DNA of 64,000 nt, taken from assembly GCA_003034855.1 (NCBI GenBank), contig PZKD01000100.1, positions 124,001-188,000 on the forward strand, written 5' to 3'. A program made the position numbers and the translations under genes. Source of the DNA: an archaeon SCG-AAA382B04 (GTDB lineage: Archaea > Halobacteriota > Methanonatronarchaeia > Methanonatronarchaeales > Methanonatronarchaeaceae). Every line of letters starts with the position of its first letter. The stretch's first letter is position 1. The notes beneath the pieces were generated by a model, which had not been told where the DNA came from, made no database searches, and saw nothing but the letters and a program-made list of their open reading frames with translations. Of the stretch, positions 1-64,000 are shown one piece after another.

Positions 1-195
1 GAAAAAATAAAAGAAACAAAAAGTGAGGAGACACCTGTAGCATCATTTGAAAAAGTCTACTCTGAAGAAGAGAGAGTGGTTCATGGCAGATTAAAAAACA
101 TAAAAGAAATTGCAAAAGAAGAAAACCTAGAGCCTCCAGCAGTAACTGTTGTAGGTAATGTTGTTTCTTTAGGTGAATTCTGGGAAGAAAAGTAA
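1..195 (+). CDS. cobA: Uroporphyrinogen-III C-methyltransferase (SUMT), C-terminal fragment
   Basis: Reading frame 1 is open from the window edge to a TAA at 193-195 and gives the last 64 residues of a protein. The tail [17 protein letters not shown] matches the end of the SUMT (CobA/CysG-A) family, where PPA(I/V)-hh-GEVV closes the second methyltransferase lobe. SUMT methylates uroporphyrinogen III at C2 and C7 to precorrin-2, feeding cobalamin, siroheme or F430. The start lies outside the window. Identification rests on the C-terminal motif only. Confidence 0.72.
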
Positions 196-230
196 AGGCC
201 TAGTATATCATTAAAGTATTTTTTTAAATT

Positions 231-305
231 GCTCCGATAGTGTAGTCCGGCCAATCATCTCGGCTTCTCGAGCCGAAGACCGGGGTTCAAATCCCCGTCG
301 GAGCA
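231..305 (+). tRNA. tRNA-Glu (anticodon CTC)
   Basis: A complete cloverleaf can be folded. The 7-bp acceptor stem GCTCCGA/TCGGAGC is followed by discriminator A at 305. The anticodon arm TCGGC-TTCTCGA-GCCGA gives anticodon CTC. The T arm is CGGGG-TTCAAAT-CCCCG. The 3' CCA is not encoded. The sequence agrees with archaeal tRNA-Glu in general layout. Its 3' half is echoed twice downstream (1152-1190 and 6317-6355), as expected if this tRNA is an integration target. Confidence 0.95.
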
Positions 306-490
306 TCTAAACAAATTCCTCCACAAAACAAAGAACAAACCAAAAAACAATTTAACCACCATTTTTATCTGTAAAACACAAAAAAACCAAAAAACAAACA
401 AAATCCAACCAAGATTCAAACCAATATTTGGAAAACCGTTTCAACCTAAAAAGAACATAATTTCAAGAAACCTGATAAAAAAGACACATC

Positions 491-745
491 TTAGCGATAT
501 CCTCTTCCTCTTCTAAAAGCATTTTCAACCCAAACAACTCCTTCCTCAACCAAGTATTCAAATCTATGCGGCCTAATTCTCAACCTATACATCTCGTTCT
601 CCTTACTCTTAAGCTTCTTTATATCCGCACCACTCCTAGACTTATAAGGGTTTTCCTTAAGATTTTCCAATTTCTCCTTGATCCTTTCCTTCTCTCCTAC
701 TTCCTCAATATAATCGACAACTCTTGGATGAATTCTTACCTCCAT
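491..745 (-). CDS. RelE/ParE-superfamily toxin
   Basis: An 84-residue basic protein with the RelE-fold layout: a short first strand (VRIHPRVV), two helices rich in Lys/Glu, the central NPYKSRSGADIKKLK segment, then strands YRLRIRPHRFEYLV and VVWVENAFRRGRGY ending in Arg/Tyr residues typical of mRNA-interferase C-termini. It is encoded immediately 3' of a small antitoxin-like gene. The antitoxin's TAG abuts this ATG with no gap and in the same frame. The probable role is ribosome-dependent mRNA cleavage or gyrase inhibition; the exact target cannot be read from sequence. It lies within the tRNA-Glu-bounded accessory region. Confidence 0.8.
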   Translation of the reverse strand: MEVRIHPRVVDYIEEVGEKERIKEKLENLKENPYKSRSGADIKKLKSKENEMYRLRIRPHRFEYLVEEGVVWVENAFRRGRGYR

Positions 746-940
746 CTATACCTCATCCAGCGGAATGTACTCTTCCTTTTCCTCCTGCAATCTCTCCCAT
801 TTTGCATCAATCAACTCCTCAACCTCTAGCTCCCTAAGATAATTCATCATCCTATTTAAGATCTCATCGTAAGTCTCACCCTTCTTACCAAACTTTTTAA
901 GTCTCTCACGAGTTTCCTCATCAAGTTGAACAGTAGTCAT
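746..940 (-). CDS. Antitoxin of the RelE-type pair (DUF7557-like)
   Basis: A 64-residue acidic protein starting MTTVQLDEETRERLKKFGKK. The TTVQLDEETRERL opening followed by GETYDEILNRM is the archaeal small-antitoxin pattern usually found next to RelE toxins. The start at 940 is chosen over a longer frame because AGGTGG lies just upstream and the longer N-terminus is hydrophobic and unlike the family. The stop codon is TAG and is directly followed, in frame, by the toxin ATG. It should neutralise the toxin and autoregulate the pair. Confidence 0.78.
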   Translation of the reverse strand: MTTVQLDEETRERLKKFGKKGETYDEILNRMMNYLRELEVEELIDAKWERLQEEKEEYIPLDEV

Positions 941-1151
941 ACATAACCACCTATAACAACACATAATAGTTAATAGCAAATACATTTAATGTTAAATTTA
1001 ACCCAACAATAATCAGTTAATAGAAAAAAGAAGATTTATTATTCTCATTGAGAAAAAGCGATTAAATAGATAAAAAAAAAACTTAAAAAAATTAAAATTA
1101 TTCAAAAAAAATTCTTAAAATACTCTAATAATTACACAAATAAGAGATTTG

Positions 1152-1190
1152 ATTTACGGTCAAATCTCGAACCCAAATCCCATCGGAGCA
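1152..1190 (+). repeat. Degenerate tRNA-Glu 3'-end copy (att-like)
   Basis: The segment ends in ATCGGAGCA, like the acceptor end of the tRNA at 231-305, and contains CCAAATCCC in place of TTCAAATCCCC of the T arm. It is also alignable, over about 39 bases starting ATTTACGG, with the copy at 6317-6355, and the two copies resemble each other more than either resembles the tRNA. This is what repeated integrase-mediated insertion at a tRNA would leave. No integrase gene is visible nearby. Confidence 0.6.
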
Positions 1191-1374
1191 TTATCGTTGG
1201 CCTTCAATACGTTCATCAGATGTTTTTATTTGTCTAGAGTAGGTTAAGTAATGTTTCTAATCTTTTTGTTAGTAATTAACTCTTATGATTTTTTATTTTT
1301 TTATTTTTGCTCTGACGGGTGACTTGGGTTTTGGGTTTGCCTGTAAGAGTGAAGAAAAGGTGAGTCGATTAATT

Positions 1375-1390
1375 GAATGAGGCCTCATTC
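1375..1390. promoter_or_regulatory. Perfect 16-bp palindrome
   Basis: GAATGAGGCCTCATTC is a perfect inverted repeat lying about 50 bases beyond the stop of the small minus-strand ORF at 1438-1560. It could be a protein-binding site or a hairpin at the transcript end. No T-run follows on either strand, so a simple terminator is not well supported. Confidence 0.35.
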
Positions 1391-1437
1391 CCTGTAAAAG
1401 ACAGTTTTCTCGGTAAAAAAATGGATTATAAAGACCA

Positions 1438-1560
1438 TTACTTTTTATTGAGATCCCGTCTATGTCTGCCAGTTATTAGTTTATATTGCTCAAAGCCTTT
1501 TTTATGGAAAAAATTTCCACATTCAGGACATCTTTTCATATCTAATTCTTTATCCCTCAT
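1438..1560 (-). CDS. 40-residue Cys-motif (zinc-ribbon-like) protein
   Basis: A short minus-strand frame begins with ATG at 1558-1560 and ends with TAA at 1438-1440. It encodes 40 residues containing KRCPECGNFFHKKGFEQY followed by GRHRRD. One CPxCG knuckle plus two His residues suggests a small metal-binding or nucleic-acid-binding protein, but a second Cys pair is absent, so this may be a fragment of a larger zinc-finger protein. A second ATG at residue 8 is an alternative start. No strong ribosome-binding site is seen. It sits between an att-like repeat and other debris. Confidence 0.45.
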   Translation of the reverse strand: MRDKELDMKRCPECGNFFHKKGFEQYKLITGRHRRDLNKK

Positions 1561-1731
1561 AAATAATAATTTTCTCTTAGAGAAGAAAAAATGTAAGATA
1601 TTCAAGAGTGCCTATCTCCCCACCTTGAAAGGAGGGTTTGTGGCTCAGTAAGCATTAGCATCATTTTTCGGGCTTGGATCCAAAAGATTGAGGGAGAAAA
1701 CTAAACAACTATCTCTTGGGAATTGGTTTCT

Positions 1732-1824
1732 ATGTTTGATCCATTAGAAAAGACCGAAGAGACAAGGAAAGAGATATGTAGGGGCTTGAAAAAGAAATAT
1801 TTTAGGATTGTTAACTGGGACTGA
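1732..1824 (+). pseudogene. N-terminal remnant resembling an archaeal radical SAM protein
   Basis: A 30-residue frame reads FDPLEKTEETRKEICRGL and continues KKKYFRIVNWD before TGA. The pattern DP-x-EKTEE-x-RKE-x-CRG-x-KKKYFR resembles the extreme N-terminus of some archaeal radical SAM proteins, where the Cx3Cx2C loop would follow. Here no Cys cluster follows in any frame and stops come quickly. I read it as a truncated gene end left in the island. The family assignment is from memory of the motif and is tentative. Confidence 0.28.
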
Positions 1825-1978
1825 GTTAGATTAAGTTGAGGAAAACTAACGAAGACGTCATAAGTGTATATCCCAACTTCACCAAACCCTACTTCTGGAA
1901 TGATGATTTTTGTTTCTAAAGACAATTTGATAAAAGATGAACATGAGTGTGAATCAAGCTCTAAGATTAATTATTTCC

Positions 1979-1995
1979 GGAGGAGTTACTCCTCC
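1979..1995. other. Short GC-rich hairpin
   Basis: GGAGGAGTTACTCCTCC forms a 7-bp stem with a three-base loop in otherwise AT-rich DNA, 28 bases beyond the 3' end of the minus-strand membrane protein gene that stops at 2023. It may be part of that transcript's terminator. About 150 bases upstream on the plus strand I see only gene debris. Confidence 0.35.
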
Positions 1996-2022
1996 AAAGA
2001 ATGAGGTTTTGGAAAACGAAGA

Positions 2023-2265
2023 CTAAACCTCATTTATCTTTGATCCAGTGTATTGGCCTAAGAAAAAGATCAAGAAAAAAACTGGTAGCCAAATTAGAGG
2101 GGTATCTGAATAAATTCTAAGATAAGCCACTATTGGAACAGGTAGATGTATTGCTAGGAACCATTTTAGACCAAATCTTTTATATTTATATCTGAAATAA
2201 CCGAAAGGTAAATTGATTAAAAACGTAATTAATAACGCAATAATCAAAGTTTTATTTATCACCAT
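2023..2265 (-). CDS. Conserved small membrane protein, unknown function
   Basis: An 80-residue protein with three hydrophobic segments (about residues 7-22, 35-50 and 56-72). The signature features are NLPFGYFRYKYKRFGLKWFL, then LAIHLPVPIVAYLR, then FFLGQYTGSKI. This architecture (FGYFR, KWF, HLPVP, GQ-x2-G) recurs in small uncharacterised archaeal and bacterial membrane proteins, so I consider it a real gene. An AGGGA lies six bases before the ATG. The stop codon is TAG. No functional inference is justified. Confidence 0.7.
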   Translation of the reverse strand: MVINKTLIIALLITFLINLPFGYFRYKYKRFGLKWFLAIHLPVPIVAYLRIYSDTPLIWLPVFFLIFFLGQYTGSKINEV

Positions 2266-2314
2266 CTTTTTATCCCTTTTTAGTAGAAGATGGAAAATAA
2301 AAAATAAAGAACAA

Positions 2315-2617
2315 TCATATGTTGAACCCTAATCGCCTAGCGCCTTCTTGGTAACTGATTGTTTCTTTCATTTCTTTGAGTACTTTGTCAACTGGCTCTC
2401 CTTCTCTAGCATCTCTTATGTCTTCGATTAATTTAAAAACAGTTTCTTGGTTTCCGTATCTACAAAATTCTTGTTTAGTGTATTTGTCGCTGTGTTGTTC
2501 TTTGGCTTCTGCCATTGGTGTTAGGTGATTGTTTCTTTTTTTACAATCAACAACGATTTCGTCTTGGAACCTGTCTTCGATATATTCCTCAATTTCTTTT
2601 TCTTCCACTTGCTTCAC
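2315..2617 (-). CDS. Hypothetical charged protein
   Basis: A 100-residue Glu/Lys-rich protein opening KQVEEKEIEEYIEDRF and ending ISYQEGARRLGFNI, with two isolated Cys and no membrane segment. The start is GTG at 2617. I do not recognise a family. It follows, on the same strand, the N-terminally truncated frame at 2659-2904, so the pair may be what is left of a small operon in the island. Confidence 0.45.
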   Translation of the reverse strand: MKQVEEKEIEEYIEDRFQDEIVVDCKKRNNHLTPMAEAKEQHSDKYTKQEFCRYGNQETVFKLIEDIRDAREGEPVDKVLKEMKETISYQEGARRLGFNI

Positions 2618-2658
2618 CTAAAAATTAAATTAATAGATAGTGGTCGGGTTAAGTTGTG

Positions 2659-2904
2659 TTACGTGTATCCTTCTACTTTTAGGGCATCGTGGATAATTTG
2701 TTTTATTTCTCTGTTAGCCATATTCTGTGCTGTTCTCCAATTCTTTGAATTACTTGGATTTTGTAGTAAAGTAGCTCTTACTACATCACTTGGCTCTAGG
2801 TCACGCATATTGAGTTTAGCTACTCCAACACTGATTCGTATAATGCTTTCTTTGTGTCTTATTTCTGTTTCTCCTTCATCAACTGCTTCTTTACCTAACC
2901 CAAA
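2659..2904 (-). pseudogene. Truncated hypothetical gene
   Basis: A minus-strand frame free of stops from 2904 to a TAA at 2659-2661 has protein-like composition (IIRISVGVAKLNMRDLEPSD, then RTAQNMANREIKQIIHDAL) but no plausible start codon at its 5' end, which begins right after a TGA. The first ATG (2806-2808) would give only 49 residues. The likeliest reading is a gene whose N-terminus was lost. It is followed by the hypothetical gene at 2315-2617. Family unknown. Confidence 0.42.
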
Positions 2905-2954
2905 TCACAATTACTCAATTTTGGGCAACTAAAACCAACCTCATAGTTCAATAA

Positions 2955-2976
2955 ATTAATTAATTAATTAATTAAT
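2955..2976. repeat. TTAA tetranucleotide run
   Basis: Five to six tandem TTAA units lie between the truncated frame at 2659-2904 and the transposon-end module at 3086. Nothing else is visible here. Confidence 0.6.
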
Positions 2977-3085
2977 AGCATTAGTTTTTTGCCCAAAAAG
3001 AAAAACGATATTTTGTCTATCAAACATAGCAATCCTTTATAATCTCATATGATCGAGCTCAATTACACCTACCGTAGTGGAATCA

Positions 3086-3127
3086 GTCAACTATCCCTCC
3101 CTAATCAAAGATTAGGAAGAAGGCTTC
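3086..3127 (-). mobile_element. IS200/IS605 right-end-like hairpin module
   Basis: On the minus strand the segment starts GAAGCC, folds as CCTAATC-TTTG-GATTAGG, and finishes GGATAGTTGAC. This is the usual form of IS200/IS605 (TnpB-type) right ends: AAGCC, a pyrimidine-rich arm, a hairpin, a purine-rich arm and a terminal G(T)TGAC/TCAC-like tetra- or pentanucleotide. No transposase gene accompanies it. It lies 12 bases beyond the stop codon of the P-type ATPase and on the same strand. Confidence 0.6.
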
Positions 3128-3139
3128 CTGGCACAGAAG

Positions 3140-5257
3140 TTAAAGTTCAGGTTTTATTTTTGAGAGCCTCATTGCATTTCCGGTGACGCCTAGAGTCATT
3201 CCTGCATCCCCTGCAAGAACTGCTAATGTGATTGTAACGTAGCCGAGTGGGACACCTATCGCGAGAGCAGCTTTTATGCCAAGACTTGCGAAGATGTTTT
3301 CTCTAATGACAGTTTTAGCTCTAGCTGAAAGGTTCTGTAGATAGGGGAGCTTAGATATGTCGTCTTGCATAAGTGCTATATCTGCAGTTTCTAGAGCTGT
3401 ATCTGTTCCGGCTGCACCCATTGCGATACCGATGTCAGCCGCTGCCAAAGCAGGGGCATCATTTATTCCGTCTCCTATCATCGCTGTGTTTCCATATTCT
3501 TTTGATAACTGGCGAATTGCTTCCACTTTTTCCTCAGGCATGAGCTCTGCACGGTAATCGTCGATTCCTATCCTTCCCGCAATTGCCTTTGCTGTATTTT
3601 CGTTATCGCCGGTGAGCATAACTGTCTTTATTCCAAAAGAGTTTAGCTTTTCCACAACCTTACCGGCCTCTGGCCTTACTTCATCTGCGACTGCAATAAT
3701 TCCTACAAGCTCGTTCTTTCTTGTGACCAAAATTGCTGTTTTTCCCTCATTCTGGAGGCGTGGAATAGTTTCTTCAACAAGGTTCAAGCAATTTTCCCTA
3801 CTACACATTCGTGTTGCTTCCTGCTTCACTCTCCTCATATTGCTGGAATGATGCACATGTTCAAGGTCAAAACCAAGTTCTTCAATGAGAGAAGGTTTTC
3901 CGGCGTAGTGCTCTTCCCCCTCCAAGTTAGCCTTCACTCCCTTGCCCTTGATTTCCCTGAACTCCTCAATACTATGATCATGACTAATATCATGGTTTTC
4001 TTTCACATGGTTTACAATCGCATCAGCTATCGGATGTTCACTTCTCTCCTCAACACCGCAGGCGCTGCGAATAACATCCTTCTGGCTTTGACCATTTAGA
4101 GGGATAATATCAGTCACGGTGAGATCTCCCTTAGTCAGAGTTCCTGTTTTGTCAAAGGCCATCACCTTGACTTCCCCAAGGGCCTCTAGAGTTGTTCCAC
4201 TCTCTATCAGCACTCCATTCTTCGCTGCACTGGTGATTCCAGAGACCACGCTTACTGGAGTACTGATGACAAATGCACATGGACATGCAAGCACAAGCAT
4301 AGTGATGGCTCGAACAAACCAGATAGCCCATGGCTCTCCCAAAAGGAGAGGGGGTAAAGCTCCGATAACAATCGCTATGATTACTACTCCAGGAGTATAG
4401 TATGAGGAAAATTTTTCGACAAACTTTTCATGCTTGGTTTTTTTTCTTTTAGCATCTTCAACTACATCTATAATTTTAGATATTGTGCTTTCGGAGGATT
4501 TGGTAGTGGTTTTCACCTCAAGATAACCCTGTTCGTTGATTGTTCCTGCGTAAACCTCGTCCCCTTCTGACTTATCAACCGGGATACTTTCCCCAGTTAT
4601 CGGGGCCTCGTTTATTGAGCTATTTCCTTCTATGACCTCTCCATCCACTGGAACACCCTCACCAGGTCTAATCACCACGGTGTCACCGACCTCCACTTCG
4701 CTTACAGGCACCTCTTCTTCTTCTCTTTCTCGCTTCACTACTGCTGTATCAGGTGAGAGATCCATAAGTTCCTGGAGCGATCCCTTCACCCTCTCGATGG
4801 AGTAACCCTCCAACAATTCAGCGAGGTTAAAGAGAAAAGCTAGGGTTGCTCCTTCTAGGGATATATGTTTCCCTCCAAAGACCGTGGCTATGATTGAGCC
4901 TATTATGGCAGAAGACATCAATAAGCTAATGTTGAGGTTTCTGTCCTTTATTGCTTTATAGCCATTTAGAAGTATCTTGTTTCCGCCTATTGCGATGCTA
5001 ATGAGGAAAAATATATCAGAAATGTAGAAAGTGTTTCCTAAACCTGTTCCTAGCACTAAATTAAGGTCGTGAAAGAAGTGAAGAATCAGGCCGAAGCCAA
5101 GTACAGCTCCTCCAATCCAATTCTTTATGGCTCTAGAGCTCTTCCAGACGCTTTTAACCTCTGAGTCATGACCATTTCCCACTGCTTCATCCTTTATATC
5201 TCCTCCTTTACCTGTACAACAGGCGTTAGATTTCTGATTCCCCTCACTCTCTGGCAT
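3140..5257 (-). CDS. zntA: Zn2+/Cd2+/Pb2+-translocating P1B-type ATPase
   Basis: A 705-residue heavy-metal efflux pump of the inner membrane. Visible motifs are TGES (actuator), CPC in membrane helix 6 (about residues 325-327, the P1B-2 Zn/Cd/Pb signature), DKTGTLTKG with the phosphorylated Asp near 368, SEHP (nucleotide-binding HP motif) and GDGINDAPAL near 593. There is no N-terminal ferredoxin-like metal domain; only a short tail with a CC pair (NACCTGKGG). The nucleotide-binding domain has an extra His/Cys-rich stretch (LEHVHHSSN, then RMCSRENCL). The start at 5257 is chosen because GAGGG lies eight bases upstream and a longer frame would run far into arsR. It overlaps the arsR end by 14 bases, so the two are co-transcribed and probably metal-induced. 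Confidence 0.93.
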   Translation of the reverse strand: MPESEGNQKSNACCTGKGGDIKDEAVGNGHDSEVKSVWKSSRAIKNWIGGAVLGFGLILHFFHDLNLVLGTGLGNTFYISDIFFLISIAIGGNKILLNGYKAIKDRNLNISLLMSSAIIGSIIATVFGGKHISLEGATLAFLFNLAELLEGYSIERVKGSLQELMDLSPDTAVVKREREEEEVPVSEVEVGDTVVIRPGEGVPVDGEVIEGNSSINEAPITGESIPVDKSEGDEVYAGTINEQGYLEVKTTTKSSESTISKIIDVVEDAKRKKTKHEKFVEKFSSYYTPGVVIIAIVIGALPPLLLGEPWAIWFVRAITMLVLACPCAFVISTPVSVVSGITSAAKNGVLIESGTTLEALGEVKVMAFDKTGTLTKGDLTVTDIIPLNGQSQKDVIRSACGVEERSEHPIADAIVNHVKENHDISHDHSIEEFREIKGKGVKANLEGEEHYAGKPSLIEELGFDLEHVHHSSNMRRVKQEATRMCSRENCLNLVEETIPRLQNEGKTAILVTRKNELVGIIAVADEVRPEAGKVVEKLNSFGIKTVMLTGDNENTAKAIAGRIGIDDYRAELMPEEKVEAIRQLSKEYGNTAMIGDGINDAPALAAADIGIAMGAAGTDTALETADIALMQDDISKLPYLQNLSARAKTVIRENIFASLGIKAALAIGVPLGYVTITLAVLAGDAGMTLGVTGNAMRLSKIKPEL

Positions 5258-5534
5258 GATCCATTCCCTCATGGAGAATTTTTGAAACATAGTTATCCTT
5301 GATCTCATAATATTTGTGTCGACCCTTTTTTTTATACTCGACAAGTTCCTTGTCTCTCAATCTCCTCAGGTGATGAGACACATTTGATAGCTCTTGATCG
5401 ATCTCCTCAGCCACTTCATGTACACACTTCTCTCCTTGAATAAGAGAAAAAAGTATTTCAATCCGGGTTCTGTCACCAAGAATCTTGAATGTTTCTTCCA
5501 TCTCTTTCAAATCCTCTATATTAGATGATTTCAT
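5244..5534 (-). CDS. arsR: ArsR/SmtB-family metal-sensing repressor
   Basis: A 96-residue winged-helix repressor: KILGDRTRIEILFSL opening, then recognition helix region ELSNVSHHLRRLRDKELVEY and wing KKKGRHKYYEI. Candidate metal ligands are GEKCVHEVAE (Cys/His at the alpha-3 position) and the C-terminal helix DNYVSKILHEGMDHARE. Its Asp, His and Glu match three of the four alpha-5 zinc ligands of SmtB, with Tyr in place of the fourth. It is first in an operon with the Zn/Cd ATPase. A perfect palindrome sits seven bases before its ATG, so autorepression relieved by Zn or Cd is the likely mechanism. Confidence 0.88.
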   Translation of the reverse strand: MKSSNIEDLKEMEETFKILGDRTRIEILFSLIQGEKCVHEVAEEIDQELSNVSHHLRRLRDKELVEYKKKGRHKYYEIKDNYVSKILHEGMDHARE

Positions 5535-5540
5535 GTTTAA

Positions 5541-5556
5541 TTGAATAAGTATTCAA
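5541..5556. promoter_or_regulatory. Probable ArsR operator
   Basis: TTGAATAAGTATTCAA is a perfect inverted repeat (7-2-7) immediately upstream of the arsR start. ArsR/SmtB operators are typically palindromes of the form TGAA-n6-TTCA, which this fits. Its position suggests that binding blocks transcription initiation of the arsR-ATPase operon. Confidence 0.7.
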
Positions 5557-5677
5557 ATTTTTAATTATTAAAGTTTTCCAAAAATCTGAGAAATAATAGA
5601 GATTTTATGTAATAAAAGGGTGAAACTTCCCTTCCAAAAAGAAGTGAAAACAAGCTTGACTAAGTAAGTTAGAGCTG

Positions 5678-5730
5678 GTGACTTCCTCCCCTACCAAAAT
5701 CAAAGATCTTGGAAGAGGTCTTCTCAACCA
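5678..5730 (-). mobile_element. IS200/IS605 right-end-like hairpin module
   Basis: Minus-strand reading: GAGAAGACCTCTTCC, a hairpin AAGATCTTTGATTTT, then GGTAGGGGAGGAAGTCAC. Nearly the same core appears at 20482-20534 on the opposite strand, including the flank TTATCTTAATGGTTGAGAAG. No transposase is nearby. It lies upstream of the arsR operon and about 45 bases beyond the end of the toxin gene at 5777, on that gene's strand. Confidence 0.58.
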
Positions 5731-5776
5731 TTAAAGATAAATTAATAATCTAATTTTAGCTAAAAATTTTTTAATC

Positions 5777-6043
5777 TTAAATTAATTTTGAAAAGTCATC
5801 ATATACATCATTTCTATGTCCAATAAATAGAACTATTACTTCTTCATCCTCGTTTTTTACCTCATATATTGCCCTATAATCTCCTACCCTCAATCTCCAG
5901 TACTTCAATCTCCTAAGCTTCTTTCCTTTTTTGGGCTTAGTCTTTAATTCATCTAATTTATCTTTTATTCGTTCTCTTGTTCGTTTTTCAAAATCTCTTA
6001 GACTTTCATTAGCTTTTAGGTGCAAAAGAACTCTATATGTCAT
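5777..6043 (-). CDS. relE: RelE-family toxin (mRNA interferase)
   Basis: An 88-residue RelE/StbE-type toxin. The helical N-terminus (LKANESLRDFEKRTRERIKD), the GKKLRRLKYWRLRVGDYRAIYEV core and the IVLFIGHRNDVY strand with its conserved His-Arg-x-Asp-x-Tyr ending are diagnostic of RelE. It should cleave mRNA on the ribosome when unbound by antitoxin. It begins six bases after the stop of the ribbon-helix-helix antitoxin gene, and the two are in the same frame with the antitoxin's TAG between them. Confidence 0.9.
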   Translation of the reverse strand: MTYRVLLHLKANESLRDFEKRTRERIKDKLDELKTKPKKGKKLRRLKYWRLRVGDYRAIYEVKNEDEEVIVLFIGHRNDVYDDFSKLI

Positions 6044-6049
6044 TAGACA

Positions 6050-6262
6050 CTACTCCAAAGGCACTAACTCATTAGAATTTTCTTCAGCTTCTCGGCTTCT
6101 TTTCTTTAGCATTTGATAAAATTCCCTAGTTTTTTCTCTTTCTTCAAATCGTGCTATTATAGTTCTAATTGCATCACTCCTGCTTTGAAACTTACCTTCT
6201 TCTACCCACCTATCAAGTAGCTTCACCATTTCTTCTGAGACCCTAGTTTGAACTTGAGGCAT
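6050..6262 (-). CDS. relB: Ribbon-helix-helix antitoxin
   Basis: A 70-residue protein whose first 40 residues form a ribbon-helix-helix DNA-binding domain (MPQVQTRVSEEMVKLLDRWV, then FQSRSDAIRTIIARF). The charged C-terminal tail presumably wraps the toxin. The start at 6262 is preferred over an upstream extension that would read through the att-like repeat. It ends with TAG, two codons before the toxin ATG. Expected roles are toxin neutralisation and repression of its own promoter. Confidence 0.87.
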   Translation of the reverse strand: MPQVQTRVSEEMVKLLDRWVEEGKFQSRSDAIRTIIARFEEREKTREFYQMLKKRSREAEENSNELVPLE

Positions 6263-6649
6263 AAATATCTTGTAAACACATATATTTACAAAATACTTAA
6301 ATTCTCTTACAACAAAATTTACGGGCAAAACCCGAATCCAAATCCCTGTTGGAGCATAATTATCTAAATAATTCCCTCCACGAAACAAAAGACCAAGTCA
6401 CAAATGGTTTGAACACCACTTTCACCCGCAAAACATCAACTCAGATCTTTTAGAAAAAAACCTTAAATCAACCCCGCTAAAAATAGTTTTCTAACTTACC
6501 TCTCTAGCTATCATTATCTACCATACACCTCTCAACACCAAACCCTGGAACACTTACCCCGTCTCCCTAATATTCCACCTCTCCAAAAATGAGATCTTAG
6601 AAAAACGAACAGGATAAAATTAAAAACTTGTAACGACTAAAAGAAGTGA
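6263..6649. other. Non-coding stretch bounding the accessory region
   Basis: No protein gene is supported here. The first 170 bases contain the tRNA 3'-end copy (6317-6355) and about 70 further bases that still align with the DNA just downstream of tRNA-Glu (TCTAAA, then CCTCCAC-AAACAAA and CACC-CTT/TTT-GCAAAACA). The rest is unremarkable AT-rich sequence before the lipoprotein gene. Confidence 0.5.
6317..6355 (+). repeat. Degenerate tRNA-Glu 3'-end copy (att-like, distal)
   Basis: It ends in TTGGAGCA and contains CCAAATCCC, matching the T arm and acceptor end of tRNA-Glu at 231-305. Similarity continues past the tRNA into the downstream flank, showing that a tRNA-plus-flank segment was duplicated. 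With the copy at 1152-1190 it marks a nested set of boundaries around the toxin-antitoxin and metal-resistance genes. Confidence 0.65.
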
Positions 6650-7357
6650 ATGAATAAGAAATTATTAGTTTTTTCCTTTTTAATAATGGCATTATTGATT
6701 TCCTCTGCAGGCTGTATAGAAAATAGTGAGAAGAATAACAATGAAGATTTTTGGTTTAAAGTTACTGATTTAAAAGTTAATCCCAAAAAAGCTCACAAAA
6801 ATCAAAACATTACAATAACAGCAAACGTAAAAAACACAGAAACAAAAACCAATGAACTTGTCCTTGACCTCATCACCAATGGTGAAACAGTTGATACATA
6901 TCCCTTGGAATTGGTGGGAAATGAAGAAAAAGGAATAAATTTCACAGTTTCAAAAGGATACGGAAATTACACAGTCAAAATAGGAGAAGAAACAACTAAC
7001 TTCAATATCGGAGGAGTGATAATAAAAAAGGTAAACTACGATCCCCCAGGGAAAGACATAGAAAACCTAAATGGAGAATGGGTAGAAATCCAAAACAAAT
7101 GGAATCATCCAGTAAACCTGGATGGATGGTACATATTTGATTACTCTCTAGAAAATGACGTTAAGTATTTTTTTAAAAATTTTACATTACAACCTAATGC
7201 AACAGTTAAAGTTCATAATGGAGAAGGAAACGACACAAAAGATCACCTCTACTGGAACTGGAATGAACCAATATGGGGTAACAGGGCAGATTTAGCCCAT
7301 CTCTACAATGAAACCGGAAAACGGGTAGACACCTATCACTGGATCACAAACAAATGA
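6650..7357 (+). CDS. Secreted lipoprotein with lamin-tail domain
   Basis: A 235-residue exported protein. A signal peptide (MNKKLLVFSFLIMALLISS) leads to a lipobox AGC, so Cys22 is probably lipidated and the protein anchored outside the membrane. Residues about 36-115 look like a CARDB/Ig-like beta domain (KAHKNQNITITANVKNTE). Residues about 120-235 form a lamin-tail domain (GEWVEIQNKWNHPVNLDGWY, and later NRADLAHLYNETGKRVDTYH), a beta-sandwich common in archaeal surface proteins. Function is unknown; adhesion or an accessory domain is plausible. It is a single gene with an intergenic gap on both sides. Confidence 0.78.
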   Translation: MNKKLLVFSFLIMALLISSAGCIENSEKNNNEDFWFKVTDLKVNPKKAHKNQNITITANVKNTETKTNELVLDLITNGETVDTYPLELVGNEEKGINFTVSKGYGNYTVKIGEETTNFNIGGVIIKKVNYDPPGKDIENLNGEWVEIQNKWNHPVNLDGWYIFDYSLENDVKYFFKNFTLQPNATVKVHNGEGNDTKDHLYWNWNEPIWGNRADLAHLYNETGKRVDTYHWITNK

Positions 7358-7446
7358 ATCAAATTAACAAATCAGAAATGTTAGTTAAGAATTTTTGTAT
7401 TTAAAAAAAATATTAAATTACCTAAATCTTTAATCGTGGTTATAAA

Positions 7447-7905
7447 ATGAAGGAAAATGATTATAAATTGTTTAGAGAAGATCTGAAGAATTTATTTATA
7501 ATATTAGGTATCTTTTATTTCATTGCTATTGTTTTATGGTTTTGCTTCGATTCCATTTTTTATCTTGTAAATTTTGTAATTATTGGAACATCTCTTGGAC
7601 TTGGAATTGGTTTATGGCCAATTTTTTCAAGAGAAAAACGAGATATCGCACGTCAAATCAGTCAAATTTTAGTAGGTGGATATTTATTCTTTGGAATTGG
7701 CTTTGGCTTAATTTTTGTTTTCTTTGGAAGAATCACTCCTGAAAATATGCAATTTGAGGGGTTCTGGTTTTGGTTATTAGCCGGTTCATATGCAGCTGCG
7801 GTACTTCACTACCTTATAGCCAAAATTTTTGGTCCTTTCCTATTTAATAGAGGATGGTGTGGATGGGCTTGCTGGACAGCTGCAGTTCTTGATCTCCTGC
7901 CCTAG
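7447..7905 (+). CDS. Membrane 4Fe-4S protein, N-terminal half (ends at in-frame TAG)
   Basis: 152 residues with four hydrophobic segments ending in FNRGWCGWACWTAAVLDLLP and a TAG at 7903-7905. The CGWACW element is the cysteine motif of NapH/NosR/CcoG-like membrane polyferredoxins. Twelve sense codons after the TAG, the same frame runs into the ATG at 7942 of the C-terminal half, and the linker (SSGKIKNLGKMKYIHF) reads like uninterrupted family sequence. The TAG is therefore either a nonsense mutation, probably from a Tyr codon, or an amber codon read through (for example as pyrrolysine). As written, the half-protein lacks all ferredoxin clusters. Confidence 0.75.
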   Translation: MKENDYKLFREDLKNLFIILGIFYFIAIVLWFCFDSIFYLVNFVIIGTSLGLGIGLWPIFSREKRDIARQISQILVGGYLFFGIGFGLIFVFFGRITPENMQFEGFWFWLLAGSYAAAVLHYLIAKIFGPFLFNRGWCGWACWTAAVLDLLP

Positions 7906-7941
7906 GATAATAGCTCTGGCAAAATTAAGAATCTGGGAAAA

Positions 7942-8445
7942 ATGAAGTATATTCACTTCATCGTGAGCATGGCTCTAGTGATAGTGCTTGTGTTTGGTTT
8001 CGATTATTCTCTTCAAATAATTCATGGAAGTGTTGACTTGGCTTCAGGAGAACAATTCTTTTCTATTTTCAATATCCCTAGCTTTTGGTGGTTTTTAATC
8101 GGCAACGTTGTTTACTATGTGAGTGGTATTTTGTTGGCCTGGTTTTTAGAAGATAATAGGGCTTTTTGTAAGTACCTATGTCCAATTGCTTGTTTTTTAA
8201 AAATAGGTTCTTCCCATTCAGTTGTTAGAATTGAGGGAGATAGCGAAAAATGCATACATTGTGGTTCCTGTGACAAAGCCTGCCCTATGGATATAGAGGT
8301 TTCAAAATATGTAAAGGAAAGAATTCGTGTAAGTTCAAGTGAATGCATCTTATGTCAAAGATGTGTCAACTCCTGTCCCGAAAAAATCCTAGAAACGACA
8401 GATAAAATCAATTGGAACCATGTTGAATATTTAAACTACAGATGA
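7942..8445 (+). CDS. Membrane 4Fe-4S protein, C-terminal half
   Basis: 167 residues, in frame with the preceding half. Two membrane segments are followed by FCKYLCPIACF (the second NapH-type cysteine motif) and two ferredoxin clusters, CIHCGSCDKACP and CILCQRCVNSCP. Together with the upstream 152 residues this makes one NapH/CcoG-like electron-transfer protein with four to six membrane helices and a cytoplasmic polyferredoxin domain. No ribosome-binding site precedes the ATG at 7942, so independent translation is doubtful. A hairpin overlaps its stop codon. Confidence 0.75.
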   Translation: MKYIHFIVSMALVIVLVFGFDYSLQIIHGSVDLASGEQFFSIFNIPSFWWFLIGNVVYYVSGILLAWFLEDNRAFCKYLCPIACFLKIGSSHSVVRIEGDSEKCIHCGSCDKACPMDIEVSKYVKERIRVSSSECILCQRCVNSCPEKILETTDKINWNHVEYLNYR

Positions 8446-8471
8446 ATCACCTCTCCTAAAGTAGGCGATTC
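8444..8471 (+). terminator. Hairpin overlapping the ferredoxin stop codon
   Basis: GAATCACCT and AGGCGATTC pair as a nine-base stem with one mismatch around a ten-base loop, starting inside the TGA. It could act as a transcript 3' end or be a further reduced transposon-end scar (minus strand GGTGATTCA resembles a right-end tip). No long T-run follows. Confidence 0.35.
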
Positions 8472-8564
8472 AAAGAAAAAGTTTTCTTGGCGAAGAACAT
8501 AAAATTTCAAAAGAATGAGGGATGATATTACCTAGAAAAATAATTAAATTAAAAGATTGATTTT

Positions 8565-9101
8565 TTAAAACTCCATCGATTTTGGAAACCTATAATGATA
8601 TATCTCTTTTTCTCTAATTTTTTTGGTAGGTGACCAATTAGGTAGTTTATATTGGTAAGAGATAACGACTGTTCCTGATGTTAGTTCTTTTTCTAGCTTG
8701 GGTTTTAATTTCTCGTTTACTCTTGGAGAAAGGTAGAGTATGACTACATCTGCTTCTTTTAAATTAAGATTAAAAAAATTTCCATATTTTACATTTATCT
8801 TGTCTCTATTTTTAGATAAGAGAGCTCTGACCTTTGATATTAAATACCTCAGGGGTTCTATTTCAATTCCAGTAACCTCTGATCCCCTTTTTGCTCCCAT
8901 TAAAAGAAATCTTCCATCACCACAACCCAAATCAAATAATTTGTCCCCTTCTTCTATCCTAGCAAGCTGAATAATTTTTTCTGCATCTCCTTTTGTGGTT
9001 GGGGCCCAGCCAATTGTCCATCTCCAAATAAAAATGTTCAACAAGATTAGGAGACATACTATTGACCCTAAAATTGCTACTGTTAGTAATAACAAATTCA
9101 T
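8565..9101 (-). CDS. Membrane-anchored SAM-dependent methyltransferase
   Basis: 178 residues. One N-terminal hydrophobic helix (residues 3-27) precedes a class I Rossmann methyltransferase. Motif I is LFDLGCGDGRFLLMG near 57-71, the acidic loop is GIEIEPLRYL, and motif IV is ADVVILYLSP. The combination of a membrane anchor with GDGR and VVxxYLSP resembles the FAM173/ATPSCKMT-like protein-lysine methyltransferases, which act on membrane-proximal lysines. The substrate here is unknown. It is a single gene on the minus strand between the ferredoxin and the aldehyde oxidoreductase. Confidence 0.8.
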   Translation of the reverse strand: MNLLLLTVAILGSIVCLLILLNIFIWRWTIGWAPTTKGDAEKIIQLARIEEGDKLFDLGCGDGRFLLMGAKRGSEVTGIEIEPLRYLISKVRALLSKNRDKINVKYGNFFNLNLKEADVVILYLSPRVNEKLKPKLEKELTSGTVVISYQYKLPNWSPTKKIREKEIYHYRFPKSMEF

Positions 9102-9329
9102 CTTTTGTTTTTCCCTTAATCTACGTTTTTATTATTTATTCACCTTTTTAAGTTAAATTAATGTAGTAATGAATTTTAAGAGGTTTTTTGGCAGGCGTCA
9201 CCAATTCTATTTTTTATTAGTGGAAAGTAGATAAGGTTTTACACTTCTTTTATGATCCGGCTCACATCGCCAAAACTAGAATAAAAAAATAAAAAAACAT
9301 TGCTCTATAACCTTTAAGTTGGGATTTAA

Positions 9330-11288
9330 ATGAATGATTTCACTGGAAAAATTCTTGAAGTTGATTTAACTGATAAAAAAATCAAAGAAAAAAATCTTGA
9401 TAAGGAGCTGTATAAGGATTTTTTAGGTGGACTTGGTTTAGGAGCTAGATACGTATATAATAATCAAGTTGAAAACGTTGATCCCCTTGACCCTAGAAAT
9501 ACTTTGGGTTTTGTTCCTGGCTTACTAAATGGGATTAATCTGCCTCTGTCTGGGAGGTTGAGTGTGGTAGGTAAATCTCCCTTAACGGGAACGTTTGGAG
9601 ATGCTAATGTTGGTGGTTTTTTTGGTTCTGAATTAAAAAAAGCTGGTTTTGATGGTGTGTTTATCAGAGGTAAGGCAGAGGAACCGGTTTATTTGAATAT
9701 TCGTGAAAATGAATCGGAAATTCATGAAGCAGATGAACTGTGGAGGGGAAGCACAAAGGAGACTATTGAAACAATAAGAAAAGAGAGAGGTAAAAATACT
9801 AGGGTGGCAAGTATTGGTCCTTCTGGAGAACAGGAATCTTTAATTTCTTCTATAATATTTGATGGGTATAGAGCAGCTGCTAGAAGTGGTTTAGGAGCTG
9901 TCATGGGTTCTAAGAATTTAAAAGCCATTTCTGTAAAGGGAAATAAAGAGGTAAATATTGCAAATGAGAATAAATTAAAAGAAATTAGGGAGGAGATGGT
10001 TGATGGTTTGAGTAAGAAACCTTCAAGGGTTACGGGAATTATTAGGAAATTAATACAACCAATTCTTCCTTGGCTTTTACGAAGAGGAGTGACTGGTTAT
10101 TTTGATGAAGGAACTCTATTGGATATGTTTAAGGAATATGGAACTTCGATGACAACATCTATCTCAACTGAAATGGGAGATGCCCCTTGTAAAAATTGGA
10201 AAGGGGTGGGGTCTCGAGATTTTCCCTATAAAGAAGCATCTAAGATTAGTGATGAAAATGTCACTAAGTACCAAGATAGAGATTATGCGTGTGCAACATG
10301 TGTGGTAGGATGTGGGGGTATAGTTAGTGTAGGAGAGCCTCCCTTTGAAGTAGAAGAGGTTAAAAAGCCAGAATACGAGACTTTAGCTGCATTTGGCTCT
10401 ATGACTCTAAATAATGATGTTGAGTCGATTATAAAATGCAACGAGATCTGTGATCTATATGGTCTTGATACAATATCAACTGGTTCGGTCGTTGCCTTTG
10501 CCATAGAATGCTTTGAAAAAGGAATACTTTCAAAAGAAGATGCAGGAGGAATTGAACTTAACTGGGGAAATAAAGAGGCAATTGTAGAACTGACAAAGAT
10601 GATTGCAAAAAGAAAAGGTCTTGGAGATTTATTGGCAGATGGGGTTAAAGAAGCAACAAAAGAGATTGATGACGGAGCAAATGAATGTGCCATGCATATT
10701 CGGGGACAGGAAATCCCTATGCACGATCCTAGGCTTAATCCAAGTTTCGGAAATGCTTATGTAACAGATCCGACACCTGCAAGACATACAAAAGGTGGGG
10801 CGGGATTCAATGAGATGGGTGCTACCCCCAACCCATTTAAAGAAATAGAACTTCTCGAAATAAATCGAAATGAATATGAGGGTAAGGGAAATGCGCATGC
10901 AATTTCTGTAAAAATCCAACTACTATTAGATTCATTAGGAATTTGTCTGTTTTTAGGTTATTTCGGAAAATTTCCATTATTAGAAGCAATAAATGCAGTA
11001 ACTGGATGGAAAAGGTCTAAAGAATCTCTTTTAGAGACAGGAGAAAGAATCCAGGCTATAAGACAATCATTTAACATAAGAGAAGGAATTCATTCCTATG
11101 ATTTTTCCCTTCCAAAAAGAGTGAAAGGAAATCCTCCTCTAGATGCTGGACTAACTGAAGGTATAACTATTGACCTTGATACAATGAGAAAAGATTTCTA
11201 CCAATCAATGAGTTGGAAAGAAGACGGAACACCATCTGAAGATAAATTAATAGAGCTTGGACTTAGAGACGTAGCTGAAGAACTATAG
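9330..11288 (+). CDS. aor: Tungsten-containing aldehyde:ferredoxin oxidoreductase
   Basis: 652 residues, full length for the AOR family. N-terminal FTGKILEVDLTDKKIKEK and LGGLGLGARY are family hallmarks. The first pterin-binding region includes NTLGFVPGLLNG and SGRLSVVGKSPLTG. The 4Fe-4S cluster ligands are CATCVVGC (Cys about 321, 324, 328) and the distant Cys about 539 in DSLGICLFLG. The enzyme oxidises aldehydes to acids with ferredoxin as acceptor, using a W-bis-pyranopterin, in the cytoplasm. It ends with TAG directly against a right-end-like hairpin module. Standing alone, its aldehyde substrate cannot be inferred. Confidence 0.95.
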   Translation: MNDFTGKILEVDLTDKKIKEKNLDKELYKDFLGGLGLGARYVYNNQVENVDPLDPRNTLGFVPGLLNGINLPLSGRLSVVGKSPLTGTFGDANVGGFFGSELKKAGFDGVFIRGKAEEPVYLNIRENESEIHEADELWRGSTKETIETIRKERGKNTRVASIGPSGEQESLISSIIFDGYRAAARSGLGAVMGSKNLKAISVKGNKEVNIANENKLKEIREEMVDGLSKKPSRVTGIIRKLIQPILPWLLRRGVTGYFDEGTLLDMFKEYGTSMTTSISTEMGDAPCKNWKGVGSRDFPYKEASKISDENVTKYQDRDYACATCVVGCGGIVSVGEPPFEVEEVKKPEYETLAAFGSMTLNNDVESIIKCNEICDLYGLDTISTGSVVAFAIECFEKGILSKEDAGGIELNWGNKEAIVELTKMIAKRKGLGDLLADGVKEATKEIDDGANECAMHIRGQEIPMHDPRLNPSFGNAYVTDPTPARHTKGGAGFNEMGATPNPFKEIELLEINRNEYEGKGNAHAISVKIQLLLDSLGICLFLGYFGKFPLLEAINAVTGWKRSKESLLETGERIQAIRQSFNIREGIHSYDFSLPKRVKGNPPLDAGLTEGITIDLDTMRKDFYQSMSWKEDGTPSEDKLIELGLRDVAEEL

Positions 11289-11341
11289 TGGCCCCCCTAC
11301 CTAATCTCACATTCGTTCGGTAAGGAGAAGGGACTTCTCAG
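11288..11341 (-). mobile_element. IS200/IS605 right-end-like hairpin module
   Basis: Minus-strand reading: GAGAAGTCCCTTCTCCTTACC, hairpin CGAACGAATG, then GATTAGGTAGGGGGGCCAC. It occupies the space between the convergent aldehyde oxidoreductase (its stop abuts the module tip) and ccmF genes. About 165 further bases toward ccmF are non-coding and may be additional decayed element sequence. On the minus strand it lies downstream of ccmF. Confidence 0.55.
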
Positions 11342-11506
11342 CGACTAAGTTAAAACCAGATTGGGTTTATTCTTGGTATAAGAAATCGCTAGACAATATA
11401 ACGGGAAAGTTAAACTAGAGGAATCAGAACTCGGTGGGGCAAAATTCACCGTCTCCCTCAACAAAACATAACCTTGTTATTCGTTTAGATTCCGATTCAG
11501 AATGAC

Positions 11507-12595
11507 CTAATTTTCTTTTTTATATCTTATCCAAAGAAGTACTCCACCAACGACTAAGGGGGCACCCATCAAGGTCCAGTATAAGAGGTTTTTGATTAGA
11601 GAAATTCCTCCGCCATATGCATGGACACTTCCACTTATTTGTAGGCCTCCTCTTGTGATTAGAGTTGCGAATATTACTAAGGAAAATGTTATGAAGGTAA
11701 ATGCATGGGCTAGATATTTGTATTCTTTTGTTTTTTCGTATCTAGCTTGTAGGTGGAGAAAAGCAGTTCCTGTTAACCATGGAAGAAGTGATGCGTTTTC
11801 TACTGGGTCCCAGGCCCAATAACCTCCCCATCCTAATGTGACATACGCCCACAATGCACCTATTCCTATTCCTATAGTTAGAAAGAGCCATCCAATTCTA
11901 CTCCATATTTTTGATAGTTTAAACCAGTCTTTTCTTCCCGTTATAGCATAAACAAATGATGCAGACATTGGTATGGTGAATGTTGCATAGCCGATGAATA
12001 ATACCGGAGGATGAACTAGCATCCAGGGACTTAGAAGCATTGAGTTCATTCCTGCTGCTCTAACCCAAACTGTTTTTAATAAATTTATTGATAGATCATT
12101 TGGAATATTTGGTTGAGCTGCTGCTCTAGCTAATAATTCCGCAGAAGTTGAGGTAAATGGTTTACTACCTATAAGGATGAGGGTGAATAATAATATTATT
12201 AAAAGAGTTATTGGTCTTCCTATGTTCAAGAGTTCTTGAGTTTTTGTGTCTTTTTTGGAAAACCAATATTCTGTTATTCCTAATGAGGCTATTACTATAA
12301 ATATCCATAAAAAGACTGAGCCAATTCTACCTGCCCAAACTGAGGAAAGTTTATAAAACCAAGGGAAAGTAGGGAGTGAATGATAATAAGAGTAAAAAAT
12401 ATCTGGGTTTGCAGTTAAGCAATGATACATAAATGTTCCAAATGAGAATGTGAATATTAGGGTTGTTAGATATGTGGAGATTTTTGCATATTTCTTGTAT
12501 TCTCCCATAGAGGTTCGAACATATTTTATTGAGAAATATATTCCACTTAGAATTGGAAGGATTGTTAACCATAAAAAAACTGAACCTATCCCCAT
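11507..12595 (-). CDS. ccmF: Cytochrome c heme lyase CcmF, N-terminal/WWD part
   Basis: 362 residues, about nine hydrophobic segments. The heme-handling WWD domain is explicit: WGGYWAWDPVENASLLPWL near residues 256-274. The flanking histidine segments are MYHCL, LVHPPVLFIGY and HLQARYEKT, and the periplasmic CcmF feature is GSKPF. It attaches heme covalently to CxxCH apocytochromes outside the membrane. Bacterial CcmF is about 650 residues; here the C-terminal part is encoded by a separate, divergent gene at 12754. The presence of both implies the organism makes c-type cytochromes. It ends with TAG. Confidence 0.88.
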   Translation of the reverse strand: MGIGSVFLWLTILPILSGIYFSIKYVRTSMGEYKKYAKISTYLTTLIFTFSFGTFMYHCLTANPDIFYSYYHSLPTFPWFYKLSSVWAGRIGSVFLWIFIVIASLGITEYWFSKKDTKTQELLNIGRPITLLIILLFTLILIGSKPFTSTSAELLARAAAQPNIPNDLSINLLKTVWVRAAGMNSMLLSPWMLVHPPVLFIGYATFTIPMSASFVYAITGRKDWFKLSKIWSRIGWLFLTIGIGIGALWAYVTLGWGGYWAWDPVENASLLPWLTGTAFLHLQARYEKTKEYKYLAHAFTFITFSLVIFATLITRGGLQISGSVHAYGGGISLIKNLLYWTLMGAPLVVGGVLLWIRYKKEN

Positions 12596-12753
12596 TTTTG
12601 ATTCCTCTTATTTTAGTAAATTTAATACTTCTATCGTTTTTATTATCTATAACTCAACAATGTTTAGTTAGTTTTTTAGGATTAAAACTTTGATAAATAT
12701 TAAAAGAAGATATATTTAAATTTAATGTATCATTATCAAATACGGTAGATAAA

Positions 12754-13680
12754 ATGAGGAAAATAATCAAAGAAGTAAATTTAAGCAATTTATTAACTAT
12801 AACTTCTCTCTTATTAGGTATAATGGCGTTTATTATAGTAGTAGGAATATTCTCAGGTGCAAACAAACCATATTACAATTTCAGAGTAGGATTCATAATG
12901 TATTTCCTAATGCTTACAATGACTACCTGTCTTCTTCTCTCCCGTTTCGGAAGAAAAGATGGAGCTTATACTGCAATTGGAGCTTTCATAATAAGTCTGA
13001 TTTTTGTATTTACCTCAATGTTCAACAACTTCTTTTTAGATGCAACAATCCCCTTGGTGATTGTATCTGCTTTTGCCTCATTATCTGAGATATATAGAAA
13101 TATACAACATGGAGAATTATTAGATAAAATAAAAAATGTCTCTCCTCATATAATTCATTTAGCAGTAGTTATCTTAATAACTGGAGTTTTATTAACTTCC
13201 ATATTTGCAACTACTACAACTCTAACCTTCACACAAGATGGTCAAAGAACATTCGAGGGATATACATTAAAATATGATGGATTTGATGTCGAAAACCTAG
13301 GTTTTGCTGAACACTATAATTATGAATTCAGTATATACAAAGATGGGTCATTACAAGGAACAGCAACGATAAAGGGGGTTAATAAAACCCAAATAAGTTG
13401 GCGACCAGGAATTTACAATTCAGTAACAGAAGACATTTATTTAAGCTTAAGAGGCACAGGTGCTCAAGGAATCTCAATTAATGCTAAAATGGTTCCCTAT
13501 CCAATACTCCTCTGGATGGGAGTTGTTTTATTAGCTACTGGTATAACAATGAGGTTGGGAGTATCATGGTTAAAAAAGCGAGAAAAACCAAAAAAGCCAC
13601 ATAAAGAAAAGACTAAGAAATCATACGATGAAAAAATCGAAGAAGAATTAGAAAAAATTAGGGAGGAAAAAGAGAGTTGA
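12754..13680 (+). CDS. CcmF C-terminal-like membrane protein (split heme lyase partner)
   Basis: 308 residues with four membrane helices in the first 120 residues, one near 133-152 (HIIHLAVVILITGVLLTSIF) and one near 245-265. Between them lies an extracytoplasmic beta domain (FTQDGQRTFEGYTLKYDGFD, and later ISWRPGIYNSVTEDIYLSL). This is the layout of the CcmF C-terminal domain, including the HxGH-like heme-axial His (SPHIIHLA). A charged cytoplasmic tail follows. Its 3' end overlaps the next gene by four bases, linking heme attachment to the two secreted proteins downstream. Confidence 0.8.
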   Translation: MRKIIKEVNLSNLLTITSLLLGIMAFIIVVGIFSGANKPYYNFRVGFIMYFLMLTMTTCLLLSRFGRKDGAYTAIGAFIISLIFVFTSMFNNFFLDATIPLVIVSAFASLSEIYRNIQHGELLDKIKNVSPHIIHLAVVILITGVLLTSIFATTTTLTFTQDGQRTFEGYTLKYDGFDVENLGFAEHYNYEFSIYKDGSLQGTATIKGVNKTQISWRPGIYNSVTEDIYLSLRGTGAQGISINAKMVPYPILLWMGVVLLATGITMRLGVSWLKKREKPKKPHKEKTKKSYDEKIEEELEKIREEKES

Positions 13681-15326
13681 AAAAATCAATAATAGTTCTC
13701 TTTTTAGCATTTTTACTTGTATTAGCAGCGTATCCTGCATCAGCTCAGGACCATGAAGCTTTGTCTGGTAAAGTAGTTGATCAAATTGATAGACCAATTG
13801 AGAAACAGACTATTTCCATCAAAAAGTTGAGTCAAGATCAATTCAATGAAATCAAAAAAACACAGACAAATAGATTTGGTGAATTCAATATTGAAAATCT
13901 AGAAAAAAATAAAACTTACTTACTTGAATTAAAATATCAAGGAATTACTTATTCTAAAATGGTGAATTATCCTAGAGAAACAAATCTTACTTTTAGGATA
14001 CAAGAAGTAAGTGAAAATGGGATAATAAAGGGAAAAATAGATGGGATAACTGATAAAAAAGAAGTGTATTTGTTTAAAGACCAAAAAGAGATAAAGAAAA
14101 TAGAAACGGACAAAAATTATTATAGATTTAGTGATTTAGAAAAAGGCCAAGAATACACTATAAAATTATTAAAAAACAACATTACATATGAAAAAGAAAC
14201 AAAAACAGATAAAGATCCATCTAACTCTCAAATAGTCGATTTTGAGTTCACTAAAAACCTATCAATCAATATTGAGTTAATAGGAAACGAAGAAATCCAT
14301 CCTTATTCAATTAAGTTGTCTCATGAAGGTCAAGTAGTGTCAAGTGAAGAAAAAGAAACAAAAGAAGTTCATTACACTCGCCTATTAGGCAACAAAACCT
14401 ATAAATTCATTATTAATTACTCTGATTCCTCATATATACGCGAGTTACAAACTGATGAAAAAAGCACACTTAAAAATGTGAGGATATTTACCAGTGGTGA
14501 GTACTTCTTAAATAATTCTAATATTGATGTTAAAATTGGAGAGTCTCCTACACCTACAATAAAAATTGCTGAAAAAATCAAAATCGATAAAACCAGTTTC
14601 TTACTAAATAACAAAATAAGAACAAATTATGATAACGGTTCTATAGTAGATGGTGAATTAAGTTACTCTCTTCCCAATGGAGAGATAGAGAATCTTACTT
14701 TAAAATCGGCTAACCAAGGAGATATCAATTATTCAATAAGCAATTCTAAACTCTTAATAGAATTCAATGATTTAACCGTTCACGAAACAGAGAATCCTAC
14801 TTTTGATGTTAATTATGAAGTTGAAAAGACTTATTCAGGTTTTTTATCAGAAAAAATAACATTAAATAGAGAATTTGATCAAAAAATAACCAGAATCAAC
14901 CTAACATTCCACATAAAAGACAAAGATAAACACGACATAACCAAAAAAGTGCAAACAGATTTCAATGTTTCAGAAAAAGAAGATAATTATCTATTGAATT
15001 TTGAAGATTCTTATTCCCTAAACCTAGAGTTTGAGTGGGGTACAATTAGTAATTTACAACTCCTATCATACAGTGCAATAATACTTGGCTTGGCAATAGC
15101 TATAGTTTATTCAATATTCATTGGAGTAATCGCGTCAAGAAGTTCACAAAAAGTAGTTCAAGAAAAAGAAAAAAGCGATGAAAACAATTTAAAGGGCCGA
15201 GCTGCAGAATCTGCTATCAAAAAATTAGAAGAGAAATATCAAAATGGCGAAATTTCTAAGGAGATATACGAAAGAAAAAAACAAATCTATGAAAAAATGA
15301 TGGAGGAAAAAGATGAAAAAAACTAG
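13677..15326 (+). CDS. Secreted, C-terminally anchored beta-domain protein with SHOCT-like tail
   Basis: 549 residues. A signal peptide (LFLAFLLVLAAYPASAQ) precedes a carboxypeptidase-regulatory-like domain (ALSGKVVDQIDRPIEKQTIS) and several further beta repeats, rich in NIT/NLT-type sequons. A membrane helix (about 462-485) follows, then a cytoplasmic tail ending in a SHOCT-like helix pair (IKKLEEKYQNGEISKEIYER). The start is TTG at 13677 with GGAGG upstream, overlapping the CcmF-C gene. Co-transcription suggests a role in cytochrome c maturation or display, but no redox motif is present. It ends with TAG inside the start of the next gene. Confidence 0.7.
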   Translation: MKKSIIVLFLAFLLVLAAYPASAQDHEALSGKVVDQIDRPIEKQTISIKKLSQDQFNEIKKTQTNRFGEFNIENLEKNKTYLLELKYQGITYSKMVNYPRETNLTFRIQEVSENGIIKGKIDGITDKKEVYLFKDQKEIKKIETDKNYYRFSDLEKGQEYTIKLLKNNITYEKETKTDKDPSNSQIVDFEFTKNLSINIELIGNEEIHPYSIKLSHEGQVVSSEEKETKEVHYTRLLGNKTYKFIINYSDSSYIRELQTDEKSTLKNVRIFTSGEYFLNNSNIDVKIGESPTPTIKIAEKIKIDKTSFLLNNKIRTNYDNGSIVDGELSYSLPNGEIENLTLKSANQGDINYSISNSKLLIEFNDLTVHETENPTFDVNYEVEKTYSGFLSEKITLNREFDQKITRINLTFHIKDKDKHDITKKVQTDFNVSEKEDNYLLNFEDSYSLNLEFEWGTISNLQLLSYSAIILGLAIAIVYSIFIGVIASRSSQKVVQEKEKSDENNLKGRAAESAIKKLEEKYQNGEISKEIYERKKQIYEKMMEEKDEKN

Positions 15327-16416
15327 ATATTTATTACCAATTTTCTTGTTGACAATAAGTTTTCTATTGGTTTCAACACCTGTAGTAGGACAGACAAATT
15401 CAACTGAAAACCTTAAGGCAGATATTCATCACATCACAATGCAATACAGCGAGCCACAAAACAGTCTAATAATTTCCCAAGTTGTTAATATTACAAATAT
15501 GGGAAATGAAACTTACATTGGAGAATTCCCTATAGATAAACCCGAGGACATGACAACGATGTCGAGTAGTGGAAATAACACTACAGTGAACCTAGGGCCA
15601 GAAGAATCAGTTAAAAGAAATGAACTCTACATAACACCCTTCAATGATAGCTTCAGATTCAGTTTAAATATTGAAGTAGAGACCCAGAATCTAATAATAT
15701 TAATGAGTCCTGAAAACCTGAATGGAAGTAATCCTAAAAACATTGTAGACATGGGCATAAATTCAATGGGAAATCAGAGTTATCGCACGTATTCCGGAGG
15801 TATGATGGGTGGAAGCATCTCCAGTGGAAGCGAAATAGCACTCACAGTTGAAAAGACGACACAAACATCCAATGGAGAGGGAGCTCCTAACGAGGATCCT
15901 GATAATCAAAATAGTTGGTTACTTCCTGCTCTACTAGCTGCAGCAGTTATAATTGGATTTGTAGCTTATTCACAAAGAGAAAAACTTTCAGTAGACAAAT
16001 TAGATTTAAGTGGTTCAGGTAGTCAAGAAAAAATAGACACCGATCAAATCAGTGTAAAGAGCTTGAAGAGACGAAAGAAATCATTACTCAAAAAAATTGA
16101 CAACCTAGATGAAAAATACGAAGAAGGAGATATCAGGGAAAAACGATACAATGAAAAAAGGAACTCTTACAAGGACGACTTAACCCAAGTTATGAAGAAA
16201 TTAGAGATGGCAGGGGCAACTGAAGAAGAAACAGAAGAAGAAAGCAAGGAAAAAGAAAAAAGTGAATTAGAAAGGAAGAAAGAAGAATTACTAGAAAAGA
16301 TCGATAACTTAGAGAAAAGATTAGAAAACGATGAGATTAGTGAAGAAGAATATGAAATCTTAGATGAGAGATATAGAGAAAAACTGAAAGATGTTATGAA
16401 AAAATTGGAGGATTAA
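15313..16416 (+). CDS. Secreted membrane-anchored protein with two SHOCT-like coils
   Basis: 367 residues. A signal peptide (LLPIFLLTISFLLVSTPVVG) is followed by an extracytoplasmic beta-rich domain of about 170 residues with many Asn-x-Ser/Thr sequons, a Met/Gly/Ser-rich linker (YSGGMMGGSISSGSE), one membrane helix (about 203-219) and a long charged tail carrying two SHOCT-like modules (LDEKYEEGDIREKRYNEKR and LEKRLENDEISEEEYEIL). It overlaps the preceding gene by 14 bases and is third in the ccmF-C operon. The shared tail with its neighbour suggests the two interact. Function unknown. Confidence 0.68.
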   Translation: MKKTRYLLPIFLLTISFLLVSTPVVGQTNSTENLKADIHHITMQYSEPQNSLIISQVVNITNMGNETYIGEFPIDKPEDMTTMSSSGNNTTVNLGPEESVKRNELYITPFNDSFRFSLNIEVETQNLIILMSPENLNGSNPKNIVDMGINSMGNQSYRTYSGGMMGGSISSGSEIALTVEKTTQTSNGEGAPNEDPDNQNSWLLPALLAAAVIIGFVAYSQREKLSVDKLDLSGSGSQEKIDTDQISVKSLKRRKKSLLKKIDNLDEKYEEGDIREKRYNEKRNSYKDDLTQVMKKLEMAGATEEETEEESKEKEKSELERKKEELLEKIDNLEKRLENDEISEEEYEILDERYREKLKDVMKKLED

Positions 16417-17057
16417 TAGCCATATCTTCCCCTAAGAGGGACAAAGGCACATCTTCCTTCTTTCTTATATTTTACTTTTCCTTTTTTCTTTTTTCCTATA
16501 ACTAGTTTTTGTCTTCTCTTACCTCCAACTGGTCCAACGATTTTACCGTTCTCAGCTAATTGTTCTTCTAGTGGTTTTGGCACTTCAGGAGCTCCTGCTG
16601 TCAGTAATATTCTATCATAAGGTGCTTTTTCTTCATATCCTGTAGATCCATCAGCTATTATTAATTCAACCTTTCCACTATACCCAGTTTTCTGTAGGTT
16701 TTGTTTAGCTTGATGGGCTATTGAATCTATTTTCTCAATAGAGTAAACCCTTCCTTCATCGAGTGTTTCTGCTATTACTGCTGCATTATATCCGCTTCCT
16801 CCACCTATCTCTAAAACCTTATCATTTGGCTCTGGATCCAATTTTTCAACTAATAACCCAACCATGTGTGGTGCACTAATCGTTTGGTTTTTTCCTATTG
16901 GCAAAGGACGGTCTAGGTAAGCTTTATCACGTTTATTTTGAGGTAAAAATAGATGTCTAGGAACTTTTCTCATAGCCTCAATAACCTTTTTGGTTTTTAT
17001 ATATCCTTGGTCACGAAGTTTCTTAACTAAGCTGTATCTTTTTTCTTCAAAACTCAT
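16413..17057 (-). CDS. pcm: Protein-L-isoaspartate O-methyltransferase
   Basis: 214 residues, normal for the family. N-terminal LRDQGYIKTKKVIEAMRKVP and PRHLFLP precede the substrate loop IGKNQTISAPHMVGLLVEKL. SAM motif I is VLEIGGGSGYNAAVIAE, followed by YDRILLTAGAPEVP. The enzyme repairs L-isoaspartyl residues in aged proteins in the cytoplasm. It converges on the secreted protein gene at 15313 with a four-base overlap. The opposite orientation to the liv operon leaves about 110 bases for divergent promoters. Confidence 0.93.
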   Translation of the reverse strand: MSFEEKRYSLVKKLRDQGYIKTKKVIEAMRKVPRHLFLPQNKRDKAYLDRPLPIGKNQTISAPHMVGLLVEKLDPEPNDKVLEIGGGSGYNAAVIAETLDEGRVYSIEKIDSIAHQAKQNLQKTGYSGKVELIIADGSTGYEEKAPYDRILLTAGAPEVPKPLEEQLAENGKIVGPVGGKRRQKLVIGKKKKGKVKYKKEGRCAFVPLRGRYGY

Positions 17058-17170
17058 ATCTTGTAAGGTACATTATTCTTCGTGGGAAGTAAACTTAATC
17101 TGTTTATCCGAAAATTTTAAGTTAAAAATGTGTTAATCACTAACAGTTTATTAGGTTTTCAGGGGAAATA

Positions 17171-18052
17171 ATGCTACAATTAATTCTAAATGGATTAATC
17201 ACAGGTTCGATCATTGCGTTAGGGGCAATAGGTCTAAGCATGATCTACGATATTTTGGGGTTAGTTAATTTTGCACATGGAGATTTCATGACTTTTGGAG
17301 GTTATCTCACCTTTTTTATTAGTTTAACTTTTTTAAGGCCAATATCATTTATTCCGCTAACCTATGATTTATTATTATCTGCAATTTTAGCTATCATTGG
17401 AGTTGGCTTATTTTCAATTTTACTAGATAAAATAATCTGGAAGAAACTTCGAAAGAAAGGAGCAGGAACAGTTACATTATTAATTACTGCTATAGGTATT
17501 GCTTTAGCTTTGAGAAATGGAATTGTTTTTATTTGGGGTAGTGGAACAATTAGCCTTGGAATTCCCATTAGCCAAGCAATCGAGATATTTGGACTTAAAA
17601 TCACTTTTTTCGAAATCATATCGATTTTGGTTGCAATTACCTTGATGCTTCTCTTAGATTTTTTATTAAAAAACACCAAGATTGGGAAGGCAATGCGTGC
17701 TCTCTCCGATAACCAATCCCTAGCTAGTATTACGGGAATAAATGTTGATAAAATTATTAGTTACACATGGTTTTTGGGTGGAGCATATGCAGCTACAGGC
17801 GGTATACTATATGGGTTGATAACCTCATTTAGACCGGATATGGGTTGGATTTTGCTCTTACCAATCTTTGCAGCTGTTATCCTAGGTAGCATTGGAAATG
17901 TCTACGGAGCGATGGTAGGGGGATTAATAATCGGTTTGGCTCAAGAAACCAGTTTAGTATTTATAGGATCAAGATACAAAATAGCTGTTAGTTTTCTCCT
18001 ATTGATTATTGTTTTACTAGTTAAACCAGAAGGAATTTTTGGAGGTAAATGA
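17171..18052 (+). CDS. livH: Branched-chain amino acid-type ABC transporter permease LivH
   Basis: 293 residues, eight or so hydrophobic segments. LGLVNFAHGDFMTFGGYLTF is the LivH N-terminal signature, and GAMVGGLIIGLAQE and LLVKPEGIFG close the protein as usual. It forms the membrane pore with LivM. AGGGGA lies eight bases before the ATG. The gene overlaps livM by four bases and heads the livHMGF operon. True substrates of this family include branched-chain amino acids but also urea and other amides, so the substrate is inferred only. Confidence 0.93.
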   Translation: MLQLILNGLITGSIIALGAIGLSMIYDILGLVNFAHGDFMTFGGYLTFFISLTFLRPISFIPLTYDLLLSAILAIIGVGLFSILLDKIIWKKLRKKGAGTVTLLITAIGIALALRNGIVFIWGSGTISLGIPISQAIEIFGLKITFFEIISILVAITLMLLLDFLLKNTKIGKAMRALSDNQSLASITGINVDKIISYTWFLGGAYAATGGILYGLITSFRPDMGWILLLPIFAAVILGSIGNVYGAMVGGLIIGLAQETSLVFIGSRYKIAVSFLLLIIVLLVKPEGIFGGK

Positions 18053-18945
18053 TTTTGCCTAGTTTAGTGAATTACTTTATTTACATTGGAATCATCATTG
18101 GAATTTATGGATTGTTTGCTCTTGGCCTAAATCTAGAGTGGGGATTCACTGGTATACTCAACTTTGGTCATGTTGCCTTCATGGGTATAGCTGCTTATAC
18201 GATGGCTATATTAAATATTGCTGGTTTAAACCTATTTATCTCTATAATAATTGGAATAGCCTTATCAATTGTAGCTGGAGTTTTAATTGGAGCGCCTACT
18301 TTAAAATTAAGGGGGGACTATCTGGCTATAGTTACAATTGCTTTTTCTGAAATAATTAGGTATTTCTATATAAACGAAGGTTGGTTAACTGGTGGTGCAG
18401 GAGGATTAAGTAATTTTAATCAATTATTAGGTTTCTTACCATCTCAATATAAACAGATAGGTTTCTTAATAGTTACTCTAGCTTTATTAGGAATTGTTTA
18501 TGTATTTCTAGAAAAATTAATAAACTCTCCATGGGGAAGAGTCCTTAAATCTATCAGAGAAGACGAAGAGGTTTCAAAAGCTCTTGGAAAAAATATCTAT
18601 AAATACAAAATACAGTCACTTGCCATTGGTTCAGGAATTGCAGGAATAGCTGGAATTCTACAAGCCTTTAATAATTATTTAGTGCTTCCAAGTAGCTATA
18701 AGCCACTAATTACTTTCTATGCTTGGATAATAGTTGTTTTAGGAGGAAGTGCAAACAATAAAGGAAGTTTAGTAGGAGCAATTATTTTTGTAGCTTTCTT
18801 TGAGTCAACCAGGTTTTTACCGCTTGGGGATGTAAGAGTTGGATCTCTTAGGATGATAATAATTGGCTTATTATTGATACTGTTAATGTTGTTTAGGCCC
18901 CAAGGAATACTTGGCAACAAGGAAGAACTTAAACTTGATATCTAA
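18049..18945 (+). CDS. livM: Branched-chain amino acid-type ABC transporter permease LivM
   Basis: 298 residues. NLEWGFTGILNFGHVAFMGI and the cytoplasmic coupling loop WGRVLKSIREDEEVSKALGKN are diagnostic of LivM, and the end is MLFRPQGILG. It starts with an ATG overlapping the livH stop (ATGA), indicating coupled translation, and is followed after 14 bases by livG. It partners LivH in the membrane. Confidence 0.93.
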   Translation: MILPSLVNYFIYIGIIIGIYGLFALGLNLEWGFTGILNFGHVAFMGIAAYTMAILNIAGLNLFISIIIGIALSIVAGVLIGAPTLKLRGDYLAIVTIAFSEIIRYFYINEGWLTGGAGGLSNFNQLLGFLPSQYKQIGFLIVTLALLGIVYVFLEKLINSPWGRVLKSIREDEEVSKALGKNIYKYKIQSLAIGSGIAGIAGILQAFNNYLVLPSSYKPLITFYAWIIVVLGGSANNKGSLVGAIIFVAFFESTRFLPLGDVRVGSLRMIIIGLLLILLMLFRPQGILGNKEELKLDI

Positions 18946-18959
18946 GAAGGGAGGTTATT

Positions 18960-19733
18960 ATGAATTCTATATTAACAATCAATGATGTTAAGAAATCTTT
19001 TGATGGAATAGATGCCCTAAATGGAGCTTCATTTGATGTAGAAAAAGGAAAAATAACTGGTTTAATAGGGCCAAATGGAGCGGGAAAAACCACATTATTT
19101 AACACCATAACTGGATTCATATCTCCTGAATCAGGTTCAATCAAATTTGAAGGCGAAGAATTGATTGGAAAACCCCCCTATGAGATAACAAGAAAAGGAT
19201 TAGCTAGGACATTTCAAATTACTAGAAGCCTCGACAAAATGACAGTGATGGACAACCTATTACTTGCACCAAGAGAGCAAACTGGAGAGAGTGTGATTTG
19301 GCCTATAATAACTCCAGGAAAAGTCGAAGAAGAAGAAATAGAGGTAAGAGAAATGGCTATGGATATATTGGAATTTTTTAATTTAGACGAACATAAAGAT
19401 GAATACGCTGGATCTCTATCTGGTGGTCAAAAAAAATTACTTGAACTAGCTAGAGTTTTGATGATTGAACCTAAAATGGTTTTGTTAGATGAAGCATTTG
19501 CAGGCGTTAACCCTTCTCTATCAAATAAATTAGTGGATTATATCAAACATCTAAGAGATGATCACGAAATATCTTTCTTATTAATAGAACATGATATACC
19601 TCTCATAATGGAAGTTTGTGAGGATATAATAGTCATGGCAAAAGGAGAAGTAATTGCACGAGGAAAACCAAAGGAGATAAAAAATAATCAAAAAGTTCTT
19701 GATGCTTACTTGGGAGTTGTTCATGATGAATGA
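18960..19733 (+). CDS. livG: ABC transporter ATPase LivG
   Basis: 257 residues. Walker A is GPNGAGKTT, the Q-loop lies in FQITRSLDKMTVMDNLLLAP, the signature is LSGGQKKLLELARVLM, Walker B is MVLLDEAFAGVNP, and the switch His is in LLIEHDIPLIMEVCE. This layout is that of LivG rather than LivF (longer, with the LARTFQ motif). GGGAGG lies just upstream of the ATG. Its last codons overlap livF. Confidence 0.93.
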   Translation: MNSILTINDVKKSFDGIDALNGASFDVEKGKITGLIGPNGAGKTTLFNTITGFISPESGSIKFEGEELIGKPPYEITRKGLARTFQITRSLDKMTVMDNLLLAPREQTGESVIWPIITPGKVEEEEIEVREMAMDILEFFNLDEHKDEYAGSLSGGQKKLLELARVLMIEPKMVLLDEAFAGVNPSLSNKLVDYIKHLRDDHEISFLLIEHDIPLIMEVCEDIIVMAKGEVIARGKPKEIKNNQKVLDAYLGVVHDE

Positions 19734-20433
19734 GATACTTAGAGCTAAAAATGTTTTTTCAGGATACACAGACCTCAATATTCTAGAGGGAGTTTCAATA
19801 GAGGTTGAAAGAGAAGAAATCGTTTCCATTATTGGACCAAACGGAGCAGGAAAATCCACATTATTAAAAACCATTTTTGGTTTATTAGAAACAAGAAAAG
19901 GAAAGATATATCTTAGAAATGAAGAAATATCCAATTTAAAACCAAATGAAATTGTTAAAAAAGGAATGGGATATGTTCCACAGTCTAAAAACATATTTCC
20001 CTCACTAACCGTGGAAGAAAACCTAGAAATGGGATCTTACATCGATGAAAGTGGTTTTGAAGAATCTAAACAAGAAGTTCTATCTATTTTTCCAGATCTC
20101 AAGGATAAGGTGAGTGCAAAAACTGGAGACCTAAGTGGTGGCCAACAACAAATGGTTGCCATGGGTAGAGCATTAATACTAGATCCTGATGTAATTTTAT
20201 TGGATGAACCTTCAGCAGGATTATCTCCTGAATTAGTTAATGTTGTCTTTGAAAAAATTAAAGAGATAAATAAAGCAGGAATGTCAATTTTAGTAGTGGA
20301 ACAAAATGCCAGAAAAATCCTAAAAGTTTGTGATAGAGGCTATGTATTAGAAATGGGAGAAAATCGGTTAAAAGGAACAGGAAAAGAACTATTGAATAAT
20401 AAAAAAGTAGAAGAACTTTACCTTGGCGGATAG
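19723..20433 (+). CDS. livF: ABC transporter ATPase LivF
   Basis: 236 residues from this start. Walker A is GPNGAGKSTLLKTIFGL, then GMGYVPQSKNIFPSLTVEEN, signature LSGGQQQMVAMGRALI and Walker B VILLDEPSAGLSPEL: a typical LivF. The start at 19723 (or the ATG three bases on) is chosen because GGGAG lies six bases upstream; a longer frame would run inside livG. The last transport gene of the operon, it ends with TAG and is followed by a hairpin with T-run. Confidence 0.93.
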   Translation: MMNEILRAKNVFSGYTDLNILEGVSIEVEREEIVSIIGPNGAGKSTLLKTIFGLLETRKGKIYLRNEEISNLKPNEIVKKGMGYVPQSKNIFPSLTVEENLEMGSYIDESGFEESKQEVLSIFPDLKDKVSAKTGDLSGGQQQMVAMGRALILDPDVILLDEPSAGLSPELVNVVFEKIKEINKAGMSILVVEQNARKILKVCDRGYVLEMGENRLKGTGKELLNNKKVEELYLGG

Positions 20434-20451
20434 TTCAAAAATAATATATAA

Positions 20452-20474
20452 AAAAAGGGATAAAAACCCTTTTT
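20452..20474 (+). terminator. Terminator of the livHMGF operon
   Basis: AAAAAGGG and CCCTTTTT form an eight-base stem with a seven-base A-rich loop, 18 bases after the livF stop, ending in a T-run. It lies just before the first transposon-end module. Confidence 0.6.
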
Positions 20475-20481
20475 ATCTTAG

Positions 20482-20534
20482 TGGTTGAGAAGACCCCCTC
20501 CAAAATCTTTGATTTTGGTAGGAGATGAATCAAC
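20482..20534 (+). mobile_element. IS200/IS605 right-end-like hairpin module (proximal)
   Basis: Plus-strand reading: GTTGAGAAGACCCCCTCC, hairpin AAAATCTTTGATTTT, then GGTAGGAGATGAATCAAC. The core is almost identical to the minus-strand module at 5678-5730, so both derive from one family. It lies on the livF strand, just beyond the operon terminator. Confidence 0.6.
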
Positions 20535-20956
20535 CCATGGGAGCTTAAACTTAAATTGAGTTGGGTTGAAGTTGAAGTGTTGGAGGGGAGCTACTTCTCC
20601 AACAAGGTTTAGAGGGTCCCTTTGTTTGGCAGTTTTTAGGTGCCAAGGTCTTTTGGCCTCACCTTACCAAGGGTGAGTTAGTTCCCATCGCCAATGTTGG
20701 GGCAGGCATTGAGACCATAGTGATGTTGCATACCTAGGGACTACGATGTCGGTGTGTTTCGTCCACTATGGTTTCCAAAGCCCGGTGGCTTGGGAGGCAC
20801 CCCAGAGTGTATTGTCAGACACTCAGCCCCAAACGTAGCTCTTCTGCCTCCACCCTAGAGGAGACAGCTTCGCTCAGGCTAATCTCCCACCCCTCTACGA
20901 GACTTTTTCAAGCCCTCTTCCTCACAAACGAAGTGAGTTAGGGAGAGGTAGTTGAC
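20535..20956 (+). pseudogene. Decayed 3' part of a TnpB-type element with its right end
   Basis: The sequence here is noticeably more GC-rich and structured than its surroundings. It carries a short translatable stretch (GDSFAQANLPPLYETFSSPL) of the kind seen in TnpB-element tails. It ends at 20909-20956 in a classical right end: CAAGCCCTCTTCC, hairpin TCACAAACGAAGTGA, then GGGAGAGGTAGTTGAC. Upstream are further inverted repeats (GTTGGAG/CTCCAAC near 20580-20605) and repeated stops, so no working transposase remains. In TnpB systems this 3' region doubles as the guide (omega/re) RNA scaffold. Whether that RNA is still made cannot be told. Confidence 0.5.
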
Positions 20957-22245
20957 TCTGGTGTTAGTTCTTGTGGTAGAGGTAATGTTTCTCCTAATTC
21001 AATCTTTCCTTCAGAGTTTATGCTCCATAATGCAAAGGTTGATGTCACGTCTCCAACTTCATTGAAGTCTTGCATTCCCCCAGAACCATAGAAATTGATT
21101 TCTTCTCCTTCTCTTAATAACTCTATTCCCTCAACAAGATCGAAAACCTCAGTTCCTGGTGAGTTAGCAACTTCCATTAGATTATTTTTTATGGCCGGGC
21201 CTGAAGCTTCTCCTGCTTTTTCCATGGCCAACATAATTAATGAAGCCGCATCGTATGAGTGTGGGACAAATGTGCTTGGTGCCTTACCAAATTCAGTGTC
21301 ATAATGTTGTTGAAAATCGTCATATGCATCTGAAGCAGCTCTTGGATCTGGTGTTGTTCCCATCATCCCTTCTGCTATGTAGCCTCCTCCTTCTTTTGTT
21401 CCAACTTGATCTGCTAAATCACCTGATCGAAGACCTTCTGATAATAACCAATCAGCTTCTTCTAGCATTCCATTTTGATATGCCTCTGAAAGAATTATTG
21501 ATCCCTCTTCAGGATATCCAACTAAAACCACCAAATCGGGGTCTCCTTCGGCTATTGTTCCAACCTCTGAGGAATAAGAGGATGCATCTCCAGAATATCC
21601 TACGGTGTTTATAACTTCCCCACCTAAATTATCTTGAAACCATTTTGTGAATTGGTCTGAAAAACCCTGACCATATGAGTTGTTTATGTATAGAGTACTT
21701 GCTGTTTCATAGCCTTTTTCTTTTTTGGCATATTTTGCCATAGCTGCTGCTTGTAGTTCATCTGAGGCACAGGTTCTCCAATAATAACCATTGTCTTCAA
21801 GTGTTGTAAAGTATGGAGAAGTATTTGATGGGGATATTTGCACAACTTCATTATTGATCGATGTTTCGACAATAGATTTAGAAACCCCGCTACCAGCTGC
21901 TCCTACAAATGCTGGAACAGCATTTACATTAACTAATTTTTGTAATGCTGAATTTGCTGCTTGTGAAGCGGTTTTTGAGTCTTCCTGTATTACTTCTATC
22001 TCTTTTTTTATTTTTTCACCATTTTCCTCTATTTGAACTCCACCATTGTTCTCATTTACTCTCATAACTGCTAATTTAACGCCATTGTTCATTGGGGGTC
22101 CAAAGTCTTTTAGGTTTCCAGATAGCGGTAGTAGTGATCCTATTGGGATTTTGTCGCTCCCTAAACACCCTGAGATTGGAACTGCTGTCATTGCAGCTCC
22201 TGCTCCAATGTATTTCAAAACTTCTCTTCTTGTTATTTTCTTCAT
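20938..22245 (-). CDS. livK: Branched-chain amino acid-type substrate-binding lipoprotein
   Basis: 435 residues. The N-terminus is a twin-arginine plus lipoprotein signal: TRREVLKYIGAGAAMTAVPI followed by SGC, so export is probably by Tat with lipid anchoring at Cys27. The body is a type I periplasmic-binding fold (IPIGSLLPLSGNLKDFGPPM, then VPAFVGAAGSGVSKS and DPDLVVLVGYPEEGS). It feeds the LivHMGF permease encoded convergently to it. The last residues (STTSP) and the stop are provided by the transposon right-end sequence at 20909-20956, so its original C-terminus may have been replaced. A 15-base palindrome precedes the start. Confidence 0.92.
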   Translation of the reverse strand: MKKITRREVLKYIGAGAAMTAVPISGCLGSDKIPIGSLLPLSGNLKDFGPPMNNGVKLAVMRVNENNGGVQIEENGEKIKKEIEVIQEDSKTASQAANSALQKLVNVNAVPAFVGAAGSGVSKSIVETSINNEVVQISPSNTSPYFTTLEDNGYYWRTCASDELQAAAMAKYAKKEKGYETASTLYINNSYGQGFSDQFTKWFQDNLGGEVINTVGYSGDASSYSSEVGTIAEGDPDLVVLVGYPEEGSIILSEAYQNGMLEEADWLLSEGLRSGDLADQVGTKEGGGYIAEGMMGTTPDPRAASDAYDDFQQHYDTEFGKAPSTFVPHSYDAASLIMLAMEKAGEASGPAIKNNLMEVANSPGTEVFDLVEGIELLREGEEINFYGSGGMQDFNEVGDVTSTFALWSINSEGKIELGETLPLPQELTPESTTSP

Positions 22246-22257
22246 TTGATCACACCA

Positions 22258-22272
22258 TGTGACAGTGTCACA
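22258..22272. promoter_or_regulatory. Perfect palindrome upstream of livK
   Basis: TGTGACAGTGTCACA is a perfect inverted repeat (7-1-7) centred 20 bases before the livK ATG, in the 62-base gap after flpA. Its position suits an operator for a dimeric repressor controlling livK alone. A hairpin in the leader is an alternative. Confidence 0.5.
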
Positions 22273-22307
22273 TATTCAGGGTTAAATGGTTTTTGATTAC
22301 TTAAAAC

Positions 22308-22946
22308 TTATCCATGATATCGCAGAAAAAGGGCCCAATGATCTTTATGGGTGGGTTTAAGACTTTTCTGATTAATTAATTCAAAATTATCTAAATTGGA
22401 TTTTTGGTTGTCTAAAATCTCTCTTGGAGAAGAATCCACGGCTATATTCTTGGTTTTTAATATTAAAATCGATTTAGCGTTTCTTTTTAAAAAAAACTTG
22501 GCATTCTTTTCGAAGATTTCTGCTTGATTCTTTTGGGAGACGTCTTGGTATAAGAAGTCGACCGAATTGATTAATTCCGAATAATCTTTTGGAGTTCTAG
22601 CGTCCCCTAATATTGGGTATATGTTTTCCCTTTCTTTACACCGATTAATTAATTTTTTTAAGGGTTTTTCTGAATATTCTACACCATATATCTTTCCATT
22701 CTCAGTTATATCTGATAGATGTGAAATTGTAGTTCCAGTTGAGGCTCCTAAGTATAATACATCTTGTATCGAAGAGAAATCTATTTTTAATCCTTTTTTT
22801 ATAAGACTAGCTAGTTTGCTTTTTTTGGGTGACCAATGCCTGTATTCCTCTTGATTTATTTTTTTTAATTTTTCTCCATGAACATTTTTCCCAGGTTTTA
22901 GGTTTTTTGTATAAAGTTCGCCATCTATTTGCTTTATATTACGAAT
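22308..22946 (-). CDS. flpA: Fibrillarin-like rRNA/tRNA 2'-O-methyltransferase, ATT start
   Basis: 212 residues read from 22946 to a TAA at 22308-22310. The family pattern is clear: DGELYTKNLKPGKNVHGEKL, YRHWSPKKSKLASLIKKGL, the SAM motif YLGASTGTTISHLSD and GKIYGVEYSEKPLKKLI. DFLYQDVSQKNQAEIFEKNA and LILKTKNIAVDSSPREI follow, then THKDHWALFLRY. It methylates RNA guided by box C/D sRNAs with Nop5 and L7Ae. Between the preceding in-frame TGA and this conserved N-terminus there is no ATG, GTG or TTG. GAGGTGAG lies six bases before an ATT, which I take as the start, overlapping the nop5 end by eight bases. The lack of an ordinary start explains why automated callers may miss it. Confidence 0.88.
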   Translation of the reverse strand: MRNIKQIDGELYTKNLKPGKNVHGEKLKKINQEEYRHWSPKKSKLASLIKKGLKIDFSSIQDVLYLGASTGTTISHLSDITENGKIYGVEYSEKPLKKLINRCKERENIYPILGDARTPKDYSELINSVDFLYQDVSQKNQAEIFEKNAKFFLKRNAKSILILKTKNIAVDSSPREILDNQKSNLDNFELINQKSLKPTHKDHWALFLRYHG

Positions 22947-23853
22947 TCTTTCTCACCTCTTCTAATCTTTGATTTAATTCTTCTTTAATTTCCCTAGATT
23001 TATCCTTTTTAGAAAAATAATCAATTCTAGTTGCTATGGCGATTTTTGAAGCTAGAGCTCTAGCTATTTTTCCTCTTTTGTCCCAATGGGTGTTTCTAAC
23101 ATATGGATGTTCGAAAATTATTCCATGTTTTGGAGGGGCAGAGCCATCTCTTAGGTGACGGAATAGGGCTTTTTCTGCTCCTAATACTTGTATAGTTCCT
23201 GATGGCTTTGTTGCTAATTTTTTGAGTCCTCCTGCTAGTGAGATTAGTTTGGCTCCCAAGATTTCTCCAGCGATTTTTGATGTGTTTGGTGCAAATTCTT
23301 TCATTTCAGCTTTTATGTATTTAGTTAATTTTTTACGTGTTTTTCTTTTCTCGATTAAAAGCTTTGAGATTTGTTTAATTGTTTCTTCCTTTTGTGTAGG
23401 GGAATCTTTCTTTTCGTATTTTTTGTATGTTGATTCAATATCCTCAGGTCCATCAAATAATTGTATGAAGTCATTTATGTTGTCTTCTAAAATGTTTATT
23501 GATTTATTTAGGTCATTTAAAAGATTTACAGATCTTATTATTGATTCTCCTTTCTCACTAAAACCTTTTTTAATTTTTTCTTGACTTAATTTTTTAAAGA
23601 AATCATTTGCTAAGGACCTATATTCGTCGGTGAATTCTTCCAATTTTTTGTTTTTAAATTTCTTTTCTAATTTCCGAGGAGGAGATTTTATTTCTTCATA
23701 TTTTTCTTGAAATTCTTTTAGCTTTTTTTCTTCTTCATCAAGATTGGTTTGAACTAATTTTTCGACATCTTTTGGGTATAGAAACTTTTCCTTTATCTCT
23801 AATCTTTCATTTATTACAAAAATCCCAAACCATGTTTTTATTAAATATTGCAT
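22939..23853 (-). CDS. nop5: Nop5 (Nop56/58 homologue), box C/D sRNP core protein
   Basis: 304 residues. An N-terminal domain that binds fibrillarin (KTWFGIFVINERLEIKEKFL), a long coiled coil (about 75-180) and the NOP domain follow in order. In the NOP domain, ELLGAKL-like GEILGAKLISLAGGL, KLATKPSGTIQVLGAEKALF and APPKHGIIFEHPYV contain the GAEKALFRHL signature. A basic tail ends the protein. It bridges L7Ae-bound C/D RNA and FlpA, with which it forms an operon. It diverges from pyrD with a 69-base shared promoter region. Confidence 0.95.
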   Translation of the reverse strand: MQYLIKTWFGIFVINERLEIKEKFLYPKDVEKLVQTNLDEEEKKLKEFQEKYEEIKSPPRKLEKKFKNKKLEEFTDEYRSLANDFFKKLSQEKIKKGFSEKGESIIRSVNLLNDLNKSINILEDNINDFIQLFDGPEDIESTYKKYEKKDSPTQKEETIKQISKLLIEKRKTRKKLTKYIKAEMKEFAPNTSKIAGEILGAKLISLAGGLKKLATKPSGTIQVLGAEKALFRHLRDGSAPPKHGIIFEHPYVRNTHWDKRGKIARALASKIAIATRIDYFSKKDKSREIKEELNQRLEEVRKNS

Positions 23854-23922
23854 GCAAATTCAATTCCTTCGCTTACACTAAAAATTTTAATAATGATTTG
23901 TGATGAACAATATAAAAGGATA

Positions 23923-24816
23923 ATGAGTTTAGAAATTGAAATTAATGGAAAAACATTTGAATCTCCTCTTATGAATGCAGCAGGGATACTAGGAACTACA
24001 GCCTCTTCTCTCAAAAGACTTGCTGACAATGGATCAGGTGCTGTTGTAACTAAAACCATAAGTCATAAACCTAAAGAAGGAAATAAAGGCCCTAATCTAA
24101 TTGAAACAAATTATGGTGCCCTAAATTCAATGGGATTGCCAAATCCTGGTGCCAAAAATTATTTGGACGAATTAAAATCCCTAAAACCCTTAAATAAACC
24201 CGTTATTTGTAGTGTATTTGGTGAAACTCCCAGAGATGTTAAAAAAGTAGGGAGGTTATTGAAAGAATATGTAGATATTTTCGAACTAAATCTAAGTTGT
24301 CCCAATATAGAAGGAGAAGTTATCTCTTCTGATCCTGAAATAGTTAAAAAATATGTTGAGGAATTTGCTCATATTACAAATAAACCTATTTGGGTAAAGC
24401 TGTCACCCTCTTCAGATAATATTGTTAATGTTTCATTAGCTGCAAGTGAGGCTGGTGCTGACTCATTGGTGCTGATAAATACCTTAAAGGGAATGTTGAT
24501 CGATATAGAAAGCGGAAGACCCATATTGGGAAATAAGACAGGTGGGTTATCTGGAGAAGCTATTCACCCCATAGCAATTGAAATAATCTATCAGGTCTAT
24601 AAAAAAATTGATATACCAATCATTGGGGTTGGTGGTGTTTCTGATAATGAAAAAGCAATTGAAATGGTTATGGCAGGTGCAAAGGCATTACAAATTGGAA
24701 CAGCGCTTAAAGATGATATTGGTATTTTTAAAAGAATTAATAAGGGAATTAAATCCTATTTGCAAGAAAAGAATATAGATTTGATGGATATTGTAGGATT
24801 AAGCCATAAATATTAA
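23923..24816 (+). CDS. pyrD: Dihydroorotate dehydrogenase, catalytic subunit (class 1B)
   Basis: 297 residues from the ATG at 23923, preceded by AAGGA. MNAAGILGTTASSLKRLADN, KTISHKPKEGN, NYGALNSMGLPNPGA and NLSCPNIEGE are class 1 DHODH signatures. WVKLSPSSDNIV, GGLSGEAIHPIAIEIIYQVY and IIGVGGVSDNEKAIEMVMAG (FMN phosphate site) are also present. It oxidises dihydroorotate to orotate in pyrimidine synthesis. The 1B type works with the iron-sulfur flavoprotein PyrK, found at 28150. The longer upstream frame would run across the promoter and is rejected. Confidence 0.94.
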   Translation: MSLEIEINGKTFESPLMNAAGILGTTASSLKRLADNGSGAVVTKTISHKPKEGNKGPNLIETNYGALNSMGLPNPGAKNYLDELKSLKPLNKPVICSVFGETPRDVKKVGRLLKEYVDIFELNLSCPNIEGEVISSDPEIVKKYVEEFAHITNKPIWVKLSPSSDNIVNVSLAASEAGADSLVLINTLKGMLIDIESGRPILGNKTGGLSGEAIHPIAIEIIYQVYKKIDIPIIGVGGVSDNEKAIEMVMAGAKALQIGTALKDDIGIFKRINKGIKSYLQEKNIDLMDIVGLSHKY

Positions 24817-25832
24817 ATTTCTTTTTCTATTGTTGAGATATCATGTAACATTTTGCTACTTACTATTCCTCCCACAGCTAGGTTCAAATAATACGTAATA
24901 AATCTCCAAAGTAATACTAAAACTCCTATCCCTACAAATCCTTTTACTATTGAGTTATAAACAAAATAGAAAACTGTTTCTGCTACCCCTGTTCCCCCTG
25001 GAGAAATTGGAATCATTATCGAGATCATAACTAGTGCATACCCAGCGAAAGCCAATATATATTGAACATCATACCCTAACCCCCTCAGAAGAAGATAAGG
25101 AATACTAAATTCTAAAGTCCAAAATACCGCAGTTATTAAAAAACCAAGGATTAGGTATTTTTTTTCACCTCTTAGAAACATCCATAGGCTTTCATTGAAG
25201 TTATCTATCTCCTCATATATTTTTTTTATGAGAACAGGTTTTATTTTTTTAATAGGTTTTTCAAAATATCTAAAAAATCCTTTTATCTTTTCGGGTTTAT
25301 AGAGACTAATTAGAAGCAAAGCTATTACTAGAACCATTAAAGATATTACAAAAATTACTATTGCTTCCAAACTAACGAAAGAGCCTTCTGCAAGGAATAT
25401 ATCCCCTATTAAAAATAAACCCAAAGCAGTTGCAAACATCAAAAACAAGAAATCTAATGTTCTTTCCCCAAAAACAACTGCACTTGCACATCCAGGAGTG
25501 CCTCCTTCTTCTCTTCCTAACAAATAAATTCTGACAGGTTCTCCTCCTGCATAAGAAGGAGTTAAAGCAGCTGCGAACATACTCGACAAAACAATCTCAA
25601 AGCTTCTTTTGAATTTTATCTTCAAGGTAGTGAGATTGGATAAGAGACTGACTCTAAGACCCCATACCAACCAACTTGAGATGTGGGCTAGAACAGCAAT
25701 TATAAAAAAAGAAGTATCTATTTTATCTATTTCCGCAAAGAGTCCTTTGCTAAATGTATAATACAAAATTACACTTATCGTAGAGAGACTTATGGTCAAA
25801 GATATTATTAATAACTTATGGGTTTTCTTCAT
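24813..25832 (-). CDS. Lysylphosphatidylglycerol synthase-like flippase family membrane protein
   Basis: 339 residues from the ATG at 25832, which has GGAG six bases upstream. About eight membrane helices. ISSWLVWGLRVSLLS, SMFAAALTPSYAGGEPVRIY, CASAVVFGERTLDFLFLM and MIPISPGGTGVAETVFYFVY are the hallmarks of the UPF0104/LPG_synthase_TM family. Archaeal members often lie beside glycosyltransferases and are thought to handle lipid or lipid-linked intermediates, though the activity is unproven. Its stop overlaps that of pyrD (convergent). Confidence 0.85.
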   Translation of the reverse strand: MKKTHKLLIISLTISLSTISVILYYTFSKGLFAEIDKIDTSFFIIAVLAHISSWLVWGLRVSLLSNLTTLKIKFKRSFEIVLSSMFAAALTPSYAGGEPVRIYLLGREEGGTPGCASAVVFGERTLDFLFLMFATALGLFLIGDIFLAEGSFVSLEAIVIFVISLMVLVIALLLISLYKPEKIKGFFRYFEKPIKKIKPVLIKKIYEEIDNFNESLWMFLRGEKKYLILGFLITAVFWTLEFSIPYLLLRGLGYDVQYILAFAGYALVMISIMIPISPGGTGVAETVFYFVYNSIVKGFVGIGVLVLLWRFITYYLNLAVGGIVSSKMLHDISTIEKEI

Positions 25833-26079
25833 AGTATACTCCAATTATCAGACTTATTTTTTAGATTTATTGCTATCTGAACAGAGAAAGCTAATAAGGC
25901 TTTTTAAAAAATAATGGCTGATTGTATTTATTTTTTCTCCTATCCAGACCATTTCAAATCAAATAGTAAATTTAAAGTTTTTAAGGCCCACATAAAGAAA
26001 TACTATTAAAAAACTTTGAATATTTTACTAAAAAATTAAATATCAATCCCATTCGATAATGTCTTACTTAGGTGATTAG

Positions 26080-27066
26080 GTGAAGGTTTGTAATTATTTG
26101 GAGTTGGAAAGTGCCTTTGCTACTAGTGGAATTGGAACAGCAGTTGAAAACCAAAGAAAAGCCCTAAAAAAAGTCGGTATCGAAAGTATTGATAACCCTA
26201 GAGAAAATTACGACATTTTCCATACCAATACTATTGGCCCCGGATCTCTCTATTATATAAAAAAATGTAACTTCAATGAAAAAAAAGTAGTTATACACGC
26301 TCACACAACATCAGAGGATTTTCAAGACAGTTTTAAGTTTAGTAACCAGTTATCAAAGCCTCTCAAGAAATATTTAGAGTTCTATTATGACCAAGGGGAC
26401 ATACTACTTTGCCCATCAGAATACACCAAAAACCGTTTAAAAGAATATAACATACAAAAAGACCCTATTGTTGTATCAAATGGAATCGACACACAACAGT
26501 TCACACCAAACCCTACCTTAAGAAAAGAATATAGAAAAAAACTTAAGCTAAAAGGAGTCTCTGTTTTTGCAGTGGGCAGTGTTTTCAAACGTAAAGGGGT
26601 TGACACATTTGCTAAAATTGCAAAAAAATTTCCTCAAACTGATTTTATTTGGTTTGGACCCCAATACAGGGGTTTACAAAAAAAAGAGACAAAGAAAACG
26701 ATAAAAAATTCTCCAAAAAATGTAACATTCACAGGTAAAATTAATAACATACTAGGGGCCTATTCTGCAGGAGACATATTTTTATTCCCTTCTAGAAACG
26801 AAAACCAAGGTATAGCTATTTTAGAAGCAGCTTCCTGTGGAAAACCTATATTAATTAGAGATATACCCGCATTTAATTATTTAAAACACGAAAAGAATTG
26901 TTTAAAAGCTAAAAAAGAAGAAGAGTTCAAAAAACACCTAGATATATTGCTAAACAACGAAAACCTTAGAAATAAATTGTCAAAAAATGCAAGAATGAGT
27001 GCTGAACAACATTCACTCAAAAAAATTGGTAATCGATTAAAAAAAATATACAAGGAAATAGCATGA
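26080..27066 (+). CDS. Glycosyltransferase, GT4-like
   Basis: 328 residues, GTG start with GGTGAT upstream. A GT-B fold is evident: an N-terminal domain (FATSGIGTAVENQRKALKKV, then IHAHTTSEDFQDSFKFSN) and a C-terminal nucleotide-sugar domain (VFAVGSVFKRKGVDTFAKIA, then FPSRNENQGIAILEAASCGK), the latter carrying the E-x7-E retaining motif. It overlaps the next glycosyltransferase by four bases. With it and the flippase-like protein nearby it probably builds a glycolipid. Donor and acceptor are unknown. Confidence 0.88.
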   Translation: MKVCNYLELESAFATSGIGTAVENQRKALKKVGIESIDNPRENYDIFHTNTIGPGSLYYIKKCNFNEKKVVIHAHTTSEDFQDSFKFSNQLSKPLKKYLEFYYDQGDILLCPSEYTKNRLKEYNIQKDPIVVSNGIDTQQFTPNPTLRKEYRKKLKLKGVSVFAVGSVFKRKGVDTFAKIAKKFPQTDFIWFGPQYRGLQKKETKKTIKNSPKNVTFTGKINNILGAYSAGDIFLFPSRNENQGIAILEAASCGKPILIRDIPAFNYLKHEKNCLKAKKEEEFKKHLDILLNNENLRNKLSKNARMSAEQHSLKKIGNRLKKIYKEIA

Positions 27067-28175
27067 ACATAGCAATTTTCACAGATACCTATTTTCCTCA
27101 AATAAATGGAGTGACTTACACTATTTCTTTATGGAAGGAAGAACTAGAGAAAAGAGGACATAAAGTAAAGGTATTTTTTCCAAAATCATCCTATTCACCA
27201 AAACAAAATGAAATTGAAATAAAATCAATTTCATTACCCTTTTATAATGGCTACCGAATTGGATTACCAACCAAGTTAAATAAATACCTAAAAAATACAG
27301 ATACCATCCACACTCATACACCATTCTCACTTGGGATGATAGGAGCTTATTATTCAAAAAAACTAAATATCCCAAGAATTAGTTCCTATCACACTCCTCC
27401 TGAGGATTATATTGACTATTTACCTGGTAGCTCAATCCTGAAATTTCCTTTAATTCCAATTTACAGATTTTGGGAAAGAAAATTCATGAACACTAGTCTC
27501 GGAGTAACTGCACCATCCAAAACAGCTAAATTAGAATTAGAGGACAAAGGTATCGATAATGTTTTTGTCCTTGAAAATGGAGTTGATACCGACTTCTTTT
27601 TCCCTACCAAAAAAACATTTAAAGAAAAATTTGAAGCAAATCATTTAATTGGTTATAGCGGTAGACATAGTAAGGAAAAAAACTTAATTGATCTAATTAA
27701 TGTTGCTGAAAAACTAAAAGATGCCGAAGTTCTAATTGCAGGAGACGGTCCTTATAAATACGAATATGAAGAAATGGCAGACGGAATAGAAAACATTCAC
27801 TTCTTAGGTTTTTTAGATAGAGAAGAACTACCTAGTTTTTATTCTTCATTAGATGTTTTCGTTTTTCCCTCACTAGCAGAGACTCAAGGATTAGTTGGTT
27901 TAGAAGCCAACGCTTGTGGAACACCAATTGTTGGAGCCAGGGAAAAAGCTCTAAAAGAAACTATCATAGAAGGTGTGAATGGGTATAAATATGAAGCAAA
28001 CAATATTTCTGATTTATATAATAAAATCAAATTATGCCTGGATAAAGAGGAAGAGTTAGAAGAAAAATCAAAAAAACTGGCGGAAAAACATTCAATTGAG
28101 AACGCCATTAAAAAATTAGTTAACCACTATAAAAGAGTGATCAAAAGATATGAAACCAAAAAATTACTTAATTAA
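27063..28175 (+). CDS. Glycosyltransferase, GT4 family
   Basis: 370 residues. The opening NIAIFTDTYFPQINGVTYTI is the classic start of GT4 enzymes related to alpha-mannosyl- and glucosyl-diacylglycerol synthases. ISSYHTPPEDYIDY, the phosphate-binding GYSGRHSKEKNLIDLINVAE and FPSLAETQGLVGLEANACGT (E-x7-E) follow. It probably adds a hexose to a membrane lipid on the cytoplasmic face. The end overlaps pyrK by 26 bases, so the glycosyltransferases and pyrK form one transcript. Confidence 0.9.
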   Translation: MNIAIFTDTYFPQINGVTYTISLWKEELEKRGHKVKVFFPKSSYSPKQNEIEIKSISLPFYNGYRIGLPTKLNKYLKNTDTIHTHTPFSLGMIGAYYSKKLNIPRISSYHTPPEDYIDYLPGSSILKFPLIPIYRFWERKFMNTSLGVTAPSKTAKLELEDKGIDNVFVLENGVDTDFFFPTKKTFKEKFEANHLIGYSGRHSKEKNLIDLINVAEKLKDAEVLIAGDGPYKYEYEEMADGIENIHFLGFLDREELPSFYSSLDVFVFPSLAETQGLVGLEANACGTPIVGAREKALKETIIEGVNGYKYEANNISDLYNKIKLCLDKEEELEEKSKKLAEKHSIENAIKKLVNHYKRVIKRYETKKLLN

Positions 28176-28917
28176 GGAAAAAAGGAGCGAAGCTCCATCT
28201 GTTAATAGTTTGATTCTTAATAAGCAACTAGATTCTAAACTTGGGCAGTTCTACATGGTATGGGCTAAAGGAATTGATGAAATACCCATATCTCCCTCCT
28301 CTGTAAATCCTGGCAGGTTAACAATAAGGAATGTTGGAGAAGCTAGTGAAAAGTTATGCCAATACAAAGCTGGAGAAAAAGTTGGATTAAGAGGTCCATT
28401 TGGTTCTTCTTTTGAAGAAAGAGGTGAAAAAATTTTATTAGTTGCCGGAGGTATCGGATCAGCTCCTATTTTACCTTTGGCAAAAAAAATGAGAGATAAA
28501 GAAATTACGATAGCGCTTGGAGGTATAACTAAAGAGGAATTGTTGTTTGTATCGAAGTTTAGAGAGCTGGGAAATACAATAGTTGCAACAGAAGATGGAT
28601 CGAAGGGGTATCAAGGATATGTAACAGAAGCGATTTCCGATCTAGATATTTCGGCGTTTGATTCGGTATATAGTTGTGGGCCTGAACCCATGATGTATAA
28701 GGTTTTTAAGAGAGTTAGAGATAAGGAAATCTTCGCTCAGTTCAGCCTTCATAGATACATAAAATGTGGCGTAGGTTTATGTGGCTCTTGTTGTATTGAT
28801 CCTGAAGGTTTGAGAGCATGCGATGAAGGTCCTATATTTAATAAAAATGAATTAAAGAACTCAGAGTTTGGTTCATACAAAAGGGATTCGTGTGGAAGAA
28901 AAACAGATTTAATTTAG
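28150..28917 (+). CDS. pyrK: Dihydroorotate dehydrogenase electron transfer subunit
   Basis: 255 residues. The FAD-binding beta-barrel has PGRLTIRNVGEASEKLC and GLRGPFGSSFEE, and the NAD domain has LLVAGGIGSAPILPLAKKM. The 2Fe-2S loop is CGVGLCGSCCIDPEGLRACD with four usable cysteines. It passes electrons from PyrD's FMN to NAD+. Its partner pyrD lies about 3.3 kb upstream on the same strand, separated by a convergent membrane gene and two glycosyltransferases. It ends with TAG. Confidence 0.92.
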   Translation: MKPKNYLIKEKRSEAPSVNSLILNKQLDSKLGQFYMVWAKGIDEIPISPSSVNPGRLTIRNVGEASEKLCQYKAGEKVGLRGPFGSSFEERGEKILLVAGGIGSAPILPLAKKMRDKEITIALGGITKEELLFVSKFRELGNTIVATEDGSKGYQGYVTEAISDLDISAFDSVYSCGPEPMMYKVFKRVRDKEIFAQFSLHRYIKCGVGLCGSCCIDPEGLRACDEGPIFNKNELKNSEFGSYKRDSCGRKTDLI

Positions 28918-28930
28918 GGGGTTTTTAGAC

Positions 28931-29659
28931 GTGTCTAAGAAAATAATTAGGTTTCTTTTTAATGGGAAACCTCAATATGGAAAAATAGTAGAAGATAAAG
29001 TTATCTTAGATTCAAAAGAGAAAAAAATTGAGGATTTGGAAATTCTTCCTCCTGCAGTGCCAAGTAAAGTGATTTGTGTAGGATTAAACTATGAAGACCA
29101 TGCTGATGAATTAAATCAAGAATTGCCTGAATCTCCTGTATTTTTTTATAAGCCTCCTAGCTCTATTATTGGTCATAATGATAAGATTCTATTACCTAGA
29201 GATGCTGGTAGAATCGATTACGAAGCAGAGTTGGCAATAGTTATTGGCGAAAGATGCAGAAACCTAGATAAGAGTGAAGTGAAGAAGAAAATTTGGGGTT
29301 ATACCTGTTTAAACGATGTTACAGCAAGAGATATCCAGGATAAGGAAAGACAATGGGTGATTAGTAAAGGATTCGATTCTTTCTGCCCTATAGGTCCTGT
29401 GATCAGTAAAAGCATTCCAAAAGAGGCAGAGATTAAGTCTATAAAAAATGGGGAGGTAAAACAGAAATCGGATCTTAAAAACTTAATTTTCGATGAGAAA
29501 GAATTGATCTCTAGGTTATCTCAAACAATGACCTTGAAGAAAGGAGATATTGTTTCCACTGGCACTCCAAAGGGTGTTGGGAAATTAGAGCACGGTGACT
29601 CGATAGAGGTTAAAGTTGAAGGAGTTGGAACCTTAAAGAATATTTCTATATCAGAATGA
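28931..29659 (+). CDS. Fumarylacetoacetate hydrolase-family protein
   Basis: 242 residues, GTG start. VICVGLNYEDHADELNQELP, PVFFYKPPSSIIGHNDKILL and DYEAELAIVIGERCRN supply the catalytic His/Glu and metal ligands. GYTCLNDVTARDIQ and KGDIVSTGTPKGVG complete the FAH fold. Family members hydrolyse or decarboxylate 2-oxo/acyl-pyruvate substrates, including oxaloacetate. The specific reaction here is unknown. It follows pyrK by 13 bases and overlaps the next gene by four. Confidence 0.88.
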   Translation: MSKKIIRFLFNGKPQYGKIVEDKVILDSKEKKIEDLEILPPAVPSKVICVGLNYEDHADELNQELPESPVFFYKPPSSIIGHNDKILLPRDAGRIDYEAELAIVIGERCRNLDKSEVKKKIWGYTCLNDVTARDIQDKERQWVISKGFDSFCPIGPVISKSIPKEAEIKSIKNGEVKQKSDLKNLIFDEKELISRLSQTMTLKKGDIVSTGTPKGVGKLEHGDSIEVKVEGVGTLKNISISE

Positions 29660-31101
29660 AAAGAGTTAATATTGAAAGAGACTTTGAAGGTAGTTATAAA
29701 TTATTGTTAGATAATTATTCGAAGTTCCTTCCAATTTTTTCTCTCATGCTAGCGATTAGTGTAGTCATACAACTCTTAATTGTAATAAGTGGGGGATTGA
29801 GTGCTTTTTCATTTATTTTAACAAATAAATTTTCAATCCTAATTGAGGCATTTAATTCTAGGAATTTCAGTCTATTTTTTGAGATCTTACAAGATAATCC
29901 TCTTTTTCTTCTTATAGTTTTAATTACTTTTTTATTGGTTCTAATAGTCGTATTACTTGGTTATAGTGCTTTTTATGGAGCAATATTAGAATTAATAAAA
30001 AAATCACTAGTGAAAGAAGATTTAAAAACTGGATATGGATTAATTGGATCTAAAAAGTTCACTAAAAGTATCTTTAAACTGCATATCCTTTTTTTATTTC
30101 TTGGTGTAGTTTTCTTTGTTCCAATCTATTTCTTAACCCCATACTCAAGAGGGTTATCAGCTTTATATTTTTTATTTTCAATTATCTGCCTAACATTGAT
30201 TTATGTTGTTTTTTTCTTTTTTGCAAAAGAAGCCATTGTATCAGGAGATAAAACAATAATAAAGGGTATTAGGTCAAGCGCCTCCTTTGTGACTAATAAT
30301 CCTCTTGAAGTTTTATTTTACCTAATTTTATTTGGGATGGCTTCACTACTCATAGGCAGTTTTAACCTAGCTTTTTCAACTCTATTTAACACTCCTATCA
30401 GGGGATTAACAAATGCTCTAATGGTCTTTCTTATATACCCTTTCTTTACTATACTAAAGATGGTGATGTATTCAGATTGGAGAAAAGTCGAGATAAAGAC
30501 AAAATATGAGTTAGAGCTAAAGAAAAGAATTCTTAATGGATTTAAAGAGAATCTAAGAGAATTAACTTTTTTTAATAAAAAAAATCTCATTCTTGTTTTA
30601 ATATCATTCTCTATTTTCATAGTAGGAAGTTATATTGGTTGGGTTTCAGGTAGTAGGTTACCAGTATTAGAGCTACCTGAAATTAGCGGTAGTTTTTCAT
30701 TTCCCATTTTCATCCATCTGATGTTTCACAACTTAATTACAGCCCTAGGGATAACTTTCAGTGGATTTCTGTTTGGAATTCCGACCATTGGAGCTTTATT
30801 ATTAAATGGTTTTTTAGTTGGAGTTGTTTCTACTACTAGTGGTGGATTGAATGCCTTTTTGTTTGGTATATTGCCTCATGGGGTCATAGAGATTCCTGCT
30901 CTATCGATTGCTGGAGGGGTAGGATTAAAACTTGGAGGCTATGTCTATGAGGTATATAGAGGGAAAAAGGATTTTATAGAATTAGGTAAAAAAATGGAAA
31001 GATGTTTTTTGGTTATAGCTGGAACAATCCCTCTTTTTCTAGCAGCTGCTTTGATTGAGGCTCTAATAACTCCGTGGTTTATCTCTATCTTTCTAAATTA
31101 A
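29656..31101 (+). CDS. SpoIIM-family membrane protein
   Basis: 481 residues with about ten membrane helices. The first half (residues 1-280) resembles the archaeal membrane domain often fused or adjacent to SpoIIM (GSKKFTKSIFKLHILF, then GIRSSASFVTNNPLEVLFYL). The second half is SpoIIM: FMIHNLITALGITF-like LMFHNLITALGITFSGFLFG, PTIGALLLNGFLVGVVS and LPHGVIEIPALSIAGGVGLK. The family is widespread in archaea, of unknown transport or remodelling function. It starts in an ATGA overlap with the FAH gene and converges on GAPDH with no gap. Confidence 0.85.
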   Translation: MKRVNIERDFEGSYKLLLDNYSKFLPIFSLMLAISVVIQLLIVISGGLSAFSFILTNKFSILIEAFNSRNFSLFFEILQDNPLFLLIVLITFLLVLIVVLLGYSAFYGAILELIKKSLVKEDLKTGYGLIGSKKFTKSIFKLHILFLFLGVVFFVPIYFLTPYSRGLSALYFLFSIICLTLIYVVFFFFAKEAIVSGDKTIIKGIRSSASFVTNNPLEVLFYLILFGMASLLIGSFNLAFSTLFNTPIRGLTNALMVFLIYPFFTILKMVMYSDWRKVEIKTKYELELKKRILNGFKENLRELTFFNKKNLILVLISFSIFIVGSYIGWVSGSRLPVLELPEISGSFSFPIFIHLMFHNLITALGITFSGFLFGIPTIGALLLNGFLVGVVSTTSGGLNAFLFGILPHGVIEIPALSIAGGVGLKLGGYVYEVYRGKKDFIELGKKMERCFLVIAGTIPLFLAAALIEALITPWFISIFLN

Positions 31102-32124
31102 CTAGAGTATTTTTTTTAGTTTGATGTTTTTATTTGTTTTTTCAATTGCTCTTTCATAATCTCTTTCTAGATCAAACATAGCCCTTATAGCATCAATGTT
31201 TTCAGGAACTACATCAGATTCCTGGTGCACAGCTTGAAAGAAACTCAACTCATTTTCTTCAAACCCTATTGCTTCTTTCCAGATAGGAATTTCCATCAAA
31301 TCGTTTCTTTTTCTTCCTTTATCTCTTGCAACTTCAATTAATTGTGAAGTAGAATCTATCTCCAACCCTTCATCTATTAAACTAACTCTTGGAGTTTCTT
31401 CTAAAATAGAAATAATTTCCTCCTCATTGAGGTTCTTATCGAATTCGATATTAATTGCATGTAGATGCATTATCGTTGTTGGAACTTTCACCGCTAAGGT
31501 TTCTATTTCTATCGATGGGATCACTGTCTGGACATCATGGCCATGGTGGCTAGGAACTTCTAGTTTTGGAATAATAGCATTAAGAGGGCCTCTACTGTCC
31601 TGATTTGGGTCTCCACCTCTTCTAATCATAGTTGCTCTCACTTTTTCTATCTCAAAGTTTTTATGAATACCTGAAAGTGTCCTGCACAAAGCTGTTGTGT
31701 TGCATGATACTACTCTTAGAAAGTCTCTATCAATTGCTTCTTCATAGTTTACCAGTGTATTAAATGAAAAACCTGCTACTTCATGATCTTCCCCTCCTTG
31801 AAATATAGCTTTGATGTCTTTTTTCTCGTAAAGCTCTTTGTTTTTTGCTCCTATACCACCTGGAGAGCAATCAACAACTATATCAGATTTCCCTAGTAAA
31901 TCGTGTATATCCCCTTGTATCTCGACTTCTGATTCTTTGAAATCAGACACTTTCTCTGGAATTGCACTATAAAGACCATAGCTGTTTTCATTAGCTATTT
32001 TTCCTTCGTAATCAGGATGGGTCTTAGTTACACCAGTTAGCTCTATATCGTCCTGCATTTGAACTGCATCGGCAACTCTCTTGCCTATGGTTCCATATCC
32101 ATTAACAGCGACTTTAGGTTTCAT
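31102..32124 (-). CDS. gap: Archaeal (type II) glyceraldehyde-3-phosphate dehydrogenase
   Basis: 340 residues. [17 protein letters not shown] is the NAD(P) site. [29 protein letters not shown], the active-site [13 protein letters not shown] (nucleophile Cys in SCNT) and [20 protein letters not shown] mark the archaeal type II family. It interconverts glyceraldehyde-3-phosphate and 1,3-bisphosphoglycerate, in archaea usually in the gluconeogenic direction. GGAGG lies seven bases before the ATG. It ends with TAG. Confidence 0.96.
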
Positions 32125-32134
32125 TTTATCCTCC

Positions 32135-32512
32135 TTAATAAAATCTTGATTTAATTAACCAAAGCAATACTGTGCTTGCTACTATACAAAAAGAAAATGA
32201 AATTAATAATATCCCATAGCTTTGATTTGTGAAGTTTTTCTCTATTAAAAACATTATTCCTTCAATCATTGAAATAATTAATACAAATGAGATTATTCCA
32301 CTTAAACCACCAAAATAAAGTGCTTTCTTAATTTTCTCTCCTCTATAATCCAAAAAAGTAGTAGATGCTACAAACGAGATAGCGCTAATAAGAGCTGCGT
32401 AGGGTATTAACTCAATTATATATGGTGCTTTGCCTGATGCTATGAAAAAAACTCCTATTCCAACAATTAGGAATAAAAAACCCATTAGTATAGAGATTCC
32501 TAGAATTCTCAA
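32135..32512 (-). CDS. Small four-helix membrane protein, unknown function
   Basis: 125 residues, almost entirely four hydrophobic helices (about 2-27, 34-52, 65-90, 97-118). It contains one charged loop, [19 protein letters not shown]. The start is TTG at 32512; an ATG at residue 10 is an alternative. It sits ten bases upstream of the gap transcript on the same strand. I recognise no family. Confidence 0.6.
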
Positions 32513-32589
32513 TAAATAATTTAGAAACCTATGGATAATATCCCTCTATTATGTTCTTATTTCTTAATTTGAACACTTAAGTTTAATTG

Positions 32590-33168
32590 TTATTCTTTTC
32601 TCGCCACTAATTCAAAAATTGGTGTTGATGTCCCCGACGACCTAATTTCTTGGTAGTAGTGTATCTCCATGTTTTTCAAATCTTCTTTAATCTCATTTGG
32701 CTTAAACCTATATTTTTTTGGTGGCCCCTTTATGATGTTAAAATTCTCTATATCCAAATGATGTTTGTAAAAAAACCAACCTTTGTTTTTGATTGCTTTT
32801 TCTATTCTGGGAATATCCCTCTTCAGATAAAAGTTTGTTGATATAACCAAATCATAGTACCTACAAGGTAATTTAGTTTTTTCAAAATCATCCTTAATCC
32901 AATTAACATCTAAATCTTTTTTGTTTGACCTTTTACTAGCTATTTCTAATGCTTTTTTTGAGATATCTGTTGCATCAACGTCAAATCCTTTTTTTGCGAG
33001 GTATAGAGAATTTTTTCCTGCTCCACAAGCTATGTCCAGTGCTTTTCCTTTTTTTATCTTATCATGCCATTTTTTTAACAAATTTGTAGGAGATTCAGCA
33101 GTATGATCTCCTTTACTATATCTCTTATCCCATTTTCTAGCTTTTTTTCTTTTCATCTTAAATTCCAT
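32590..33168 (-). CDS. SAM-dependent methyltransferase (TehB/class I-like)
   Basis: 192 residues. The N-terminus KKARKWDKRYSKGDHTAESP is followed by motif I, KALDIACGAGKNSLYLAKKG, then VDATDISKKALEIASKR and YYDLVISTNFYLKRDIPRIE. This order matches small class I methyltransferases of the TehB/Mtf11-like group. The substrate is not predictable. An internal ATG at codon 5 is an equally good start. It diverges from rio2. Confidence 0.82.
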   Translation of the reverse strand: MEFKMKRKKARKWDKRYSKGDHTAESPTNLLKKWHDKIKKGKALDIACGAGKNSLYLAKKGFDVDATDISKKALEIASKRSNKKDLDVNWIKDDFEKTKLPCRYYDLVISTNFYLKRDIPRIEKAIKNKGWFFYKHHLDIENFNIIKGPPKKYRFKPNEIKEDLKNMEIHYYQEIRSSGTSTPIFELVARKE

Positions 33169-33214
33169 TTATTGGTATAGATTTTTCTTTTTAAAGGGAA
33201 AATTTTGTTTTGGA

Positions 33215-34084
33215 ATGTTGGATAAAGTAGTTGAAAATTTTAAATCGATTGAAGATAAAGGTTTTAAAGTTCTTAGAGGGATTGAAACTGGAATGAAAAC
33301 ATATCATTGGGTCCCTATTGATGAAGTTTCAACTTTTTCTGGTTTACCCTTAGAGGAAGTAAGATATAGATTGGATAGATTAGACAAGTTCGAGTTAATT
33401 GAAGGTAAAAAAATTGGAAATAAAAGGTTTAAACTAAACTTCAACGGATATGATGCACTTGCTTTAAATGTTTTTGCCAATAGAGACTCAATAGATTCTA
33501 TAGGAGGAGAAGTAGGGTTTGGCAAGGAGGCTGAAGTTAGAAAAGCAAAATGGAAAGGTAATGAAGTAATTGTTAAATTCCATAGAGAAGGAAAAGTTAG
33601 TTTCAGGAAGATTAAAAAAGAAAGAGATTATTTAGGTGACAGAAAGCATTTTTCATCCATGTTAATCGCCAAATTAGCTGCTAAAAGAGAATATGAAGTA
33701 TTAGATGAGTTAAGTAGTGATGTGAGAGTTCCCGAACCCTTTGATTGGAATAGACATTCTATTGTTATGGAAAACATTGAAGGTGACGAATTAGCCAATG
33801 TCACCTTGAATGAGGAAGATGCGAATTTTATCTTTGATATTCTAGTTGACGAGATTAAAAAAACATATTCGCTTGGCTTTATTCATGGTGATATGAGTGA
33901 ATTTAATATATTGATCTCCGAAAATCAAGTCAAAATCATTGATTGGAGCCAGAGTGTTAACCTTGACCATCCTAATTCCCAAAGCTTTCTCAAGAGAGAT
34001 GTTGAAAATTTATGTAGTTATTTTAATCGAAAATATCAATTAGGTATTAATATTAAAGATTGTTTAGAAAAAATTAGGTCATAA
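33215..34084 (+). CDS. rio2: RIO2-type serine protein kinase
   Basis: 289 residues. An N-terminal winged helix (GMKTYHWVPIDEVSTFSGLP) identifies RIO2 rather than RIO1. The flexible loop and ATP site are GGEVGFGKEAEVRKAKW with catalytic Lys in EVIVKFHREG. The kinase loop is IHGDMSEFNILI and the metal Asp lies in VKIIDWSQSVNLDHPNS, where the Asp is the RIO acyl-phosphate site. It acts in late small-subunit ribosome maturation. It shares one base with the next gene. Confidence 0.95.
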   Translation: MLDKVVENFKSIEDKGFKVLRGIETGMKTYHWVPIDEVSTFSGLPLEEVRYRLDRLDKFELIEGKKIGNKRFKLNFNGYDALALNVFANRDSIDSIGGEVGFGKEAEVRKAKWKGNEVIVKFHREGKVSFRKIKKERDYLGDRKHFSSMLIAKLAAKREYEVLDELSSDVRVPEPFDWNRHSIVMENIEGDELANVTLNEEDANFIFDILVDEIKKTYSLGFIHGDMSEFNILISENQVKIIDWSQSVNLDHPNSQSFLKRDVENLCSYFNRKYQLGINIKDCLEKIRS

Positions 34085-35271
34085 TGAGGAAATATTTAAT
34101 TGTTGGAGTTGATCCTGGAACTACCACCGGATTGGCTGTTTTAGATCTAGAACGTAATGTACTAAAGATTGACTCAATTAGGGATATTTCTTTGAATCAA
34201 TTGATTGAGGTTATAGTTGATTTAGGTAATCCAATATTGATTTCTACTGATGTCTCCCCTGCTCCTGATAGTGTTTTACAATTATCAACGATGTTAGATG
34301 CCGAAGTATGGAGACCAGATAAATCACTCAGCAGAAGAGAAAAAAGAGAGCTAACCAAAAATTATGATACAGATGATAAGCATGAATTAGATGCTTTAGC
34401 AGCTTCTCTTAAAGGTTATAGGTTTGTCAAGTCGAAAAAAAAGAGTGTAAAGGGTAGATCTCCCAGTGATCTTGAAGATAGAGAGCTTGTTAGATTAGTT
34501 ATTGAGGGAAATAGTTTGAGAGAAGCAATTCAAGAACTGAGACAAAAAAAAGAATCGAAAAGAGAATCTAATGAGAAAAATAAATCTCTCAAAGAAAGTG
34601 AGAAGAAGATGAAAGGATTAGAGAAAAAGGTGAAAGAACTTCAAGACCAAATTAAAGATTTAGAAGAAAAAAATAGAAGAAAAGAAGAAAAGATCAAGGA
34701 TTTAAAACGGGAGATTAGTAAAATAAAAAGCCATAAGTTCTTAAAAGCTATTGAATCAACTGAAATTGAAAATAGAAATCAAAAGATAAAGAGTTTAAAG
34801 AAGGAATTATCTGAAAAGAAAGATGAACTTAATAGATTATCTAAGCTTATTAGTGTTTCAGATAGAATTGATTCATACAGAGAGAAAGAAAATAAATTAG
34901 TTCTAAAAAGACTGTCCTCCTTCACTAAAGATGACATTAATGAATTAGAGCAACGAATAGGTATAGAAAATGGTGATATACTATTCATTGAGGATGCTAG
35001 TGGAGGGGGAAGTGAGACTGCAAAGAAACTTGCAGACAAGGTGAAAGCTATAGTTATAAATAATAACTTATCTCATATGGCTGAGAAAATTTTTGTGAAA
35101 AGAGAGGTCGCACATATAGATTCTTCCAAATTGGATTTAAAGCTTTACGACAAGTTTGCAATAGCTGATAAGAATCAATTAGAGAACTTAATTGAAGATA
35201 AGGAAAATAAATTGGCTAATATTAAAAAAGAAAAATTTAGATCAAAATATGGTGACTTAGAAAGTTTTTAG
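34084..35271 (+). CDS. DUF460 RNase H-like coiled-coil protein
   Basis: 395 residues. The N-terminal [19 protein letters not shown] and later [20 protein letters not shown] form an RNase H-like/RuvC-type fold. A coiled coil spans roughly residues 150-265. The C-terminal domain has [20 protein letters not shown]. This is the order of archaeal COG2433/DUF460 proteins, which are usually well above 600 residues, so this is a compact version lacking much of the middle. Function is unproven; nucleic acid binding is likely. It follows rio2 with a one-base overlap and ends with TAG, overlapping the SAM synthetase end. Confidence 0.85.
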
Positions 35272-36456
35272 TTCACCTTTAATTACTTTTTGAGTTATTT
35301 CATCAATGTTATCGAGCCAATCCTCGGCTATTGCCGCGGCAGTATCTCTTATTATATTCATCTTGCTTTCATCTTGAGGGAATACCTGTATGCTAACGCA
35401 TCTTGGATCATTTATAGGTTGAATTATCTCTGAAAGTAAACGAACGTATACCTCGTTTACTTGATTTACTTCTTCCGCTATATCTCTGGCGATTTCATTT
35501 GAAAGTAAATTGTAGATTTTGCCAATGTGTGTTTTAGGGTTTTTTCCACTACTTGCTTCCATACTCATAGGTCTATTGGGTGTTATTAATCCATTTGATC
35601 TGTTTCCTCTTCCTACTGATCCATCATCACCCATCTCTGCACTTGTTCCCGTTACTGTTAGATAGATGCTTTCTTTCTCGATGTCATCAGCTTGATTTAT
35701 GTTTACTTCGATGGGTAAATTAGTTAGTTTTGAGGATAAATCTTTTACTTTGTTTTTGATTTCTTGCATTAAATTCACATAGGAGGTGACTGAGTTTATT
35801 TTATTGGATACAGTCGCGCAAGCGATAGTTAGAGATATTTTTTCGTCTTCTCTTAGCCCCATAACTTTAATATCTTCACCTATCTCCGGTAATTCATCTC
35901 TTAGGTTATATAAAAGTCTTTCTGTTTTATAAACTAACTTTTCGGTATCGGATAAGGGGGCAAATCCTACACCGAAAGAAGTGTCATTTGAACAAGGGAC
36001 GTCATCTTTCTCAAATACATCTTGTAATTCTGTTGAAGTTTCTCCTAATCTAGAATCGAGTATTATATCTTCTTCTACATTTAAGTGATTGAATTTTTCT
36101 TTTAAGTAATCTTTAGCAGCCTTAAGAGCTACTTTATTTGTTGGAAAAATCTTATCTCCTACTTTTCTTGTAGCTCTTCCAACTAAAAGTATGTATATAG
36201 GTTCAATTACCTCTCCCCCACCTAGTTTTGGATTGGAATTTCCTGCAACAATTTGTGTTTCATCGGTGTTGTGGTGTAAAATTTTTCCGTATCTCTTTTT
36301 GTATTCTTTCGATAATTCTCTTGAAACTGATTCAGCTAATCCGTCTGCTATGCTATCAGGATGGCCAATTCCTTTTCTCTCCACTAATTCTACGGATTGA
36401 TCCTCTACAGGTGTTCTGAGTACATTTTCGATGTTTATGTTTTTTGAATTCGACAA
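35257..36456 (-). CDS. mat: Archaeal S-adenosylmethionine synthetase
   Basis: 399 residues, the usual archaeal length. [40 protein letters not shown] and [14 protein letters not shown] are typical. [40 protein letters not shown] and [17 protein letters not shown] are further archaeal-type MAT blocks. It makes S-adenosylmethionine from methionine and ATP in the cytoplasm, supplying the many methyltransferases here. It is transcribed after dacZ with a 68-base gap. Confidence 0.96.
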
Positions 36457-36524
36457 TAATACTCCTCCTTATAAGCAATTATCATAGATAATAATAATTT
36501 CGTCCTTAAAAAAATTACTGAAGG

Positions 36525-37376
36525 TTATATGGGAAGTATTCTCACTCTAGGATCTATCTCCCCAATAATCTCTCCATCCTTAAACATTCTCACAATCCCG
36601 CCACTTCGAGCTACAGAAACTACTATCGCTTTGGTGGTTTTAGAAATAGCGGCAGAAGCCATATGTCGAGATCCTAACCCATCTGGTATGTCCAAATCTT
36701 TGGCTTCTACCTCCAGATATCTACCAGTAGCCTCAATTGTGCCGTTTTCATCAACTATAAAAACACCATCTAATTGAGCTAACTCCTTAATGGATTCCCA
36801 ATTCTCTCTATTTTTAATGTCTCTAATCCCCTCACCATGCCCCTTATATGGATTTAGTATGAGTTGACTAGAATGTTTTAAAACTTCTTTTGAATCACCA
36901 ATTATAAAGGCCGTTCCAATTGGTTTTCCTTCACGCCCTTCTCTTCCAATTTCAATTGCTAAGTCTACAATTGTTCCCATAACACCTATATCCACTCTCC
37001 CAGTGCTCTTATATACAGATTTAAGCAATGGGTCCTCGGAAACCTTATATATGGTTAATCCAACTGATTCTTGATTCATTCCTCCTACTCCAACAACTTG
37101 GTCTCCAATGTTAATTTTTCCCCTGGCATATGCCATCATAATTGCATCTTGAAGTTTTTTAGCAAAATTATCTGTACCTTCTTTCGTACTAAGCTTAAAT
37201 TCCTCTTGTTCACCACTATATGTCTTTTCTGGAGTTGTTACAACAAAAATAGAGAAATCAAAGTCTCTTTTCTCTATTATTTCACTTATTCCCTGATTTC
37301 CTGGTATAACTATTAATGCAGACGCATTTATCTCATCTGTAATTTCAATGGCTTTTTCAAGAAGTTTTGCTTCCAT
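36525..37376 (-). CDS. dacZ: Diadenylate cyclase (c-di-AMP synthase) DacZ
   Basis: 283 residues. A DAC domain at the C-terminus has the two catalytic blocks: [20 protein letters not shown] (the DGA-type motif, here DGV) and [20 protein letters not shown] (the RHR-type motif, here RHM). The N-terminal domain ([13 protein letters not shown]-like residues 20-40) is that of archaeal DacZ. It makes c-di-AMP from two ATP; in haloarchaea the enzyme is linked to osmotic control. The motif departures (DGV, RHM) occur in archaeal members and are not by themselves evidence of inactivity. Confidence 0.9.
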
Positions 37377-37472
37377 ATTTAATCCATTAAATTTTATGGC
37401 TGAACTAAAATATTATTTTCTATGTTTCTTTCCAGAAAAAATAATGAGTCTCCAAAAAAATTTTATTAAAAC

Positions 37473-38393
37473 ATGATTTTGTGCGACAAATGTGATAAAG
37501 AGGCAATTATAAAACAAGATTATTCAGGATCTTATTTATGTAAAGATCACTTTCATGAAAGCGTTGAGAGTAAAATAAAGAAACACATACGGAAAAATTA
37601 TAGCATAAATGATGGAGAAAAAATTGGAATAGCTTTAAGTGGAGGGAAAGACAGTATAGTGGTTTTACACATCCTAAATGACATATTTGGTGAATGGAAA
37701 GATCTAGAATTAGTTTCTTTAACTATCGATGAAGGTATAAGTGGCTATAGAGAAGAAGCTATTAATTTTGCAAAAAAAGATTCAAAAAAATTGTCGATAA
37801 AAAACCATATTTTCTCTTTTAAAGAAGAAATCGGTTATTCCTTAGATGGAATAGGAGAAAAAGTTGGAAAAGAGAAAACTTGTAGATACTGTGGTATAAT
37901 AAGAAGATGGCTTTTAAATAAAAAAGCTAAAGAACTTGATTTAGATAAAATTGCAGTTGGACACAACCTAGATGATGAAAGCCAATCTGCTCTAATGAAT
38001 TTTTTAAGAGGAGAAACAGAAAGATTAGAAACACTTGATACAGACACCTCTTACAAAAAAGGATTTGTGCCTAGGATTAAACCTTTAAGAGAAATTCCTG
38101 AAAAAGAAGTGGGTCTATATGCCAAAACTAGAAAAGATATGAATGCACATTTTGCTAGTTGTCCGTATTCTGACTGGGCGCTTAGAGGAGAGATTAGGGA
38201 TATTTTGAATAATTATGAAAAAAATCATCCAGGAGCAAAATATTCAATCCTCAGAGGAGTTGAAAAGACTGCTCCGAGAATCAAAGAGGTTACAGAATCA
38301 GCAAACTTAGATGAATGTAAGTTATGTGGAGAACCTAGTAATAATAAAATCTGTCAAGCATGCAAACTAAGAAGAAAATTAAGAAAAAAATAG
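37473..38393 (+). CDS. ttuA: tRNA 2-thiolation protein (TtuA/Ncs6 family)
   Basis: 306 residues. The N-terminal zinc finger starts [20 protein letters not shown] with a following DHFH. The PP-loop is [17 protein letters not shown], and the Fe-S/catalytic [12 protein letters not shown] is followed by [20 protein letters not shown]-terminal zinc finger is [18 protein letters not shown]. It adenylates U and transfers sulfur to tRNA (U54 in TtuA, U34 in Ncs6). The family contains both, and I cannot separate them by sequence alone. It ends with TAG just before a transposon-end module. Confidence 0.88.
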
Positions 38394-38406
38394 AGTTATT
38401 GATTGA

Positions 38407-38458
38407 GTGAATTACCCCTACCTAACTCACGTTTTTCGTGAGGAAGGAGACTTCTCAC
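38407..38458 (-). mobile_element. IS200/IS605 right-end-like hairpin module
   Basis: Minus-strand reading: GTGAGAAGTCTCCTTCC, hairpin TCACGAAAAACGTGA, then GTTAGGTAGGGGTAATTCAC. The flank TTAATAGG upstream is shared with other copies. It fills the gap between convergent ttuA and ftsZ and lies on the ftsZ strand, 26 bases after its stop. Confidence 0.62.
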
Positions 38459-38484
38459 CTATTAAGTTAAAAAAAAGGAAAGGA

Positions 38485-39588
38485 TTATTTTATCATGTCT
38501 ATATCAAGACCTTGAGTGGCTTTTTCAGAATTTTGCCTTACCTCAGTAGCTTTTGAGTTTGCTCCCACTACTTGAGCACTTCTAACTCCTGTCATTATTA
38601 CCATTACTCTCACTTTTCCTTCATATTCATCATTAATCCTAGCTCCCCAGATCATATTTGAGTTTGAATCAAGTTCATATGTGAGATCTTCTGCTATTTT
38701 TTCTGATTCTTTGAGTGTGAGATCCGATCCTCCTGTTATGTGAACTAAACACCCTGTAGCACCTTCATATTCAACATCTAATAATGGATGATTTAATGCT
38801 TCTCTTACTACTTGGCCTGATTTGTCTTGATCACTTGTTTCTCCAATAAGCATTACCGCTACTCCTCCACTATCCATGATTGTCTTAACATCTGCGTAAT
38901 CTAGGTTTATCAAAGACGGTTGAGTAATTGTTTCAGCTAATCCTTTGACAGTTTCCGATATCAATTGATCCATTACGCTAAAAGCTTGTTCTATCGGTAG
39001 GTCTGGAACATAATCTAGTAATCTATTATTATCTAAAACTATCACTGTATCTGATTTTTTTCTTAGTTTTTCGAGTCCTTGTTCGGCTTTTTTGAGTCTA
39101 GATCTTTCAACATGGAAAGGTGTTGATACCATCCCCACGACTATGGCACCTTGTTCTTTCGCAATATCAGCAACTATAGGAACAGCTCCTGTTCCTGTTC
39201 CGCCTCCCATACCTGCTGTGACAAAAACAAGGTCTGATCCATCTAAAACTTCTTCTAGTGTTCCTCTAGCTAGTTCTGCTGATCTTTTTCCCATATCAGG
39301 ATGCCCACCAGCGCCTAGTCCTTTGGTGAGAGATTTCCCTATGAGAATTCTTTTATCAGCTTGAACCATCTCTAAATGTTGTTTATCTGTGTTCAGTGCT
39401 ATTGTTTCAGCACCTTCCACGCCTATTCTATGCAATCTACTTACTGTGTTATTTCCAGCTCCACCGCATCCACAAACTACGATCTGTGGTTTTCCAAATT
39501 CTTCGAATTCTTCTAGTTCATCTTTGTTTTCTCTAAGTTTTTTTTCTTCGTTAGAATGCTCTAACGCATCACTAATTAAAGAGTCCAT
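38485..39588 (-). CDS. ftsZ: Cell division GTPase FtsZ (FtsZ1 type)
   Basis: 367 residues. [20 protein letters not shown] opens the GTPase domain, the tubulin signature GMGGGTGTG lies at about 126-134, and the T7 loop is [40 protein letters not shown] and [20 protein letters not shown] complete it. The charged N-terminal extension (about 30 residues) is typical of archaeal FtsZ1. It polymerises at mid-cell. A TATA-like element lies about 50 bases upstream, followed further out by a 26-bp tandem repeat and the IS insertion. Confidence 0.96.
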
Positions 39589-39633
39589 AATTTCCCATCC
39601 CCTCTAAAGAGTCTTATTTCAAGATTGCTATCT

Positions 39634-39647
39634 TACATTTTATATAG
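39634..39647 (-). promoter_or_regulatory. Probable ftsZ TATA box
   Basis: On the minus strand AGCTATATAAAATG lies 46-59 bases before the ftsZ ATG, leaving room for a transcription start about 25 bases downstream and a short leader containing GGATGGGA. This is the usual archaeal spacing. Confidence 0.5.
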
Positions 39648-39704
39648 CTTTTGGTTAATTCCTTCTTGAAACCAATTAATAGTTTCACCTGGCCTCTGTT
39701 TCCT

Positions 39705-39756
39705 TTTATATATGGGGGTCTCTTATTTAATTTATATATGGGGGTCTCTTATTTAA
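39705..39756 (+). repeat. Perfect 26-bp tandem duplication containing a TATA-like motif
   Basis: Two identical head-to-tail copies (39705-39730, 39731-39756) of a unit that reads TTTATATATGGGGG followed by TCTCTTATTTAA. Each holds a TATA-like element. It lies between the ftsZ promoter and the IS, on the upstream side of ftsZ. It may be duplicated regulatory DNA or replication slippage. Confidence 0.85.
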
Positions 39757-39858
39757 AAACGAAAAACGCCCCCACCCCCTCTTACACTTCTTTTTTATTA
39801 TTTTAGGGGTGTGCGAATTAATTAGCTTTTATTATTGGTGATTTTATAACTTCCTCCT

Positions 39859-40452
39859 ATGGAAGCACACCAGCTGGTGAGGACGGTTGTAAACAGGAAG
39901 ATGGTTCCGGAGCAGCAGGGAAGGGGAAGAAGAGGATACGGAAACTTATCGAGAGTTAGGGTGCTTGTTTACGCTGCAGTGAAGGGGATACACAACGACA
40001 GCAAACTTGTGAGGCATCTGGAGAAGAGGGGTGAGGTGAGAAGCTCCCTTGGACTAAACAACGTTCCACACAGGTCAAGGATCTCGAGGTGGAGAAAGGA
40101 GTACAAGAAGCTGCTTGAAGAGGTCTTTGAGAGGATATCTGAACTCGTGAGAAAGATAACAGGCTCGAACCTCCTTATAGTTGACTCCACTCCCCTAGAG
40201 GATTACATGGATGAGGATGCAACTGTGGGCTACTACTCAAAGGGAGCTTTCAAGGGCTTCAAAGTTCACCTCTCGGTAAACCAACTCGGACTGCCAATGA
40301 GAGCGGAGATCTCGAAGGGGAACAGGCATGACACAAATTACTTCGAGGAGCTGTTGATAGACGCCTCAAAAGTGTTGGGGGACGCTGGATACGACTCCAG
40401 GGATAACAGAGAAGTGGCCAGAAGTAAAGGTGAAGGAGCCATTTATCGCTAG
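39859..40452 (+). pseudogene. IS4/IS5-like transposase, N-terminal part (frameshifted)
   Basis: 197 residues. The first catalytic Asp lies in LLIVDSTPLEDYM and the second block is KGNRHDTNYFEELL, leading to VLGDAGYDSRDNREV. After about 40420 the frame runs into TAG at 40450, while the homologous continuation lies one base further on (+1 frame) from about 40410. The DDE Glu is therefore in the other frame. Either a base was lost or gained, or a +1 programmed shift is used; no obvious slippery site is seen, so inactivation is likelier. Confidence 0.85.
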
Positions 40453-40699
40453 AAATCCAAGGAACACCGGCGAACAGTATGAGGCTCCCAAACTACTGAA
40501 GAGGAAGCGCTACATAGTGGAGCAGTTCAACTCTCTCCTTAAGACGGTTTTAAATGAGGCTTGGAAGAGGTTCAAGGGAATAGAAAGGGTTACGTCCATC
40601 GTCTACAGCTCCTTGGCTGCGATACTGCTGGTTACCATACCAAACTTAGGCAAGGTTGGGAGAGATGGGTTGAGGACCGTGGCAGAACATTGGGATTGA
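40430..40699 (+). pseudogene. IS4/IS5-like transposase, C-terminal part
   Basis: In the frame shifted by +1 from the N-terminal part, 89 residues starting PFIARNPRNTGEQYEAP continue the transposase. RKRYIVEQFNSLLKTVLNEA contains the Y-x3-R/E-type third catalytic region (the Glu in VEQFN), followed by the usual hydrophobic end. The useful frame extends upstream of the first ATG to about 40410. No ribosome-binding site precedes the ATG, so it is a continuation, not an independent gene. Confidence 0.8.
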
Positions 40700-40857
40700 A
40701 GTGATCTAACCCAGGTAGATCAGTTGAACCTTTAAGAGGAGAAGAAGGCAGCGGCATCCGGCGTAAAAGTTTAATAGTGAGGGAATAGGATACCGCAGGT
40801 AAAGAGAGAAAGAGAAGGTCAATAGAAGTCAGTTTTTCCATCAAAATAGTGAAAGAA

Positions 40858-40877
40858 CAGCGGCCTGGAGGCCGCTG
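40858..40877. terminator. Hairpin at the 3' end of the IS
   Basis: CAGCGGCCTGGAGGCCGCTG is a perfect nine-base stem with a GG turn inside the right end of the IS, about 160 bases after the transposase stop. It could limit transcription out of the element. The 40700-40917 stretch is otherwise non-coding. Confidence 0.55.
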
Positions 40878-40973
40878 CCAAGCAGTAGAAAAGTATTATG
40901 TTCTCCATAAATATTTAAATTCGCACACCCCTATATTATTTTTTAAAAACTAAACGAGGTCTGTAGTTATTTA

Positions 40974-41025
40974 GTGACATTCTCACCCACCTAATCTTTT
41001 GATTAGAAAGGTATCTTCTCGACCC
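40974..41025 (-). mobile_element. IS200/IS605 right-end-like hairpin module
   Basis: Minus-strand reading: GGGTCGAGAAGATACC, hairpin TTTCTAATCAAAAGATTAGG, then TGGGTGAGAATGTCAC, with the TTTATCTTTTT flank shared by other copies. Here it lies between the IS and the plus-strand membrane gene at 41136, not downstream of a gene on its own strand. Confidence 0.55.
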
Positions 41026-41135
41026 AAAAAGATAAAATGTTTAAAGTGGATACAAAAAAAGAATTTCTTATATAAATTAAAAGTTTATCAAGACACGCAA
41101 GAATCTTATGTTAGATAAAACTTATATTGGATAAA

Positions 41136-41411
41136 ATGAAAGTAATCTACCTAAAATTAATCGAATTATCATTATCACTAATAATAGCCCTAATCAGTCT
41201 ATATGGGGTTAAAATATCTGAAGTTGTTTATTATCGTAGAGGAATTTCTTTCATTTTTATCGGGTTTGTAACTCTCTCAATAAAATACCTAATCTCCATA
41301 ATAGGTTATTCCAATGAAATGGGGTTAAAAATAATTAGCCTCATTGGACTTGGATTGGTCCTCTTCGGTATAACTATCCTAACTTGGTTTAGGAAGAAAC
41401 TAGGTCTCTGA
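41136..41411 (+). CDS. Small three-helix membrane protein, unknown function
   Basis: 91 residues from the ATG at 41136: three hydrophobic segments (about 8-25, 33-52, 61-82) and a basic C-terminus FRKKLGL. I recognise no family. It ends with TGA inside the ribosome-binding region of the V4R gene, so the two are co-transcribed and may function together, for example as a membrane partner of the V4R sensor. Confidence 0.6.
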   Translation: MKVIYLKLIELSLSLIIALISLYGVKISEVVYYRRGISFIFIGFVTLSIKYLISIIGYSNEMGLKIISLIGLGLVLFGITILTWFRKKLGL

Positions 41412-41421
41412 GGTGGTTTTT

Positions 41422-42624
41422 TTGAGCATAGATGAAAATATCTCCAAAATCTGGGAACAAAAACCTTCTCTATGGGAGGAAAAAAACCTTCAAACTCGAT
41501 CCGAATTAGGAGACGAAATAGATGTTTTTGCTCTAAAGAACTTTCAAAATCATATCCTGTTATATAATCCCGCTATCCTTTCAAAAATCTATGATTCTAC
41601 TCACACCATAATTCAAAAAGAAGTTGAAAAATGGTCAAATAAAACCGGTCTTTCTTCATTTTTCAAAGAAGAATTTTCTAGTTTAGAGGAAAAAAGAAAA
41701 CATAAAATTTTGAAATCCTTGATTGAAGAACATATAAACACAATAACAAAAAAATTGGGTCTAGGAGTATTATCTTTATCCTCAGTGAACTTTGAGGAAA
41801 ACAAGATAGAAGTAAAAGTCAACGAATGTGCCGAAGCTCATGAGACAAGCACTATAGGCCACCCAATTTGTTTCAATATGGCATCCATTTTAGCAGGTGA
41901 GATAGGAGAAAAATTCAACAATTGGCATTGTTACGAAAAGGAATGTAAAGCAAGTGGATCAAATACTTGTAAATTCATAATCGCTCCTCAAGAACAAATT
42001 AATGAAGAGCTTAGAGAATTTTTAGATTTGCCATCTCGAATTTCTTTCACATTACAGGGAAAAATAACTTCAATGATTTCAGAATTCAAACGAGACATAG
42101 ACTATACCCCAATACTCGAAGAATCCACAAATAGATTATCTTATATCTTACCTAATATGGACGGAAGGGATCGTAAAAAATTAGGTAGCGATATTCATCT
42201 CAAGGGGTTTCAGCAATTTTATCTTTCTTTTTTAAATGATGACTTTGAAGAGAGGGGAAAAACCTTGTATGAAGTCGGCTTTGAAAGTGGAAAGAGATTT
42301 TCTAAAATAATCTCGGTAATGGGAATGAGAAGCCAAGATAAATTGAATGTTTTACCACGATTATTTGATAGATTAGGTATGGGTCTTTTAGAATTAGAAA
42401 AAGAATCTAATGGATATAAAGTAAGAGTTAAAGAATGTGGATATAGTTATGGTCTACATCTCGAAGAGAAGATTTGCTTCTATAATTCCGGTTTTTTCTC
42501 TGGAATGATATCATCTATAGAAAATCAAAAATTCGAAGGAAAAGAAACTAAATGCAGCGGAAATTCTAGTGAATATTGTGTTCATTCAATCCAACCATCA
42601 GAAAAAGAAGAGAAGAGTGATTAG
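41422..42624 (+). CDS. Protein with two V4R (4-vinyl reductase-like) domains
   Basis: 400 residues. TTG at 41422 is chosen as start because GAGGTGG lies five bases upstream. The first V4R domain (about 20-195) ends in the Cys-rich pocket HPICFNMASILAGEIGEKFN, then YEKECKASGSNTCKF. The second (about 230-395) ends KICFYNSGFFSGMISSIENQ, then KETKCSGNSSEYCVHSI. V4R domains bind small hydrophobic ligands or sense metals in regulators. No DNA-binding or catalytic domain is attached, so this may be a ligand-binding or sensor protein. It ends with TAG, overlapping the convergent gene. Confidence 0.78.
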   Translation: MSIDENISKIWEQKPSLWEEKNLQTRSELGDEIDVFALKNFQNHILLYNPAILSKIYDSTHTIIQKEVEKWSNKTGLSSFFKEEFSSLEEKRKHKILKSLIEEHINTITKKLGLGVLSLSSVNFEENKIEVKVNECAEAHETSTIGHPICFNMASILAGEIGEKFNNWHCYEKECKASGSNTCKFIIAPQEQINEELREFLDLPSRISFTLQGKITSMISEFKRDIDYTPILEESTNRLSYILPNMDGRDRKKLGSDIHLKGFQQFYLSFLNDDFEERGKTLYEVGFESGKRFSKIISVMGMRSQDKLNVLPRLFDRLGMGLLELEKESNGYKVRVKECGYSYGLHLEEKICFYNSGFFSGMISSIENQKFEGKETKCSGNSSEYCVHSIQPSEKEEKSD

Positions 42625-43263
42625 GCCTATGATAAAATAAGCTTCAAAATTTCCTCTTCCTCCAATATTTACTGTTATAAGCCTCTTTTGTTTTATTTCT
42701 CTAATTGCAAATATGGAAGAAACTAGCAAACCAAGTATTGCTGATGAGAAAAATAGGTTAGCTGAAGAGGTATTAAGAAATATAGAAGCAGGTAATACTA
42801 AAAAAACTGGATAAATTGGAGTTATTATGCCAATTGCTGATTCTATACCCGAAAGATACATATAAATCGCTGTTGTTAGGGAAAAAAGCAGCACAAATTC
42901 CATTGGTGGGGTCTTTGTAAGTAGATAAATTGCATAAAATACAAAAACTAAAAAGCCAAGATTAAGATTAATGTTGCTTTCAATTACTTTGGAGTCTCTA
43001 TTTCTTTTCCTAATAGATCCATATCTCTTTTTAATAAATTTTTTGTAATCTTCACCTAATTTTGGTGGTAAAGTTTTTGCCTTTGTTATCGGCGCGTTTA
43101 TTATAGATAATAAGTACCCTATCGACATTACCAAGATCAAAACATAAGAGCCATAAGTGGTTGTTTGATAGTAAAGTAATAAACCTATAGATACAATCAA
43201 AATTAGTCCATAGGAGATATACGTTTTCTTAGTAGTGGGAAGCTCTATAAGGCCCTTTCTCAT
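42598..43263 (-). CDS. Multi-pass membrane protein, unknown function
   Basis: 221 residues with about six hydrophobic segments and one cytoplasmic basic loop (PKLGEDYKKFIKKRYGSIRK, then RNRDSKV) after the second helix. Further features are TPPMEFVLLFSLTTAIYMYL and IFAIREIKQKRLITVNIGGR near the end. I do not recognise a family with certainty. It overlaps the V4R gene by 27 bases (convergent) and is preceded by a transposon-end remnant and fttA on the same strand. Confidence 0.62.
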   Translation of the reverse strand: MRKGLIELPTTKKTYISYGLILIVSIGLLLYYQTTTYGSYVLILVMSIGYLLSIINAPITKAKTLPPKLGEDYKKFIKKRYGSIRKRNRDSKVIESNINLNLGFLVFVFYAIYLLTKTPPMEFVLLFSLTTAIYMYLSGIESAIGIITPIYPVFLVLPASIFLNTSSANLFFSSAILGLLVSSIFAIREIKQKRLITVNIGGRGNFEAYFIIGLITLLFFF

Positions 43264-43277
43264 TAGATAAGTATTGT

Positions 43278-43394
43278 CTATTTATTTTTATATAATAATT
43301 TTGATTTGACATCCTCCCACTTCTGAAGAGGTGGGCTTTCTTCTAACTCCAAATTAATCCTCACTGAGGCAAACACTGGAGGATTATCATCGGA
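43278..43394 (-). mobile_element. Right-end module with TnpB-element tail remnant
   Basis: On the minus strand AAGCCCACCTCTTCAGAAG and TGGGAGGATGTCAA form a canonical IS200/IS605 right end (43306-43340). The same DNA, with the bases up to 43394, is an open stretch translating DDNPPVFASVRINLELEESP and PLQKWEDVKSK, the type of read-through tail found behind TnpB genes. Nothing of the TnpB core survives. It lies 53 bases past the fttA stop, on the same strand. Confidence 0.62.
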
Positions 43395-43446
43395 CTAGTA
43401 AACTCCGCTTAAAGTAACCTATTATTCTCTCAAACCCTCACAAAGG

Positions 43447-45357
43447 TTAATAAAAACGATAGGTTTCGAGGTTTTTAGGAGCTCTTGTGTCTATATGAAA
43501 CTTTTGATAAAGAGTGGATGCTAGATCTATGCATTTTTGCTCATTTCCATGAACAGTTAGAACTCTTTCTGGTCTTGAATCTAGGTTTCTTATAAATTCA
43601 ATTAATTCTTGTCTATCTGAATGCCCTGAAAAACCCTCCACACTATTTACGTCAAGTTTTATTTTGATGCTGTCAGTTCTACCATCATCACCTGGAAGGG
43701 GGACTTCTTCCCATCCTTTCTCTATCCTTCTTCCAAGTGTTCCTTCAGCTTGGTATCCAACAAAGATTAGGCTATTCTCTATTTCAGGTCCTAACTGCCT
43801 CAAATATTCTAAGATTGGTCCTCCATTTAGCATTCCTGAAGTAGATAATATTATTGAAGGTTCATTGTTTCTTATAATTTTTTCGCGCATATTTTGACTG
43901 TCTACTCTTTGGAAGATATCTGATAAAAATGGATTATTTTCTTTATGGAAAATTCTGCTTTTTATTTTTTCATTTAAGTATTCTGGATAGGTTGTGTGGA
44001 TTGCAGTTGCTTCCCATATCATACCATCTAAATACACTGGAACTTCTGGAATCTTGTTATGTCTCATCTGTTCTTCTAACACCAGCATTACTTCTTGAGA
44101 TCGTCCTACTGCAAAAGAAGGGATTAAAACCTTTCCATTTCTATTTATGGTTTTTCTAATTATTCCCTGAAGCTTTCCTTCAGCTTTATCTCTGGAGGGT
44201 TGGTTGTCTTTTGCTGCTCCATATGTTGATTCCATTATAAGAGTTTCTACGCGGGGGAAATCCTTAGATGCTTTATCGAATAACCTTGATTTCCCTGAGT
44301 TGAAATCTCCCGTGATTGTGACATTGTATAGTCCTTCACCTATATGAAAATGGGATATACTTGATCCTAAGATATGTCCGGCATTGTGAAGTGTTAATCT
44401 AAGGTCAGGAGCTATATCAGTTACTTCGCCATATTCTAGAGGAACGGTGTGTTTTGCAGCTTCTCTAACGGTTTTTGAATTATAAGGAACTTTTCCATCA
44501 TCTCTAGCCGCTATATCAATATAGTCAAGTTGTAATAGCGCCATTAAATCTCTTGTTGGAGCTGTACAATAGACTGGGCCATCATAGCCATATTTGAATA
44601 ATAATGGGATGAGGCCACTATGGTCTAGATGGGCATGTGTTAAAACAACAGCATCTAAATCATCTATCGGAGTGGCTTCTGGAACATAAATGTAAGGTGT
44701 ATCATCATCTGATCCAGGTTTAATCCCACAATCTACTAGGGCCTTAGTATTAGGTGTGGATAATAGGGTGCTGGATCTTCCTACTTCCCTTGAGCCACCT
44801 AGATGAGTTGTCCTAACCCATTCTTCGTCTGTTTTGGGTTCTCGATGTATCTCTCTTCCTATCCTTTGTAATATTTGTTTTCTTTCCTGACTTTGTGATC
44901 TTAAGTATTCCCGGACGCTTTCTACAATAGGAGCTTCAATTGGTGGTGTTCTTATTACCTTGATTGTCCATCCTATGTTTTTTGTAATTTCTCTTAGTGT
45001 CGATCCATATTTTCCTATAACGAGACCTGGTTTTTTTGCTTCTACTGTTGCTTCTCCAAATTCTGAATCGAAATAGATTTCTTCGATTCCTGCATCTTGA
45101 GGAACTATTTCTTTTATCTTTTTCTTTGATTTTTCAGGTTTTTCTAAAACGTTACTATCTGGTCTAACTGTTACTCTCTTTCTAAGTTTTTTAGCTAGAT
45201 CTCTGACCATATCTCCGTCTTCAGCGAATTCCCTAGGGTCTTTTGTATATATAACTACCTCTGGTCCTTCAAAATCCACATCGGAAATAGTTATGTTTCT
45301 TGGGACTTCTTCTACAATCTGGTCCCTAATCTCTTTAAGTATTTCATCAACTGACAT
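43447..45357 (-). CDS. fttA: KH-domain beta-CASP ribonuclease aCPSF1 (transcription termination factor FttA)
   Basis: 636 residues, the archaeal norm. Two N-terminal KH-like domains ([20 protein letters not shown], and [20 protein letters not shown]) precede a metallo-beta-lactamase core with [36 protein letters not shown] and [16 protein letters not shown]. The beta-CASP part has [33 protein letters not shown] and [17 protein letters not shown]. It cleaves RNA after U-rich tracts and terminates transcription in archaea. Metal ligands look complete. Confidence 0.96.
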
Positions 45358-45384
45358 TTTTATTTCTGACTAAAATCAAGATTT

Positions 45385-46008
45385 TTATAGTTTGCTTTTA
45401 ACCTCTGAAATTTTTTCTTCTTCAAGTATTTCAAAAGAGTCCTCTGTTATTTTAGCTATATCTATGCCATCTCCTGAGGCTGAATCTCTTTTCATAGCTT
45501 GGCTAATTGCTCTTGTCACTAATTCTACTCCTTTGTCTACTGACATTTCTTCATCGAATCTATCTTCTAAGACACCATAGGCAATAGGTGATCCAGATCC
45601 AGTTGCAACCATTTTTTCTTCTAAATTTCCTCCACCTGGATCCAATACATACATTCCTGGGCCTTCTGAATCAACTCCTCCAATAATTAGTTGAACAACG
45701 TATGGCATCAAGCCACCACCCATTATGTTTGACATTAAAGTTGAAACTGCTTTTACACTGATTCCTTTTTCTCTTTTTAGTTTGTAGAGGTTTGATTCTG
45801 CTTTTATTGCCCTCACTAATTGTTGTGCATCACCTACTGATCCAGCCATAGTTAGTCCAATCTGTTCTTCGATTTGAAATACTTTTTTAGCCTGTTTACT
45901 AGCTACTAGGTTACCTATACTAGCTCTTCTCTCCGTCCCCAATACTACACCATCTTTACAAACTACTCCTACAGTCGTAGTTCCTTTAAATTCGTCACCG
46001 CTTTCCAT
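45385..46008 (-). CDS. psmB: Proteasome beta subunit
   Basis: 207 residues. A nine-residue propeptide (MESGDEFKG) precedes the catalytic Thr10 of [20 protein letters not shown]. Lys in [20 protein letters not shown] and the SGDGID box ([14 protein letters not shown]) complete the active site. It forms the proteolytic rings of the 20S proteasome with an alpha subunit encoded elsewhere. AGGTG precedes the start. It lies just upstream of fttA on the same strand, an archaeal RNA/protein turnover pairing. Confidence 0.97.
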
Positions 46009-46114
46009 AATTAAGCACCTATAAAAAATTGCGGTAAAAATAAGTATTTTTATCCGCTTCTGATTTTTGATTTGTTGCTATATACTTAAAACTTATTGAG
46101 ACATCCTTCTTTAT

Positions 46115-47125
46115 TTATCTAATGAGATCTATTTTTTCACCACAATTTTTACATAAATCGTCGTCGGATAAATTTTTTATTTTTGTTGAGTACCCTCTTC
46201 TTTCTATTAATAATTCATCACATGCTGGACAATATGTGTTTGCATATTGGGTTTGGCTGACATTTCCGATATAGACATATTTCATCCCTTGATCAATTAT
46301 AACCTCACGTGCTCTTTCTAGTGTTTTTATTGGAATAGGATCTTTATCTAACATCTTATGGGATGGATAAAACCTAGAAAGATGTAGAGGTGTTTCTTCA
46401 CCTAGTTCTTCGATGATCCAATTTGCAAGTTCCTTAAAGCTTTCCTCATCATCGTTTTCTTCTGGGATTACTAGATAAGTCAGTTCAAGGTGGATACCCT
46501 TTTCACTCATCAGTTTACAGGTCTCGAGAACTGGCTTAAGTTGAGCTGAGGATATATTTTCATAAAAATCAGTGTTATTAAATGCTTTAATGTCAACATT
46601 TGCAGCATCTAGGTAGGGTGATATCTTTTCCAGAGCCTTTTTTGTCATGTAGCCATTTGTAACATAAACGGTGTAAAGGTCTTCTTTTTTTGCTAGTTTA
46701 GCCGAATCATAGTTGAATTCAAACCATACTGTTGGTTCATTGTATGTGTAGGCTATTCCTTTACATTCATTACTTTTAGTTAATTTGACTGATTCTTCTG
46801 GAGTTAATTCTTCTACGGGGATGTCCCCTGGTTTTGCTGTGGCTATTGAATAATTTTGGCAATGTTTACAACTAAAATTACAACCAATGGATCCATAAGA
46901 CATTGCTCTTGTTTTTGGCTTAAAATGATAGAGGGGTTTTTTTTCTATAGGATCTGCATTTCTAGAAGAAATTGCCCCATATACTTGGGTATACAATTTC
47001 TTGTTTTTAGCTTTCCTAACCCCACATATTCCATGTTCTCCATCTGGGATGATACATCGATGGTTACATAGATCGCATTGAATTTTTCCTTCTTCTATGT
47101 GGTATAATGAAGCTTCTTTTTCCAT
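46115..47125 (-). CDS. amrS: Radical SAM enzyme of the AmrS/COG1180 family
   Basis: 336 residues. An N-terminal Cys motif (CDLCNHRCIIPDGEHGICGV) is followed by the radical SAM loop CNFSCKHCQNYSIA. GIAYTYNEPTVWFEFNYDSA and YTVYVTNGYMTKKALEKISP are characteristic of the AmmeMemoRadiSam radical enzyme, once annotated as pyruvate formate-lyase activase. The C-terminus adds a zinc-ribbon-like pair, YCPACDELL and LCKNCGEKID. The partner Memo and AMMECR1 genes are not adjacent. The reaction is not established. Confidence 0.88.
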   Translation of the reverse strand: MEKEASLYHIEEGKIQCDLCNHRCIIPDGEHGICGVRKAKNKKLYTQVYGAISSRNADPIEKKPLYHFKPKTRAMSYGSIGCNFSCKHCQNYSIATAKPGDIPVEELTPEESVKLTKSNECKGIAYTYNEPTVWFEFNYDSAKLAKKEDLYTVYVTNGYMTKKALEKISPYLDAANVDIKAFNNTDFYENISSAQLKPVLETCKLMSEKGIHLELTYLVIPEENDDEESFKELANWIIEELGEETPLHLSRFYPSHKMLDKDPIPIKTLERAREVIIDQGMKYVYIGNVSQTQYANTYCPACDELLIERRGYSTKIKNLSDDDLCKNCGEKIDLIR

Positions 47126-47182
47126 CTTATAACCTAAAATTTGTTTTTTTGAAATAAGTTTTTCTATTAATTATTTTAGCCT

Positions 47183-48121
47183 CTAGAAATGCCTATAACC
47201 TCTGATTTCCCTCCTTTTGTTATCAAACCAAATACCTTTCTTTTTTCGGGTCTTTCCTATTATCTTAGCATCTATTTTTTTTATCAGTTTCTGGTCGCTG
47301 GTGGTGAATAATAATTCATAGTCATCTCCAATATCGATTAAATCTTGTTTTTGATATCCTTTTTCATTTGCTTCTTTTAGTATTTCTTTATCAAATGGAA
47401 TTTTTTGGGTTTGTATGTTAAACCCACATCCACTTGCGTTTGATAATTGTTTCAATGAGATTGATAAGCCATCACTTACATCGATTGCTGCCACTTTTGG
47501 TTTTTTGGAAAGAGTTAATCCCTCTTTTATTCTTGGTTTAGGTTGAAATAATGCTTTAAAGGCTTTCTCTTTAACTTTGTCATTAATCTCTAAATTGTTT
47601 TTTATTACCTTTATTCCAAAACCTGCCGTCCCTATTGGGTTTGTTACAGCTACAAACTGATTTGGTTGAGCATTTTTTCTATATAAAGGATTTATTTCTA
47701 TTTCACCTATTATTGAAGTGTTTAAAATTATTTCTTCGTTTTTTGTAATGTCTCCTCCTACTTGACATAAATCAAAATTCTTTGAACATTCTTGCATTCC
47801 TCTTGTGATCTCATCTAGTTTTTTTTCTTCTAAATCTGGTAGCCCCATAGATGTTGTTGAAAAAAGTGGTTTAGCTCCCATTGATGCAATGTCAGATAGG
47901 TTTACCGCTATAAGTTTCCAACCTATATCTTTATAAGGCGTTTCTTTAGGGAAGTGTCTATCACGAGTTAACAAATCACTTGTATAAGCAAGTTTTTTAT
48001 CGGAATAATCTATTATAGCACAATCTTCATTACCTATCTCACTAATTAGGCTCTCACAATCGCTTATGTTTTCTTTTATTATTTCAATTACTTTATTTTC
48101 TCCAATATCACTTAGTTTCAT
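47183..48121 (-). CDS. thiL: Thiamine-monophosphate kinase
   Basis: 312 residues. GNEDCAIIDYSDKKLAYTSD, the Mg/ATP loop (GWKLIAVNLSDIASMGAKP) and VGGDITKNEEIILNTSIIGE support ThiL. AAIDVSDGLSISLKQLSNAS and DIGDDYELLFTTSDQK are also ThiL blocks. It phosphorylates thiamine monophosphate to the active diphosphate. It is downstream of aspS on the same strand and ends with TAG. Confidence 0.93.
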   Translation of the reverse strand: MKLSDIGENKVIEIIKENISDCESLISEIGNEDCAIIDYSDKKLAYTSDLLTRDRHFPKETPYKDIGWKLIAVNLSDIASMGAKPLFSTTSMGLPDLEEKKLDEITRGMQECSKNFDLCQVGGDITKNEEIILNTSIIGEIEINPLYRKNAQPNQFVAVTNPIGTAGFGIKVIKNNLEINDKVKEKAFKALFQPKPRIKEGLTLSKKPKVAAIDVSDGLSISLKQLSNASGCGFNIQTQKIPFDKEILKEANEKGYQKQDLIDIGDDYELLFTTSDQKLIKKIDAKIIGKTRKKKGIWFDNKRREIRGYRHF

Positions 48122-48157
48122 CTTCTAAATCAAATAACTAGATTATTCAGTTTCTTT

Positions 48158-49474
48158 TTAAGGAATTAGTCTTTTTCTATCTCGAGGGAATAAAATAACT
48201 TCCCTGATATTTGATTGGCTAGTTATTGCCATTATTAATCTTTCAGCTCCTAATCCCCAACCTGCATGAGGTGGCATTCCATATTCAAAAGCATCTAGAT
48301 AAAAATCAAAATCATTAGGGTCAAGGCCTTGTTGAATCATTCTTTCCTTCAATAACTCTATGTTATGAACTCTTTGAGCCCCTGATGAGATTTCAAACTC
48401 TGGATGCATTAGATCAAACGCTTTTGATAAATCGGAATTTTCATCCTTTGGTTGTGCATAAAATGGCTTAATTTCGGATGGCCAATCTACAATGAAATAA
48501 TAGTCCCCTATTTCTTCTCCTATAGCTTTTTCAGCAGGGGTGGACAAGTCCTCTCCCCATAAAACATCTATGTCTTTTTGGTTTGCTATTTCAATTGCTT
48601 CTTCATATCTCAGTCTTTTTAGAGGTAGCTCAGGTTCTTCAACTTTTGAATCTATTTCTTTTAATTCTTTTTTACATTCTTTTTTTACTCCCTCTATAAT
48701 ATAAGCAATCATTTCCTCAAGAATCTCCATAACATCATTATGATCTGCAAAAGCAGATTCAATGTCTATTGAAATTGATTCATTTAAGTGTCTATGTGTG
48801 TCATGTTCTTCGGCTCTAAATATTGGTCCAATTTCGTACACCTTGTCTAGGCCTGACGACATCATCATTTGTTTGAACAGTTGGGGGCTTTGATTAAGAA
48901 ATGCTTCTCTTTCAAAATACGAAATAGGGAATAAATCAGTTCCTCCTTCAGTAGCGGTAGCCACCATCTTTGGTGTGTTTATCTCTATAAATCCATCAGT
49001 TTCTAAAAACTCTCTAACCTTAGTTAAAACAGTATTTCTCACCTTAAATATTGAAGCTATTTCAGATCTGCGTAAATCCAAAAATCTTGAATTTAATCTT
49101 GTTGAAAGATCTGTATTTACATTCCCACTAACTTCAAATGGAAGAGGTGTTTTAGCTTGAGATAAAACTTTTATTTGTTCTGGTATTATCTCAAATCCTC
49201 CTGGTGCCCTTTCATCTTCTTTTACTATTCCCCGAACCATCACTACACTCTCTTTATTTAAATTAGAGGCTTTTTGAGATAAATTATCACTCACCTTAGA
49301 ATCTGGTAAAGTTATTTGTATCTCACCTTCTCTATCTCTTACTACTAAAAACATAACTCCACCTAAATCTCTTATTTCATGAACCCATCCTGCAATAGTT
49401 ACTTCTTCGTCTTGATTTTCTGAAGATAACTGGCCACTATAATGGCTTCTCCTCCATTCACCCATTTTATTCAT
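48158..49474 (-). CDS. aspS: Aspartyl-tRNA synthetase (archaeal type)
   Basis: 438 residues, the archaeal length. An OB-fold anticodon domain ([20 protein letters not shown]) precedes the class II core: motif 2 [20 protein letters not shown] and motif 3 [15 protein letters not shown]. The [12 protein letters not shown]-like [16 protein letters not shown] is the flipping loop. It charges tRNA-Asp. Archaeal AspRS may also be non-discriminating and charge tRNA-Asn, which the sequence alone does not settle. The start has GGGAGG nine bases upstream inside hisD, with which it overlaps by eight bases. Confidence 0.95.
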
Positions 49475-50768
49475 CTTGATTTTCCTCCCAAAACCTACTT
49501 TTTATTGACTCTCTGTGAGAAATGAGGTCTTCTATTTCAGCAATTTTTTCTCCAATATCCCTGATTTCACTTAATCCTTGCTTTGTCATGTATTGGACAC
49601 TGCTCTTTTTTAGGAAATCATCTACACTTAATCCTGAATTTGTTTTTGCTAGTCCTGCAGTTGGTAAGACGTGATTACAACCTGTTGCATAATCCCCTAT
49701 AGCTACTGGTGAATTTTTGCCTAAAAATATTGCTCCAGCATTTTGGACATAATCCAAATCCTCTAAGGGACATTTTGTCATAATCTCTAAGTGCTCCGGA
49801 GCTATTTTGTTTGCTAAATCAAATAATTCCCTTTTTTCTCCTTCTATTATCATTGATCTATCTAGGGATTTTTTAACTAATTTTCTTCTATTTAAGTTTT
49901 TTAATTTTTTATTTACAACTTCTAGAGCTTTTTTTGCCAATTCTGACGAGTTTGTTAGCAATAGAGAAAGAGAGTCTGGGCCATGTTCTGCCTGGGCTAA
50001 TAGATCCATAGCTACTGTTTTGGGTTCCGAGGTTTCATCTGCTATTATTGTTATCTCTGAGGGACCTGCAACCATGTCAATTTCTACTTCCTTTTTAACT
50101 AGATTTTTTGCAGCTGAAACATAAGCTCCTCCAGGACCTACTATCTTTTGAACTCTATCGACAGATTTTGTGCCATAAGCCAGTGATGCGATTGCTTGAA
50201 CACCTCCTATCTTATAAACAATGTCCACTCCAGCTATATCGCAGGCTACTAATGTGGCAGGGTTAATTGAGCCATCCTCACTAGGAGGTGTGGTCACATT
50301 CACCTGATTTACACCAGCTATTTTTGCTGGAATAGCTGTCATTAACGCAGAGGAAGGATAGGTTGCTTTTCCTCCTGGAACGTAGCAACCTACTGAGTTT
50401 AGAGAAGTTACTTTATACCCTAATTTTATTCCTTTTTTAAATTCTGATATCCTTAAGTCATCAGGTAGAAAATTAGACTGAAAAATTGCTATATTTTCTG
50501 CTGCCCTATTTAGAGCCTCTATTGTTTCTTCATCAACTTTTTGATAGGCATTTTCTATTTCTTGGTCTTTTACTACCAAATCTTCTTTATCTAATCCTAC
50601 ATTATCAAATTTTTTTGTAAATTCGATTATAGCTTCATCTCCTCTCTTTTTCACTTCGTTTAATATTTCTCTAGCATCTTTCTCTTTATCTCTTATGTCT
50701 TGCATTTGTTTTTGTTTGATTTTTTCTATTTCTGAGATTTCTAGTTCATTAAGGGTTTTTTTCTTCAC
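49467..50768 (-). CDS. hisD: Histidinol dehydrogenase
   Basis: 433 residues from the chosen GTG at 50768, with AAGGAG eight bases upstream; upstream TTG/GTG codons are alternatives. [60 protein letters not shown] and [19 protein letters not shown] are typical. [20 protein letters not shown] and the catalytic His in [10 protein letters not shown] complete it. It catalyses the last two steps of histidine synthesis. It lies between CoA-biosynthesis genes and aspS without gaps, which suggests a housekeeping operon. Confidence 0.95.
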
Positions 50769-51489
50769 CAAAACCACTCCTTATTTTTCTTTCCATCTTT
50801 TTGAGGTTTTTTTGGTTATTAAAACTTTTTTGATCTTTTATTTCACTTTTATTGATTTTTTGATAATACTTATTTATGTTTTTAATAGCTCTTGTAATAT
50901 TATCGACTATAGTTATATCTGCTTTTTGTGAAGTTCTAGATAAAGGATTTAAATCTATTGCTATAACATTTTTATTCATTTCTTTTAGTTTTTCAGTTCT
51001 ATCACCATCTTCCAAAGGAACTATGACTGTATCGGCCGAATAAATCCCCTTTTCCGTAACTTTTGCTCTTTCATGATCTAAGCCTGGAATCTTTTTTTCA
51101 GGATTCTTTCCGTAGACCTTACTTAATCCATGTTTTTTAAGGTGATCAATAATTTTCTCTATCCTTTTTTGAGTCCTGTGAAATAAGTTAATTTCAGCTT
51201 CTAAATTAGTGTTTTTTACCAGATTGGATATATCTTCAGGAACTAAAGCTGCAGTATTTCCATTTATAGATAATATTGGGTTTTTAGAGGTTTTAATTAA
51301 CTTAACTGCTGCTTTTGTTGCTTTTTTTGCTTCTTCGGTTGTTTTTTCCCCTATCAAATAATCAAATGCCTCTCCCCTACCATGTGCTATTAAACCATGC
51401 TCTGAGATTATTCCTTTTTCTAAGCTGTTAACTACTTTTTTTCTTTGTTTTAGAGAATTTTTTCTAGGGTGATCAGAAGGTATTTTCAT
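50749..51489 (-). CDS. 4-phosphopantoate--beta-alanine ligase
   Basis: 246 residues. IPSDHPRKNSLKQRKKVVNS, GLIAHGRGEAFDYLIGEKTT and ISINGNTAALVPEDISNLVK mark the archaeal COG1701 enzyme. VIVPLEDGDRTEKLKEMNKN and AIDLNPLSRTSQKADITIVD add support. It joins 4-phosphopantoate and beta-alanine to make 4'-phosphopantothenate, the archaeal bypass of bacterial PanC/CoaA. It follows pantoate kinase with a one-base gap, so consecutive steps of the pathway are co-expressed. Confidence 0.93.
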   Translation of the reverse strand: MKIPSDHPRKNSLKQRKKVVNSLEKGIISEHGLIAHGRGEAFDYLIGEKTTEEAKKATKAAVKLIKTSKNPILSINGNTAALVPEDISNLVKNTNLEAEINLFHRTQKRIEKIIDHLKKHGLSKVYGKNPEKKIPGLDHERAKVTEKGIYSADTVIVPLEDGDRTEKLKEMNKNVIAIDLNPLSRTSQKADITIVDNITRAIKNINKYYQKINKSEIKDQKSFNNQKNLKKMERKIRSGFGEEKNP

Positions 51490-51490
51490 T

Positions 51491-52318
51491 TCAAAGAATC
51501 CTCAGTCCTTCATTTGATATTTTTGCCTTAAATGATTTTTTGGGTTCTAGTTCATCAATCGGTTCCAGAGAAACCACACTATCTCCAAGCATGGTTAATG
51601 CTGCTTTTTTTTCTGTTTCTCTTAGAAACATCAAGGTTTCTTCATTCCCTAATTTTGTTTCTAATGCGAATTCCCTAGAGCATTCAAATAGGTTTTCCAA
51701 ACTAGGTTCTTCTAATAATTTTTTTCTCTTTTCTCTACCTGCCTTATTTATTTTAGTTACCTTTTTTTCTGATGAAATAACCTCAGATGTTTCGATGGGT
51801 CCAAAGACATAGAAGAAGAGTTCCTTTTCTTTGACAGGTATCCTATCAATTTCTGAAACAGTTGGTCCTCCTTCTTTCTTTCTTATTACAACACCACCCT
51901 GAGTTTGGGGAACGACATCACCTAATCCCGTTCTTTTTTTTACTTCAATTCGATGAGCTATTCCTACAATTTGGTTTTGAGTTAGATGTAGCCCTAAAGC
52001 ATCTTTTACAGCTAATAGACTAGTTATTGCTTCTGCTCCACTGCAACCAAACCCACATCTCTCAGGAATTTTTTTTTCAAATTCTATTTTTATTTCAAAA
52101 TCCTTATCTAAATCCTTAATTAAATTTTCTATTGCATATCTAGAAATTCCAGGAGCTTTTACTTTGTCATTAGACGATTCTATTACTTCAGCTGTTGCCT
52201 TAACTCCTTTATTAACATTTATACCTGCACCTCTCGAACCTGAATTAATTAAATCATCTTTAATGTAAACTTCAAAAAAACCAGTTATATGCCCAGGTGC
52301 CCAAGCTTTTCCTTTCAT
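51491..52318 (-). CDS. Pantoate kinase (archaeal GHMP kinase)
   Basis: 275 residues from the ATG at 52318 (a TTG four codons earlier is possible). KGKAWAPGHITGFFEVYIKD, INSGSRGAGINVNKGVKATA, the GHMP phosphate loop PERCGFGCSGAEAITSLLAV and KKRTGLGDVVPQTQGGVVIR are characteristic of archaeal PoK. It phosphorylates pantoate with ATP, feeding the ligase encoded next. Together with CoaBC it makes a complete run of CoA synthesis from pantoate to 4'-phosphopantetheine. Confidence 0.92.
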   Translation of the reverse strand: MKGKAWAPGHITGFFEVYIKDDLINSGSRGAGINVNKGVKATAEVIESSNDKVKAPGISRYAIENLIKDLDKDFEIKIEFEKKIPERCGFGCSGAEAITSLLAVKDALGLHLTQNQIVGIAHRIEVKKRTGLGDVVPQTQGGVVIRKKEGGPTVSEIDRIPVKEKELFFYVFGPIETSEVISSEKKVTKINKAGREKRKKLLEEPSLENLFECSREFALETKLGNEETLMFLRETEKKAALTMLGDSVVSLEPIDELEPKKSFKAKISNEGLRIL

Positions 52319-52322
52319 CTTT

Positions 52323-53507
52323 TTAATCAATTAAATCCATTAAAAAATTTGCTAATTCCTTTTTATTCGCCTTTAATTCTTTTTCTGTATCCTTATCTAT
52401 TATTAAGAAATTTTTTTCTTCCTTATCCATTTCATCAATCTTATTCCCTACAACAAAAGTAGAATAAGTCAACAATCCTTTAGCCTTTTTCTTTATCTCC
52501 TGGAAGTCTTTGTCTAACTTAAAGATAATAATATCCAACTTAGAGAAATTTTTGCTAACCTCCTCTACAATTTTTTTAGCTTTATTTAATTCGATTTCTT
52601 GTTTTTTAGATGAATCAAGCTTCTTCTTATTAACTTTAGCCTTAAAATCAGATATAGCAGCAGTTGATATTAAATAATCATATTGGTCCTGTTCTAACTC
52701 CTTTAAAACTCTTTCTTTCATTTGATCATATTGAGGAGTGAAAATTTTTTTAACTCCTCTGGGTTCATTTTTTTCTAAATCACCATGAATAAATGTTACA
52801 TCGGCCCCTCTCTTTGAAGCTTCCTGAGCTATTCTTACACCCGTTTCTCCAGAGCTCCTATTAGTCAAAATTCTAACTTCATCTACCTTAGTATAGGTAG
52901 GTCCGCCTGTGACCAAAATCTTTTTCCCACTCAAATCGTTTGGCATTAATTGTTTTTTCGTTTCGAACACTATCTGATCTAAATCTGCCATTTTTGCTTT
53001 ACCTTCTTCTATTTTTGGATCGATGAAATTTATCCCTTTATTTTTAAGATAATCAATTTTTTCTGAGATTATTTCTTGATCAAGCATTGATTGATGCATA
53101 GCAGGAACTATAATAATCGGGACATTAGTTGATGCTGCTGTCGTTGCAAAAGTAGTGACAGGTGTATCATCAATCCCTGAAGAAATCTTGCCTATCGTGT
53201 TCGCCGTTGAGGGAGCAATTAGCAATAAATCGGCCTGATTTTGCTTTCCAACCTCTCTTACATGTTCAATATCTCCAGTTATTTCTTCTATCACTGGATT
53301 TCCAGTTGCATATTTTAGAGAATAGGGGTGTATTATTTTTTGGGCTGATTCTGTCATAACAGCTTGTACTTCAGCACCATGTCGAATTAGCTCCCTAGAT
53401 AATTTAATTGACATAATGGCAGCTATACTGCCTGTTACGCCTAAAATTATTTTTTTATTTTCTAATTCTTCAGATTTCTGTGATTTTATAGATTTAGTTG
53501 GGTGCAT
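52323..53507 (-). CDS. coaBC: Bifunctional phosphopantothenoylcysteine decarboxylase/synthetase
   Basis: 394 residues from the ATG at 53507, which has AAGGG five bases upstream. The N-terminal flavoprotein decarboxylase is KKIILGVTGSIAAIMSIKLS, then DLLLIAPSTANTIGKISSGI and IIIVPAMHQSMLDQ. The C-terminal CoaB synthetase is GKKILVTGGPTYTKVDEVRI, then LTNRSSGETGVRIAQEASKR and YLISTAAISDFKAK. It adds cysteine to phosphopantothenate and decarboxylates the product. A charged 20-residue N-terminal extension precedes the CoaC domain. Confidence 0.94.
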   Translation of the reverse strand: MHPTKSIKSQKSEELENKKIILGVTGSIAAIMSIKLSRELIRHGAEVQAVMTESAQKIIHPYSLKYATGNPVIEEITGDIEHVREVGKQNQADLLLIAPSTANTIGKISSGIDDTPVTTFATTAASTNVPIIIVPAMHQSMLDQEIISEKIDYLKNKGINFIDPKIEEGKAKMADLDQIVFETKKQLMPNDLSGKKILVTGGPTYTKVDEVRILTNRSSGETGVRIAQEASKRGADVTFIHGDLEKNEPRGVKKIFTPQYDQMKERVLKELEQDQYDYLISTAAISDFKAKVNKKKLDSSKKQEIELNKAKKIVEEVSKNFSKLDIIIFKLDKDFQEIKKKAKGLLTYSTFVVGNKIDEMDKEEKNFLIIDKDTEKELKANKKELANFLMDLID

Positions 53508-53534
53508 CTTTTCCCTTATTATTTTCAATTCAAG

Positions 53535-53792
53535 TTAAAGTGGTGAATACTTTACTATCCCATATGTTAGTATTGCTGAGAAAAATAAAGCTCCTACTCA
53601 TGCTATTATTGTATAAAAAATTTTTTTGTTACTAACTCCGCCAGAACCTGCTATTAATCCTGAGCCTATAACCGAAGAAATTATAGATTCATTAAAGCTC
53701 TCTCAAATCATCACAAAAGTTAAAATTACCTTTCCCAAATGGCGTCTCTGAATTCTTGGTTTTAGTTTCATAGTTATTGCCTCAATAACTTC
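53535..53792 (-). pseudogene. Decayed C-terminal part of a PiT-type phosphate permease
   Basis: The minus strand reads EVIEAITMKLKPRIQRRHLG, KVILTFVMI, TGA, ESFNESIISSVIGSGLIAGS, then GGVSNKKIFYTIIA, TGA, VGALFFSAILTYGIVKYSPL and TAA. The order (IT-x-LxP, SIISSVIGSGL, GGV-x-NKK, I-x-AW) resembles the C-terminal helices of PiT-family inorganic phosphate transporters. Both internal TGA codons fall where Trp would be expected and are one transition from TGG. The N-terminal two-thirds are missing, so this is a pseudogene. The family call is tentative. Confidence 0.5.
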
Positions 53793-53869
53793 TTAGAGTC
53801 TGAGGTATTCAGCCAACTTGCAAATATAAGGTTGTTTTTTTAATTTTCAGTTTTATTTGTATTAAGGAA

Positions 53870-54736
53870 ATGTCTAAAAAAGAGAAAATAGCAAAATATG
53901 TAGCTATCCCATTTGCCGTTCTTGCTGTTTCTACGGCGGCTATTTTAATTAAATTATCTAAATCGCATCCTGTAGCAATCTCTTTTTATAGAATGGGGTT
54001 CTCTGCTTTAATTTTCCTTGTTCCTTTCTGGATGAGAAGGGAAAAAATCAAAAAGTTAGATTCTAAGGATTTATATCTTTCAATTTTGGCTGGTTTTATC
54101 TTGGCTTTTCATTTTGCTTTTTGGATATATTCGCTAGAGTTGACCACAGTTGCTTCTTCTGTCGTTTTAGTGAGTTCTCACCCTCTGTTGGTTTTATTTA
54201 TTTCTGATAAATTCTTTGGAGAAAATATAAACAAGAAAGCTTATTTTGCCGTTGTTTTTGCATTGATTGGTGTTTTCCTCATTTTTATTAGTGACTTGAG
54301 GGTTGAAAATTGGAGTGTATGGGGGGATCTGTTTGCTTTGATAGGTATGGTTCTCTTAGGTTTTTATCTATCTATTGGTAAAGTAGTTAGAGAAGAAGTT
54401 CCTACTGTTATCTATGTTTTTCTTGCTTATGGATTCGCTACTGTGGTTTTGGCTATCTTATCTCTTTTTATAGGAACCAGTTTCAAAGTGTATTCTTTAG
54501 GAGAATATGGTGTTTTTCTAGCTCTCGCTATTGTTCCTACTCTCTTTGGTCACACTGTCTATAATTGGTCCCTAAGGTATGTTCAAGCTGATTTAGTTTC
54601 TATTAGTTTACTTGGAGAACCGATATTGTCTTCTTTTTTGGCTTTAATTTTTCTATTTGAAATACCTCCCTTACTAACTATTTTTGGGGGAGTAATCACT
54701 ATTATTGGTATTTATTGGAGCCTTGTTTTGAGGTGA
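53870..54736 (+). CDS. EamA/DMT-family transporter
   Basis: 288 residues, ten membrane helices in two EamA repeats. AILIKLSKSHPVAISFYRMG, LSILAGFILAFHFAFWIYSL and TTVASSVVLVSSHPLLVLFI belong to the first repeat. VPTLFGHTVYNWSLRYVQAD and LVSISLLGEPILSSFLALIF belong to the second. This family exports or imports amino acids, nucleosides and other small metabolites. The substrate is unknown. A structured hairpin with T-run follows. Confidence 0.9.
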   Translation: MSKKEKIAKYVAIPFAVLAVSTAAILIKLSKSHPVAISFYRMGFSALIFLVPFWMRREKIKKLDSKDLYLSILAGFILAFHFAFWIYSLELTTVASSVVLVSSHPLLVLFISDKFFGENINKKAYFAVVFALIGVFLIFISDLRVENWSVWGDLFALIGMVLLGFYLSIGKVVREEVPTVIYVFLAYGFATVVLAILSLFIGTSFKVYSLGEYGVFLALAIVPTLFGHTVYNWSLRYVQADLVSISLLGEPILSSFLALIFLFEIPPLLTIFGGVITIIGIYWSLVLR

Positions 54737-54759
54737 TTAACTTAAAAAGAAAAAGGGGG

Positions 54760-54812
54760 AAAGGAAGATTCTCCTTTTTGTTAGGGGAGAATAGGAGGAT
54801 TTCTTCCTTTTT
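54760..54812 (+). terminator. Two-tier hairpin downstream of the EamA gene
   Basis: AAAGGAAGA pairs with TCTTCCTTT (nine bases) and, inside it, TTCTCC pairs with GGAGAA; a T-run closes the 3' side. It lies 24 bases after the EamA stop codon, and nothing else is visible before the next gene at 54938. Confidence 0.55.
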
Positions 54813-54937
54813 AGTAGTTTAATTTGTATTCCAATATATAAAAATTTTCGGTAATTGTCTAAGTATGTATTCGACAACATTTGCAAAAGATTTTAAGCAA
54901 AAGAAAATTATTAATTTCCGGCAATTTAGGGAAAAAA

Positions 54938-56323
54938 ATGGATTATGATGTGTGTATAATTGGTGGAGGTCCAGCAGGATTATTCGCAGCAGAAACTCTA
55001 TCTTATTCTAACCTATCAGTATGTCTCCTCGACAAAGGAAAAAAACCACTAAAAAGAGTGGAAAATGAAGACGTTTTATTTGGTATAGGAGGAGCAGGCG
55101 GACTATCCGATGGAAAACTAAACCTAACCCCTGATATAGGAATGGAAATTGACGAATTGGGGGTTGGAAAAAACGAAGCCAGCAACCTCATAAAATTTGT
55201 AGATGAAACATTCGTAGATCATGGAGTCAAAGAAGGACATTATGGATCCAGAGATGAAAAACGGCTCCAAAAAATAAACAAACTAAAAAGAAAAGCCGCC
55301 TCAAAAGGAGTGAACCTCGTTTATGGTCCTCAAAAACACATAGGATCAGATAAACTTCCTAATATAATGAAAAACATAATGGTTAAACTCAAAGAAAAAA
55401 ACATTGATTTCCTAACCCAAACCGAAGTAGAAGAAATTACAAAAAACGATAAATTTAAGCTAAAAACCACAGGTCCAAACCTAACATGTGAACACTTGAT
55501 ATCAGCACCAGGTAGAAGTGGAGCCGATTGGTTCAGAAACCAAGCTGAAGATCTGGGAATAAAAGTATCTTATGGACCAATAGACGTTGGGGTTAGAGTA
55601 GAACTACCCAAAGAAGTCTTCGATCCAATAACAGACGTAATTTATGACCCTAAATTCAAATGGAGAAGTAAAGGGTATGATGACCTTGTGAGAACCTTCT
55701 GTACAAATCCTGAGGGATATGTAGCTTCAGAACAATATGAAGACTTATTATTAGTAAATGGACATGCTAAAAAAGATACAAAAAGTAATCTAACAAATTT
55801 TGCATTATTAACAAGAATCCACTTAACAAAGCCCGTAGAAGACACAAAGGCCTATGGAAGAAAAATAGCAGAATTAGCAAACAAGATTGGAGGAGATCAG
55901 ATACTAGCGCAAAGACTAAAAGATCTAAGAAAATGGAGGAGATCAGATCAAGGGAGACTCAAAAACTTACCCTTCCAGCCATCTTTAGAAAATTATACAC
56001 CTGGTGATATTTCTCTTGCCCTACCCCAGAGGATCGTTATGGATATCATCCATGGATTAGAAACACTGGGAGAATTAGTTCCTGGAGTAAATCAAGACCA
56101 CACCCTCCTTTATTGTCCCGAAATAAAATTCTATGACTCAGTTTATAAGACGAACAATCTTTTAGAAACAAATGTAAATAACCTAAGAGTAGCAGGAGAT
56201 GGAGTAGGCAAATCTAGAGGAATTGTAGGAGGAGCTGTTTCGGGAATTATAACTGCTGTAGGCGTTTTGAATGAAAAGGATATGATTAACAAAAAGCCAG
56301 AGAATTTAGATTTTTCTCCATAA
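54938..56323 (+). CDS. FAD-dependent dehydrogenase (COG2509-like)
   Basis: 461 residues from the ATG at 54938, with AGGGA upstream; the longer frame adds an unrelated basic leader. The FAD site is [80 protein letters not shown] and the final [20 protein letters not shown] match the COG2509 flavoprotein family. Its physiological substrate is unknown; no disulfide motif is present at the active region. It converges on scpB. Confidence 0.88.
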
Positions 56324-56336
56324 CAGACTAATATTT

Positions 56337-56885
56337 TTATTCTACCTCACTGGAATTCTTATTTCGGTCAAAAAAATCCTCTAAGGTAGATTTGTCGAAT
56401 TTATTTGTCAAATTTTCACGCACTTCACTTGGTTTTACTGCATCAATCCCAAAATACTCTGAAAAACTATTTGTTGTGTATAAAAGCTTTGTTCTACCTT
56501 GTGGTTCACTATCAACCAATGATTTTTCTTCTAATTCACTTATATGGCTATAAGACTTATTTCCTCTTACATTAACTACCTCTGATTGCCTAACTGGTTG
56601 CCTAAACGCTATTAAAGAAAGTGTCCTCAAAACTGGTTCCGAGATATCTTTAGGAGCTAGTTTGCGTACTTCTTCTGAATATTCAGTTTTTACCTGCATA
56701 ACGTATTTTTTTCCAATTTTCTTAATTTCTAATGCAGTATTTCTCTTCTGATATTTTTTTCTAAGTTTTTTAACTAATTCTTCTACTCTATTTTTTTTTA
56801 ATCCAGTAACTTTTGAAATTTCATTTTTATTTAGAGGGGAGCCTGCGGTAAAAAGTGCAGCTTCAACTACTTTTTCATTTTCCAT
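56337..56885 (-). CDS. scpB: Segregation and condensation protein B
   Basis: 182 residues: two winged-helix domains. [20 protein letters not shown] and the second-domain [20 protein letters not shown] and [20 protein letters not shown] are ScpB signatures. The tail [11 protein letters not shown] is also typical. It binds ScpA and SMC in the condensin complex. The ribosome-binding site GGAGGAGGT before its ATG is contributed by the transposon-end remnant lying between scpA and scpB. Confidence 0.92.
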
Positions 56886-56889
56886 ATAT

Positions 56890-56930
56890 TTGACCTCCTC
56901 CCCCGCCTAAAGACGGAGGTAGACGGGCTT
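56890..56930 (-). mobile_element. IS200/IS605 right-end-like module inside the smc operon
   Basis: Minus-strand reading: AAGCCCGTCTACCTCCG, loop TCTTTAGG, then CGGGGGAGGAGGTCAA. It starts about ten bases after the scpA stop and ends four bases before the scpB ATG, on the operon strand. Its purine-rich arm is the only Shine-Dalgarno sequence available to scpB. Confidence 0.62.
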
Positions 56931-56939
56931 TAAACATTA

Positions 56940-57689
56940 TCAACAGCTAGGTCTAATTTTAATTTCGCCATACATCTCTTCTTGAATCAACAACACCTTC
57001 TCTCTATTAGCTAAAAAGAGGATTGAAAGAAATTTGTCGATTATGTTGGATCTAGTTTTTATTTCTATTAATTCACTAAATTTTATCTCCTTTTTCTTTC
57101 GAAATCCCTTCTTAATCTTTTGATAGGTTTCCTCTACTTTTTTCTCAATTTCTTCATCATGAGCTAAATTTTTAACTTTTTCTTCATCTTTTTCTTCTTT
57201 TTTGGATTTTAATTTTCGTTTTCTTTTTTTGCTTTTTTCTTGCTCTAAAGCATTTTTTAACTCATCCATCAACTCAATAATAGTTGCTGATCTTTTTGAT
57301 TTCCTTCGTGCCGGCATCTCCAATTTCGGGGGTTCTTGTTTTGTGGGATTAAAAACAGCTGGTTCCCACTTATCTTGGGAGGGAGGTTCTTTTTCCTTTT
57401 CTTCATCTTCGATAAGGCAGTCGCTTTTTTTTCTCAATAAGATAGAAGCACAATAAAGAGTCTTTGCAGTTATAGCTAAGTCTTTTTTTTCTAAAATTTC
57501 TACTTTATCTAAAAATTTATCAGCCACATCCACTATATCCAGATCCCATGGATCTATCTCGTTTTCTTCAACCAAATTAAGAAGTATCTCAATTGGTTGT
57601 TCTTTTTTGATGCTTTCATCTGATTTTTCTATAATCCTCTTTTTGACTTTTTTTGGAAAGGTTATCTCTTTGATGTCTTTAATTGCCAT
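56940..57689 (-). CDS. scpA: Segregation and condensation protein A
   Basis: 249 residues. The SMC-head-binding N-terminal region has EQPIEILLNLVEENEIDPWD and DIVDVADKFLDKVEILEKKD, then TAKTLYCASILLRKKSDCLI. A long acidic/basic linker (about 110-190) precedes the C-terminal winged helix (SELIEIKTRSNIIDKFLSIL, then FLANREKVLLIQEEMYGEI). As the kleisin it bridges the two SMC heads. It overlaps the smc end by 11 bases. Confidence 0.93.
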   Translation of the reverse strand: MAIKDIKEITFPKKVKKRIIEKSDESIKKEQPIEILLNLVEENEIDPWDLDIVDVADKFLDKVEILEKKDLAITAKTLYCASILLRKKSDCLIEDEEKEKEPPSQDKWEPAVFNPTKQEPPKLEMPARRKSKRSATIIELMDELKNALEQEKSKKRKRKLKSKKEEKDEEKVKNLAHDEEIEKKVEETYQKIKKGFRKKKEIKFSELIEIKTRSNIIDKFLSILFLANREKVLLIQEEMYGEIKIRPSC

Positions 57690-60600
57690 CTAGATTCACC
57701 CCTGTTGCTTTTGAAACTCCTTTGTCCATCGTTATGCCAATAGTTCTATTAGAAGATTCCAGAGTTGGTTTTCTGAGTGAAACAACTATGAATTGAGCTT
57801 TGTCTGATAATTTTTCTATCATCTTTGCTACTCTTTCTACATTCGCTCCATCTAGAAACATATCGATCTCATCAAAAGCATAGAATGGAGCTGGGTTATA
57901 TCTTTGAATTGCAAATATAAAGGAAAGTGCTGTCAGGCTCTTTTCTCCTCCTGACATTGCTTCTAATCTCCTTACATTCTTACCTGCAGGTTTTGCTTTA
58001 ATTGTCAATCCCCCTTCAAAAGGATCATCTTGACTCTCTAAAACTAATTCTGCATCTCCTTCAGGAGACAGTTTTGAAAAAACCTCTTTGAAATTTGAAT
58101 TAATTTCGTCAAATGTATTTAAGAAAATTTCTCTTTTCTTTTCTTCATAGCTTTCTATTCTTTCTATTATACCTTCTCTCTCATCTTCAAGAATCTCTAC
58201 TCTTTCAGTTAGATAATTTTTTCTTTCTTCAACTTCTTCAAACTCTTGTATAGCCCTCATATTAACGGGCTCTAACTCTTTCATTTCTTTTTTAATTGAA
58301 TTAATAGAAGATTCTATTTTTTCTGGAGAACCAATATCTTTTTCAATTTCTTTTTGATCTATGTCTTCAGAAATCTTTTCTATTTTTTGTTGTTTTTCTT
58401 TCCTATCTCTGTTTAGGCTCTCTATTTTTTTATCAATTTGATTCTTTCTTTCTTCAAGATTTCTTTCCCTGTCTTCTAAGTCATTTAATTCATCTATTAA
58501 TTCGTCTCTTTTATTTCTAAGTTTTTTAAGTTCTTCATCGATTTTTTTATCTCTTTCCTTTTTATTTTCTAACCTATCTTTTAATTTTTTAATTTTAGAT
58601 TTCTTTTTATCTTTCTTAGAATGCAATTTTTCTTCTTTATTATCTAATTCATCATTTTCTTGTTCTATTTCGTCGATATCTTCTTTTGTATATTTTATTT
58701 CTAAATTTATTTCTTTAATTTTATTCTCTACACTTCTCTTCCTATCTTTTAATTTATCTATTTCATCCTTTTTATTGTCGAGTTTTTCCATCAACTCTGG
58801 TATTTTAGAGTCTTCAATTTTTTGTTCTAATTTTTCTTTTTTCTCCTTTTTATCCCTTATGTCACTGTCAAGGTCCTTGATTTCCTCTTCAATACTCGCT
58901 ATCTCTTCTTGTTGATTATTTCTGGTATTTATGGATTCCTCTTTACGATTATTTGTTTTTTCTAATTTTTTATCGATTTTATTGGTTTTATTTCTTAATT
59001 CTTTAATTTTAGATTGCTTAACTTCTTCTTTCCTTTTTCTTTTGTCTATCTTATCTTTTATTCTTTGGATACTTTCTTCAACATTTTTTATTTCTCTCTT
59101 TTTTAGGTCTCTTTTCTTTTTTAGTTTTGAAATTTCTTCATCTAATTTCTGGATTTTATCTTCTTGGTTAACTTCGAATTTGAATCTGCTTTTTTTCTTT
59201 GAACCTCCTGACATTCCTCCTCTTGGATCTATAAGTTCACCGTCAAGAGTGGCTATCCTCACTCCACCCATCTGTTTTCTAGCTTTATCTAAATCTTTCA
59301 TTACAACTGTGTCACCAAAAACATACCAAAAAGCTGGCTTGAATTTTTCATCAAAATTAACGAGGTTTATTGCGTAATCAATAGCCCCTTCTTTTTCTAC
59401 TAATTTTTTTGCTTTTTCTCTTGGGGACATAGGATTGATTTTATTTAGGGGAAGAAAAGTTGCTCTTCCATAATCATTCTGTTTAAGATACTCGATACAT
59501 CTTTGAGCATCTTCATCTTTATCCACAACTATACATTGCATTTGTCCTCCTGCAGCTACCTCTAATGCAGTTGAATATTTTTCTTGTACTTTACCTAATT
59601 CGGAAATAGTTCCATAAACGCCAGGAATGCCCTTACTTTTTTTGGCTTTAAGAATTTTTCTTACTGGTCTTGAGTACTTATTTTTCATTTCTTTTGCTGC
59701 TTGAACTTTTGTTTCAGCTTTCGCTAGTTCTTGTTGTTTTTTGTCTAATTTGGACTTAATTGATTCTAGTTTGTTTCTTTTTTGTTCTAATTCATTTTTT
59801 AATTCATCAATATTGGCTTCTAAATCTCTTTTTTCCTCAATTATGTTCGACAAATCTTCTTCTACTGAATTTATTTTTTCTTGATTTTGTTTCTTATTTT
59901 CTTCAAGTTCTTTGATTCTTTCTTTAAAATCAGAGATTTCTTCTTCTTTTCTTCTTAATGAATCCATTATTCTATCTTTTTCTCTAAGTGATTCGTTTTT
60001 TTCATCCTCTAGTTCTTCTAGCTCTTTCTTTAGTTCTGAAACCCTTTCTTTGATTTCGAATGATTCATTGTCTATTTCAGATATTTCTTGCTCTAGTTGT
60101 TCTTTTTGTTTTTTGAGGTTGTTTATTTCGTTTTTTAGATTCTTTTTCTTTATTTGTTTCTTTTCTTTCTTTTCTTCTAACCTTTCTACTTTGTCTTGAG
60201 CGTCTTTTTGTTTTTTATATAGTTTTTTCCTTTTTTGATCGATTTCTTTTATTGAATCGTCTACCATTGATATAGACTCTTTTATTGTTGATATATCGCC
60301 TTTAATTTCCTCTATTTCTCTTTTTATTTTTATTTGTTCTTTTTCTCCCTTATCAGAAATCTCTGTGTTAAGTTCATTTAAATTGTCTTCTAATTGGGAA
60401 ATTTGTTTTTTTACTTTAACCAGTTTTTTTGCTTTTTTGTCTTTTTGTTTCTCTTTTTTCTCGATAAGTTGATTTATGTCTTCTATTTCTTGCTTTATTT
60501 GATCCTTTCTAGCAAGAATAAGTAATTTCTCTTTTTTCTTTTTTTCCTCTTTTAAATTCTTGTATTCAACTGCTTCGTTCTTTTCTTCCTTTAAATTATC

Positions 60601-61212
60601 TATTCTGTCCTTAATCTCGGATAATATTATGTTAACTCTGTCGATTCTTTCTTTTACTTTGTCTAATTCCTCTTTTGCTTTTTGTTTTTTGTCATCAAAT
60701 TGTGCTACACCTGCTATTTCATCGATTATTTCTCTCCGATTTTTGCTGCTCATGTTGATTAAGCCAGTTACATCCCCCTGCATTATTATGTTATATCCAT
60801 TTTCTGATACACCTGCTTCTGCCAATAGCTCTCTAATATCGTTGAGTTTTACAGAATTACCATTTATGTAATAATAACTATAGTGTCCTTTGTCAGTTTC
60901 TTTGACTTTCCTAGTTATCTCCACCTCGTCATCGTCTACTGGTAACTCACCATTTTCATTCTCTAATTTCAGCGTAACCTCGGCATAATTTGGATTTTTT
61001 CCATTTTCCCCTTCGTAAATTAAATCAGTTAGGTTTTCGGCTCTCATCTGATTTGTAGAAGTTGTGCCCGTTACAAAACAAAAAGCATCAACTATATTTG
61101 ATTTACCCGATCCATTTGGGCCTGAGATAGCGTTGAAGCCATCTGAGAAAGGTATTTTTGTTTTATTTCCGAAGGATTTGAAGTTGTTTAAAACTACCTC
61201 CTTGACTCTCAA
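57679..61212 (-). CDS. smc: Chromosome segregation ATPase SMC
   Basis: 1177 residues. The head parts are Walker A (GPNGSGKSNIVDAFCFVTG) at residues about 33-51 and, at the C-terminus, the signature LEAMSGGEKSLTALSFIFAI and Walker B FYAFDEIDMFLDGANVERV. The two coiled-coil arms run about 170-510 and 680-1010. They flank the hinge (GVYGTISELGKVQEKYSTAL, then GGMSGGSKKKSRFKF at its end). It compacts and segregates DNA with ScpAB. The start is TTG at 61212, with GAGGGG six bases upstream in the end of the preceding gene. Confidence 0.97.
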   Translation of the reverse strand: MRVKEVVLNNFKSFGNKTKIPFSDGFNAISGPNGSGKSNIVDAFCFVTGTTSTNQMRAENLTDLIYEGENGKNPNYAEVTLKLENENGELPVDDDEVEITRKVKETDKGHYSYYYINGNSVKLNDIRELLAEAGVSENGYNIIMQGDVTGLINMSSKNRREIIDEIAGVAQFDDKKQKAKEELDKVKERIDRVNIILSEIKDRIDNLKEEKNEAVEYKNLKEEKKKKEKLLILARKDQIKQEIEDINQLIEKKEKQKDKKAKKLVKVKKQISQLEDNLNELNTEISDKGEKEQIKIKREIEEIKGDISTIKESISMVDDSIKEIDQKRKKLYKKQKDAQDKVERLEEKKEKKQIKKKNLKNEINNLKKQKEQLEQEISEIDNESFEIKERVSELKKELEELEDEKNESLREKDRIMDSLRRKEEEISDFKERIKELEENKKQNQEKINSVEEDLSNIIEEKRDLEANIDELKNELEQKRNKLESIKSKLDKKQQELAKAETKVQAAKEMKNKYSRPVRKILKAKKSKGIPGVYGTISELGKVQEKYSTALEVAAGGQMQCIVVDKDEDAQRCIEYLKQNDYGRATFLPLNKINPMSPREKAKKLVEKEGAIDYAINLVNFDEKFKPAFWYVFGDTVVMKDLDKARKQMGGVRIATLDGELIDPRGGMSGGSKKKSRFKFEVNQEDKIQKLDEEISKLKKKRDLKKREIKNVEESIQRIKDKIDKRKRKEEVKQSKIKELRNKTNKIDKKLEKTNNRKEESINTRNNQQEEIASIEEEIKDLDSDIRDKKEKKEKLEQKIEDSKIPELMEKLDNKKDEIDKLKDRKRSVENKIKEINLEIKYTKEDIDEIEQENDELDNKEEKLHSKKDKKKSKIKKLKDRLENKKERDKKIDEELKKLRNKRDELIDELNDLEDRERNLEERKNQIDKKIESLNRDRKEKQQKIEKISEDIDQKEIEKDIGSPEKIESSINSIKKEMKELEPVNMRAIQEFEEVEERKNYLTERVEILEDEREGIIERIESYEEKKREIFLNTFDEINSNFKEVFSKLSPEGDAELVLESQDDPFEGGLTIKAKPAGKNVRRLEAMSGGEKSLTALSFIFAIQRYNPAPFYAFDEIDMFLDGANVERVAKMIEKLSDKAQFIVVSLRKPTLESSNRTIGITMDKGVSKATGVNLDGN

Positions 61213-61215
61213 TTT

Positions 61216-61548
61216 CTACCCCTCTTCTTTGTCTCCTGCCACAATCATCTCACCATTGGAAACTTCCTTTGACTTTTCTTCTTTTTCTGCAACGATAAAC
61301 TCCCCTCCACCTTCTCTTTTTTTCTTTTGTTTATTGTCCGTTTTCTTTTTCTCTGACTTTTTCTCACTTTTTTGAATCCCACTCGTTTGATTCTGTTTTT
61401 TGTTTAATTGGCGCTTTAGTTCTGTATTTTGGCTTTCAAGCTTCCTTATCTGGTTTGATTTTCTCTCTAACCTATCTTCTAAGGTTATTATCTTTTTCTC
61501 TAACCTATCAATTACTCTATCAGCTCTAGAATTAGATTTATTATCCAT
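61216..61548 (-). CDS. Charged coiled-coil protein upstream of smc
   Basis: 110 residues, almost entirely Lys, Glu, Asp, Gln, Asn and Ser. A coiled coil (about 8-55: DRVIDRLEKKIITLEDRLER, then KLESQNTELKRQLNKKQ) is followed by a low-complexity tail ending GEMIVAGDKEEG and TAG. GGAGGGG precedes the ATG. After the TAG a single AAA codon separates it, in frame, from the TTG start of smc. It is first in the smc operon and may be an accessory factor. I know no family. Confidence 0.68.
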   Translation of the reverse strand: MDNKSNSRADRVIDRLEKKIITLEDRLERKSNQIRKLESQNTELKRQLNKKQNQTSGIQKSEKKSEKKKTDNKQKKKREGGGEFIVAEKEEKSKEVSNGEMIVAGDKEEG

Positions 61549-61617
61549 CCTATCCCCTCCATTTTTGAATAGGTGAAGATTAAGCCTTATATCTTTGGGT
61601 TAATATTGATGAGCTAA

Positions 61618-61660
61618 AGTTTCAGGGATACAAAAGATTTAGGAAGATGTCTTCCTAACC
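61618..61660 (-). mobile_element. IS200/IS605 right-end-like module (degenerate)
   Basis: Minus-strand reading: GGTTAGGAAGACATCTTCC, then TAAATCTTTTGTATCCCTGA. It retains the TTATCTTAATGGTTaGgAAG flank common to the other copies, while the distal arm has decayed. It lies immediately before the ATG of the gene at 61672 and in the opposite orientation to it. Confidence 0.42.
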
Positions 61661-61671
61661 ATTAAGATAAA

Positions 61672-62628
61672 ATGACTGATGTTAAAACCAATGTATCTGG
61701 ATTTTTTCCTAGACCTCCTTATCTTAGAGAAAAACTCAAAAGTATCGGTGGTTTACAAAAAGAAAGTATGAAAGAAGAAACCAAAAAAGAAATAATTGAT
61801 TATGTCAATAGAGCGAGAAATGAAGTTATTAAATTACAAAACAAAGCTAATTTAGATTATTGTAGTGAAGGACAATTATTATGGGACGATTTACTTGCCT
61901 ATCCTGCTACAAAAATAAATGGATTCAAAATGAATGGATTAATTCGATATTACAACACTAATAGGTTTTATAGAACACCTATAATAAAAAACAAATTAAA
62001 ATTAGATAATGATTTTATAATTGAGGATACAAAAAAAGCTCAAAATATAAGTAACCTTCCAATAACCACTTTATTGCCTGGGCCCTTCACCTTACTTGAT
62101 TTGTCAGAGAATAAGTACTATGATAAAAGTTATGATGCAATAAATGATATCAAAAAAATTTTAATAAACAAAATTACTTCTCTCGAAGATTTAGGAATTG
62201 AAACTATACAGATTGATGACCCTAGCATAACTAAAAACTTTGATGGAATCAAAAGAGTCCATCGGGACCTTAAAGATAAAACTGATCTCACTCTAATAAT
62301 CAATACTTATTTTGGAGATGCCACTCCGATTTTCGATGAATTAAACGACATTGTTGATGGAATAGGGCTTGATTTGGTGAATTTTGAATCAAATTGGGAG
62401 ATTCTAAAAAACAAAAAAACTCCTCGAGTATTGAAGTTAGGCCTTTTCGATTCTAAGAACACTAGGGTTGAAAGAAAAAAAAAGGTTGTTAGAGAGGTAG
62501 AAAACATTCTTGAATTCATTGATTCTGAGGAAATAATCATCTCTACTAATCTAAATCTAGATTTCTTACCTTGGCCTGTTATGGAGAAAAAAATTGAAAC
62601 TATAGGTTTAGTAGGGGAGGAATTTTAG
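61672..62628 (+). CDS. MetE N-terminal-like TIM-barrel protein without zinc ligands
   Basis: 318 residues. [40 protein letters not shown] and [13 protein letters not shown] follow the MetE/UROD barrel order. At the positions of the zinc ligands in the neighbouring catalytic subunit it has INTYFGD instead of HACYG and [10 protein letters not shown] instead of [10 protein letters not shown]. It therefore cannot bind the zinc that activates homocysteine, like the N-terminal half of long MetE. It probably partners the core-MetE encoded next. It ends with TAG, overlapping the next GTG. Confidence 0.82.
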
Positions 62629-63608
62629 TGATTGATACTTTGTTTCCTACTACAGTTATTGGTAGTTACCCTAAGCCTAAATGGCTTAATAGGGTTAGAG
62701 AGTTAAATAAAGAAGATAAATTCAGTGATAAAAAACTAAAAGAAGCTGAAGATGATGCAGCGAAAATTATCATAAACGAACAGGAAAGAGCTGGCTTAGA
62801 TGTATTTAATGACGGTGAGATGAGAAGAGAAGAAATGGTTGAGTTCTTTGCAGATAAGATCCCTGGCTATAGATTTTATGGACCAGTCAGGGTTTGGGGA
62901 AATAATTATTTCAATAAGCCGAGTGTTGTAGAAGAACTTAGAGCTCCTGATCCTATGCTTGTAGATGAATTCGAGTTCAACAGGAAGTTTGCCTCTAAAG
63001 ATAAGATCATAAAGGTTCCTATAACAGGGCCTTATACAATAGCTGAATGGTCTTTTAACGAAGTATATGACACAAAAAAAGAATTAATATTTAGATTAGC
63101 GGAGATAATTAACGAAGAAATTAAAAGACTTGAAGATGCAGGAGCTCGTTGTATTCAAATTGACGAACCAGCTCTTTCTACAAGGCCAGAAGAAGTTGAA
63201 TTAGTTGGAAATGCGATTGATGAGACTGTTGAAGGTGTTAATGTTGACAAAACTATATTACATGCATGTTATGGGAAGTTTTCGGAGATTTATCCTGAAA
63301 TATTAGATTTTGATGTTGACCAATTTGCCCTTGAATTTGCAAATAATAACTTCAAATACATTGATGCTCTAAAAGAATATGAATTTACTAAGGAACTGGG
63401 ACTAGGTTGCGTAGATGTTCATAAAAGCAGTGTTGAGAGTGTTAAAACAATTAAAGAAAACATTAGAAGAGGCTTAGAAGTTGTAAATCCAGAAAGTCTC
63501 TGGATTAACCCTGATTGTGGTCTCAAGTTACTTCCTAAAAGTTCTTCTTTTAAAAAACTAAAGAATATGGTTAAGGCTGCTCAGGAATTGCGTGAGGAAA
63601 ATATTTAG
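62628..63608 (+). CDS. metE: Core methionine synthase (MetE C-terminal domain type)
   Basis: 326 residues. [20 protein letters not shown] is the start of archaeal methionine synthases. [33 protein letters not shown] and [20 protein letters not shown] follow, and the zinc ligands are HACYG, the later Glu and [15 protein letters not shown]. Core-MetE enzymes methylate homocysteine without the folate-binding N-terminal half, probably taking the methyl group from a corrinoid protein. GTG start with GGGGAGG eight bases upstream. The pair forms one operon. It ends with TAG. Confidence 0.93.
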
Positions 63609-63609
63609 T

Positions 63610-64000
63610 TTAAAAAGCTAAAAAGTTGAGTAAAAAAATAGTTAGTATTACTGTGGCCACACTAAGTATTAAATTATAAAAAGCTATTTTTGTTCCTAAA
63701 TCACTCCCAAAGTAAGCTATTTTATTGGGTAAAGAACTCTTTAAGAAATGGGTAGACAAGGATAAGACACTACCAATCAACAATGCAGTTATTGCTTCAA
63801 TCGGGGAAACTATCTCTTTAGTTAACAACTCTCCTGCCAAAACAAATGAACTAGACACATCAGCAAACCTGGCTATTATTATAGTGGATGCTTCTCCTGG
63901 TATCCCAATCACTCCTGTAACAGGACTTACTAATTGTCCAATTGGTTCAAATAGATTGTTTGATATTGCTACTGCCACCAAGAAATATATCACTATTAAT
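63610..64000 (-). CDS. Nucleoside-recognition (Gate) domain membrane protein, C-terminal part
   Basis: The frame is open to the window edge, so the gene continues beyond 64000. At least 127 residues with three or four hydrophobic segments: IGQLVSPVTGVIGIPGEAST, IIIARFADVSSSFVLAGELL and ITALLIGSVLSLSTHFLKSS, then LPNKIAYFGSDLGTKIAFYN. This is the Gate/nucleoside-recognition family found in archaea, whose transport role is not settled. It converges on metE with one base between the stops. Confidence 0.82.
   Translation of the reverse strand, partial: LIVIYFLVAVAISNNLFEPIGQLVSPVTGVIGIPGEASTIIIARFADVSSSFVLAGELLTKEIVSPIEAITALLIGSVLSLSTHFLKSSLPNKIAYFGSDLGTKIAFYNLILSVATVILTIFLLNFLAF

Follow-up and report, generated by a model that had tools for sequence, protein, structure and literature searches.

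A probable recent nonsense mutation at a tryptophan codon of a NapH-like polyferredoxin gene in a member of the Methanonatronarchaeia

Introduction

Published members of the genera Methanonatronarchaeum and Methanohalarchaeum use pyrrolysine (Pyl) (PMC5852551; PMC9071458), and Candidatus Methanohalarchaeum thermophilum HMET1 carries two PylRS/tRNA-Pyl pairs (PMC9071458). Some Methanonatronarchaeia have been reported to lack mcr (PMC10873845). The Pyl-containing methylamine methyltransferases MtmB and MttB of this class resemble the gene described here: their reading frames are open except for a single TAG, and they come from the same taxonomic family. They differ from it in that their genome carries PylS and tRNA-Pyl, whereas here the homologues have Trp at the position and none of the pyl genes searched for was found.

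Two further systems invite comparison. Proteins of the NapH/MauN family (TIGR02163) share with the present protein the membrane segments, the CGWxCW and CKYxCP motifs and two C-terminal [4Fe-4S] clusters. Recent nonsense pseudogenes have just one stop, created in one step at a conserved residue, and no further damage as yet; the present gene matches them in these respects, with no notable difference.

Results

A polyferredoxin gene interrupted by a single TAG

The window (the whole 64,000-nucleotide stretch of the archaeon SCG-AAA382B04 that was analysed) was translated on its forward strand. As the preliminary description had held, the frame at 7447–8445 is continuous, giving 332 codons and a stop, with the TAG at 7903–7905, directly 3′ of CGWACWTAAVLDLLP, as its sole internal stop. 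A search of the organism's own genome likewise reported one TAG inside the gene at this locus. The features discussed below are as follows.

7447–8445, forward strand: NapH/CcoG-like membrane polyferredoxin gene interrupted by TAG, 332 codons plus stop (translation; TIGR02163 score 63.5 bits, cut-off 213; homologues 38–57% identical over nearly the full length)
7903–7905, forward strand: in-frame TAG (amber), codon 153 (TGG, Trp, in 22 of 32 relatives; opposite TGG in the Asgard DNA alignment)
7447–7902, forward strand: N-terminal fragment of 152 amino acids, covering the membrane region and the first CGWACW motif; the product predicted for termination at the TAG (Fer4_5 match, residues 124–151)
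7906–8445, forward strand: C-terminal part, in which the linker, the CKYLCP motif and both [4Fe-4S] cysteine clusters are conserved (Fer4_7, E 1.5e-11; near-invariant residues kept)
7942–8445, forward strand: possible downstream ORF of 167 amino acids from an internal in-frame ATG; reinitiation candidate without a clear Shine–Dalgarno (SD) sequence

Given the composition of the window, the 179 codons 3′ of the TAG had a chance of only ∼2e-6 of staying open, and the C-terminal half gave Fer4 matches (E 1.5e-11), indicating that 7447–8445 is one interrupted gene. Homologues align across the TAG position. No intact paralogue was found in the own genome, where the other matches cover the ferredoxin part only.

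Since the protein scored 63.5 bits against NCBIfam TIGR02163 (NapH/MauN), under the curated cut-off of 213.05, its sequence assigns it to a membrane polyferredoxin subfamily that is related to NapH but separate from NapH itself; unlike NapH/MauN genes, this copy is also interrupted. Homologues of near-full length (38–57% identical) occur in many anaerobic bacteria and in a few archaea (Heimdallarchaeota, Lokiarchaeota and Thermoplasmatota). Among 100 genomes of the phylum, a close match was found only in the own genome (the next best had an E value of 3e-20), which suggests that the gene was gained by horizontal transfer. Solved structures gave sequence matches for the ferredoxin part only (FwdF, MvhB and complex I ferredoxins). 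A search of the gene neighbourhoods of homologues for a partner turned up nothing shared by more than three loci, and the window took part in none of the recurrences.

Several homologues elsewhere are also broken. One Lokiarchaeal copy (L065:3983-5022) is one base short in an A-run that immediately follows LLPW, a second (L043:4001-5172) is disrupted by multiple stops, a shift of frame and ∼170 inserted bases, and a copy from Anaerolineae (L067:17-432) has a frame change; no intact close second copy was found in either Lokiarchaeal genome. The frameshift of L065 lies in the same linker as the TAG and might have hinted at programmed recoding, but this reading was rejected because the loss of one base in an A-run is simpler. 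Counting the window, three of five archaeal copies are broken compared with about one of 31 bacterial copies, a post hoc comparison of small numbers.

The stop stands at a conserved aromatic position

At the position of the TAG, 22 of the 32 intact homologues have Trp (TGG), six Tyr (TAT/TAC), three Phe (TTY) and one Glu (GAA). Position 153, directly after a D-x-x-P motif, is thus aromatic in 31 of 32, and no homologue has TAG at the equivalent codon. In a DNA alignment with the closest archaeal (Asgard) homologues the TAG stands opposite TGG, so that a single step separates the stop codon from the codon found in intact homologues. From these alignments, the simplest origin of the stop is one G-to-A transition, TGG to TAG; Tyr is possible as the ancestral residue but appears less likely than Trp. 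A fresh nonsense mutation one base from Tyr, with Tyr expected in the homologues, had been one of two options offered earlier. The nonsense mutation is supported, but its source would be Trp rather than Tyr, which only the six homologues have.

The gene beyond the stop is undecayed

When identity to homologues in the C-terminal part was divided by that in the N-terminal part, the own protein gave 0.780, within the 0.749–0.898 spanned by the 32 intact homologues. Near-invariant residues are kept at 71 of 73 positions, and the two exceptions, F115Y and R167K, are conservative and lie one on each side of the stop. As had been proposed, the 12 codons that follow the TAG up to the ATG at 7942 still read as family linker (DNSSGKIKNLGK compared with EDSEGRVKGLGK in L038). 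Compared with the 32 intact homologues, no second lesion or excess divergence was found, and the further damage to this copy that the preliminary description had named as a sign against a suppressed codon is thus not seen. Relaxed constraint or additional lesions, as in older nonsense pseudogenes, are likewise absent, as expected if the stop is very recent. The undecayed state of the gene indicates that the stop is very young, that it is an error, or that it is tolerated by readthrough.

Since there is no second lesion, a sequence error or strain variant would look identical to a young mutation. The main rival to a recent nonsense mutation is a one-base fault of sequencing, assembly or consensus, or else a strain variant present in the minority, in which case the true gene would carry TGG and be intact. 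A single base is enough for this, the assembly consists of 132 contigs and the rest of the gene is undamaged; on the other hand, the change is a transition of the usual kind, and contigs with good coverage seldom contain substitution errors. We regard this explanation as unlikely.

TAG is an ordinary terminator in this archaeon

Stop codons were counted for the 53 other non-overlapping ORFs of at least 120 codons within the window, giving 29 TAA, 13 TAG and 11 TGA. Since 13 of the 53 end in TAG, TAG is a normal stop in this archaeon. From a TAG to the next stop these ORFs have 0–53 codons, compared with 179 in the polyferredoxin gene.

These counts bear on the possibility that a near-cognate tRNA reads the TAG at a low level, providing some full-length protein and keeping the C-terminal half under selection. 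Readthrough with purifying selection past in-frame stops has been argued for bacteria (PMC7918605), and the conservation of the C-terminal half and of the 12 linker codons after the stop would fit. However, a very recent mutation accounts for the same conservation, TAG serves as a normal terminator in the window and no suppressor tRNA was found among 35 tRNA genes, making such readthrough decidedly improbable.

Alternatively, the two halves might be made separately and assemble in the membrane, the second half being produced by reinitiation at the ATG at 7942. This ATG is in frame, 36 bases past the stop and just before the next hydrophobic segment. The preliminary description had pointed to the lack of a ribosome-binding site there, and indeed no clear SD sequence is present; this says little, because of 31 window genes examined 14 have an SD-like motif and 17 do not, and no clear ribosome-binding site precedes the ATG at 7447, the gene's own start, either. 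The missing SD sequence counts against a split but does not exclude reinitiation. Two further observations argue against it: the linker codons that separate the stop from the ATG still match the family (DNSSGKIKNLGK compared with EDSEGRVKGLGK in L038), whereas in an old split they would have drifted, and none of the 32 homologues is split in this way. A functional split thus seems highly improbable.

The pyrrolysine machinery searched for is missing from the own genome

The second option offered earlier was a suppressed amber codon giving a Pyl-containing redox protein. The own genome (1.42 Mb, 93% complete, 132 contigs) gave no match over the cut-off for PylS, two weak matches being HisRS and PheRS alpha, and no match for the PylS N-terminal domain, PylD, MttB, MtmB or McrA. 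For PylC only weak partial matches were obtained, within the range of Pyl-free genomes. The biosynthesis genes covered were pylC and pylD. When the same searches were applied to a genome of the sister genus (G001) as a positive control, they recovered two PylS, divergent forms of PylC and PylD, and both MtmB and MttB with TAG in frame.

A covariance model for tRNA-Pyl was built from three sequences from relatives. It recovered both tRNA-Pyl of G001, at 71 and 46 bits, the 46-bit copy being the second one and not part of the model. In the own genome its best matches were tRNA-Gly(UCC) and tRNA-Arg(GCG), at 36 and 29 bits. None of the 35 tRNA genes of the own genome has the anticodon CUA; the set was obtained with ARAGORN, and genes missed or misread by the program, which carry apparent introns, were read by eye. 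One tRNA-Pyl of G001 (L130:14490-14576) has an apparent insertion, possibly an intron, in its anticodon loop. By its features G001 fits Candidatus Methanohalarchaeum thermophilum HMET1.

In a 93% complete genome, then, pylS, pylC, pylD and tRNA-Pyl were not found, which is part of what had been named beforehand as refuting the pyrrolysine reading, and MtmB and MttB were missing as well, all of which the sister genus has. The incompleteness of the genome leaves a small chance that a pyl locus went unseen. Nor is TAG conserved at the position in homologues, where an aromatic residue stands in 31 of 32. The use of Pyl by published relatives, including two PylS, tRNA-Pyl and TAG-containing MtmB and MttB in the sister genus, speaks for decoding as pyrrolysine, but against these findings we consider it extremely improbable. 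At the level that these protein and RNA searches with positive controls allow, the pyrrolysine reading was rejected for the own genome. This genome belongs to a Pyl-using family and is itself without the Pyl system searched for, which it lost or never had.

The own genome (G000) lacks mcrA, MtmB, MttB and the searched pyl genes, and cytochrome c assembly genes are present in the window at 11507–13680. The organism is apparently a non-methanogenic member of the family of the Pyl-using methanogen G001.

A possible element remnant nearby

A tRNA-Glu (CTC) gene lies at 230–307 of the window; its 3′ end is matched at 21 of 28 positions at 6331–6358, and a shorter partial copy occurs near 1170–1192. 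Toxin–antitoxin-like genes of the ParE/RHH type are found in between, at 494–745 and 5777–6388. The region 230–6358 resembles what is left of an element that had integrated at tRNA-Glu (CTC), and the polyferredoxin gene is located just outside it.

Discussion

We conclude that the TAG is probably a nonsense mutation of recent date in a NapH-like polyferredoxin gene, derived most likely from TGG (Trp153), and not a pyrrolysine codon. A single G-to-A change would recently have converted the Trp153 codon TGG to TAG; the TAG would be obeyed as a stop, ending translation after 152 residues. The predicted product would be without the CKYLCP motif and both [4Fe-4S] clusters, and electron-transfer function would presumably be lost. 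Our inference is that the base at the TAG is genuine, not introduced by assembly or sequencing, and that the 152-residue fragment has no activity. Since this copy has no other damage, the stop is either very recent or an error, and priors favour a young mutation over error or readthrough.

It seems very unlikely that this Pyl-free relative of the methanogens of the Methanonatronarchaeia has kept a functional redox gene in which TAG at a Trp position is read through by a near-cognate or undetected suppressor tRNA. If readthrough were true, the locus would exemplify suppression of a stop codon in an archaeon that lacks pyrrolysine. The main lesson of the locus is that a lone TAG in a gene of an archaeon does not amount to evidence for pyrrolysine, even where relatives of the genome use Pyl.
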